A DNA stretch of 41,460 nucleotides. Origin: an uncultured Clostridia bacterium (GTDB lineage Bacteria; Bacillota; Clostridia; TANB77; CAG-508). The stretch covers positions 1-41,460 of the forward strand of contig CALXRW010000014.1 of assembly GCA_944390965.1 (NCBI GenBank). The letters run 5' to 3'. The notes beneath the pieces are model-generated. The model was given only the letters and a program-made list of their open reading frames with translations. It was not told the origin of the DNA and did no database searches. Below, in pieces: positions 1 to 41,460 of the stretch (position 1 is the first letter of the stretch; each line of letters opens with the position of its first letter). The position numbers and the translations under genes were made by a program.

Positions 1-54
1 TCCATCCCCATAGATTTCATAATATAAATTCACATTATTTGCATTAATATACAT
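1..54 (-). CDS. N-terminus of probable alpha/beta hydrolase (partial)
   Basis: An ATG at 54-52 is preceded by a purine-rich ribosome site (GAGGG). It opens a frame of 18 codons that runs off the window edge. The peptide contains N-V-N-L-Y-Y-E-I-Y-G-D-G. This resembles the first beta strand of alpha/beta hydrolases, where such a strand usually precedes an oxyanion HG motif. It would be the gene downstream of the QueH-GNAT gene, about 30 bases after its stop. The call rests on only 18 residues, so the family is a guess from pattern; the existence of a start site is better supported. Confidence 0.45.
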   Translation of the reverse strand, partial: MYINANNVNLYYEIYGDG

Positions 55-85
55 TCTAATCCCTCTACAAATTACTAGTTATCTT

Positions 86-1117
86 TCATCTTTTCTTTAA
101 ATCTTTTGAATAATATATCATATCAGTACAAATTAAATCTCCATCTTTAATTTCTTCATTATAATTATCAATAAAATAATTTTTTATTGTTTTCTCATAT
201 TTATCAAATCCTTGTTTTACATAGAATGGAATATTATTTTCTGTTGTTTCTACAATCATCTTATCATATTTTTGTTTATAGTTTCCACATAAGTGTTTTA
301 GTAATCTTTTTGCATAGCCTTTATTTCTGTATTTTTCTTTTGTAACTAAATTTTTTAATTCTAGTGTGCTATTATCAATGTGCAAAATTACTGCCAAAGA
401 AATAATCTCATCATTTAATTTTAATCCATACACATCAGAATCGTTCAAATACTTCATAATACTAGCTTTTGATGGATCTGCCTCTAATAACATATCCATA
501 TAAGCTTCTTTGTTTTCTATCTTTTTTATCTGAGGTTTTTCTTCTTTAATAGTCTTCAAATCCATTGGTATATCTGGTTTTGCTTGATTGTGGTTATAAT
601 ATCTAATCTCCTCTGAAAAAATACATCCACAATATTTTTGCATATATAAGCCTAATTCTCTTGCTTCATTTTGACCCTGTCTAAATCCCTCTCTAAAGTC
701 TTGATAATAAAAATGAATTCCATATTCTTTTTCTAATTCTTCTCCTGTTTGTTTTAATTTTTCATGATTTTGATAAGGGCTAATTAGCAAAGTAGTGCAA
801 AATGCATCATATCCATTTTCTTTTGCATATTGCACTGTTTTTTCTAGTCTTGTTCTATAGCAATATTGGCATCTATTGTCTAAATCATCTATAACATTTT
901 TGCAAAATTCTCTTAAGCCATAATTTTCTTCAAATATGGCTTCTACTCCTATGCTTTTTGTATATTCTTTTAGTGTATCTCTTCTTGCTTTGTATTCCAT
1001 ATATGGATGTATATTGGGATTATACCAATATATCACTGGTTCTATGTTATCTTTTCTTAATTTTTGAATACAATACACACTACAAGGGGCACAACATGTA
1101 TGTAATAATAGTTTCAT
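86..1117 (-). CDS. queH: QueH-type epoxyqueuosine reductase fused to a GNAT acetyltransferase
   Basis: Residues 1-178 match the QueH (DUF208) family, which reduces epoxyqueuosine to queuosine in tRNA anticodons. The visible signature is the CC-x2-C start (C8, C9, C12), the RCQYC motif (C83, C86) and the YCGC motif (C163, C165), which are the expected metal-cluster and redox cysteines. Residues about 195-336 form a second domain with GNAT features: the acetyl-CoA loop RNKGYA at 264-269 and N-N-I-P-F-Y-V-K-Q-G-F near 294-304. Plain QueH proteins are usually near 180-230 residues, so 343 residues reflects a true fusion with no internal stop. The gene is preceded by an AAGGAG ribosome site, and a palindromic repeat separates it from fic upstream. 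QueH activity is well supported; the substrate of the acetyltransferase half is unknown. Confidence 0.85.
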   Translation of the reverse strand: MKLLLHTCCAPCSVYCIQKLRKDNIEPVIYWYNPNIHPYMEYKARRDTLKEYTKSIGVEAIFEENYGLREFCKNVIDDLDNRCQYCYRTRLEKTVQYAKENGYDAFCTTLLISPYQNHEKLKQTGEELEKEYGIHFYYQDFREGFRQGQNEARELGLYMQKYCGCIFSEEIRYYNHNQAKPDIPMDLKTIKEEKPQIKKIENKEAYMDMLLEADPSKASIMKYLNDSDVYGLKLNDEIISLAVILHIDNSTLELKNLVTKEKYRNKGYAKRLLKHLCGNYKQKYDKMIVETTENNIPFYVKQGFDKYEKTIKNYFIDNYNEEIKDGDLICTDMIYYSKDLKKR

Positions 1118-1143
1118 TTTTTAACTCCTTCTTTTATTTTTTT

Positions 1144-1204
1144 AAGTAATTTCTTCGAAGAACGGGCGATTAAAATCGCCCCTACATTTTTTCATAAATT
1201 ACTT
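1144..1204. repeat. 61-bp palindromic element, copy 1
   Basis: Terminal inverted repeats AAGTAATTT (1144-1152) and AAATTACTT (1196-1204) enclose the palindrome TTCTTCGAAGAA and the core palindrome GGGCGATT-aa-AATCGCCC (1164-1181), followed by CTACA. It fills the fic-queH gap. The near-identical copy 2 lies at 11172-11233, and both share the right flank TACACTATCTT. Confidence 0.85.
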
Positions 1205-1214
1205 TACACTATCT

Positions 1215-1823
1215 TTATTTTAACTCTTCAATTTTATATGTACTGTATCCTTCATAGTTATAACTTGCATCGATGCCTTTCATGTACACCTCTCTATCAT
1301 TTATTTTATCTGTTAAAGCCTCTTTTAATAAAATTTTAATTTCCGTATTTTTGATAGGGCTTCTCTCCATTGCTAATAAATAATCTTCCTTATTAACTTT
1401 GCTCCAATCTATTACTTTTCTCATTTCTTTTTTTAAAATCATATCTAGCCAAATTCTGGTACTTCGACCATTTCCTTCTCTAAATGGATGTGCAATATTC
1501 ATTTCAATATATTTCTCTATTATTTCATCAAAGTTCGTTTGTGGCATTTGATCTACTTTTTTTAATGCTTCTTCTAAATACATAGCTGATGCAAATCGAA
1601 AATTACTTTTTGAAATATTCTCTGTTCTTATTTTCCCAGCGAACTCATATACTTCTTCAAATAAATATTTATGAATTTCTGATAAACCTTTGAATGTTCC
1701 TATTTCAAATGAATCTAAAATTCCTTCTTCAAATAATTGTTTCGCTTTTATTTTTGTAATTTTTTCTTCCTCTCTTGCAAGTTCTAATGGATTGTTGATA
1801 CCTAACTTATTTTTTAAAATCAT
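1215..1823 (-). CDS. fic: Fic-domain protein adenylyltransferase, class III (self-inhibited)
   Basis: The product has 202 residues and the Fic catalytic loop HPFREGNGR at 112-120, with the extra Arg at 123 (HPFx[D/E]GNGRxxR). Fic enzymes transfer AMP from ATP to a protein hydroxyl. The C-terminal tail carries S-Y-N-Y-E-G (S187, E191), the S/TxxxE inhibitory helix of class III enzymes such as Neisseria NmFic. Overall length and sequence resemble NmFic, including the I-S-K-x2-F-R-F-A-x-A-M-Y-L segment. No separate antitoxin gene sits beside it, which fits self-inhibition. It follows ruvB by 35 bases, with an AAGGAG site before ATG 1823. The target is unknown; NmFic modifies DNA gyrase, but extending that here would be inference. 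Confidence 0.9.
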   Translation of the reverse strand: MILKNKLGINNPLELAREEEKITKIKAKQLFEEGILDSFEIGTFKGLSEIHKYLFEEVYEFAGKIRTENISKSNFRFASAMYLEEALKKVDQMPQTNFDEIIEKYIEMNIAHPFREGNGRSTRIWLDMILKKEMRKVIDWSKVNKEDYLLAMERSPIKNTEIKILLKEALTDKINDREVYMKGIDASYNYEGYSTYKIEELK

Positions 1824-1858
1824 ATTTTTCTCCTTTTTTTATATTTTTAAAGCTTCTA

Positions 1859-2866
1859 TTAATCATTTTGCTGATAGGTAATTCCCATATGTTCATATGC
1901 TATTGGAGTAGCAATCCTACCTCTTGGTGTTCTAGCTAAAAATCCTATTTGCATTAAATAAGGCTCATATACATCTTCTATAGTTTCTACTTCTTCTCCA
2001 ACTGTTACCGCTAAGCTATCAATTCCTACTGGTCTACCTCCATATTTTACTATCATGGTTGTTAAAATTTTTCTATCAATTTCATCTAACCCTAATTCAT
2101 CAATTTCTAATTTTCCTAAGGCAATTTTAGCAATTTCTAATGTAATATTTCCATTTCCTAAAATTTCTGCATAATCTCTTACTCTTTTTAATAAACGATT
2201 GGCAATTCTGGGTGTTCCTCTACTTCTGCTTGCAATTTCTTTGGCTGCTTCTTTTTCTATTGGCATGTTCAATATTTTTGCAGAACGAATTACGATTGTT
2301 TCCAAATCTTTATTATTATAGAGTTCTAATCTTTGAATAATACCAAATCTATCTCGCAGTGGTGTAGAAAGTGCTCCTGCTCTTGTTGTTGCTCCTATTA
2401 ATGTAAATTTGGGCAAATCCAATCGAATAGACCTTGCACTTGGTCCTTTCCCAATAATAATATCTAAAGAATAATCTTCCAAAGCAGGATATAATATTTC
2501 CTCCACACTCTTGTTTAATCTATGAATTTCATCAATAAATAAAACATCATTTTGAGATAGATTCGTTAAAAGTGCAGCCAAATCTCCTGGTTTCTCAATA
2601 GCAGGGCCAGAGGTAATTCTAATATTAGCTCCCATTTCTGTAGCAATAATATTAGAAAGAGTAGTTTTCCCTAACCCTGGTGGACCATACAATAAGATGT
2701 GGTCTAATGTTTCTCCTCTTTTTTTGGCTGCCTCAATATAAACTTTTAGGTTTTCTTTTATTTTATCTTGTCCAATATATTCTTTTAAATTTTTTGGTCT
2801 TAAAGAAGTTTCAACTCTTTCTTCTTCTAAGTCTTGTAAGGTAGGTATCATGATATTTTCGTCCAT
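1859..2866 (-). CDS. ruvB: Holliday junction branch-migration ATPase RuvB
   Basis: RuvB is the hexameric AAA+ motor that drives branch migration of Holliday junctions with RuvA and RuvC. Walker A GPPGLGKT (residues 61-68), Walker B DEIH (112-115), sensor 1 GATTRAG (158-164) and PLRDRFG (169-175) are all visible, and the C-terminus has the RuvB winged-helix segment ending R-T-P-R-G-R-I-A-T. An ATG at 2923 would give 19 extra residues but coincides with the -35 box of the promoter at 2895-2923. The ATG at 2866, preceded by AAGGATTG, gives the usual 335 residues and is preferred. ruvA and ruvC are not in the window; fic follows in the same direction. Confidence 0.96.
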
Positions 2867-2894
2867 ATTTTTCAATCCTTTTTTCTTTTTTTTA

Positions 2895-2923
2895 ATTATA
2901 TATGAAATAAAAGAAAAATACAA
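2895..2923 (-). promoter_or_regulatory. Promoter of ruvB
   Basis: On the minus strand, -35 TTGTAT (2923-2918) and -10 TATAAT (2900-2895) are separated by 17 bases. Its position rules out the longer ruvB start at 2923. Confidence 0.7.
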
Positions 2924-2937
2924 GTAAATAAGAAAGG

Positions 2938-3083
2938 CATTTTGCTAAGCCAGTTCTCTGAAGCAGGAGCAAAATACATGCCACGAGCTAAAGCTCGGGC
3001 AAATATAGGTAGCCTAACCTTGTTGCTCCGGAAAAATCTGACGATTTTTCCAAAGCAATAAGTAAAGCTTAGCAAAAATTTAT
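2938..3083 (+). ncRNA. Structured RNA candidate, possibly 6S-like
   Basis: This is a gene-free stretch between gerQ and ruvB. A closing stem pairs TTTTGCTAAGC (about 2940-2950) with GCTTAGCAAAA (about 3067-3077). Inside are a perfect hairpin GGAAAAATC-tgac-GATTTTTCC, extended by TTGCT/AGCAA, and a hairpin around CGAGCTaaaGCTCG. Alternative pairings exist: ATTTTGCT with a nearer AGCAAAAT, and GGAGCAA with TTGCTCC. The plus strand is favoured because a T-rich tail (TTATTCTTTTTT) follows the closing stem there. The size, rod shape and a GCCAGTTCTCTGA segment recall 6S RNA, but I cannot align it, and the strand is not certain. Confidence 0.35.
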
Positions 3084-3111
3084 TCTTTTTTACTAGGCCT
3101 TACCTATTCTT

Positions 3112-3441
3112 TTATCTATTTAATTCTAAATTTGGATCATATATAAATGGTTCTTCTGTAATTGTTACAAATTTAATAGAATAAATGTCACAATATAACA
3201 AATTATTTCCCTGGATTGATCTAAGTAAAATATAACTTGCACCTACTTCTAATAGAATTCCTGTTCTATCATCTAAGAAGGAACTTCCTATTAAAAATTC
3301 TACTCTTACTAATTTCCCAATTTGTCTTCTTAAAAACGCTGGTGTATACACTGGATTCGTTAACACCTCTGGTGCTCTTTCATCTAACTCCATTTGTCTG
3401 TAATTTCCTGATGTTTGATATCTATATGAATTATCATACAT
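3112..3441 (-). CDS. gerQ: GerQ-like spore coat/germination protein
   Basis: The protein of about 109 residues has an N-terminal Tyr/Asn-rich segment, then a GerQ-like core: L-x2-Q-I-G-K-L-V-R-V-E-F, D-R-T-G-I-L-L-E-V-G-A-S-Y-I-L-L-R, and an ending C-D-I-Y-S-I-K-F-V-T. In Bacillus, GerQ is a coat protein needed for CwlJ localisation and is encoded next to cwlJ. Here the cwlJ-like gene lies directly upstream, so the pair is conserved and supports the call despite modest similarity. A GTG at 3450 lies only 3 bases after the ribosome site, so the ATG at 3441 is preferred. It would act in the spore coat during cortex breakdown. Confidence 0.75.
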   Translation of the reverse strand: MYDNSYRYQTSGNYRQMELDERAPEVLTNPVYTPAFLRRQIGKLVRVEFLIGSSFLDDRTGILLEVGASYILLRSIQGNNLLYCDIYSIKFVTITEEPFIYDPNLELNR

Positions 3442-3474
3442 AATTTTCACTTTCCTTTCTTCTTTTCACACATA

Positions 3475-3921
3475 TTAGGTTTGGCTATATAGGCTTGTTG
3501 GTCGATAGAAACAATGTTGATTTACTCTTGTATGAAATGTTCCAGAACCATTATAAGGAAAAGTAGGTCCACAATTTTCACTATAGGGATTTAAAAACCA
3601 TAAACATTCTCCCACTTCATTTAACTTATTCCCTGCTAATGCCCAATCTGCAATTTCAAAGTGAATATGTTCTGGTACCATATTATATATATTTTGAGGA
3701 TTATATTCTCCTCTAATCATTTCTCTAGTGCAGTCAAATTGTCCTTCTTGAAATATAATATTTCTGATATTTCCTCCCATAGATACTCTAGCATATTCTC
3801 CTTCTGATGCATTCACTCTGTTCATTACTGTAGTTGCCACTGCCTTCATTCCATTTTCTCCTTCTCCACCTGCTTCACATTGTACAAGTCTTGCTAATAA
3901 TTCTCTTTCTGAAAAAGCCAT
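3475..3921 (-). CDS. cwlJ: Cell wall hydrolase CwlJ/SleB family (spore cortex lytic)
   Basis: The product has 148 residues without a signal peptide, as in CwlJ rather than secreted SleB. The hydrolase_2 fold is visible: L-A-R-L-V-Q-C-E-A-G-G-E-G with catalytic Glu16, V-x2-T-V-M-N-R-V near 28-36, F-D-C near 62, a W-F-L-N-P segment, and the ending H-C-F-Y-R-P-T. The enzyme depolymerises cortex peptidoglycan during germination. It starts at ATG 3921 after AGGGGTG and is followed by the GerQ-like gene, its known partner. Expression would be expected in the mother cell, but I could not identify a clear sporulation-sigma promoter. Confidence 0.9.
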   Translation of the reverse strand: MAFSERELLARLVQCEAGGEGENGMKAVATTVMNRVNASEGEYARVSMGGNIRNIIFQEGQFDCTREMIRGEYNPQNIYNMVPEHIHFEIADWALAGNKLNEVGECLWFLNPYSENCGPTFPYNGSGTFHTRVNQHCFYRPTSLYSQT

Positions 3922-3999
3922 CTATTTCACCCCTGATACAATATTATATTAAGCGTAAAAAGATTCTGAGGCTGTCCTAAGAGAAAAAATATCAGTAGG

Positions 4000-4088
4000 A
4001 TCGGAGAGTTTAATCGTATTTCAAAATAAACTATTTTCAAAATTTTTGAAATACTTTCAAACTCACCGGTCCCACTGATACTTGTTAT
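4000..4088 (-). terminator. Long hairpin terminator after lepB
   Basis: Arms ATCAGT-GG-CCG-GAGTTT and AAACTC-CCG-CC-ACTGAT pair over about 20 positions, with an inner TATTTCAAAA/TTTTGAAATA stem. On the minus strand the hairpin is followed by ATTTTTTCTCTT, which fits rho-independent termination of lepB. Confidence 0.75.
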
Positions 4089-4091
4089 GTT

Positions 4092-4721
4092 CTAATCTAC
4101 TCCTCCAAATTTATTGAATGGCCAGAAACGGAACCATACTTTACTTTCAATTTTTTCAATTGGAATACATCCTATTTCTCTAGAATCCTTACTTCCTCCT
4201 CGATTATCTCCCATGACAAATACACACCCTTCTGGTACTGTAATATCATTGAATGTTCCTTCTGTTGTTGTTACATTATCTTGTATATAAGGTTCTTCCA
4301 GTTCTTCTCCATTAATATAGACTTTGCCGTTTTCAATTAATACATGTTCTCCAGGTAAACCAATAATTCTTTTTATATAGCTTTCTTTTTCTATTTCTAA
4401 TACATAATAGGTAAATTTTTCAAACCATCCCTCTTTCTCTTCATATTTAGCAATTGGATTTTCGAGATTAATTTCTTGAATTTGCAATTCTTCTGGTGCT
4501 TCAAAAGTTATGATTTCTCCTCTTTTAGGAGCTTGTTTGATTGTTCTATAAAGTCGGTTTAGAATTAGTCTATCATTTTGTTCTAAAGTTGGGTACATTG
4601 AAGATTGTTGTACAATTGTTGGAGTTCCTAAAAAATATCTAACAATAATTGCTAGTACAACAGCTATTAATATACAAGCACTCCATTCCAAAATTTCTTT
4701 GACTATTCTTTTATTTGTCAT
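4092..4721 (-). CDS. lepB: Type I signal peptidase
   Basis: The product has 209 residues. An N-terminal membrane helix (about 11-31) anchors it, with the catalytic domain outside. The serine motif S-S-M-Y-P-T-L places the nucleophile at Ser41. The general base is Lys117 in Y-I-K-R-I-I-G-L-P-G-E. Box E is G-D-N-R-G-G-S-K-D-S-R at 171-181. These are the Ser/Lys dyad and boxes of SPase I, which cleaves Sec and Tat signal peptides. The gene is a single transcription unit: promoter at 4755-4783 and a long terminator at 4000-4088. The start ATG 4721 follows AAGGAG. Confidence 0.96.
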   Translation of the reverse strand: MTNKRIVKEILEWSACILIAVVLAIIVRYFLGTPTIVQQSSMYPTLEQNDRLILNRLYRTIKQAPKRGEIITFEAPEELQIQEINLENPIAKYEEKEGWFEKFTYYVLEIEKESYIKRIIGLPGEHVLIENGKVYINGEELEEPYIQDNVTTTEGTFNDITVPEGCVFVMGDNRGGSKDSREIGCIPIEKIESKVWFRFWPFNKFGGVD

Positions 4722-4754
4722 AAGTTTGTTTCTCCTTATTAAAAAATATATATT

Positions 4755-4783
4755 ATTTTATACCTTTTTTTATTTCTTTTCAA
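4755..4783 (-). promoter_or_regulatory. Promoter of lepB
   Basis: Minus strand: -35 TTGAAA (4783-4778), 17-base spacer, -10 TAAAAT (4760-4755). The transcript would start about 25-30 bases before the lepB ATG. Confidence 0.65.
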
Positions 4784-4811
4784 TCTCTTTATTAATATAT
4801 TTTTCATAAAC

Positions 4812-4856
4812 AAAACTATCCATTTTCAGTATAGCAATACTTCAAATGGATAGTCT
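4812..4856 (-). terminator. Terminator after the glycosyltransferase
   Basis: GACTATCCATTT pairs with AAATGGATAGTT around an inner AGTAT/ATACT hairpin, followed on the minus strand by TTTTG. It lies 20 bases past the glycosyltransferase stop. Confidence 0.75.
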
Positions 4857-4875
4857 TTATTTTAGTTTATTTCAT

Positions 4876-6123
4876 TTAGCTTCTTACCTTTACACTATTT
4901 ACTTCTTGAATTTTTACATCACGAACATGGTTTATTTTTTCCCATCTTGTATCTCTTTTAAATAGGCATTTAAAATTAATTAGTAACCATGAACCTAAGA
5001 ATAATGGATAACATAATAATCCTTTTATCATAGGTTTAATTGGTCTTTTATCTAATTTCATTACTAACATTGCAGTTAAAATTGGTAAGAAAAATGTTGG
5101 TACAAGATATCTTAAATAACTCATTACTAATTGTGCATTTGTAAGTTCATTTCCCATAAACAAACCAAAGTTTAAAATTAATAAAACAATTGTAATAATA
5201 AACATCGGAATACTTCCTACGATATATAAAAGTCCATCAAGATTCATTAATGTCTTATATTTTTTTACTGCCAATGCTAAATCCTTTGTATATGTTTCCA
5301 TACATTGTATATGTCCAACTGTCCATCTCGTTCTTTGCTTCCATGATTGTACAAAACCTAATGGTTGTTCATCATATACTTTAGCATCTACTGCCCAGCC
5401 AAGTTTGTTTCCTTTTATAATATTTTTCAAAGAAAATTCAATATCTTCTGTTAGAGTTTGTGTATTCCAGCCTTCTGGTTTAATAACATCAAATTTTACC
5501 ATAAAACCAGTACCATTAATTAAAGGAGATAATCCTAAATTATATCTTGCTAAGTGATATAAACGATTCATCATCCAATAGAAAATTGCATATCCAGCTG
5601 TAATCCATGTATCAGTTGGGTTCTTAATATCTCTATATCCTTGTACAACTGTTTCCCCTTGGCAAAGCTTTTTATTCATATTTACAATAAAGTTTTCATC
5701 TACAATATTATCTGCATCAAATACACAGAAAGCATCATAACCTGCATCTTCTTCTATTTTTTGTGCTAAAAACCATTGCATAGCAAATCCTTTTGTTTTC
5801 TTTGTTTCGTCAAATCTCTCATATACAATAGCTCCTGCATTTTTAGCTACTTCTGCTGTTCTATCTGTACAGTTATCTGCAATTACATAAATGTCTAATA
5901 ATTCTTTAGGATAATTTTGATTTTTTAAACTTTCTATTAAATTTGCTACAACAGATTCTTCATTATGTGCTGGGATAATTGCCATAAATTTATGGTTCTT
6001 CTTTTTTAATAGTGGTTTATCTTTTAATTTAATAAATGAGCATATACTAATAGCAATTTGATAAACCCAAAATATTGTTATGACCCATATTAATGCTTGT
6101 TGAAGAATATATAAATACTTCAT
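4876..6123 (-). CDS. Membrane glycosyltransferase family 2 (PgaC/IcaA-like)
   Basis: The product has 415 residues: an N-terminal membrane helix (about 8-31), a GT2 catalytic domain (about 45-275) and three C-terminal membrane segments (about 298-322, 335-357, 368-390). Visible motifs are I-P-A-H-N-E-E, I-A-D-N (D83), D-A-D (136-138), T-E-D (225-227) and Q-R-T-R-W (263-267), the D,D,D,QxxRW pattern of processive beta-glycosyltransferases. The closest role would be polymerising N-acetylglucosamine or a similar sugar across the membrane. A polysaccharide deacetylase lies 4 kb upstream in the same direction, so an exported, partly deacetylated polymer is possible but inferred. It has its own promoter and terminator. 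Confidence 0.85.
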   Translation of the reverse strand: MKYLYILQQALIWVITIFWVYQIAISICSFIKLKDKPLLKKKNHKFMAIIPAHNEESVVANLIESLKNQNYPKELLDIYVIADNCTDRTAEVAKNAGAIVYERFDETKKTKGFAMQWFLAQKIEEDAGYDAFCVFDADNIVDENFIVNMNKKLCQGETVVQGYRDIKNPTDTWITAGYAIFYWMMNRLYHLARYNLGLSPLINGTGFMVKFDVIKPEGWNTQTLTEDIEFSLKNIIKGNKLGWAVDAKVYDEQPLGFVQSWKQRTRWTVGHIQCMETYTKDLALAVKKYKTLMNLDGLLYIVGSIPMFIITIVLLILNFGLFMGNELTNAQLVMSYLRYLVPTFFLPILTAMLVMKLDKRPIKPMIKGLLCYPLFLGSWLLINFKCLFKRDTRWEKINHVRDVKIQEVNSVKVRS

Positions 6124-6166
6124 TTTTCTCCTTCCTTTTCTTTAGACATATTTTAACATTATTATT

Positions 6167-6195
6167 ATTATACATGATATTAATAAAATATGCAA
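6167..6195 (-). promoter_or_regulatory. Promoter of the glycosyltransferase
   Basis: Minus strand: -35 TTGCAT (6195-6190), 17-base spacer, -10 TATAAT (6172-6167), ending about 44 bases before ATG 6123. Confidence 0.7.
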
Positions 6196-6242
6196 CTTTT
6201 CTATCAATTTTAATAAATTTTTAATTTTTTATTCTTCTATTT

Positions 6243-8360
6243 CTATTCTTCTATTTCTATTCCTTCTAGTCCAATTCTTGTTAAATTAATTCTGCCTTGT
6301 TCATCAATTTCATTTACTTTTACCATTACCTTGTCTCCAATTTTAAAAACATCTTCAACTTTTTCTATCCTTTTTTTGGAAATTTTAGAAATATGCAATA
6401 AACCTTCTTTATCTCCTCCTAAGTCAATAAAGGCACCAAATGGTACAATTCTTGCTACTGTTCCTTCATAAATTTCTCCCACTTCGATTTCTTTTACAAT
6501 ATCTTGTATCATTTTTAATGCTTTTTCTCCCGCCTTACTATCTGTTGAATATATAAATACTTTTCCATCATCTTCAATATCAATTTTTACACCAGTTTCT
6601 GCAATAATTTTATTAATTACTTTTCCTCCACTGCCAATTACATCTCTAATTTTTTCTGGGTCAATTGTAATATGAATAATTTTAGGTGCATATTTTGAAA
6701 TTTCTTTTCGTGGTTCTGGTAATTGTTTTAACATAACTTCATCTAAAATGTATTTTCTAGCATTTTTTGTTCTTTCAAACGCTTCTTCAATTATATTATA
6801 TGTTAATCCATCTATTTTTATATCTACTTGTATTGCAGTAATTCCTTTTTCTGTTCCGCCTACTTTAAAGTCCATGTCTCCAAAGAAATCTTCTAATCCT
6901 TGAATATCAGTCAACATAACATAATTATCTGGATTTTCTTCGTCAGTAACTAATCCTGTAGAAATTCCAGCAACTGGTCTTTTAATAGGAACACCTGCAT
7001 CCATCAAAGCTAATGTACTACCACATATGCTAGCTTGTGATGTTGAGCCATTTGATGATAATACTTCTGATACTACTCTTATCGTATATGGAAATTCTTC
7101 TTCACTTGGAAGTACTGGAACTAATGCCTTTTCTGCTAAAGCTCCATGCCCAATTTCTCTTCTTCCAGGGCCTCTTGATGCTCTAGCTTCTCCTACGCTA
7201 TATGCTGGGAAATTATAATGGTGCATATATCTTTTGCTTTCTTCTTCATCCAATCCATCTAAAATTTGTTCTTCACTTGTCATTCCTAATGTTGCAACAG
7301 ATAGTACTTGTGTTTGTCCTCTAGTAAATAATGCACTTCCGTGTACTCTTGGTAATAATCCGACTTCACAAGATAGTGGTCTGATTTCATCTAGTTTTCT
7401 ACCATCTACCCTTTTATGCTCTTTTAAAATCATTTCTCTTACACATTTTTTTTCGAGTTTATAAATGGCATCAGCTATTCCACTTTTTTGATTTTCTAGT
7501 TCTTCTTCTCCCCATTTTTCTAAAAAGTAATTTTCTATTTTTTCTGTCAATTTTTCTATGTTTTCATCTCTATCTGTTTTATCAACAGCTTGTACGGCTT
7601 GGTACATTTCATCTTTATATTTTTGTGCAATTTCTTCATATAATGTTTCATCTACTTTAAAAGATGGATATTCAAACTTAGGCTTTCCAATTTCTTTTTG
7701 AATCACTGTAATAAATTCACACACTTTTTTAATTTCTTTATGTCCTTCTTTAATGGCTTGTAACATGATTTCGTTTGGAATTTCGTTTGCCCCCGCTTCT
7801 ATCATAGTTATTTTTTCCATTGTTCCTGCAACAGTAAGGTTTAAATCACTTTTTTCTTTTTGTTCTGCATTTGGATTTATTACAATATTTCCGTCCACAT
7901 ATCCAACATTTACTCCAGCTGTTGGTCCATTAAACGGAATATCTGATATTGCTAAAGCTGCTGCTGCCCCAATCATACTGCAAACTTCAGGACTACTATC
8001 TTGGTCTACAGATAATACTAAACAGCTCACAACAACGTCGTTTCTTAAATCTTTAGGAAATAATGGTCTTAAAGGTCTATCAATTGCTCTTGATATTAAA
8101 ATTGCTTTTTCAGATGGTTTTCCTTCCCTTTTTTGAAAACTTCCTGGGATTTTTCCAACTGCGTATAATCTTTCTTCATAATCTACAGATAGTGGGAAAA
8201 AGTCAATTCCCTCCTTTGGTTCTTTAGAAGCTGTTACATTTACTAGTACTGCCGTATCCCCATATTTAACTAAACAACTTCCATTGGCTAGTCCAGCCAT
8301 TTTTCCTGTTTCTATGGTAAGCATTTTTCCTGCCAAATCCATACTATATGTTTTGAACAT
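6243..8360 (-). CDS. pnp: Polyribonucleotide nucleotidyltransferase (PNPase)
   Basis: PNPase degrades RNA 3' to 5' by phosphorolysis and can add tails. Two RNase PH domains (about 5-215 and 305-535) are followed by a KH domain (I-G-S-G-G-K) and a C-terminal S1 domain (G-A-F-I-D-L, L-L-H-I-S). The active-site region contains G-D-M-D-F-K-V. A GTG at 8369 is only 3 bases from the ribosome site, while ATG 8360 sits 4 bases after TTGTGAT and gives M-F-K-T-Y, so I use 705 residues. It follows rpsO, the classic rpsO-pnp pair, with a hairpin between them that could be a terminator or processing site. Confidence 0.97.
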
Positions 8361-8511
8361 ATTTATCACAATCCTCTCTTTTTTTGAAATATGCTTACAA
8401 TTTTAGAACAGTAACCTCTATTCATTAGAATGATCATATTTTAATGAATACAAGCTACTTTTCTTTTGTAAACAAATTTCTTTTTTATATATTTTTAAAA
8501 TCAGAAAAATA

Positions 8512-8544
8512 GGCAGAAAGCGAAGTAATATCGCTTTTCTGCCT
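8512..8544 (-). terminator. Hairpin after rpsO (terminator or processing stem)
   Basis: GGCAGAAA pairs with TTTCTGCC, with GCG/CGC inside; TATTTTT follows on the minus strand. It sits between rpsO and pnp, where related bacteria have an RNase III site or partial terminator. Confidence 0.7.
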
Positions 8545-8551
8545 TGCGATT

Positions 8552-8815
8552 TTATTTTCTTATATTTAATTTTTCTGTTAATTCTCTGTAGTCTTCTAAG
8601 TTTGTTCTCATTAAATAGTTAAGTAAATTTCTTCTTCTACCTACCATTTTTAACAATCCACGTCTTGAATGATTATCCTTTGTATGAATTTTTAAGTGTT
8701 CTGTTAATTCATTAATTCTTTCTGTTAAAAGAGCAATTTGTACTTCTGGAGAACCTGTATCTCCTTCTTGTCTTGCATAAGTTTTAATAATTTCTTGTTT
8801 TCTTTCCTTTGTCAT
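8552..8815 (-). CDS. rpsO: 30S ribosomal protein S15
   Basis: The 87 residues match the usual S15 length. Characteristic segments are [14 protein letters not shown][11 protein letters not shown] and [12 protein letters not shown]15 binds helix h22 of 16S rRNA and nucleates platform assembly. The start ATG 8815 follows AAAGGAGAT. A promoter at 8913-8941 and a stem-forming leader precede it, consistent with the autoregulated rpsO leaders known in other bacteria. pnp is next in the same direction. Confidence 0.98.
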
Positions 8816-8842
8816 AAATCCATCTCCTTTTTATTCGATTTG

Positions 8843-8889
8843 CCTTATACTGAGCAAAAGTTGGATATCTCTTACAGCTAAGTACAAGG
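8843..8889 (-). promoter_or_regulatory. Structured rpsO leader (possible S15 autoregulatory site)
   Basis: In the about 90-base leader, CTTGTACTTAGC pairs with GCTCAGTATAAG (11 of 12, one G-U), closing about 30 nt before ATG. S15 leaders in several phyla bind S15 itself; the structure is visible, the regulation is inferred. Confidence 0.5.
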
Positions 8890-8912
8890 TAGTGCTTTAT
8901 TAAAGCATTATT

Positions 8913-8941
8913 ATTTTACTACATTTTTCCTAAAAAATCAA
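8913..8941 (-). promoter_or_regulatory. Promoter of rpsO-pnp
   Basis: Minus strand: -35 TTGATT (8941-8936), 17-base spacer, -10 TAAAAT (8918-8913). Confidence 0.55.
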
Positions 8942-9002
8942 TACTTATTGAAATTTTTATCCCTTTGTTTCCTTATCTTTTCCTCCGTTCATTTTTTCTT
9001 TT

Positions 9003-9074
9003 GGGCTTGTCAAGACAAGTCCCTACATTTATAGCGAATTCTTCAAAGCGCGGGCGATTAAAATCGCCCCTACA
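9003..9074. repeat. Two palindromic repeats between pda and rpsO
   Basis: GGGCTTGTC-aa-GACAAGTCCC-TACAT (about 9003-9027) is followed by a GCGAATTCTTC lead and the core GGGCGATT-aa-AATCGCCC (9052-9069) plus CTACAT. The rest of the 297-base gap holds the rpsO promoter and leader. Confidence 0.8.
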
Positions 9075-9112
9075 TACTACATTTAAAATTATCCTTATAT
9101 TTTAGGTTTTTG

Positions 9113-10078
9113 TTATTCTACTTTCAAAAGTTGTGGATACATTTTTTGAATGGTTCCTTTTAATGTTTTTCTAATTACTCTTTGTAATGGATTAATATCG
9201 TAAATTTTCTGTGCTATTTTGTACGCAGATTCATTATTTAATACATAAATCCTGTGTAACCCTGAATAATCAATACTTTTTCCATAATTTATTTTATTAT
9301 CTGTTAAGTTTTGAATAAATCCTGCTTCTTTTAATGCTTCCCTTGTTTCTTTACTATTTGTTCCATAAGGATATGTAAAAACTTTCCTTACTTTTTTCCC
9401 TAAATGTTTTTCTATCTGCTCATGTGCATAAGTAATTTCTGCTACTAATTCCACCGTAGAAATTTCTTCATAATGGATGTGTCTTTTCCCATGTGTGTTA
9501 ATACTTACCAACCCGCTGTCAGCCATTTCTTTTGCCTGTGCCCACGTTAAATATCCAGGTTGTTCCATCATTTCATCAATAACATATATATTGATTGGAA
9601 CTTGGTATTTTTTCGCAATTGGATAAGCTCTTAAATAATTCCCTGTATACCCATCATCAAAACAAATTAAAGCTACATATTCTGGTAGAGCAAGTTCATT
9701 TTTATTATATTGTATTAGTTCTTCCATACTAATAAATCGATAACCCAATTCTTGTAGTCCTGAAATTTGTTTTTCAAATTGTTCTTGTGTGGTATACATG
9801 TAAAATAAGTCTCTTTCTGGCTCTTCTTCTACAATGTCATGGTATAAAAGCATCGGAATTTTAATATTTTTTTCAGACTTATAAAAAGTTTTCGTAGTGT
9901 CCGTATTTCTTAAATCCTTATATTTAGCTGAAAACGTAATATCCATCCATGCCTTTGTATTTAATATTGTATCTATTGCATTTTCTCTTGCTGTTTTATT
10001 AATTATAATATAGCTTATCACAGCTAATAATAAAATGAATATAATACTAATGATTCCATAGATGATTGTTTTTTTCAT
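9113..10078 (-). CDS. Polysaccharide deacetylase, NodB fold, membrane-anchored
   Basis: The product has 321 residues. An N-terminal membrane helix (about 5-27) precedes an extracytoplasmic domain. The NodB (carbohydrate esterase 4) motifs are visible: L-L-Y-H-D-I (77-82), F-D-D-G (140-143) with the catalytic and metal-binding aspartates, H196-x3-H200, and F-T-Y-P-Y-G (234-239). The family removes N-acetyl groups from chitin-like, PNAG or peptidoglycan glycans; the L-L-Y-H start is typical of the PgaB/IcaB branch. It begins one base after ispG ends, so it is translationally coupled. Pairing with the PgaC-like enzyme at 4876-6123 suggests an exopolysaccharide role, but the true substrate is unknown. 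Confidence 0.88.
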   Translation of the reverse strand: MKKTIIYGIISIIFILLLAVISYIIINKTARENAIDTILNTKAWMDITFSAKYKDLRNTDTTKTFYKSEKNIKIPMLLYHDIVEEEPERDLFYMYTTQEQFEKQISGLQELGYRFISMEELIQYNKNELALPEYVALICFDDGYTGNYLRAYPIAKKYQVPINIYVIDEMMEQPGYLTWAQAKEMADSGLVSINTHGKRHIHYEEISTVELVAEITYAHEQIEKHLGKKVRKVFTYPYGTNSKETREALKEAGFIQNLTDNKINYGKSIDYSGLHRIYVLNNESAYKIAQKIYDINPLQRVIRKTLKGTIQKMYPQLLKVE

Positions 10079-10079
10079 T

Positions 10080-11147
10080 CTACTTCATTCTCTCTTTTTC
10101 CATATTTAATATTTCTTCTTTTAGCACCCTTACCATATCTTCTTGTTTTACTTTTCGAATAATTTCTCCTTTTTTAAAGAGTAGCCCCTCTTTAATTCCT
10201 CCTGCAATACCAATATCTGCATGTTTGGCTTCTTGCGGTCCATTTACTCCACATCCCATTACCGCAACTACAATGTTAGATTTTATAGTTTGAAGAAAAT
10301 CTTCTATTTCATTTGCCACAGGTATTAAATCATATTGTAATCTTCCACAAGTTGGGCATGCTATTAAAGTAGGTGATTGATATAAATTACAATCTTTTAA
10401 AATTTCTTTTGCTACTTTTATTTCTTTTACTGGGTCTGCAGATAGAGAAACTCTCATAGTATCTCCTATTCCCTCTCTCAATAATACTCCTAATCCTATA
10501 CTTGAGCTAACTGTTCCACTGAATTCTGTTCCTGCATGTGTTACTCCTAAATGTAAAGGATAGTCAAATCTTTCTGCCGCTTTTTCATATACTTGAATAC
10601 ACATATCTAAATTAGATGCTTTTAGAGAAATGGCCGTATCATAAAAGTCTAATTTTTCCAAAATTTCTACATGTTTTGCTGCACTTTCAATCATAGCCTC
10701 TGGGGTTGGTTTCCCATATTTTTCTAATAGACTTTTTTCAATAGAACCACTGTTGACTCCAATTCTAATTGGAATTTTGTGTTTTTTACATGCTTCTACT
10801 ACTTGTTTTGTTCTTTCTTCATCTCCAATATTTCCTGGATTAATCCTAATCTTATCTACTCCACTATTAACAGCTTCTAAGGCAATACGATAATCAAAGT
10901 GGATATCTGCAACTGTTGGAATATGAATTTGCTTTTTTATTTCTTTTATGGCTCTGGCATCTTCTACATCTAAACATGCAAAACGTACAATTTCACACCC
11001 TGCTTTTTCTAATGCTAGTGCTTGTTTTACTGTTGCTTTGACATCTTTTGTTCTGGTATTTGTCATAGATTGAATAACTACTTTATTTTGTCCTCCTATT
11101 TGAATTCCATCGACAAATATTTTTCTTGTTTCATTTCTTTTTTTCAT
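10080..11147 (-). CDS. ispG: 4-hydroxy-3-methylbut-2-enyl diphosphate synthase (IspG/GcpE)
   Basis: IspG is the iron-sulfur enzyme that turns MEcPP into HMBPP in the MEP isoprenoid pathway. The 355 residues have the TIM-barrel start (V-I-Q-S-M-T-N-T) and V-A-D-I-H-F-D. The cluster ligands are C264 and C267 in A-C-P-T-C-G and C299 in M-G-C-G-V-N-G-P, with Glu306 after it. The MEP pathway product feeds IspA and UppS, encoded about 18 kb upstream. In many Clostridia ispG sits with dxr and rseP; here it has moved to follow truB. The start ATG 11147 follows AAAGGGG. Confidence 0.97.
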
Positions 11148-11171
11148 TTTTAATCCCCTTTTTTCTTTTTT

Positions 11172-11233
11172 AAGTAATTTCTTCGAAGAACGGGCGATTA
11201 AAATCGCCCCTACATTTTTTTCATAAATTACTT
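11172..11233. repeat. 62-bp palindromic element, copy 2
   Basis: Inverted ends AAGTAATTT (11172-11180) and AAATTACTT (11225-11233) surround TTCTTCGAAGAA and the GGGCGATT/AATCGCCC core (11192-11209). It differs from copy 1 by one extra T. Confidence 0.85.
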
Positions 11234-11249
11234 TACACTATCTTCTTTT

Positions 11250-11345
11250 TTAAGATAGTCAAGACCATCGACTACATTTTAGCAAATTCTTCGAAGTGCG
11301 GGCGATTAAAATCGCCCCTACAATTTTCACAGATTACTTTACACT
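11250..11345. repeat. Degenerate palindromic repeats overlapping the truB 3' end
   Basis: A worn GATAGTC-aa-GACCATC-GACTACAT unit (about 11257-11280) is followed by a third core palindrome GGGCGATT/AATCGCCC (11300-11317) with lead TTCTTCGAAG. Its right end, GATTACTTTACACT, contains the truB stop codon and matches the right flank of copies 1 and 2. Confidence 0.75.
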
Positions 11346-12212
11346 TTCTAATATAATGTCTCGTTTTAGCAAATGGTTTTCTATTTTTCCTATTCCTATA
11401 AATTTTTCTTTAGAATATATTCTATATATATCATTATCTAAAAGAAATGTCAATTGGGTTCCATTTAAGAATAGAATTTGTTTTTTTTCATCTAGTTGTA
11501 TTTTTCTTTTTTGCTCAAATATTTTCTCAATAGATATAAGATATTTCTTGATATTTTCCTTTTGTTGTTCTATTTGTTGCAAAGTTAGAGCTTGTTTTAT
11601 GGTAAATGGGGTTACTTCTGTCCTTTCTAATTCTTCCATATAACCAATTGTTCCTATTTTTTTTGCAATATCTTCGCATAAAACTCTTATATAAGTTCCT
11701 TTGGAGCAATGTACTTCAAAAATAATTTCCTTTTTCTCTTTGTTTACTTTTTTAAGTAGTATTTCATAAATTTCTATGCTTCTTGGTTCTCTTTTTATTT
11801 CTTTTCCTTGTTTGGCATATTCATATAATTTCTTTCCCTTTATTTTAATAGCAGAATACATTGGTGGAATTTGTTCTTGCTTTCCTAAAAAAGTTTGCAA
11901 AACAGCATCTATTTTATTTTTATCTAATAAACTTTCTTCTATTGTTTGTTTTTCAACTATTTCTCCCTCTCCATCTAGTGTATTTGTTCTTTCTCCTAAT
12001 TTTAATGTGGCTATATATCTTTTATCATGCTCTATTAAATACTGTGAAGCTTTTGTTGCCTTACCTATTAAAATAGGTAGTACCCCAGTAGCATTAGGGT
12101 CTAAAGTTCCTGTATGTCCAATTTGTTTTATTCCTAATATTTTTCGAAGTTTTCCTACTACATCATGAGAAGTATATCCCTTTTCTTTATTTACAATTAA
12201 TATACCATCCAT
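11334..12212 (-). CDS. truB: tRNA pseudouridine(55) synthase
   Basis: TruB makes pseudouridine 55 in the T loop of tRNAs. The 292 residues include the start D-G-I-L-I-V-N-K-E-K-G-Y-T-S-H-D and the active-site motif H-T-G-T-L-D-P with catalytic Asp38, then G-V-L-P-I-L-I-G-K-A-T-K. Y-A-K-Q-G and G-T-Y-I-R-V-L mark the RNA-binding regions, and a short PUA-like tail follows. The last codons (E-S-V-K-stop) lie in sequence shared with the palindromic elements, so the 3' end may have been rewritten by a repeat. ribF, usually next, is absent; ispG takes its place. A promoter and the nrnA terminator lie just upstream. Confidence 0.96.
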   Translation of the reverse strand: MDGILIVNKEKGYTSHDVVGKLRKILGIKQIGHTGTLDPNATGVLPILIGKATKASQYLIEHDKRYIATLKLGERTNTLDGEGEIVEKQTIEESLLDKNKIDAVLQTFLGKQEQIPPMYSAIKIKGKKLYEYAKQGKEIKREPRSIEIYEILLKKVNKEKKEIIFEVHCSKGTYIRVLCEDIAKKIGTIGYMEELERTEVTPFTIKQALTLQQIEQQKENIKKYLISIEKIFEQKRKIQLDEKKQILFLNGTQLTFLLDNDIYRIYSKEKFIGIGKIENHLLKRDIILESVK

Positions 12213-12249
12213 ACTATTTTCCTTTAATTTTCATATATTTTATTCGTTT

Positions 12250-12278
12250 ATTATATCGTAAAAAAAAGAAAATAGCAA
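12250..12278 (-). promoter_or_regulatory. Promoter of truB
   Basis: Minus strand: -35 TTGCTA (12278-12273), 17-base spacer, -10 TATAAT (12255-12250). The -35 box lies inside the nrnA terminator stem. Confidence 0.55.
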
Positions 12279-12291
12279 TCTGCTATTTCTT
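12266..12291 (-). terminator. Terminator after nrnA
   Basis: GAAATAGCA-gat-TGCTATTTTC is followed by a run of eight T on the minus strand, seven bases past the nrnA stop region. Confidence 0.8.
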
Positions 12292-12297
12292 TCATTT

Positions 12298-13245
12298 TTA
12301 AAGATAATTTTTTATTTGTTCTACTATTTTTTCTTTTGCTTGTTCTAATGGAAATGGTAGATTTGCTCCTGCCGCCTTTGGATGTCCTCCACCACCAAGC
12401 ATTAAACAAATGTCTGATACATTTACATAATTGTTTGATCTCAAGGAAGCTTTATAACCATTTTCTGTTTCACGTAAAAATACTGCTACTTCTACGCCTT
12501 CTATATCTCTTGCCATTTCAACAATTCCTTCATGTTCTCCTGTTACAGCATTCCAAGCTTCTTCATCTTTTTTAGTAATGTATGTAAACGATATTTTTCC
12601 TTCTTCTAAAAATTCTAAACGATTCATTGCTATTTTCCTTAATTCAAAGCTAGATCGAGATATCATTTGCAATACCTTTTTATATACATTAGAAACATTG
12701 ATTCCTTTATTAATTAGTTGTGCTACTAATTCAAATGTCTCTGCTGTTACTGCTTCATATTTAAATCCTCCTGTATCTGTAATGATACCAGCTAAAATAC
12801 AGGTTCCAATTTCTTTGTCAATTTCGACTCCTAAGTATTCCAATACCAATACTAGTATTTGGCAACATGCTGGAGATACTGGATTCACAAAGTTAATATC
12901 TCCAAACATAGTATTACTTCCATGATGGTCTATAACAATTCTATCTTTCGCTGTTTCAAAATAATTAGAAAATCCATTTAACCTTTTTATGTCAGAGCAG
13001 TCTAATGCAATTGTTAAATCATACTTGTCTTGTGTGCCTTTTTCCTTAATCTCATTTCTAAAAGGTAAAAAGTCATAGGTTCTTGGGCAATTTTCAATAA
13101 TCATATCTACATTTTTTCCCATTCGTTTTAATGCAATATACATTGCAATGGTAGAACCAACTGCGTCCCCATCTGGCATTTCATGTGTTAACAATATGAT
13201 AGAGTTTGCTTTTTCAATTTTTTGTTTAATTTCTTCTAAAATCAT
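12298..13245 (-). CDS. nrnA: DHH/DHHA1 phosphoesterase, NrnA type
   Basis: NrnA degrades nanoRNA (and often pAp or pApA) as a bifunctional oligoribonuclease. The DHH domain shows H21-x-M-P-D-G-D-A-V-G-S, A-L-D-C-S-D near 80-85 and I-D-H-H-G-S-N (105-111), the two-metal site. The C-terminal DHHA1 domain ends with G-G-G-G-H-P-K-A-A-G (284-293). Length 315 matches Bacillus NrnA. It sits between rbfA and truB, its usual place in this operon. ATG 13245 follows AAGGATGAAGAG. Confidence 0.95.
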   Translation of the reverse strand: MILEEIKQKIEKANSIILLTHEMPDGDAVGSTIAMYIALKRMGKNVDMIIENCPRTYDFLPFRNEIKEKGTQDKYDLTIALDCSDIKRLNGFSNYFETAKDRIVIDHHGSNTMFGDINFVNPVSPACCQILVLVLEYLGVEIDKEIGTCILAGIITDTGGFKYEAVTAETFELVAQLINKGINVSNVYKKVLQMISRSSFELRKIAMNRLEFLEEGKISFTYITKKDEEAWNAVTGEHEGIVEMARDIEGVEVAVFLRETENGYKASLRSNNYVNVSDICLMLGGGGHPKAAGANLPFPLEQAKEKIVEQIKNYL

Positions 13246-13271
13246 CTACTCTTCATCCTTTTTCCAAAGTT

Positions 13272-13643
13272 TTATTCTTCTTCCTTTTTGATGTCCTTCA
13301 TAATGTCATTTAAAATAGAATCAATTTTTGCTCCATATTCCATTGTCTCATCAAGTACAAAAACAAATTCTGGTGTCACTCTTAAATTTACTTTTTTAGC
13401 AATTTGAGTACGTATAAAACCAGCAGATTTTTTTAAATTTGCCAAAGTTGCTTTTGTATTTTTTGCATTTAAAATACTAACAAATACTTTAGCATATTTT
13501 AAATCTGGTGTTGTTTTTACATCAGTTACGCTAATTAATCCTGTTACTTTTGGATTTTTTAGTTCATAACTAATTATATGACTAAGCTCCTTTTTTAATT
13601 CTTCATCAATACGATTTAATTTATTATTATTTCCCTTTTGCAT
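13272..13643 (-). CDS. rbfA: Ribosome-binding factor A
   Basis: RbfA is a cold-shock-linked 30S maturation factor that binds near helix 1 of 16S rRNA. The 123 residues have the type II KH fold: R-I-D-E-E-L-K-K-E-L-S-H-I-I at the N-terminus, V-T-G-L-I-S-V-T-D-V, L-K-Y-A-K-V-F-V-S-I and L-R-V-T-P-E-F-V-F. It starts at ATG 13643, 16 bases after infB, with AAGGAG. Confidence 0.96.
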   Translation of the reverse strand: MQKGNNNKLNRIDEELKKELSHIISYELKNPKVTGLISVTDVKTTPDLKYAKVFVSILNAKNTKATLANLKKSAGFIRTQIAKKVNLRVTPEFVFVLDETMEYGAKIDSILNDIMKDIKKEEE

Positions 13644-13659
13644 AATAACTCCTTGTCAA

Positions 13660-16587
13660 CTAATCTTTAATTTCTTCCATAATATGAGCTTCTAAAATAT
13701 CTCCTTCTTTAATGTCATTATAATTTTCTAATTGAATTCCACACTCATACTCTTTGCTAACTTCTTTTACATCATCTTTAAATCTCTTTAGAGATGCTAA
13801 TTTTCCTTCATGAATGACAATATTATCTCTGATAACTCTAATGATAGAATGTCTTGTTATTTTTCCATCTGTTACATAACATCCAGCAATGGTTCCTACA
13901 TTAGAAACTTTAAAGATTTGTCTTACTTCTGCATTTCCAATAATAGTTTCTTTATATTCTGGGTCTAACAATCCTTTCATAGCAGCTTTTACATCTTCTA
14001 TTGCATTATAAATAACAGAATATGTTTTTATTTCTACTCCTTCTTTATTTGCCATCTCCTTTGCCATTGGTTCTGGTCTTACATTAAATGCAATAATAAT
14101 AGCATTAGATACCTTAGCTAGAGTAACATCTGTTTCAGTTACGCCTCCTACATTAGAATGAATTACAGATACTTTTACTTTTTCATCGGATAATTTTTCT
14201 AAAGCTTGTTTTACCGCTTCACAAGAACCTTGTACATCTGCTTTTACAATAATATTTAATTGTTTTAAATTTCCCTTTTCAATTTGGTTAAATAAATCAT
14301 CTAATGTTACTTTGCTTGTTGCATTTAATATTTTGTCTCTTGCTTGACGTTTTCTTCTCTCTATTAAGTGTTTAGCTGTTTTTTCGTCTTTTACTTCATA
14401 AAAAGTTTCTCCAGCTTCTGGCACTTCTGTTAATCCACTAATTTCAACTGGTGTGGATGGTCCTGCTGATTTTACAAGTTGCCCCTTATCATTTCTCATC
14501 GCTCTAATTCTACCAATAACAGAACCTACTACAATAGTATCTCCTGTATCCAATGTTCCCCTTTGAACTAGCATAGTAGCAATTGGTCCTTTTTTCTTAT
14601 CAAGTCTTGCTTCAATTACTGTTCCTTTTGCTTGTTTGTGTGGATTTGCTTTTAATTCTTTCATATCTGCCACTAACAATACCATTTCTAATAAAGTGTC
14701 AATATTAATATGTTTTTTTGCAGAAATTGGTACAAAAATGGTATCACCACCCCATTCTTCTGCTACTAAACCATATTCCATTAAATCTTGTTTTACCTTT
14801 TCTGGATTTGCTCCTTCCAAATCTATTTTATTAATTGCTACAATAATTGGAATATTGGCAGCTTTTGCATGGTTAATTGCTTCTACTGTTTGTGGCATAA
14901 CACCATCGTTAGCAGCTACTACTAAGATAGCAATATCTGTTACTTGAGCTCCTCTTGCTCTCATAGAGGTAAATGCCTCATGTCCAGGTGTATCTAAGAA
15001 AGTAATTTCTCTTCCATTAATTTCTACTTTATGTGCTCCAATATGTTGTGTAATTCCACCAGCTTCTCCTTCTATTACATTTGTTGATCTAACAGCATCT
15101 AGAAGAGAAGTCTTGCCATGGTCTACGTGTCCCATAACCACTACTACTGGTGGTCTTGGTTCTAATTCTTCAACTTTATCTTCGCTTTCATCAAATAAAA
15201 TATCTTCTTCTGTTACCGTTTCTTTTTTATGTGCAGTTACCCCAAATTCTCCGGCAATTAAAAAGGCAGTATCAAAGTCTAACTCATTATTGATAGTTGC
15301 TAATATCCCATAACCTAATAATTTTTTAATAACTTCTCCTGTTGTTTTCTTTAATTCTGCTGCCAAATCTTTAACCGTTATTGTATCTGGGATTGTAATA
15401 TCTGTTAATTTAAATATTTTTTGTTTTACATGATTTTCTTCTTGTTTTTGCAATTTCTTTTTGTTTTTTCTATTTCTATTATCACTTAAATCATAATAAT
15501 CAAGCATAGAGCCTTCATTAAACATATGGGAAAGTTTACTCTCTTGTTTTAATTTTTTTAATTTATCAGTATCAATACTATCAAAATCTCCATTTCTCCT
15601 TACTTTTCCCTGTTTTTTATTTCTTGCTTCTTCTTTTTCTCTATTTTTTTGTTTGTCAATTGCTTTATTAGAGTACTCTCTTACATTTTCTTTTTCTACT
15701 ATTTCTGCTGACATAATATTTTTTATATTTTTTTCAATGCCTTTTTCATCAAGAGGTCGTCTGCCAAAGCTTTGATTATTTCTATTAAAATTATTTTGAT
15801 TATTATTTCTGTTAAATCCTTGATTATTCCTATATCCTTGTTGATTATTACGATTATAGTTTCCCTGTTGATTGTTTTCTCTGCGGAATCCATTTTGGTT
15901 ATTCCTATTATATCCATTTTGATTATTTCTATTATAATTGTTTCGGTTAAATGATTGGTTTGTTCTATTGGCTTGATTTTCATTGTTGCGATTAACATGA
16001 TTTTGTTGATTATTTAAAGAAACATGAGTTTTTTCTACGTCTGGTTGATGATTTTCAACTCTTTGAGGTGCTTCTTTTTTCTCCTCTACAATTGGTTCTG
16101 GCTTTGTCTCTATCGTTTTTTCTTCTTTTTCTATTGGTTCTGCTACTGTTTTTTGTTCTACTGGTTCTTTTTTCTCTGGCTTAATACCAAATAGTTCATT
16201 TACTGTAAGAGGTTTTGTTTTTTTATCACGATAAACAATGTTAAAGTCTTTTTTTCTTTCATTATGAACAAAACCAATATCTTGTTTGGCTCTTTCTTGT
16301 TTTTTTCTTTTTTCTTCCTCTTGCTTTTTAGCAAGTTCTTCGTCTGTTATAATAACTTCTCTTCTAATAATAACTGGTTGAGCCTTTTCTTGTTTGGTTT
16401 CTTTTACTGGTTTCTCTTCTTTTTTACTGCTTGTTTGATAAGATGCTTCTATTTTTGCAACATCCTCATCTTCAATAGCACTTAAATGACTTTTTACATT
16501 AATATTTAATTCTTTTGCTCTTTCTAAAACCTCTTTACTATTTAAGTTCAACTTTTTCGCTAATTCATGAATTTTCATTTTACCCAA
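13660..16587 (-). CDS. infB: Translation initiation factor IF-2
   Basis: IF-2 is the GTPase that brings initiator tRNA to the 30S subunit and promotes joining. Of about 975 residues, the N-terminal IF2-N helix motif (K-I-H-E-L-A-K-K-L) is followed by a charged linker, an Asn/Arg/Gln-rich stretch (about 192-274), a second IF2-N, the G domain (GHVDHGKT at 486-493, D-T-P-G-H-E, N-K-I-D), then domains II to IV. The likely start is TTG at 16587, 4 bases after GGAGGTGAT; the ATG at 16602 is part of that ribosome site, and the ATG at 16578 is the alternative. Its start overlaps the end of ylxQ. Confidence 0.97.
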
Positions 16588-16903
16588 TAGTATCACCTCC
16601 ATTAATGATTCTTTCTATTTCTTTTGCAATATTACTATCTTTAATAGAAACTACAGATTTATTATCTTTTCCAATTGCATTGCTTATCTCTTCTATTGTT
16701 CCAATGGTAAATAGTGGTATTTGATATTGTTCTGTTATTTCTTGAAATTTTTTTTGTGTTCTTTCGCTACAATCACTTGCCATCAAAACCATTTTTGCCT
16801 TCCTTTTTTCCAAACTTTCTATCACAGCTTCTGTCCCAAAAGCTAATTTCCCAGCTTTCATACAAAGCCCTAAATAGCCAAAAATTTTATTCTTTGTTAC
16901 CAA
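16580..16903 (-). CDS. ylxQ: L7Ae-family RNA-binding protein YlxQ
   Basis: This 107-residue L7Ae/L30e-fold protein starts [17 protein letters not shown], the hallmark of YlxQ, with [11 protein letters not shown]. YlxQ binds kink-turn RNA; its cellular role is not settled. The start is TTG 16903, 7 bases after AGAGGTG and 17 bases inside ylxR. Its 3' end holds the infB ribosome site and start, so ylxR, ylxQ and infB are translationally coupled. Confidence 0.93.
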
Positions 16904-17153
16904 TCATGACACCTCTTAGTTTTTCGTAAATCTCGTTTGATATTTGCATCTCAAAACTTTTTTCCAATCTTTTTGATTTAATTGCTTTTTCTAAACAATC
17001 TATATTATCACAAATATATGCTCCTCTTCCCTGCATCTTTCCTGTTTTGTCCACTTCAATTTCATTTTCTTTGTTTTTTACAATTCTAATAAAATCTCTT
17101 TTGTCTTTTTTTGTATTACAACCTATACAGGTTCTTTGTGGTACTTTTTTCAA
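16887..17153 (-). CDS. ylxR: YlxR (DUF448) nucleoid/RNA-binding protein
   Basis: The small basic protein has the DUF448 pattern P-Q-R-T-C-I-G-C, R-D-F-I-R-I-V, and Q-G-R-G-A-Y-I-C. Homologues are RNA-binding or nucleoid proteins always found between nusA and infB. A GTG at 17162 would give 91 residues, but TTG 17153 lies 4 bases after AGGATGTGAT, a near-perfect match to the 16S tail, and gives K-K-V-P-Q-R. I choose the TTG (88 residues). nusA ends a few bases upstream. Confidence 0.92.
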   Translation of the reverse strand: MKKVPQRTCIGCNTKKDKRDFIRIVKNKENEIEVDKTGKMQGRGAYICDNIDCLEKAIKSKRLEKSFEMQISNEIYEKLRGVMIGNKE

Positions 17154-17165
17154 AAATATCACATC

Positions 17166-18257
17166 CTATTCTTCTACAGTTTTTTCACTGTTTGCTTGAT
17201 TTAACAATTCTCTAAATTGTGATTCACTTTTAATATCTATTTTCCAGTTAGTTAGCTTAGCAGCTAATCTTGCATTTTGTCCTGATTTTCCAATTGCTAA
17301 AGATAATTGATTATCTGGCACAACAACTTGTGCAAATTTTTCTTCTGCTTTAATGTCAACTGCCATAACCTGTGCTGGTAAAAGTGCAGATGCTATATAA
17401 ATGGCTGGGTCTTCGTTCCACTCAATCACATCAATTTTTTCACCGTTTAATTCATTTATAATATTTTGAATTCTAATTCCTTTTTGTCCGACACAAGAAC
17501 CAACTGGGTCTATGTTCTCATTTGGAGAATACACTGCAACTTTGCTACGATATCCAGGGTCTCTAGATACGCTTTTTATTTCAATCAAGCCTTCATAAAT
17601 TTCTGGGATTTCAAATTCAAACAATTTTCTAACAAAATCACTGTGTGCTCTTGAAACAATTACTTGAACATTTCCTTTTATTCCTTTTTCTACATCAAGT
17701 ACATATCCTCTAATTTTATCATTTACTTTATAGTGTTCTGTTGGAATTTGCTCTTTTAAAGGCATAATACCTTCTAATCTTCCTAAGTCTAATACAACAG
17801 CCTGCCCATCTGCTTTTTGAACAATTCCAGAAACAATCTCTCCCTTTCTATCATTAAATTCTGAAAAAATAATAGTTCTTTCTGCTTCTCTTATTTTTTG
17901 TATTATAACCTGCTTTGCTGTTTGTGCTGCAATTCTACCAAAATCTTTTGGAAAAATTTCAATTCCAATGGTATCTCCTATTCCTAAATTTTTATTCATT
18001 TTTTGAGCTTGTTCTACATTAATTTGTAATTGTGGATTTTCTACAGTTTCTACAATTTCTTTATTGGCATAAACATGTATATCTCCCGTCGTAGAATCCA
18101 TTGTAATATTAACATTTTCCTCATTGTCAAAGTTTCTCTTATATGCTGTAGTTAATGCAGTCTCTATAGATTCTAATAAATAATTTTTATCTATTTTTCT
18201 TTCTTTTTCTAATTCATCTAATGCTTCAATTAGTTCTTTATTATCAATTTCCTTCAT
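17166..18257 (-). CDS. nusA: Transcription termination/antitermination factor NusA
   Basis: NusA binds RNA polymerase and modulates pausing, termination and rRNA antitermination. The 363 residues show the N-terminal polymerase-binding domain (about 1-125), an S1 domain (about 133-195, G-I-V-Q-K-A-D-G-Q-A-V-V), and two KH domains (G-S-C-V-G-Q-K-G-I-R and A-I-G-K-S-G-Q-N-A-R-L-A). The C-terminal acidic repeats of proteobacteria are absent, as is normal in Firmicutes. It starts one base after the rimP stop, with AAAAGGAG inside rimP. Confidence 0.97.
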   Translation of the reverse strand: MKEIDNKELIEALDELEKERKIDKNYLLESIETALTTAYKRNFDNEENVNITMDSTTGDIHVYANKEIVETVENPQLQINVEQAQKMNKNLGIGDTIGIEIFPKDFGRIAAQTAKQVIIQKIREAERTIIFSEFNDRKGEIVSGIVQKADGQAVVLDLGRLEGIMPLKEQIPTEHYKVNDKIRGYVLDVEKGIKGNVQVIVSRAHSDFVRKLFEFEIPEIYEGLIEIKSVSRDPGYRSKVAVYSPNENIDPVGSCVGQKGIRIQNIINELNGEKIDVIEWNEDPAIYIASALLPAQVMAVDIKAEEKFAQVVVPDNQLSLAIGKSGQNARLAAKLTNWKIDIKSESQFRELLNQANSEKTVEE

Positions 18258-18258
18258 T

Positions 18259-18534
18259 TTAATCTACCACTCCTTTTAATTTTTTCCTTTCTCCTGAAGA
18301 AGATACTTCTAGGAAATATGCTTCTTTAATATAATCAGCTTGATCTAATAAATCAGAAATACTATTACTTACAATTTCACAATCATCAATTGAAATTCCT
18401 TTTGGAGAATCAATATAAATTCGCAAATAATATTCTCCATTTTCCTTTACATATTCTATATCATATAATTCATAGCCTAAATTTATAATATTACTTGTTA
18501 ATAACTCTCTTATTCTTTGAATTAAATCTTCCAA
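18259..18534 (-). CDS. rimP: Short RimP-like ribosome maturation factor (N-terminal domain only)
   Basis: Position before nusA and the sequence G-Y-E-L-Y-D-I-E-Y-V-K-E-N-G-E-Y-Y-L-R-I-Y-I-D, then D-D-C-E-x2-S-N-S-I-S-D-L-L-D and F-L-E-V-S-S-S-G, identify RimP, a 30S assembly factor. Only about 91 residues are present instead of the usual about 150: the frame stops 10 residues after E-V-S-S-S-G, so the C-terminal SH3-like domain is missing. The region is immediately followed by nusA, so no remnant can be hidden downstream. TTG 18534, shortly after AAGGGGTG, is preferred to ATG 18552, which overlaps that ribosome site. Confidence 0.88.
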   Translation of the reverse strand: MEDLIQRIRELLTSNIINLGYELYDIEYVKENGEYYLRIYIDSPKGISIDDCEIVSNSISDLLDQADYIKEAYFLEVSSSGERKKLKGVVD

Positions 18535-18556
18535 AATAACACCCCTTAACATAACG

Positions 18557-18583
18557 GAAGAGTGGAATTTGTTTCCACTCTTC
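18557..18583 (-). promoter_or_regulatory. Strong hairpin in the rimP-nusA leader
   Basis: A perfect 11-bp stem, GAAGAGTGGAA and TTCCACTCTTC, with a 5-base loop lies between the promoter and the rimP start. No T run follows, so it is a leader stem rather than a terminator; it may stabilise or regulate the operon mRNA. Confidence 0.65.
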
Positions 18584-18606
18584 TAGTATCTTAAATTGCT
18601 GTATCT

Positions 18607-18635
18607 ATTATACACATTTTTCATCTCTATTGCAA
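18607..18635 (-). promoter_or_regulatory. Promoter of the rimP-nusA-infB operon
   Basis: Minus strand: -35 TTGCAA (18635-18630), 17-base spacer, -10 TATAAT (18612-18607). The transcript begins about 65 bases before rimP. Confidence 0.75.
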
Positions 18636-18687
18636 GCTTTTTTTAGATTTTTTTGAGATTCCTTAAATAAAATACATTAAAAAAGGT

Positions 18688-18742
18688 AAAAAACTATACA
18701 AATTTGCTCAATTTTACTTGAGAATTTTTGTATAGTTTTATT
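18688..18742 (-). terminator. Terminator after the pseudopilin/FGE gene
   Basis: AAAACTATACAAA and TTTGTATAGTTTT arms, with CTCAA/TTGAG inside, form a long hairpin; TTTTTTACCTTTTTT follows on the minus strand. It separates this gene from the nusA operon. Confidence 0.8.
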
Positions 18743-18786
18743 ATACAATTTACATCAAGTTTTTTGATTTTCAACAGGACTCAGCG

Positions 18787-20034
18787 CTACAAATAAAGCG
18801 TGGAACGTGATGAACCGCTACCGTAGTCACTAGTTGGAAGATTCTCATTACGATTACTCACTGAGAAGAAAAGGCTATGGATTACATCATCGTAGCTACT
18901 ACCTCGATGAGCTCGATTGTTGGTAGAATATGCTTCAGTTGTCCATTCTCGATAATTTCCTTCAAGGTCATACATATTTTTCATACAATCCTGCTTGTTT
19001 TGTCCTGATAAAGCTCTACTATCTGCTATATAAGTATGCCCAATTTCTGGGTCTTCTCCATTTTCTTTTAAGAATTTTATTACTTGATCATACTGGCATC
19101 CCCATATCATTTGTTTATTTTTATCTATATTTCTTATAGTATTATATAAGCCATACCATTTATCTGCTCCTAAATAATTATCACCATCACTACTTGCTGT
19201 TGTTAATACTTTTTGATTTTTTTTGCTGTCTCCATTTGTTCCTACTTCATATCTGCTGATATAAAATCCTCCATTTTTTGCTACACTTTTTGCCATTACT
19301 ACAAAATCATTTTTTAATTGGTCAATTGTTATATTATTACTTGCATCACTACTTATAGTGTTTGGTTCATGGTAACTACTCTCATCATATATCTGATTTT
19401 TTTTCGTAAAATCAATAGTATAAGAATAAATATTATTACCCGTGTTAATATCCGAACTAATATATAATCTTCCAACTAAATTGGTAGCTGTAGCTGAATG
19501 TGTTTGGCATGTTAAGGTGTCTGTCTTTTCGTCATATACTAGATTACATTGGCTTGCTCCTGTGTTACTTTCACACATTACCATATCATTTATTTCTCCT
19601 ACAGGAATCCATACATATTGGTTTACTGTTTCTTGTAAATTTGTCGTGCTTCCTCCTATTGTAATTGTACTTTGGTTTGTACCATCTGATTCATCTTCTT
19701 TCCAATTTACTGTTGCTCCTTCTGGTATCTCATATATTACTAATCCCTCTACTATATCATCTTCTGTTGTGATTTGCGATTTTGTATATCCTTCTGGAAT
19801 TGGCACTGTCTTTCCTGCATATTCTATATATTCTTCTATTTCTCCTAACATCTCTTGTTCTTCTTTTTGGCTATTTTCATAATCTCCTACTGCTTGTTTT
19901 GCTTTATTAATAATTCCGTCATTGTCTAGTACGATATTTAATGTAACTCCTGCTAATATGATTAACACAATAATTGTTACTACCAATGCGACTAGGGTGA
20001 TTCCTTTTTCTTTTCTTCTTTCTTGTTTTTTCAT
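18787..20034 (-). CDS. Pseudopilin-anchored FGE-sulfatase-fold protein, possible DGR target
   Basis: The product has 415 residues. The N-terminus is a class III (prepilin) signal: a basic stretch, cleavage site K-G/I-T-L near residue 11, then a hydrophobic helix to about 37; Glu5 is replaced by Ala. The rest resembles the formylglycine-generating-enzyme/C-type-lectin fold: Y-V-W-I-P-V-G, F-Y-I-S-R-Y-E-V, M-I-W-G-C-Q-Y-D, N-M-Y-D-L-E-G-N-Y-R-E-W-T, R-G-S-S-Y, then R-S-T-L-Y-L at the end. That fold is the usual scaffold of diversity-generating-retroelement targets. The last about 45 codons are richer in GC and NNC codons (AGC, TAC, ATC, TTC, GAC, TCC) than the rest. No reverse transcriptase or template repeat is in the window. 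It would be a surface protein on a pilus-like anchor. Confidence 0.75.
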   Translation of the reverse strand: MKKQERRKEKGITLVALVVTIIVLIILAGVTLNIVLDNDGIINKAKQAVGDYENSQKEEQEMLGEIEEYIEYAGKTVPIPEGYTKSQITTEDDIVEGLVIYEIPEGATVNWKEDESDGTNQSTITIGGSTTNLQETVNQYVWIPVGEINDMVMCESNTGASQCNLVYDEKTDTLTCQTHSATATNLVGRLYISSDINTGNNIYSYTIDFTKKNQIYDESSYHEPNTISSDASNNITIDQLKNDFVVMAKSVAKNGGFYISRYEVGTNGDSKKNQKVLTTASSDGDNYLGADKWYGLYNTIRNIDKNKQMIWGCQYDQVIKFLKENGEDPEIGHTYIADSRALSGQNKQDCMKNMYDLEGNYREWTTEAYSTNNRAHRGSSYDDVIHSLFFSVSNRNENLPTSDYGSGSSRSTLYL

Positions 20035-20060
20035 CTTCTCTTTTTCCTCCGTTTCTTTCT

Positions 20061-20127
20061 GGGTTCGTCAAGACGAACCCCTACATTTTAAGTAATTCCT
20101 TTGTAGCACGGGCGATTAAAATCGCCC
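20061..20127. repeat. Two palindromic repeats upstream of the pseudopilin gene
   Basis: A perfect palindrome GGGTTCGTC-aa-GACGAACCC (20061-20080) plus CTACAT is followed by the AAGTAATTCCTTTGTAG lead and the core GGGCGATT/AATCGCCC (20110-20127). The pseudopilin ribosome site GGAGG abuts this unit. Confidence 0.85.
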
Positions 20128-20189
20128 CTACATGCTAATTATTCATTTTTCATTATTCATTAATTAAATTTTTAACATATCTCATTTCC

Positions 20190-20490
20190 TTTAATGAATA
20201 GTGAATCATTTTGGCGTAGTGGTTAATCTTGAATAATCATAAAATATAAATTATGTTTCAAAATAATTTGTTGTGCATGTAGGGGTCGCCGCCCTCGGCG
20301 ACCCAGAAAATGAACGAATTATTCATTATTCACTATTCATTTTTCATTATTCATTAAAAAATATATAAACCCTCTGGTGCTTCGCACCACCTCCCTTTGG
20401 TAAGGGAGGCAAGATTGTGATTTTTAACTTCACCTCTATCCTTGGCTCCCTTATTTAAGGGAGCTGTCGCATTTATGCGACTGAGGGTTT
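20190..20490. repeat. 301-bp direct repeat, copy A
   Basis: This segment is nearly identical to 21313-21613. It contains in order TTTAATGAATAGTGAATC, a TTGGCGTAGTGG segment, the palindrome GGGTCGCC/GGCGACCC (20283-20304), a period-7 ATTATTC array (20318-20356) and a four-hairpin element (20367-20490). Confidence 0.9.
20367..20490. mobile_element. MITE-like four-hairpin element, copy A
   Basis: Perfect 8-bp inverted ends AAACCCTC and GAGGGTTT enclose four hairpins: GGTGC-ttc-GCACC, CTCCCTT-tggt-AAGGGAG, GCTCCCTT-attt-AAGGGAGC and GTCGCA-ttta-TGCGAC. It has no coding potential. Copies B (21491-21613) and C (32091-32210) share the layout. Confidence 0.8.
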
Positions 20491-20511
20491 CTTACAAAAT
20501 CTATTTTCCAT
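20473..20511 (-). pseudogene. Twelve-codon frame cut by the four-hairpin element
   Basis: An ATG at 20511 follows AAAAAGGGAAAACT. It reads M-E-N-R-F-C-K-K and then runs into the end of element copy A, stopping at 20473. Two TTGACA promoters point at it. It may be the start of a gene lost to the repeat, a leader peptide, or chance. Confidence 0.25.
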
Positions 20512-20531
20512 AGTTTTCCCTTTTTCTTCTT

Positions 20532-20688
20532 CTTTTATTCACACCCTATTCTTTTGTCAAGGTACTTTCTATGATAAATAGCTTTTGTTGTTATCGAACA
20601 TTTCTACATGCAAAGTTTTTTTATTTTTATTGCTTTACATGTCATCTTTGTTCTTCTTTATCTTAAATGTTTTATTCTATTTTGTCAA
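20532..20688 (-). promoter_or_regulatory. Two tandem TTGACA promoters pointing away from the DnaA boxes
   Basis: Minus strand: P1 has -35 TTGACA (20688-20683), 17 bases, -10 TAAGAT (20665-20660). P2 has -35 TTGACA (20560-20555), 17 bases, -10 TAAAAG (20537-20532); a DnaA-box match (20535-20543) overlaps its -10. No intact gene follows; they run into repeat copy A. Confidence 0.45.
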
Positions 20689-20870
20689 GTATTTTCCTTA
20701 ATTGGTAATTTTAAATTTCTTTATGTTTTTGTAACAAATATTACTCTATTACTACATTTTCTTTACAAATATATGCGTTGTGTTGCAATTCTGTTTCTGA
20801 AATGTTTCATTTTGATTACAAGCCATGTTGTTATGTAACCAAAAGTTGTTTACATTGGTTTACATTTTAG

Positions 20871-20952
20871 TTATCCACATTATCTGTGGAAACTGTGGAT
20901 AACTTTGTGAATAACTATAAAATGTACACTTTTTATTCACAGTTTGTTCACA
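20871..20952. promoter_or_regulatory. DnaA-box cluster (origin-like)
   Basis: Within 82 bp there are TTATCCACA (20871-20879, plus), TGTGGATAA (20894-20902, minus box), TGTGAATAA (20906-20914, minus box), TTATTCACA (20933-20941, plus) and a one-mismatch TTGTTCACA (20944-20952). These match the DnaA consensus TTATNCACA. The surrounding DNA is very AT-rich, and a TAG-TAA-TAG run lies about 115 bp away (20744-20756, minus). No dnaA, dnaN or rpmH is next to it. The density argues for real DnaA binding; the function is not known. Confidence 0.75.
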
Positions 20953-21312
20953 ATTCATTTTTGTTATTACTTTATGCAAACCCGTTTCCAGTTATTTACA
21001 AAAATTATGTGTATCGTACGATTGTTCGTTAAGCTTCTTGTATTCTGCCCATCTGCGTATAATTCGATTATAGCAAGAAAAAGCTTCCCTTGTGGGGAGC
21101 TTCTTACTTTTTTAGGACGGCCAGGATCGTCCCATACATTAATTATTCATTATTCACTATTCACTTTTCATTATTCATTAATTTAATTTATAACATATCT
21201 CATTTCCTTTAATGAATAGTGAATAATTAATAATTAATAATGAATAATTTTTTCGGGTAATTTCTTTGTAGAACGGGTCGCTTAAGTCGCGGCGACACCC
21301 TACACATATACA

Positions 21313-21613
21313 TTTAATGAATAGTGAATCATTTTGGCGTAGTGGTTAATCTTGAATAATCATAAAATATAAATTATGTTTCAAAATAATTTGTTGTGCA
21401 TGTAGGGGGTCGCCGCCCTCGGCGACCCAGAAAATGAACGAATTATTCATTATTCACTATTCATTCTTCATTATTCATTAAAAAATATATAAACCCTCTG
21501 GTGCTTCGCACCATCTCCCTTTGGTAAGGGAGACAAGATTGTAATCTTTAATTTCTTCTCTACCCTTGGCTCCCTTATGTAAGGGAACTGTCGCATTTAT
21601 GTGACTGAGGGTT
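21313..21613. repeat. 301-bp direct repeat, copy B
   Basis: Near-identical to 20190-20490 in the same orientation, with the same palindrome (21407-21428), period-7 array (21442-21480) and four-hairpin element. It differs by a few substitutions and a G-run length change. Confidence 0.9.
21491..21613. mobile_element. MITE-like four-hairpin element, copy B
   Basis: The four hairpins are those of copy A with small changes; the last arm has a G-U-type change (GTCGCA/TGTGAC). Its right flank, TTCTTTCTTAATTGCAGTTAC, resembles that of copy C, so the element may extend beyond the GAGGGTT end. Confidence 0.8.
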
Positions 21614-21653
21614 CTTTCTTAATTGCAGTTACCTGTTAAACAATGGGTGTAAT

Positions 21654-21716
21654 TTTTAAGTAATATCTTTGAAGCACGGGCGATTAAAATCGCCCCTACA
21701 TGCTAATTATTCATTT
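21654..21716. repeat. Palindromic repeat upstream of the pilin-side block
   Basis: An AAGTAATATCTTTGAAG lead and the core GGGCGATT/AATCGCCC (21678-21695), then CTACATGCTAATTATTCATT as at 20127-20150. Confidence 0.8.
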
Positions 21717-21745
21717 AAACTTTTAGTGGAATCCCCTGCTTAAGT

Positions 21746-22051
21746 TCACGCTAATTTTAGATAAGAACCATATTTGATAAATAAATACGTAATTAATAGA
21801 ATTTCTACAATTGTAATAGTAGGAAATAATATAACAAACCTACTTTTTTGAGTCTTATGTCTAAACAAGTACATTCCAATTGTTGTTCCAATCCCTCCAC
21901 CTAAAAGAGTAATATAGAACAATGTTTTTTCTGGTATTCTCCACTTATGCTTTTGGGCTTTTCTTTTATCTAGTAACATAGCTAGAAAACCAACTAAGTT
22001 TATTACAATTAGATAAATTATAATATTTCTAATGGTAAATATATTCTGCAT
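21746..22051 (-). CDS. DUF1294 small membrane protein
   Basis: The 101-residue protein has helices at about 8-27, 46-64 and 74-95. It contains the DUF1294 pattern: M-L-L-D-K-R-K-A, W-R-I-P-E-K-T-L and L-G-G-G-I-G-T-x2-G-M-Y-L-F-R-H-K-T-Q-K. The family is widespread, and its role is unknown. It follows polC by 80 bases, filled by a period-7 ATTATTC array. The start ATG 22051 follows AGAAGGAG. It lies in the segment that interrupts the usual polC-rimP neighbourhood, so it may be an insertion. Confidence 0.88.
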   Translation of the reverse strand: MQNIFTIRNIIIYLIVINLVGFLAMLLDKRKAQKHKWRIPEKTLFYITLLGGGIGTTIGMYLFRHKTQKSRFVILFPTITIVEILLITYLFIKYGSYLKLA

Positions 22052-22073
22052 CTTCTTCTCCTTCTAATTTAAG

Positions 22074-22113
22074 ATTATTCATTATTCACTATTCATTTTT
22101 CATTATTCATTAA
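22074..22113. repeat. Period-7 ATTATTC array
   Basis: Consecutive seven-base units ATTATTC, ATTATTC, ACTATTC, ATTTTTC, ATTATTC lie between polC and the DUF1294 gene. Equivalent arrays are at 20318-20356, 21142-21180, 21442-21480 and 32041-32080, with reversed ones at about 31729-31756 and 31943-31978. Confidence 0.75.
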
Positions 22114-22131
22114 TTCAATTTTACAACATTT

Positions 22132-25100
22132 TTACCCAAAGAGGCTCATTTGGTTACTCTGGCTCATTCCCTTTAAACATCCTGCTTTATTCAGTAACTC
22201 TACTACTGTTTTTCCTATTCTAGACTTAATTCTCATATCATCAATAGACATAAACTTTCCTTCTTTTTTTGCTTCTTCTATTCCCTCTGCTGCGACGGTA
22301 CCTAGTCCTGGAATACTATTTAAAGGTGGTCTTATTCCGTCTTCTTCCATTTGGAATTTCGTTGCATGAGATTTATAAAGATCAATTGGTAAAAAATTAA
22401 TTCCTCTTTCGTACATTTCTAATACAATTTCTAGTACAGAATACATATTTTTATCTTTTGTGGTTGCTGCATTTCCTTGTAATTCTATTTCTTTCATTTT
22501 ATTTTTTACTTTTTCTTTTCCATGAATCATAATATCACTATCAAATTCATCTGCTCTTATGGTAAAGTAGGCTGTATAATAAGCTTTTGGAATATGCACT
22601 TTAAACCATGCAATGCGAAATGCCATTGTTACATAGGCTGCAGCATGTGCTTTTGGAAACATGTATTTTATTTTTTTACAGGAGTCAATATACCATTCTG
22701 GAACATTATGTTCTCTCATAATTGCTTCATATTCTTGCCATTTTTCTGGGTCTTTTGTTGCTTTTCCTTTACGTACCACTTCCATGATTTTAAAAGCAGA
22801 TTTTGGTGGTAAGCCTTGTTTAATTAAATAAATCATAATATCATCTCTGGTACAAATTGCCTCATCCAATGTAACAGTTCCTTGTTCAATTAAAGTTTGT
22901 GCATTGTTTAACCACACATCTGTACCATGTGATAATCCAGAAATACGTATTAATTCTTCAAATGTTTTTGGTCTAGTATCAACCAACATTCCTCTTACGA
23001 ATTTGGTACCAAATTCTGGAACACCAAAAGTACCTACTTCAGAATTGATTTGGTCTGGTGTAACACCTAATGCTTCTGTAGAGGAGAAAATAGACATAGT
23101 TTCTTTATCATCTAATGGTATCTTTTGTGGGTCTACCCCCGTTAAATCTTGTAACATTCTGATAATGGTTGGATCATCATGACCAAGTATATCTAGTTTT
23201 AATAAGTTCTGATCTATGGAGTGATAGTCAAAGTGCGTTGTAATAATATCAGAGTTTGGATCATCTGCTGGGTGTTGTACCGGACAAAATTCGTAAATTT
23301 CCCTTCCTAGTGGTACAACAATAATTCCACCTGGATGCTGTCCTGTTGTTCTTTTTACTCCTGTACATCCTACTGCAAGTCTTGCAATTTCAGCATTGCT
23401 TACTGGAATATGTCTTTCTTCAAAATAGTTTTTTACATAACCAAATGCGGTTTTATCTGCAATTGTACCAATAGTTCCCGCTTTAAAAGTTGTTCCTTTA
23501 CCAAAAATTACCTCTGTATATCGATGTGCTTTTGCCTGGTATTCTCCTGAGAAGTTTAAGTCAATATCTGGTTCCTTATCTCCATCAAATCCTAAGAAAG
23601 TTTCAAAAGGAATGTCCATACCATCTTTATCTAACTTGTGTCCACATTTTGGACAATTTTTATCTGGTAAATCAAAACCATTCTTTTTTCCATAGTCTGT
23701 AAAATCAGAATATTTACATTGTGGGCATCGATAATGTGGTGGAAGAGAGTTTACTTCAGTAATTCCTGTCATATTTGCTGCAAAGGAGGAACCCACAGAC
23801 CCTCTGGAGCCTACTAAATAGCCATCTTCGTTAGATTTCCAAACTAGTTTTTGTGCAATAATATACATAACAGAGAATCCATTTTTAATAATAGATTGTA
23901 ATTCTTTATCTAATCTTTGTTGTACAATTTCTGGAAGTGGGTCTCCATATAATTCTTTTGCTCTACCATAGGCGATCTCTTCAATTTGTTTCTCGCAACC
24001 TTCTAGGTGTGGTGGACATTTTTCGCTAGAAATTGGACTGATTTTTTCACACATATCCGCAATTTTATTGGTATTGGTAATTACTACTTCTTTTGCCTTT
24101 TCTTCTCCTAAATATAGAAATTCTTCTAGCATTTCTTCTGTGGTTCTCAGATACAAAGGTGCTTGCATATCTGCATCGTCAAACCCTTGCCCTGCTTGGA
24201 GAATTCTTCTATAGATTTCATCTTGAGGGTCCATAAAATGTACATCACAAGTAGCTACTACTAATTTCCCTAATTTTTCCCCGTAGTGCTACTATTTTTC
24301 GATTATTCTCTTTTAAAGCTTCTTTATCTGGCACCTTGCCTTCTCGAATCATAAAGTCGTTATTCCCTAATGGCTGTATTTCTAAATAATCATAAAATTT
24401 TGCAATTTCTTCAATTTCTTCTTCTGGTTTGTTATCTAAAATAGCTCTATACAATTCTCCTTGTTCGCAGGCACTTCCTATCATTAATCCTTCTGAATAT
24501 TTTAAATATAGGCTTTTAGGAATTCTTGGTTTTTTATAAAAATAATTTAAATGTGAAAAAGAAATTAGTTTATACAAATTTTTTAATCCTACATAATTTT
24601 TTGCTAGAATAACTGCATGATACATTTCCAAATTTTTTAAGTTAATATTTTGTGTAAATGCACCTTCTATTTCATTAATATTAGTAATATTTTTCTCTTT
24701 TAGCATTGTTAACATTACGTTAAATACTTGCATTAAAGTTATAACATCATCTAATGCTCTATGAGCATTTTCTACTTTTATATTTAATTTTTCTGCTAAG
24801 ATTCCTAATTTGTATTTTTTAAAGTCTGGAAATAAATCCTTTGCTAACCCTAGGGTGTCAATATAAGTATTGTCTAAGTTATAGCCTAATTGTTGACAAT
24901 TATAGCGAATAAAACCAACGTCAAAATTGGCATTATGAGCTACAATAACAGAATCTCCTATAAATTCTAATACTTTTGGCATCACTTTATCTATGGTTTC
25001 TGCGTCTTTTACCATTTCGTCTGTAATATGAGTTACTTCTACCACTTCTTGTGGTATTGGTTTTTCTGGATTTACAAAGCATTCGAATCTATCAATTTCT

Positions 25101-26440
25101 TTTCCATCTTTCATTTTGATAATTCCAAATTCTGTTATTTTCTCTGTTTGATAATGAAGTCCTGTTGTTTCAATATCTAGAATACAATATTCTGTATCCA
25201 AACTTTGACCATGACTATGAAAAACACTGGATACTTTATCAGCTGCCAAATATGCTTCTACTCCGTAAATCACTTTGATATCTGCTCCTGATTTTCCTAA
25301 ATATTTATGGGCATCCGGAAATGCTTGTACCACTCCATGGTCCGTAATTGCAATGGATTTCCATCCCCAGCTTACTGCTCTTTTTAGTAAATCTTCGCAA
25401 CTTGTAACAGCGTCCATCTGGCTCATTTGAGTATGCATATGTAATTCTACTCTTTTTTCTTCACTTTCATCTACTCTTTTTACTTTTTTCCTTCCTGGAG
25501 TTTCAATAATGGTATTTGCCATAACCGTAATTTCTTTTGAAAATTGGTCATATTTTGCAACACCTGCTACTTTTATTCCTTTTGCTCCTTTAATTCTTCC
25601 CAATACGTCTTTTGCTTGTTTTCCTTCTACAAATGCCTTACAAGTAATAGTACTTGTTCCATCATATAAATCGAACATGACAATTACTTTTCCATTTTTG
25701 ATTTCTCTAGAATCTGTATTAATAATTTCTCCATCTAAACACACTTTATCTGTGTCTACTGAAATATCTGCTACCTTTACTAGTTCTTCTTTGATATTTA
25801 ACGTTCTTCCATAAATCAAAGGAGATTTTTCTTCTATTTCTCCTTTTTCTTCATTTACAGCTTTGCTCTCTGTAGTTGGAGCTACCGGTTTGTTTTCAAC
25901 CTTTGGAACAAATTCTCTTGCTTTTTTTATGGCTTCTGTTTCTGCCTTTTTTACATATTCTTCGAATTCATGTTCTTCTTGCTTTTCTTGGTATGTAATA
26001 AGATATGATTTCCCATAAATACGAGAAATCAATTCTTGTATTTCAGCATCTATTTTTAGTGCATGTAACAATGTAATTCCTGCTTTATTTAATGTTAGTT
26101 CCACTTTATTTTCTATAATTTGAACTTTTGAGTTTGTTAATATTGCCTTTGCTGCTGGGTAGCTTTCTCCAATATAATTAGCAATTTCATTCCATTCATC
26201 TTGAATATCATATTCTACCTTTTGTTGGTAAGATACCTCTATTACAATCTTTTCCAATTGAAATTTCTTTTTTAAGTAAGTTTCAAAAATAGATATGTCT
26301 TTTATATTTATTTTTTGGCGGGAAATTAATTTTAATTCCAATTTGTTGCTTTTTTTGTATAAATTCATATTCTCAATTTCACAATTTAAAATACTACTAA
26401 TATTTTCGCAATCCTTAAATACTTCTTGTATGGTTTTCAT
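22132..26440 (-). pseudogene. polC: DNA polymerase III PolC-type, split by a +1 frameshift
   Basis: PolC is the Firmicutes replicative polymerase. Read in two frames, all domains are present: N-terminal and OB regions (1 to about 300), the PHP start H-M-H-T-Q-M-S (about 330), the DnaQ-type 3'-5' exonuclease (D-I-E-T-T-G near 418; H-N-A-N-F-D; H-R-A-L-D-D), the rest of PHP, a zinc motif (C-P-Q-C, C-P-K-C) and the catalytic P-D-I-D-L-N-F (about 956). The first frame continues to TGA at 24245-24247. Removing one base near 24283 joins codon CTA to GGG-GAA and restores [17 protein letters not shown], giving about 1435 residues, the normal length. No ribosome site precedes the second part's ATG (24234). 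A sequencing or assembly error, strain variation or frameshifting are all possible; the gene is essential, so an error is most likely. Confidence 0.93.
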
Positions 26441-26474
26441 CTTCAGCATTTCCCCCTTTTTGTTTTCATACCTT

Positions 26475-26503
26475 ATTTTATCTCTTTCCTTTTATTTTTT
26501 CAA
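26475..26503 (-). promoter_or_regulatory. Promoter of polC
   Basis: Minus strand: -35 TTGAAA (26503-26498), 17-base spacer, -10 TAAAAT (26480-26475), directly after the rseP terminator. Confidence 0.65.
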
Positions 26504-26510
26504 GAAAAAA

Positions 26511-26542
26511 AGAAAGATTAAAAATTATTTTTTAATCTTTCT
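26511..26542 (-). terminator. Terminator after rseP
   Basis: AGAAAGATTAAAAA and TTTTTAATCTTTCT arms are followed by a T run on the minus strand. Confidence 0.8.
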
Positions 26543-26556
26543 AATGTTATCTTAAT

Positions 26557-27807
26557 TTAAAAAATTCTTAGTACATCATTATATGCTACGTAGAGGGACA
26601 ATAGTATTAATATTAAAAATCCTGCTGCTTGTATTCCCATTTCTACGCTCTCTTTTAATGGTTTTCTTCTAATTCCTTCTATTATTAAGAAAACAATTTT
26701 TCCACCATCTAGTGGAGGGAATGGTAGTAAATTGGTTACTCCTAATGATAAAGAAATTAAGGCAATAATATATACATATTCTGTTATACTTGCTGTTTGT
26801 GCTACTGTTTCAGATATTCCTACTGGTCCCATTAGTTGATCCATACTTACATTTCCTGTAAATAGCAATTTTAAATTATCAATAATGGAAACAGAAAAAT
26901 CTGCAGTATCCCAAAATGCATAATATAGATTATTTCCAAAATTGTTTTCAGCTACTTGCATTGTAATTCCTAATGTATAGTTATATAAAATTTCTGGCTC
27001 TATTTCAATATCTACAATTTCTTCTCCTCGTTGTATCTGCATTTGCACTTTTCCTTCTGTTTCTCTTATTAATTCTACAATTCTTACTGGGTTATCTTTT
27101 ACTTCTTCCCCATTTACTTGTAAAATGGTATCTTTTGCCTGCAATCCTGCTCTCTCTGCTGGACTATCTGGAAAAATAATGGCAATTTCTGAATTTAGTT
27201 CTTCAGTTGTTCCCTCAAAAGAAATTCCTATATTTTTCACTTCTTGTGTTAATGGTGTTTCTGTTATTTCCATTTCTTCACCATTACGAATAATATCAAG
27301 TTTTACTGGGTTCCCTTCACTTTTTGTTAACTCCTCTTGTATATCTGAATGTAATCTTATTTTTTTATCATTAATTGCTATAATTTCATCATTTACTTGT
27401 ATTGCAGTTTGTTCTCTTTGGATACTTTCTACTTTATTAGAAATATAGTTCCCTGTATATGCTCCTAATATAAAATAAGCTAATAAACCAAATATAATAT
27501 TTACAGTTCCACCTGCTATCACAATAGCAATCCTTTTAGGAATACTAGCCTTGCTAAAAGATCCCTCTTCTTCTGAGCGTTCTTCCTCCCCTTCCATGCT
27601 TACAAAGCCACCAAGAGGGATTGCTCTTAAAGCATATTTGGTTTCTTTCCCTTGTTTTTTCCATATAGTTGGACCAAATCCAATTGCAAATTCATTAACT
27701 TTTACTTTACATAGTTTAGCAATTAAGAAATGGCCTCCTTCGTGAATTAACACAAGGAAACCTAATAAAAAAACAATTTTTAATACTGTTAATAAAAAGC
27801 TAATCAA
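26557..27807 (-). CDS. rseP: Site-2 metalloprotease RseP/RasP
   Basis: The intramembrane zinc protease cleaves anti-sigma factors and signal peptide remnants. The 416 residues have the HEGGH metal motif (22-26) in the first membrane helix, a second helix near 92-112, two PDZ-like domains (about 120-200 and 205-275) and the third metal ligand in P-P-L-D-G-G-K near 366-372, then C-terminal helices. The start codon is TTG 27807, 6 bases after AGGAGG. cdsA ends one base upstream. dxr, which commonly lies between cdsA and rseP, is absent. Confidence 0.95.
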   Translation of the reverse strand: MISFLLTVLKIVFLLGFLVLIHEGGHFLIAKLCKVKVNEFAIGFGPTIWKKQGKETKYALRAIPLGGFVSMEGEEERSEEEGSFSKASIPKRIAIVIAGGTVNIIFGLLAYFILGAYTGNYISNKVESIQREQTAIQVNDEIIAINDKKIRLHSDIQEELTKSEGNPVKLDIIRNGEEMEITETPLTQEVKNIGISFEGTTEELNSEIAIIFPDSPAERAGLQAKDTILQVNGEEVKDNPVRIVELIRETEGKVQMQIQRGEEIVDIEIEPEILYNYTLGITMQVAENNFGNNLYYAFWDTADFSVSIIDNLKLLFTGNVSMDQLMGPVGISETVAQTASITEYVYIIALISLSLGVTNLLPFPPLDGGKIVFLIIEGIRRKPLKESVEMGIQAAGFLILILLSLYVAYNDVLRIF

Positions 27808-27808
27808 A

Positions 27809-28630
27809 TTATCCTCCTATGTTTACAATCATTGTTAGAAAAAAGTAAGCAAATGGTGCTATAGCAATTACACTATCAAATCTATCTAACATACCTCCAT
27901 GTCCTGGTATTAAGTTACTAAAGTCTTTTATTCCGTTTGTTCTCTTAATAGCAGATGCTGCTAAATCTCCTATTTGCCCAATAAAGCTTAGTAAAACAGA
28001 AATAATTCCAATGTAAATATAAGATATTTCCATATTGAAATAATGATTTAATACTACTGTATAAATAAGAGATAATGCGACTGCACCAATTACTCCTGCA
28101 ATACAACCTTCTACTGTTTTGTTTGGACTAATTGATGTGAATTTGTGTTTTCCCCATTTTTTACCAACGACAAAAGCAAAAATGTCCGTTCCCCACGCTA
28201 CAAAAAGGATATACCATACAAAATATTTTCCTATTTCTGGGGTGCCAGAAAGTAATGGAAAAAACAAAAGAAATACTACAATATAAGCAATCCCAAATAA
28301 TGTAATCATAATATCATTTAATTTTTTTTTCATTTCTGAGCCTATTAATTGAGCAAATAGAATTAAAAAAATACATGGTATGCTTACTTCTATTATAGAT
28401 AAAGCATATTGCTCTGGTATAATATGTATAAAAGCAATAAAAGCAGATGCTATATATCCTAACCATTGTATAGGTTTAGCCTTTCCTTCAAAGCTTTTAA
28501 AATATTCATGAATACACAACATACTAATAAGGCTAAATAACACATCGATTACAATGTTATTTCCCAAGATTAAAATTACAGCTACTAATGGGAATCCAAG
28601 CAAACCAGATACTAATCTTTTTACACTCAT
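27809..28630 (-). CDS. cdsA: Phosphatidate cytidylyltransferase
   Basis: CdsA makes CDP-diacylglycerol from phosphatidate and CTP for phospholipid synthesis. The multi-helix protein carries the CDS signature S-A-I-K-R-x5-K-D-x5-I-P-G-H-G-G-M-L-D-R-F-D near its C-terminus. An upstream ATG at 28672 is in frame inside uppS, but ATG 28630 has GGAGG at the right distance and overlaps the uppS end (TAA-A-ATG), so I use 273 residues. It is coupled to uppS and rseP. Confidence 0.95.
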   Translation of the reverse strand: MSVKRLVSGLLGFPLVAVILILGNNIVIDVLFSLISMLCIHEYFKSFEGKAKPIQWLGYIASAFIAFIHIIPEQYALSIIEVSIPCIFLILFAQLIGSEMKKKLNDIMITLFGIAYIVVFLLFFPLLSGTPEIGKYFVWYILFVAWGTDIFAFVVGKKWGKHKFTSISPNKTVEGCIAGVIGAVALSLIYTVVLNHYFNMEISYIYIGIISVLLSFIGQIGDLAASAIKRTNGIKDFSNLIPGHGGMLDRFDSVIAIAPFAYFFLTMIVNIGG

Positions 28631-28631
28631 T

Positions 28632-29333
28632 TTATTTTCCTCCAAATTTTCTATTTCTCTTTTGATATTCATTAATTGCTTCTAATAAATCTTCTTCCGA
28701 AAAATCTGGCCAATTTTTATTCACAAAATAAAATTCGGAATATACTAATTGCCATGGCAAGAAATTACTTGTTCTCATTTCTCCACTGGTTCTAATTAAT
28801 AAATCTGGATCAGGCTGTCCAGCAGTATATAAATTATTGGAAATTAAGTCCTCTGTAATATCCTCCACCTTAATAGCTTTATTTTCTAGTATTTGTTTTA
28901 CTGCTCTAACAATTTCTGCTCTGCCACCATAATTGAATGCAATATTAAAAGTAGTGCCTGTATTATTTTTTGTTCTTTCTATTGCTTTTTCAATACTTTT
29001 CCTTAGAGAGTCTGATAATACATTAATATCCCCTAAAACCTTAATTTTTATATTCTGTGTATCTACTCTTTTGCTAAACTCATCCAAATAATTTTTTAGT
29101 AATATCATTAAACTTCCTACTTCTTCTTCTGATCTTTTCCAGTTTTCAGTAGAAAAAGCATATACAGTAATATAAGGAATTCCAATTTCATTTGCATATT
29201 GTACAATTTTTTCTAAAGTTTTGGCTCCTTCTTTATGACCTGCTTTTGCATCCATGTTATGGCTTTTTGCCCACCTTCTGTTCCCATCCATTATAATTGC
29301 AATATGTTTTGGTAAATTTTCTATCTTTTCCAT
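28632..29333 (-). CDS. uppS: Undecaprenyl diphosphate synthase
   Basis: UppS condenses isopentenyl diphosphate onto farnesyl diphosphate to make the C55 carrier used in wall synthesis. The cis-prenyltransferase motif I-M-D-G-N-R-R-W-A with catalytic Asp16 is at the N-terminus; Y-A-F-S-T-E-N-W and R-T-S-G-E-M-R-T-S-N-F-L-P-W-Q follow. The 233 residues are typical. It sits between ispA, which supplies its substrate, and cdsA. Confidence 0.97.
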   Translation of the reverse strand: MEKIENLPKHIAIIMDGNRRWAKSHNMDAKAGHKEGAKTLEKIVQYANEIGIPYITVYAFSTENWKRSEEEVGSLMILLKNYLDEFSKRVDTQNIKIKVLGDINVLSDSLRKSIEKAIERTKNNTGTTFNIAFNYGGRAEIVRAVKQILENKAIKVEDITEDLISNNLYTAGQPDPDLLIRTSGEMRTSNFLPWQLVYSEFYFVNKNWPDFSEEDLLEAINEYQKRNRKFGGK

Positions 29334-29351
29334 GCACTACCTCTTTCTTCC

Positions 29352-30233
29352 TTATTTATTTCGTCCCATCATATAGAGGGCTAATTCTTTTAAGAATTCA
29401 CCTTTTTCTCCATATTTTTCGGTTCTTTTTATTGCCTCTTTTGTTAATACTTCTAATTTCTTTTGGGATTCTTCTAATCCATATTTTGTTACATATGTGC
29501 ATTTCCCTTTTTCTTTATCATTTCCAGTAGGTTTTCCTAGGACTTTTTCATCTCCAATTTCAGATAAAATATCATCTTTAATTTGAAATGCTAATCCTAT
29601 ATAGTTTGCATATTCTGTTATATTCTCAATGTCTTCCTCTTGAGCTCCTGCTAGAATCGCACCTATACGGCAACAGGCTTTTAAAAGTGCTCCTGTTTTA
29701 TTATTATGTATATATTCTAAGTATTCATGGGAAATTTGTTTTCCCTCATATTCTGTATCTACATATTCTCCTGCGATCATACGATCTACACTATGCGTAA
29801 ATTCTGAAAGTGCTCTTATTTTTCTTTCTAATTGTTGTTCTTGTAATAATGATTTACTAATTACAATATATGCCTGATTTAGCAAAGAATCACCTGCTAA
29901 AATTGCTGTTGCTTCATTAAATTTTTTATGATTTGTTAACTTTCCATGTCTAAAATCGTCATTATCAATTCCTGGTAAATCATCATGAATTAGAGAAAAA
30001 TTATGTATCATTTCCATAGCAATTGCAAATGGCATACAGTTTTCTATATTTTCATTAAATAATTGATATGTTTTTAACATTAAAATAGGTCTTAATCTCT
30101 TTCCACCTGCCATTAAACTATATTCTACAGAATGGTTTAATATGCTTTCTGGGACTGCTTCTTTTCTTAAATGTTTTGTTAATTCTTCGTTTATTAATTC
30201 CTGATATTTTTTTAATTCTAATTTAAAATCCAT
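29352..30233 (-). CDS. ispA: Polyprenyl (farnesyl/geranyl) diphosphate synthase
   Basis: This trans-prenyltransferase of 293 residues has G-G-K-R-L-R-P (43-49), the first aspartate-rich motif D-D-L-P-G-I-D (84-90) and the second D-D-I-L-S-E-I-G-D (220-228). The DDxxxxD spacing is that of type II bacterial farnesyl diphosphate synthases. It makes the allylic primer used by UppS, encoded next. ATG 30233 follows ATAGGTGAG. Its insertion between frr and uppS differs from the Bacillus order. Confidence 0.93.
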   Translation of the reverse strand: MDFKLELKKYQELINEELTKHLRKEAVPESILNHSVEYSLMAGGKRLRPILMLKTYQLFNENIENCMPFAIAMEMIHNFSLIHDDLPGIDNDDFRHGKLTNHKKFNEATAILAGDSLLNQAYIVISKSLLQEQQLERKIRALSEFTHSVDRMIAGEYVDTEYEGKQISHEYLEYIHNNKTGALLKACCRIGAILAGAQEEDIENITEYANYIGLAFQIKDDILSEIGDEKVLGKPTGNDKEKGKCTYVTKYGLEESQKKLEVLTKEAIKRTEKYGEKGEFLKELALYMMGRNK

Positions 30234-30244
30234 TTTCTCACCTA

Positions 30245-30796
30245 TTATAAACTTAATATTTCTTTTTCTTTTGCTTCTGAGATTTGATCGATTTTTTCTA
30301 CTTTCTTGTCAGTAATTTTTTGAATACTATCTTCTGCTCCTCTTAATTCATCTTCTGTAATTTCTCCTGCTTTTTGTTTTGCTTTAAATTCATCCATTCC
30401 GTCTCTTCTAATTGCTCTAATTGAAATTTTTGCTTCTTCTGTTAATTTTTTTACATCTTTTACAATTTCTTTTCTTCTTTCTTCTGTTAATTCTGGAAAT
30501 ACTAATCTAATCACTTTTCCATCATTATTAGGATGGATTCCAATATCTGATTTTAAAATTTCTTTTTCAATTTCTTTTAACACACTAGCGTCCCATGGTT
30601 GAATTAATATCACTCTTGCTTCTGGAACGGAAATACCTGCTACTTGGTTAATAGGTGTAGGTGTTCCGTAATATTCTACCTTAATTTTGTTTAAGATTGC
30701 AGGATTTGCTCTTCCTGCTCTAATTTCTGCTAAATTCTCCTCAAATACACTGATTGTTTTGTTCATTTTTTCTTCAATATGACTATAATCTGCCAT
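30245..30796 (-). CDS. frr: Ribosome recycling factor
   Basis: RRF splits post-termination ribosomes with EF-G. The protein is about 183 residues and shows I-R-A-G-R-A-N-P-A-I-L, Y-Y-G-T-P-T-P-I-N-Q-V-A, I-Q-P-W-D and the C-terminal I-T-D-K-K-V-E-K-I-D. A TTG at 30811 is in frame but is part of TTGGAGG, the ribosome site; ATG 30796 (M-A-D-Y-S) is the start. It lies 25 bases after pyrH. Confidence 0.97.
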   Translation of the reverse strand: MADYSHIEEKMNKTISVFEENLAEIRAGRANPAILNKIKVEYYGTPTPINQVAGISVPEARVILIQPWDASVLKEIEKEILKSDIGIHPNNDGKVIRLVFPELTEERRKEIVKDVKKLTEEAKISIRAIRRDGMDEFKAKQKAGEITEDELRGAEDSIQKITDKKVEKIDQISEAKEKEILSL

Positions 30797-30821
30797 TTTT
30801 ATTTCCTCCAAACTTTTATTT

Positions 30822-31532
30822 TCATTCTACAATCGTTCCGATTGTTTTATCCCCTTGTACAATTTTTAAAATATTATCTGGTTCATTAATACCAAATACT
30901 ACTAATGGTATTTTATTATCTCTGCAAAGCGAGGTTGCAGTAGAATCCATTACTTTTAAATCTTTATTTAAAATATCTAGATAACTAATTTTGTCATATT
31001 TTACTGCTGTTTTATCTAGTTTTGGATCCGCTGAATATACACCATCAATTGTTTTTGCCAATAATATCACATCTGCTTGAATTTCTGCTGCTCTTAATGC
31101 AGCTGTTGTATCTGTTGAAAAATATGGGTGCCCTGTACCACATGCAAATATAACAATTCTTCCTTTTCCTAAGTGCTTCATTGCTTTTCTTTCAATGTAT
31201 GGTTCTGCAATTTCTCTCATCTCAATTGCGGTTTGTACTCTTGTGTAAAGTCCTCTTGCTTCTAATGCATCTTGTAATGCTAAGGCATTAATTGCGGTTG
31301 CTAGCATTCCCATATAGTCTGAAGTAGTTCTTTCCATTTGATGTCCATATCTTCCTCTCCAAAAGTTTCCACCACCAATAACAATTGCAATTTGAACTCC
31401 TAGTTCACTTACTTTTTTAATACTATCACATATCTTCCCTAAAACTTCAACATCAATTCCCGTCTTTTTATCTCCTGCCATTGCTTCTCCGCTTAATTTT
31501 AGTAAAATGCGTTTATAAGCTAAATCAGGCAT
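30822..31532 (-). CDS. pyrH: UMP kinase
   Basis: PyrH phosphorylates UMP to UDP; it is hexameric and belongs to the amino acid kinase fold. The 236 residues show L-L-K-L-S-G-E-A near the start, [30 protein letters not shown]-type and D-G-V-Y-S-A-D-P. rpsB and tsf, common upstream partners, are replaced by a repeat block. AAAGGAGAG precedes ATG 31532. Confidence 0.97.
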
Positions 31533-31559
31533 TTCTTCACTCTCCTTTTTTTACAAATA

Positions 31560-31621
31560 GAAAGCTCTTTTCTATTTTTCTTATTCTATCATAAAACCAT
31601 ATAAAATAGAAAGAGCTTTTT
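31560..31621 (-). promoter_or_regulatory. Long inverted repeat in the pyrH leader
   Basis: AAAGCTCTTTCTATTTT and AAAATAGAAAAGAGCTTT pair around a 28-base AT-rich loop, ending about 28 bases before pyrH. There is only a weak T tail toward pyrH, so it may be a leader structure or an attenuator; on the plus strand it would end TTTTT. Confidence 0.5.
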
Positions 31622-32090
31622 AAGAATTTCTTAATATTTTTAATGTCACATTTTGGACGTTTTTTAATAATACAAAAGTATCCCGTTTAGGGTGCTTCTG
31701 GGCTGGTTAATCCCCCATACACATTCATTTAATGAATAATTAATAATGAATAATTTTTTTATGGATTTGGTCTTATTGCTAAAAAATCTAAAATAATGAT
31801 TTCTGGGTTCGTCAAGACGAACCCCTACATTTTTCAGGTAATTTCTTCGTAGCATCGGGCGATTAAAATCGCCCCTACATTTTTTCGGGTAATTTCTTCG
31901 TAGTACGGGTCGCCGAGGGCGGCGACACCCTACACATATACATTTAATGAATAGTGAATAATTAATAATGAATAATGTATAATTTTTCTAGCTGGTTTTG
32001 CTTCGTAGCATTGGGTCGTGGGCGACGACGCCCTACACTAATTATTCATTTTTCACTATTCATCCTTCATTATTCATTAAAAAAATATAT
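31622..32090. repeat. Repeat block upstream of pyrH
   Basis: No gene is seen. It holds reversed ATTATTC arrays (31729-31756, 31943-31978), GGGTTCGTC-aa-GACGAACCC (31805-31824), the core GGGCGATT/AATCGCCC (31857-31874), GGGTCGCC/GGCGACaCCC (31907-31930), GGGTCGTGGGCGACGACGCCC (32013-32033) and a further ATTATTC array (32041-32080). Each palindrome has a TTTCTTCGTAG-type lead and a CCCTACA tail. Confidence 0.85.
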
Positions 32091-32210
32091 ACCCTCTGGT
32101 GCTTTGCACCATCTCCCTTTGGCAAGGGAGACAAGATTATAATTTATAATTTCAACTTTATCCTTGGCTCCCTTATCAAGTGAGCAGTCGCATTTATGCG
32201 ACTGAGGGTT
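32091..32210. mobile_element. MITE-like four-hairpin element, copy C
   Basis: Ends ACCCTC and GAGGGTT, with GGTGC-ttt-GCACC, CTCCCTT-tggc-AAGGGAG, a degenerate third hairpin and GTCGCA-ttta-TGCGAC. Its right flank resembles copy B. Confidence 0.78.
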
Positions 32211-32402
32211 CTTTCTTTTAATTACAACTACTCGTTAAATAATGCATGATTTTGATGTTTTTATTTTATATTTTAACGTCTTTTTTGTCAAGGGAAAATG
32301 GCCTTCTAGGAAATATTTCTCTGCTATTTTCTTTAACTATTTGTTAAAGTTCTAGCGAAATTTTGCTTTCTGCACACTATATTTTTTACAGAAAGCAATA
32401 AA
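32211..32402. other. Gene-free spacer with one hairpin
   Basis: AT-rich DNA between element copy C and the HepT-side terminator. One stem is clear: TTGCTTTCTG/CAGAAAGCAA (32363-32398). I see no gene. Confidence 0.6.
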
Positions 32403-32450
32403 AACTATCCATTTGTACTTATTATTTATATTATGTACAAATGAATAGCT
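32403..32450 (-). terminator. Terminator after the HepT-like gene
   Basis: CTATTCATTTGTAC and GTACAAATGGATAG arms, with TTTTTATT following on the minus strand. The stem resembles the terminator at 4812-4856. Confidence 0.78.
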
Positions 32451-32464
32451 TTTATTATTTTCTT

Positions 32465-32851
32465 CTATTTTTTTAATTTTTCTATTAGTGCTTCTAACAA
32501 TTCTATATATTCTTTTTTTATTTCTTTATAAATTTTTCTAGATGTATTTTCATCATATAAATGTGATAATGCATTTCTAGAAAGCATCATTTTTATCCAT
32601 GTTTCTCCATCTTCTATTATCCCATGTTTAAAAGCTTGTTGTATAATTTCCCTTGGGCTTCCAATTCTATTGCTAAATCCCTGATATTCCATATAATCTT
32701 TTAAAGTCTTCCACGCTAATTCAAAAGTAATTTTATATCTTCGTAATATTCCATCTATTTCTATATCACTTGGTTCCTCTATTTTAGTTCCTTCTTTTAA
32801 TTTCATAACTGACTTTTCATAATTATTTAATTTTAATTTAAATTTCTCCAT
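32465..32851 (-). CDS. HepT/HI0074-like HEPN protein (nucleotidyltransferase partner), orphan
   Basis: The 128-residue all-helical protein has the pattern of HI0074/HepT proteins: F-E-L-A-W-K-T-L-K-D-Y, S-P-R-E-I-I-Q-Q-A-F-x2-G-I-I, W-I-K-M-M-L-S-R-N-A-L-S-H-L-Y-D. The last part includes an R92-x4-H97 HEPN motif, which in HepT toxins is the RNase or AMP-acceptor site. Such proteins are normally paired with a small MNT-type nucleotidyltransferase; none is found on either side. It lies 15 bases downstream of mutS, where mutL is often found. ATG 32851 follows AGAGGAT. Confidence 0.85.
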   Translation of the reverse strand: MEKFKLKLNNYEKSVMKLKEGTKIEEPSDIEIDGILRRYKITFELAWKTLKDYMEYQGFSNRIGSPREIIQQAFKHGIIEDGETWIKMMLSRNALSHLYDENTSRKIYKEIKKEYIELLEALIEKLKK

Positions 32852-32866
32852 AATTTTATCCTCTTT

Positions 32867-35467
32867 TTATTTCATTTTCTCTTTTATTTTGCAAAGGATA
32901 TTTAAACTGTCAATTGGTGTTAGCTCATTTAAGTTGATTTTGTCAATTTCATGAGCAATTTCAGCTAGTTTGTAGTTATACATGTCTAGTTGTCCAGCTA
33001 CTACCTTCTTTTCTTCTTTGTTTTTTATGGTTACTTTTCTTTCTAATGTTCTTAATATTTCATTTGCTCTTGTTACAACTGTTTGTGGAACTCCTGCAAG
33101 TTTTGCAACATGAATTCCATAACTTTCGTCAGTTCCTCCTCTTACGATTTTTCTTAAAAAGATAATATCTTCTCCTTTTTCTTTTACTGCAATAGAATAG
33201 TTTTTTATACCTTCTATTTTTCCTTCTAAATCAATTAATTCATGATAGTGTGTTGCAAATAATGTTTTTGCTCCACATTTTCTTCTATCTGCTATGTATT
33301 CTGCTACTGCCCAAGCAATAGATAATCCATCATAAGTAGAGGTTCCTCTTCCTATTTCATCTAATATAACTAGGCTTTTACTAGTAGCATCTTTTAAAAT
33401 AGTGGCTACTTCCATCATTTCTACCATAAAAGTGCTTTGTCCCATACTTAAATCATCAGATGCTCCAACCCTTGTAAATATTTTATCTACCACCCCTATT
33501 TTGGCATATTCTGCTGGAACAAAGCTTCCACATTGTGTCATTAAAGTAATTAGTGCCACTTGTCTCATATATGTAGATTTACCTGCCATGTTTGGTCCTG
33601 TTATCATCGCTAATCTGTCCTCTTCTGTGTTTAAATAAGTATCGTTTTGTACAAAACTTCCAGTTGGTAACATTCTTTCAATAACAGGATGTCTTCCTTC
33701 TTTTATATCAATTTCTCCACCATTATCTACAATAGGCATTGTGTAATTATAGTCTTCTGCAATAGTTGCAAAAGAGGTTAATACATCTAAAATAGCTATA
33801 CTATTTGCTGTTGTTTGCAATCTTTCAATTTGTTCTGTAATTTTTGTTCTAATATCTGTAAAGGCTTTATATTCTAAGTCAATTACTTTTTCTTCTGCTC
33901 CTAAAACTTCCTCTTCTACTTTTTTAAGTTCCTCTGTAATATATCTTTCACAATTTGTTAGAGTTTGTTTTCTAATATAATAGTCTGGTACTTGGTTCAA
34001 ATATGATTTCGTCACTTCTAAGTAATAGCCAAATACTTTTGTATAACCTACTTTTAAATTTTTAATTCCTGTTTTTTCTTTTTCTTTTGTTTCAATGGCA
34101 ATAATCCAATTTCTTCCTTCTGTTGTTGCTGTTTTTAGTCTATCAATTTCTTCATTATAGCCTAGTTTTATCATTCCACCTTCTTTTACAGATAGTGGCG
34201 GATCATCTACAATTGCTTTATCAATTAGACTATAAACATCTTGCAATTCATCTATTTCTTGATAAAGTTTTTGCAACATTTCTGAATTCGTTTGCCCTAA
34301 TAATTTTTTAATATCTGGTAATTGTTTTAATGAATTCTTTAAAGATATCATATCTCTTGCATTAGTGTTTCCATAAGATATTTTTCCCACCAATCTTTCA
34401 ATATCATATATCTTTTTTAAACTTGCAATTACTTCTCCTTTTAGTATGGCATTTTCTTTTAATTCTTTTACTGCATTTAGCCTCTGATTAATTTCAGTTA
34501 CGTCAATCAATGGATCATTTAGCCATCTTCTTAAATGCCTTCCACCCATAGAAGTATTCGTTTTATCTAGCACCCATAATAGGGTTCCTTTTTTAGATTT
34601 ATCCTTCATTTTTTCTGTTAATTCTAAATTTCTTCTTGCTGTGATATCTAATGACATATATTTTTGGATTTTATAGATTTTGATGGAATTAATATGTTCT
34701 AATTTTATTTTCTGGGTTTCTTCTAAATATGCTAATAGACCATTGATGGCACAAACAGCTAAAAGAGTTTCTTCTGGTTTTTCGTCTTTTTCTCCTTTTT
34801 CATCTAAAATATGATATTTTTGCACTAATTGTGTATAATCTTCTTGGAAATAAGTTTCTTCTTCTCTTGTAATATAGCTTTGAAATCTTTCTTTAATTTT
34901 ACTTATTTCTTGTTCTGTTTCATATAATCTTTCATTCACCACAATTTCTGCTGGAGAAAATCTAGCTAACTCATCTAATAATTTAGAAAAATTGTTATTA
35001 TCTGTAATTTGGGTAGCCAAAAAATCTCCTGTTGTAATGTCACATATCGCTAACCCAAAGTAAATTCCTGTTTTAAATATAGACATGATATAATTATTTC
35101 TTTTCTCATCTAGCATATTACTTTCTACAACTGTTCCTGGTGTTACTATTCTTACCACATCTCTTTTTACAATTCCTTTTGCTGTTTTTGGGTCTTCTAG
35201 TTGTTCACAAATAGCTACTTTATAGCCTTTGGCAATTAGTCTTGCAATGTACATTTCTGCTGCATGGTAAGGCACACCACACATAGGAGCTCTTTCTTCT
35301 TGCCCACAATCTTTACCAGTTAGTGTAATTTCTAATTCTCTAGATGCTGTAATGGCATCATCAAAAAACATTTCATAAAAATCTCCTAAACGGTAAAATA
35401 ATAAACAGTCTTGATAATCTTCTTTTGTTTTTAAATATTGTTGCATCATGGGTGTAAATTCTGCCAT
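32867..35467 (-). CDS. mutS: DNA mismatch repair protein MutS
   Basis: MutS recognises mismatches and recruits MutL. Of 866 residues, the mismatch-contact G-D-F-Y-E-M-F lies at 29-35, and connector, lever and clamp domains follow. The ATPase has Walker A G-P-N-M-A-G-K-S-T (about 620), D-E-I-G-R-G-T-S-T-Y-D-G and T-H-Y-H-E-L. Full length with no disruption. It follows miaB by 12 bases, a common Firmicutes pair; mutL, usually next, is missing from the window. ATG 35467 follows AAGGAG. Confidence 0.97.
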   Translation of the reverse strand: MAEFTPMMQQYLKTKEDYQDCLLFYRLGDFYEMFFDDAITASRELEITLTGKDCGQEERAPMCGVPYHAAEMYIARLIAKGYKVAICEQLEDPKTAKGIVKRDVVRIVTPGTVVESNMLDEKRNNYIMSIFKTGIYFGLAICDITTGDFLATQITDNNNFSKLLDELARFSPAEIVVNERLYETEQEISKIKERFQSYITREEETYFQEDYTQLVQKYHILDEKGEKDEKPEETLLAVCAINGLLAYLEETQKIKLEHINSIKIYKIQKYMSLDITARRNLELTEKMKDKSKKGTLLWVLDKTNTSMGGRHLRRWLNDPLIDVTEINQRLNAVKELKENAILKGEVIASLKKIYDIERLVGKISYGNTNARDMISLKNSLKQLPDIKKLLGQTNSEMLQKLYQEIDELQDVYSLIDKAIVDDPPLSVKEGGMIKLGYNEEIDRLKTATTEGRNWIIAIETKEKEKTGIKNLKVGYTKVFGYYLEVTKSYLNQVPDYYIRKQTLTNCERYITEELKKVEEEVLGAEEKVIDLEYKAFTDIRTKITEQIERLQTTANSIAILDVLTSFATIAEDYNYTMPIVDNGGEIDIKEGRHPVIERMLPTGSFVQNDTYLNTEEDRLAMITGPNMAGKSTYMRQVALITLMTQCGSFVPAEYAKIGVVDKIFTRVGASDDLSMGQSTFMVEMMEVATILKDATSKSLVILDEIGRGTSTYDGLSIAWAVAEYIADRRKCGAKTLFATHYHELIDLEGKIEGIKNYSIAVKEKGEDIIFLRKIVRGGTDESYGIHVAKLAGVPQTVVTRANEILRTLERKVTIKNKEEKKVVAGQLDMYNYKLAEIAHEIDKINLNELTPIDSLNILCKIKEKMK

Positions 35468-35479
35468 TTTTTCTTCTCC

Positions 35480-36853
35480 TTATTCTCTAACTTTTTCTCC
35501 TTTTAAATACCACATATGTTCTGAGACTATTTTTATGGGAATGGTTTTTCCAATTAAATCATCTTCTCCTTCTAAAATAACAACTTTATTGGTATCTGTT
35601 CTTCCTGTAAGTGTATAATCATTAGTTTTACTTTTCCCCTCTACTAAAATATTTTGTATGGTTCCAATATATTTTTGATTGTTTTCTGCAATTTGACTTT
35701 CTACTAATTGTTTTAATCTTTCGAATCTTTTATGCTTAATTTCTTCCGGAACTTGGTTATCCATTTTATCTGCAGTTGTCCCTTTTCTTCTAGAATAGAT
35801 AAACATAAAGACTTGTTCAAAATGGACTTTTTTTACAACATCTAATGTATCTTCAAAATCTTTTTCTGTTTCTCCTGGAAATCCAACAATAATATCTGTA
35901 GAAAAAACAATGCCTGGGATTCTTTTTTGCATTTTTTCTACTAATGTTAAGTATTGTTCTTTTGTATATTTGCGATTCATATTTTTTAATACTTCTGTAC
36001 TACCAGATTGTAATGGTAAATGAATAATTCTTGTGACTTTTTTTGAATCTGCTATTGCTTCTATTACATCATCTGTAAAGTCCTTTGGATGTGGTGACAT
36101 AAAATTAATTTTTTGGATTCCTTCTATTTTTTCTATGTCTCTTAGCAAATGAGAAAATCCATATTTTTCTTTCCCGCTTCCTTGGTAGGAGTTTACATTT
36201 TGTCCTAATAAAGTAATTTCCTCATATCCTTCTTTTGCTAAGTTTTCAATTTCTTTTAAGATATCTTCTTGTTTTCTGCTTCTTTCTCTTCCTCTTACAT
36301 AAGGTACAATACAATAAGAGCAAAAGTTATTACATCCGTACATAATGGTAACTAATGCCTTTTTCTTATCTTGCCTCTTAATTGGTACTCCTTCATATAC
36401 TTCTCCATCAATGTCTAATATATCTTGTATTTTATTTTTTTCTAGCACTTTTTCTAAATCTTCTGGGAACTTATGTAGGGTATGTGTTCCAAAAATAAGG
36501 TCAACATAAGGGTAGCTTTCCCTTATTTTCTTTACCATGTGAGGTTCCTGCATCATACAACCACCAATGGCAATAATGGTTCCTTTTTTCTTTTTAAATT
36601 CTTTTGCCTCTCCTAATTTTCCAAAAAGCTTTTCTTCTGCATTTTCTCTAATACAACAGGTATTAAATACAATGATATCCGCTTCTTGCATGTTTTCTAC
36701 TTTTTGGTACTCCATTTTTTCTAGCATACCACATAATTTTTCTGAATCGTTTTCATTTAATTGGCATCCCATTGTTAAAATGTAATAATAATGTGGCTTA
36801 GCAAATTTATTTTTCACTTGTTCTATATAATCCAATTGCTCTTTTATTTCCAT
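35480..36853 (-). CDS. miaB: tRNA-2-methylthio-N6-dimethylallyladenosine synthase MiaB
   Basis: This radical-SAM methylthiotransferase adds the methylthio group to i6A37 in tRNA. The N-terminal domain has three cluster cysteines in M-G-C-Q-L-N-E-N-D-S, N-T-C-C-I-R-E-N-A and G-G-C-M-M-Q. The radical-SAM motif G-C-N-N-F-C-S-Y-C-I-V-P is near residue 170, and a C-terminal TRAM domain follows. A longer frame opens at 36913, but the promoter at 36885-36913 overlaps it; ATG 36853, preceded by AAGGAAGG, is preferred (457 residues). Confidence 0.96.
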   Translation of the reverse strand: MEIKEQLDYIEQVKNKFAKPHYYYILTMGCQLNENDSEKLCGMLEKMEYQKVENMQEADIIVFNTCCIRENAEEKLFGKLGEAKEFKKKKGTIIAIGGCMMQEPHMVKKIRESYPYVDLIFGTHTLHKFPEDLEKVLEKNKIQDILDIDGEVYEGVPIKRQDKKKALVTIMYGCNNFCSYCIVPYVRGRERSRKQEDILKEIENLAKEGYEEITLLGQNVNSYQGSGKEKYGFSHLLRDIEKIEGIQKINFMSPHPKDFTDDVIEAIADSKKVTRIIHLPLQSGSTEVLKNMNRKYTKEQYLTLVEKMQKRIPGIVFSTDIIVGFPGETEKDFEDTLDVVKKVHFEQVFMFIYSRRKGTTADKMDNQVPEEIKHKRFERLKQLVESQIAENNQKYIGTIQNILVEGKSKTNDYTLTGRTDTNKVVILEGEDDLIGKTIPIKIVSEHMWYLKGEKVRE

Positions 36854-36884
36854 TTCGTATGTTCCTTCCTTTTTATGTTCCTTT

Positions 36885-36913
36885 ATTTTATTATAATTAC
36901 CTAATTTTTTCAA
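36885..36913 (-). promoter_or_regulatory. Promoter of miaB-mutS
   Basis: Minus strand: -35 TTGAAA (36913-36908), 17-base spacer, -10 TAAAAT (36890-36885). It decides the miaB start at 36853. Confidence 0.65.
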
Positions 36914-36929
36914 GCAGAATCGACAAAAA

Positions 36930-36982
36930 AATACCTTTTAAGTTGACTTCGTTTATTAACTAAGTCAATTTTAAAAGGTATT
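36930..36982 (-). terminator. Terminator after gerW/ytfJ
   Basis: AATACCTTTTAAAATTGACTT pairs with AAGTCAACTTAAAAGGTATT, followed by a seven-T run on the minus strand. Confidence 0.85.
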
Positions 36983-37016
36983 ATATTAGTTTTAAAGAGT
37001 GTTTATTAATCAATAT

Positions 37017-37574
37017 TTATTCATCATCATCTATCATTTCTTCTGTATATTCGTATTCATATTCGGTTTCTTCTTTTTTCTTGTCTTCCTTATTTTCTTT
37101 CTTTACTTCTATTTTTTCTTCTTTTTTCTTTTCTTCTCGTTTTTCTTTTTTGTCATCTATAATCTCATCTATGGTTTTGTTGACAACGGTATTTGTTTTT
37201 TCTAATAAATCTGGAATATAGTCTAATAGTTTTTCAATGGTAGAAGTATAGTTAACTGGCAAAAGTTTTACAATGTTTTCTTGTACTACCAAAAAGGCAA
37301 TTGGGTTAATGCTTACTCCTGCTCCACTTCCTCCACCAAACGGAAGGCGGTATTGTATTTCCTCTTCTTTATCTTTTCTTGTGTATTCATCAATGGTTTC
37401 ACCTTTAAATTCGCTTCCTCCTGCTGCAAATCCAAAACTTACTTTTGAAATGGGAATGATTGCAATATTATTTGATGTCTCAATTGGCTCTCCTATAATG
37501 GTATTGACGTCTATCATGTCCTTTATGCTGTTCATTGCTGTTATCATCATTCCTTCTATTGGATGTTCTGCCAT
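37017..37574 (-). CDS. ytfJ: GerW family sporulation protein YtfJ
   Basis: The 185 residues start H-P-I-E-G-M-M-I-T-A-M-N-S-I-K-D-M-I-D-V-N-T-I-I-G, then P-I-S-K-V-S-F-G-F-A-A-G-G-S-E-F and G-G-G-S-G-A-G-V-S-I-N-P-I-A-F-L-V, the GerW/YtfJ signature. The family is linked to germination; its biochemical role is unclear. The C-terminal 50 residues are a Lys/Glu tail, longer than usual. It follows a DUF2953 (ytfI-like) gene as in Bacillus, and overlaps its 3' end by 95 bases. ATG 37574 follows GAGGGG. Confidence 0.93.
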   Translation of the reverse strand: MAEHPIEGMMITAMNSIKDMIDVNTIIGEPIETSNNIAIIPISKVSFGFAAGGSEFKGETIDEYTRKDKEEEIQYRLPFGGGSGAGVSINPIAFLVVQENIVKLLPVNYTSTIEKLLDYIPDLLEKTNTVVNKTIDEIIDDKKEKREEKKKEEKIEVKKENKEDKKKEETEYEYEYTEEMIDDDE

Positions 37575-38172
37575 TTTCTTCCCCTCTTTCTTTTTTCAAA
37601 ACGATATATATTATATGAATAATATGTACCATTTTTATACAAATTATACAATTCAAGTCTATTTTTATTAGATTTTTGTTTTGATATATGGGCAAAATTT
37701 CATAAAAATGTTTTTCTTTTTGATATTTTTTTATGAGTTTATTAAATAAAATACCAATTGTGCTAGATAAGAAGGTGACAATCCCTGTTGTCAGTAGCAC
37801 ATCTTCTGTGTCAACCTTCATTTTTAAATCAACTTCCTCTAGTTCTGGATTCGCTATACGGAGGTATTGCCAAATTTCTTTTTTACTTGGCTTACGATGT
37901 AACATATTCTCTAATGCCTTTTCTCCTTTTTGGATTTTTTTAACCCATTGTAACCATCTTTCCTCTTCTGTACTACTTATGGTTAGTTTAAAATATTTTA
38001 TTTTAGAAAAGAGATATAATCCAAATTCTATTTTATATTGTACTTCCCATTTTTTTGCCAAGTTAGAAATAGATAATTCTTTTATTTTTATTTTAAAAGA
38101 TGATAAGATAAATAAAACAAATACTGTCATAAAGAAAATTAGAATTCCCAACAAAATCAAAAGTATCGTCAT
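37480..38172 (-). CDS. ytfI: DUF2953 membrane-anchored protein (YtfI-like)
   Basis: The protein of about 230 residues has an N-terminal membrane helix (about 3-24), then a DUF2953-like region: V-D-L-K-M-K-V-D-T-E-D-V-L-L-T-T-G and F-Y-E-I-L-P-I-Y-Q-N-K-N. Position before ytfJ supports the ytfI assignment, as in the Bacillus ytfI-ytfJ operon. The last about 30 residues run out of frame through the start of ytfJ and look unlike a natural end. ATG 38172 is 7 bases after AAGGAG; the ATG at 38178 is too close. Confidence 0.85.
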   Translation of the reverse strand: MTILLILLGILIFFMTVFVLFILSSFKIKIKELSISNLAKKWEVQYKIEFGLYLFSKIKYFKLTISSTEEERWLQWVKKIQKGEKALENMLHRKPSKKEIWQYLRIANPELEEVDLKMKVDTEDVLLTTGIVTFLSSTIGILFNKLIKKYQKEKHFYEILPIYQNKNLIKIDLNCIICIKMVHIIHIIYIVLKKERGEENGRTSNRRNDDNSNEQHKGHDRRQYHYRRAN

Positions 38173-38236
38173 AGGCATTCTCCTTTTCTTTTATTTTTTC
38201 CATTTTTTGTTTATTTAAACTTTATTATTGTTAATT

Positions 38237-40054
38237 TTAAATATGGTAGACAGAAAGATGGAGTTTTTGCCAAGGCAGAAACTCCATCTTTCCATACATA
38301 TTAGTATCCCATATGTTATAAGAACTAAATAATACACCATAATCCATGGTAAGTGTTGTAAGTATTCTATCATATTCTTTTGTCATTACTTTTAAATCTT
38401 TATCCATTAATACCATTTTGTTATTACTATTTTTTACCAAATAAGTATCATTATTATATACCTCTAATGCAGCTGTTTGTAATAATATCTCACCATTCAT
38501 GTCTGTAATCATAAATCTTTCTTCATTATTCAAATCAAAACCTGTTTCATTATTTTTTCTCCATATTATTCTATCGTTTTCCATATACTCCACATCATAA
38601 TCCCCTGAATATGTTATTTGATTTCCATTATTATCATACCAGCCCTTTTGAGTATGGTCTTCTGTTTCAAATTCTATATAACCATTTGCAAGTACACTTA
38701 AAGTTCCTGATTTTTCATAAAATCCTGGTAAATACACTATACTAGATTGTGTTCCTTCATTTTTCTTAGCTATTGTTACTCTATATGGTACATCTTCTGA
38801 TGATGTTTCGTATTCATCAGAATAAAAATAATCATCTTCTTCTGTAGGGGCAATCATCATTGCATAATTGTCTGTATTATAATAATATCGTGAATTGCTT
38901 GATGCTAAATCAATTTCAATATATTTTTCCTTATTTTCAAATATTTGTGGAGTCATATGTAACTCCGCACGTGTAATTACGTAGGAAAGTAATTGATAAA
39001 CAGTCATATGGGCAATTCTAGAATTTTTATTTTCATCTGGTATTGAAGATTCCCAAATGAACTTTTCTATTGTTTGCATAAGTTTTCCCAGATCAGGATC
39101 TATATCTATACTATCATTAGTCTTAGAAATAATATAAAACTTATCATCTTTTTTAGCAAATGCTATGTAATATACATTATCATTTATTTCTATTTCATTA
39201 AAATAGGAAACTCTGTCATATTGGCATGATATCTTTTCTTCTCCTGTTTCACTAATAAAACCATATTTATAATTTTTCTCCACTGGAATATAAATTTCTT
39301 GAATAGTATTGCCTTGTAATGCAGGTATATTATCACATATCCTTGATAGCTCCTTTTTCCACATGTTATCATTTATTAATGTTACGAATAATGAATACAT
39401 TACTATTCCAAAGAATCCTACAGCTAGTATTCCTTGTAATATGTAATATAAAATGATATTTATTATTTTTCTTGTTCTGCTTTCTTGTATCGTTTTTTCT
39501 TGATAGTGTATATATATTAATTGCATAACAATTGCAATGATATTCCAATATGCACCGATTATATCTAATAAGATAAGTATCCCTAAAATAATAACTGCAA
39601 CATATGATATTAATTGAATTACTTTTGGTTTATGTTTTTTTATCAGTATTATATTTATTATTGCTAATAATATTGGTACTGCCCCTAGTAAAATTCTATT
39701 TGACCATTCTATAATGCTATCATCCATACGGCTAAGGGACATTATGACTTCTACTACAGCCCAAATATAATAAAGTCCAAATACCAGATACCAAAAGCAT
39801 AGCTTTTTGTTTTGTTTATTTTGAAAGGAACAAACAATATTTAATATTCCTCCCCCACCATATACGACTGGAATTATAATATGAATATTGTTTAATAAAA
39901 TATCTACTGCATTACCATAAGCTGATTTTGCCTCATTGTTTCCAGTCATCATACTAGATGTCATTAATTCTGCTGAGAAAAGAAGTGTAAAAAAAGCTAT
40001 TGCAATCATTATATTGAATATCACTATAATATAATTCGTTCTTTTGTTATTCAT
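38237..40054 (-). CDS. Multi-pass membrane protein with WG-repeat-like region
   Basis: The first about 235 residues hold about six or seven hydrophobic helices (for example 10-30, 48-70, 82-104, 115-135, 145-180, 205-228). The rest is soluble. K-Y-G-F-I-S-E-T-G-E-E-K-I-S-C-Q-Y-D-R-V resembles a WG repeat unit, and G-W-Y-D-N-N-G-N-Q-I and I-T-D-M-N-G-E-I-L-L may be degenerate units. I do not recognise the gene; WG-repeat proteins are often surface or binding proteins of unknown role. It lies between glyS and the ytfI-ytfJ pair, with its own AAGGGGG ribosome site. A hairpin overlaps its last codons. Confidence 0.7.
   Translation of the reverse strand: MNNKRTNYIIVIFNIMIAIAFFTLLFSAELMTSSMMTGNNEAKSAYGNAVDILLNNIHIIIPVVYGGGGILNIVCSFQNKQNKKLCFWYLVFGLYYIWAVVEVIMSLSRMDDSIIEWSNRILLGAVPILLAIINIILIKKHKPKVIQLISYVAVIILGILILLDIIGAYWNIIAIVMQLIYIHYQEKTIQESRTRKIINIILYYILQGILAVGFFGIVMYSLFVTLINDNMWKKELSRICDNIPALQGNTIQEIYIPVEKNYKYGFISETGEEKISCQYDRVSYFNEIEINDNVYYIAFAKKDDKFYIISKTNDSIDIDPDLGKLMQTIEKFIWESSIPDENKNSRIAHMTVYQLLSYVITRAELHMTPQIFENKEKYIEIDLASSNSRYYYNTDNYAMMIAPTEEDDYFYSDEYETSSEDVPYRVTIAKKNEGTQSSIVYLPGFYEKSGTLSVLANGYIEFETEDHTQKGWYDNNGNQITYSGDYDVEYMENDRIIWRKNNETGFDLNNEERFMITDMNGEILLQTAALEVYNNDTYLVKNSNNKMVLMDKDLKVMTKEYDRILTTLTMDYGVLFSSYNIWDTNMYGKMEFLPWQKLHLSVYHI
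38253..38293 (-). terminator. Hairpin at the 3' end of the WG-repeat-like gene
   Basis: GAAAGATGGAGTTT pairs with AAACTCCATCTTTC inside the last codons of the frame. The tail after it (TGTCTACC) is poor in T, so it may terminate weakly or protect the mRNA end. Confidence 0.55.
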
Positions 40055-40116
40055 AAAATCCCCCTTATTTTTTTATTTATTATATATTTTGGATTCATGA
40101 ATGTCTATATTTCTAT

Positions 40117-41460
40117 TTAAAATTGTATTTTTTCTTCTAACCATTTTTCTAGTTCATCAATTTTTACTCTTACTTGTTCCATGGTATCTCTATCTCTTAT
40201 GGTAACTGAGTTATCGTTTTCTGTTTCAAAGTCAATTGTTATACAGAATGGAGTTCCAATTTCATCTTCTCTTCTATATCGTTTTCCAATACTTCCTGCT
40301 TCATCATAATCGCACATGAATTTTTTAGATAATTTTTCATAAATTTCTTCTGCTTTTCCACTTAATTTTTTAGAAAGTGGAAGTACTGCTACTTTATATG
40401 GTGCTAAGAATGGATGTAATTTTAAAACAATTCTTGTGTCTCCTTCTGCAATTTCTTCTTCCTCATAGCTATTACATAAAAATGCTAAAGCCACTCTATC
40501 ACATCCTAATGATGGTTCTACACAATAAGGAATAAATTTCTCTCCTGTTTCTTGATCTAAATAGGTAAAGTCTTCTTTACTATGTTCTGCATGTTGTTTT
40601 AGGTCATAGTCTGTTCTATCTGCAATTCCCCATAGTTCTCCCCATCCAAATGGGAATAAAAATTCAATATCTGTTGTTCCTTTGCTATAAAAAGATAATT
40701 CTTCTTTTCCATGATCTCTTAATCTCATATTTTCTTTTTTCATACCAAGGCTTAATAACCAATTTTCACAGAAGCTTCTCCAATATTGAAACCATTCTAA
40801 GTCTGTTCCAGGTTTACAGAAAAATTCTAGTTCCATTTGTTCAAATTCTCTAGTTCTAAAAATAAAGTTTCCTGGTGTTATTTCATTTCTAAATGACTTT
40901 CCAATTTGGGCAATTCCCATAGGTAATTTTCTTCTAGTCGTTCTTAATACATTTTTAAAGTTTACAAAAATTCCTTGTGCTGTTTCTGGTCTTAAATAGA
41001 TTTCGGATTTGCTGTCTTCTGTTACTCCTTGGTATGTTTTAAACATTAAATTGAATTTTCGTATAGATGTAAAGTTTTGTTTTCCACATTCTGGGCAAAC
41101 AATATGGTTTTCATTTATGTATTGAATCATTTTTTCATCTGGCCATCCATCTACAACTTCTGTACAATCATGTTCTTTCATCCAATCTTCTATTAATTTA
41201 TCCGCTCTATGTCTTGTTTTACATTCTTTGCAATCGATAAGTGGATCAGAAAATCCTCCAATATGTCCAGATGCCACCCATGTTTCAGGATTCATCAAAA
41301 TAGCTGCATCTAGTCCTACATTATATTTATTTTCTTGTACGAATTTTTTCATCCATGCTTTTTTGATATTATTTTTAAATTCCACTCCTAATGGTCCATA
41401 ATCCCATGTATTAGAAAGACCTCCATAAATTTCTGAACCTGGATATACATATCCTCTGTT
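40117..41460 (-). CDS. glyS: Glycyl-tRNA synthetase, single-chain class II (5' end outside window)
   Basis: The frame is open to the window edge: codons before position 41385 read [20 protein letters not shown], the known N-terminus of alpha2-type GlyRS. A GTG at 41385 is therefore an internal Val, not a start. Features include zinc-type C-K-E-C and C-P-E-C pairs, R-P-E-T-A-Q-G, class II motif 2 (F-R-N-E-I-x4-F-I-F-R-T-R-E-F) and motif 3 ([10 protein letters not shown]), then the anticodon-binding domain. It charges tRNA-Gly. Only about the first dozen residues are missing. Confidence 0.96.

Follow-up and report, generated by a model that had tools for sequence, protein, structure and literature searches.

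In Bacillus subtilis, removal of six clusters of DnaA boxes outside oriC results in early initiation of replication, according to the account given in PMC5295017, and titration of DnaA is thought to benefit from boxes near the origin (PMC12371093). Replication timing in Bacillota beyond B. subtilis is poorly known, and our literature search found no DnaA-regulating chromosomal site with a cross-genus architecture for Bacillota other than B. subtilis; a search combining polC, DnaA boxes and titration returned a general review only. The element described here, from an uncultured lineage of gut Clostridia with small genomes, is compact (∼80 bp) and obeys a spacing rule. Its usual place is next to a gene for DNA polymerase, at a distance from the replication origin, whose core it copies in its precise spacing.

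Pattern searching of the window, i.e. the whole 41,460-nucleotide stretch of DNA analysed, revealed predicted DnaA boxes within the 82-bp span 20871-20952, four of them exact and one with a single mismatch, in agreement with an earlier note on this DNA that had reported five boxes in both orientations. That note had missed a degenerate third member of the tandem set (TGTGGAAAC at 20885, the first tandem box by position) and the polC-DUF1294 neighbours. The features of the region are as follows.

20190-20718: interspersed repeat that holds a box at 20535, outside the conserved array
20719-21125 (approximate limits): unique, non-repeat core carrying the array
20871-20952, plus strand: whole predicted DnaA-box array, from the box pattern search and comparison with relatives
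20871-20879, plus strand: upstream opposed box TTATCCACA, exact; optional in relatives
20885-20893, minus strand: first tandem box, in this genome of degenerate form (TGTGGAAAC); many relatives have TGTGGATAA
20894-20902, minus strand: second tandem box TGTGGATAA, exact
20906-20914, minus strand: third tandem box TGTGAATAA, exact, at an offset of 12
20915-20943: spacer before the conserved opposed box, of fixed length but variable sequence among relatives
20933-20941, plus strand: extra opposed box TTATTCACA, exact, at +39, roughly one helical turn short of the conserved position
20944-20952, plus strand: box TTGTTCACA, one mismatch, at the conserved +50 position
21081-21112: terminator-like hairpin, bidirectional, between the DUF1294 gene and the array
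21126-21640: interspersed repeats, outside the conserved array
21746-22051, minus strand: DUF1294 gene, the usual neighbour of the array
22132-26449, minus strand: polC (PolC-type DNA polymerase III alpha), in two ORFs

Pattern searches of the contigs gave 84 exact TTATNCACA boxes genome-wide, compared with 68 for a reversed control pattern (1.44 Mb, 47 contigs). At the observed box density, only ∼1e-6 clusters of four boxes within 71 bp would be expected by chance in a genome of this size. The same genome search found a second cluster in the dnaA/oriC region on contig C17 and no others. A search of plasmid records gave no match, and Rfam and tRNA scans of the window found none of either.

The 301-bp direct repeats described previously at 20190-20490 and 21313-21613 do exist and are 96% identical, but the statement that they bound the segment exactly is incorrect. 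Because window positions 20318-20718 align without interruption to a single region of contig C7 (409 alignment columns, 84%), the 20490/20491 boundary falls inside a repeat, and 21126-21312 is also repeat. Pieces of the 301-bp repeat gave 96 partial matches across the genome, and the repeats are members of a scattered family. AT-rich interspersed repeats of this kind occur within 20086-22121 and on many contigs, with ATTATTCATTATTCACTATTCATT units, an GGTCGCCGCCCTCGGCGACCC hairpin and CTCCCTTTGGTAAGGGAGG parts, and some copies are at contig ends. The additional box claimed at 20535-20543 is indeed present (TTATTCACA at 20535), as are TTGACA hexamers near 20555 and 20684 that had been read as promoters; the box is inside the interspersed repeat, as are the hexamers by position, and it is not part of the conserved array.

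Near-identical repeats on both sides of the segment had raised the possibility that the assembly joined a piece of oriC through them. This reading is rejected, and we regard it as barely credible, since the order polC-DUF1294-array recurs in many independent genomes, the segment occurs only once in the genome and has a sequence unlike that of oriC, and the oriC on C17 is intact. On that contig, rnpA and yidC are divergent from dnaA, which is followed by dnaN, recF and gyrB; boxes are located both upstream of dnaA and in the dnaA-dnaN interval, a DnaA-trio run (TAGTAGTAATAGTAGTAG) adjoins them, and the sign of the GC skew switches at the dnaA region.

The proposal that the array is a second or relic replication origin, of the chromosome or of an integrated element, draws on the match between its layout and the box array of oriC. 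In several relatives, the boxes beside the trios at oriC form the same three-box array with offsets of 9 and 12 (TGTGGATAATGTGGATAAC-NN-TGTG...). Of the features expected of a Bacillota oriC, the array has the box cluster and has neither an adjoining DnaA-trio or unwinding element nor dnaA/dnaN with a GC-skew switch. GC skew is negative throughout the window, and no replication-initiator gene was recognized near the array, in line with the earlier note, which saw no dnaA nearby and argued against an active bidirectional origin. The TAG-TAA-TAG run noted earlier is present at 20746-20754, on the minus strand; some 115 bp separate it from the nearest box, and a DnaA-trio would have to be on the other strand. 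Strict trio runs were found in 11 of 21 dnaA-dnaN regions, a count in which some fetched stretches may end early, versus 2 of 56 arrays, in both of which the run is set apart from the boxes. Given the same three-box layout and trios that are rare and non-adjacent, the array resembles the assembly core of oriC without its unwinding element. The origin reading was accordingly rejected on skew, trios and gene context, and conservation of the array across genera beside housekeeping genes likewise makes it very improbable.

The array is flanked by polC-DUF1294 on one side and by rimP-nusA-infB on the other. A one-base frame shift at 24235-24290, near an A-run, divides polC into two ORFs and represents either an assembly error or a real lesion; the gene is a single ORF in several relatives. 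Between the array and rimP, 18787-20034 encodes a 415-residue protein that has no Pfam match and whose start seems to resemble that of a type IV pilin. The terminator-like hairpin may shield the array from polC transcription.

In relatives spanning many genera, the array is mostly found directly downstream of polC-DUF1294, intergenic and in the same orientation, and the combination was also seen in a set of genomes fetched by PolC identity alone. The genomes related by PolC are metagenome assemblies of Clostridia, Candidatus Merdicola among them, with a putative GTDB placement near CAG-508/TANB77. The orientation of the array relative to GC skew was identical in 40 of 41 loci, which may in part reflect simple inheritance. 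In two genomes (G004 and G003), the array is beside rhodanese-pfkA-argS, and in another (G008) it is between groEL and lepA, with no polC on the fetched stretch in any of the three. Retention beside these genes indicates that the array outlasts the turnover of its neighbours, and a role tied to a single neighbouring gene was disfavoured because the neighbours vary between relatives. An element through which DnaA controls transcription of adjacent genes, by promoter control or as a roadblock, would be compatible with the intergenic position, usually between co-directional genes, and with promoters elsewhere that are regulated by DnaA boxes. That the array stays while the downstream gene varies (rhodanese, glycyl-tRNA synthetase, the lepA region or the pilin-like gene) renders such a role improbable.

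Relatives were aligned on the tandem pair TGTGGATAA-N3-TGTGAATAA. Relative to this anchor, a third tandem box, exact or degenerate, was located at -9, an opposed box at -21 to -23 was found in a minority, and an opposed box TTATTCACA was located at +49/50. Among 70 strict family matches, from which near-identical copies and oriC-type matches had been excluded, the offset of the opposed box was 49 or 50 in 66, although a wide range of spacings was allowed; in loci overall, it was 48-51 in 46 of 52. Pairwise identity was 49% in the spacer (32% when shuffled) compared with 96% in the boxes. Where extra boxes were found, most of them were around +37 to +40, closer by about a helical turn, and the version in the window has both the extra box at +39 and TTGTTCACA at +50. 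In three loci (L098, L100 and L103), variant arrays downstream of polC have a next box in the same orientation ∼42 bp from the second tandem box, rather than an opposed box at 49/50.

In an order-wide search of 385 genomes, a pattern that left 10-35 bp free ahead of the opposed box had matches in 108, and the reversed control pattern matched none of the 385. Seventeen of the matching genomes belong to other families; 14 of the 15 loci examined from these are dnaA regions, the remaining one being locus L177. A class-wide search with a narrower pattern matched 2 of 391 genomes, a result that is indicative only, as this pattern misses the window itself through the mismatch in the +50 box and few genomes of the family are among the 391. 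One match (G039) is a dnaA region from another family of the same order and the other (G699) is a stretch with seven boxes in 240 bp. A similar three-box array was observed in a further genome from another family of the order (locus L090, genome G044), near neither polC nor dnaA on the fetched stretch.

The unique segment had matches in 36 of 56 genomes, the weakest of these matches including dnaA regions, and about two thirds of the family genera sampled have the array, as estimated from reading the loci. Ten genomes for which the first search gave a short match or none were looked at again. In one of the same genus (G001), the stretch ends inside polC; in G034, polC is followed by a degenerate array; and G011 shows just two boxes. 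The remaining seven family genomes lack the array in the 2-10 kb of sequence that could be read beyond polC. The array is not universal in the family.

Wherever dnaA and the array could both be placed in a genome, they were on different contigs. One relative, G389, carries the array at 66.6 kb of a 627-kb contig. All 20 skew samples of this contig are negative and the leading strand encodes polC, which means that the replication fork comes from the far end; oriC is therefore at least 560 kb away in this 1.9-Mb genome. If the two arms are about equal, the array in this one genome lies in the later half of its replication arm.

As the array copies the origin core without the part that opens DNA, it is probably a decoy or a regulator of the timing of replication start. 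Of the two alternatives left by the earlier note, that of a moved or duplicated DnaA-binding locus is supported as regards a regulatory site by the conservation of the array, which is however old, vertically inherited, not a recent relocation and not defined by the repeats, and has a fixed architecture of its own. We put at about even the chances that it is a vertically inherited, conserved, non-origin DnaA-binding regulatory site acting, most likely, as a decoy or titration site for ATP-DnaA. The sites, their spacing and conservation, the missing trios, the location away from oriC and the likeness to the oriC array are observed; that DnaA binds, that the DNA loops and which way initiation shifts are inferred. 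DnaA on the three tandem boxes would form the same short oligomer as beside the DnaA-trios of oriC, and the DNA would stay closed because no trios adjoin the array. The complex would then be completed, through cooperative binding, by DnaA at the opposed box, which is at a constant distance of 37 bp beyond the last tandem box (49-50 bp away from the second one), and the DNA might bend or loop in the process. Most likely, ATP-DnaA would thereby be withheld from oriC and initiation delayed or sharpened.

In favour of a decoy, the array is the sole cluster of boxes outside oriC in the genome. Against it, one site of 5-6 boxes is small in comparison with ∼80 single boxes, and its position far from oriC in G389 is unlike that of the origin-proximal boxes thought to aid titration. 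The tandem pair and opposed box also resemble E. coli DARS, so the effect on initiation could have the opposite sign. The main rival is therefore a DARS-like site, at which DnaA-ADP on the tandem pair and opposed box would swap ADP for ATP and promote initiation. The cores of both E. coli DARS sites contain a tandem pair that agrees with the array core in its 12-bp offset and orientation, as exemplified in DARS1 by TGTGGATAA-N3-TGTGTATTA, and DARS1 is also distant from oriC (17.5 min, PMC5295017). By contrast, a scan of the window and of this genome's oriC for the DARS core geometry found no box I, which in DARS is opposed and precedes box II by 14 bp; the corresponding position of the window has four mismatches. 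The tandem pair is also found upstream of dnaA, hence it is not DARS-specific, and the review PMC5295017 knows no regulator of the nucleotide state of DnaA in B. subtilis. Taken together, a DARS-like site seems unlikely. More broadly, the array may tentatively be viewed as a Clostridia DnaA-control element, an oriC core array without unwinding element and far from oriC, that alters the activity state of DnaA, as E. coli datA or DARS do, rather than being a mere sink; the literature searched contained no such nucleotide-state element for Bacillota. Whether the array is a decoy or an activity switch is a question directly testable with it in vitro.

The decoy reading can be set against four known systems. 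Like the DnaA-box clusters of B. subtilis (Okumura et al. 2012, as described in PMC5295017), the array is a cluster of boxes outside oriC on a Bacillota chromosome, and both could serve as a DnaA sink. The B. subtilis clusters, as far as that source describes them, are six and oriC-proximal, whereas the array is single and far from oriC in the relative tested (G389); compared by description, they also differ from the array in its rigid architecture across genera.

In E. coli, DARS1 and DARS2 share with the array a tandem pair (boxes II and III in the same orientation, 12-bp offset) and one opposed box, an intergenic position and a location away from oriC. The array has no opposed box I at 14 bp, and it has instead a third tandem box at an offset of 9 and an opposed box 37 bp away on the other side. 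datA, likened to the array by description, similarly has intergenic DnaA boxes around a spacer whose length matters, together with an IHF site, and hydrolysis of DnaA-ATP at datA depends on IHF. Finally, the dnaA-dnaN oriC of Bacillota has the three-box array with offsets of 9 and 12; compared with it, the array is without trios, dnaA/dnaN or a skew switch, and has an additional opposed box at +49/50.
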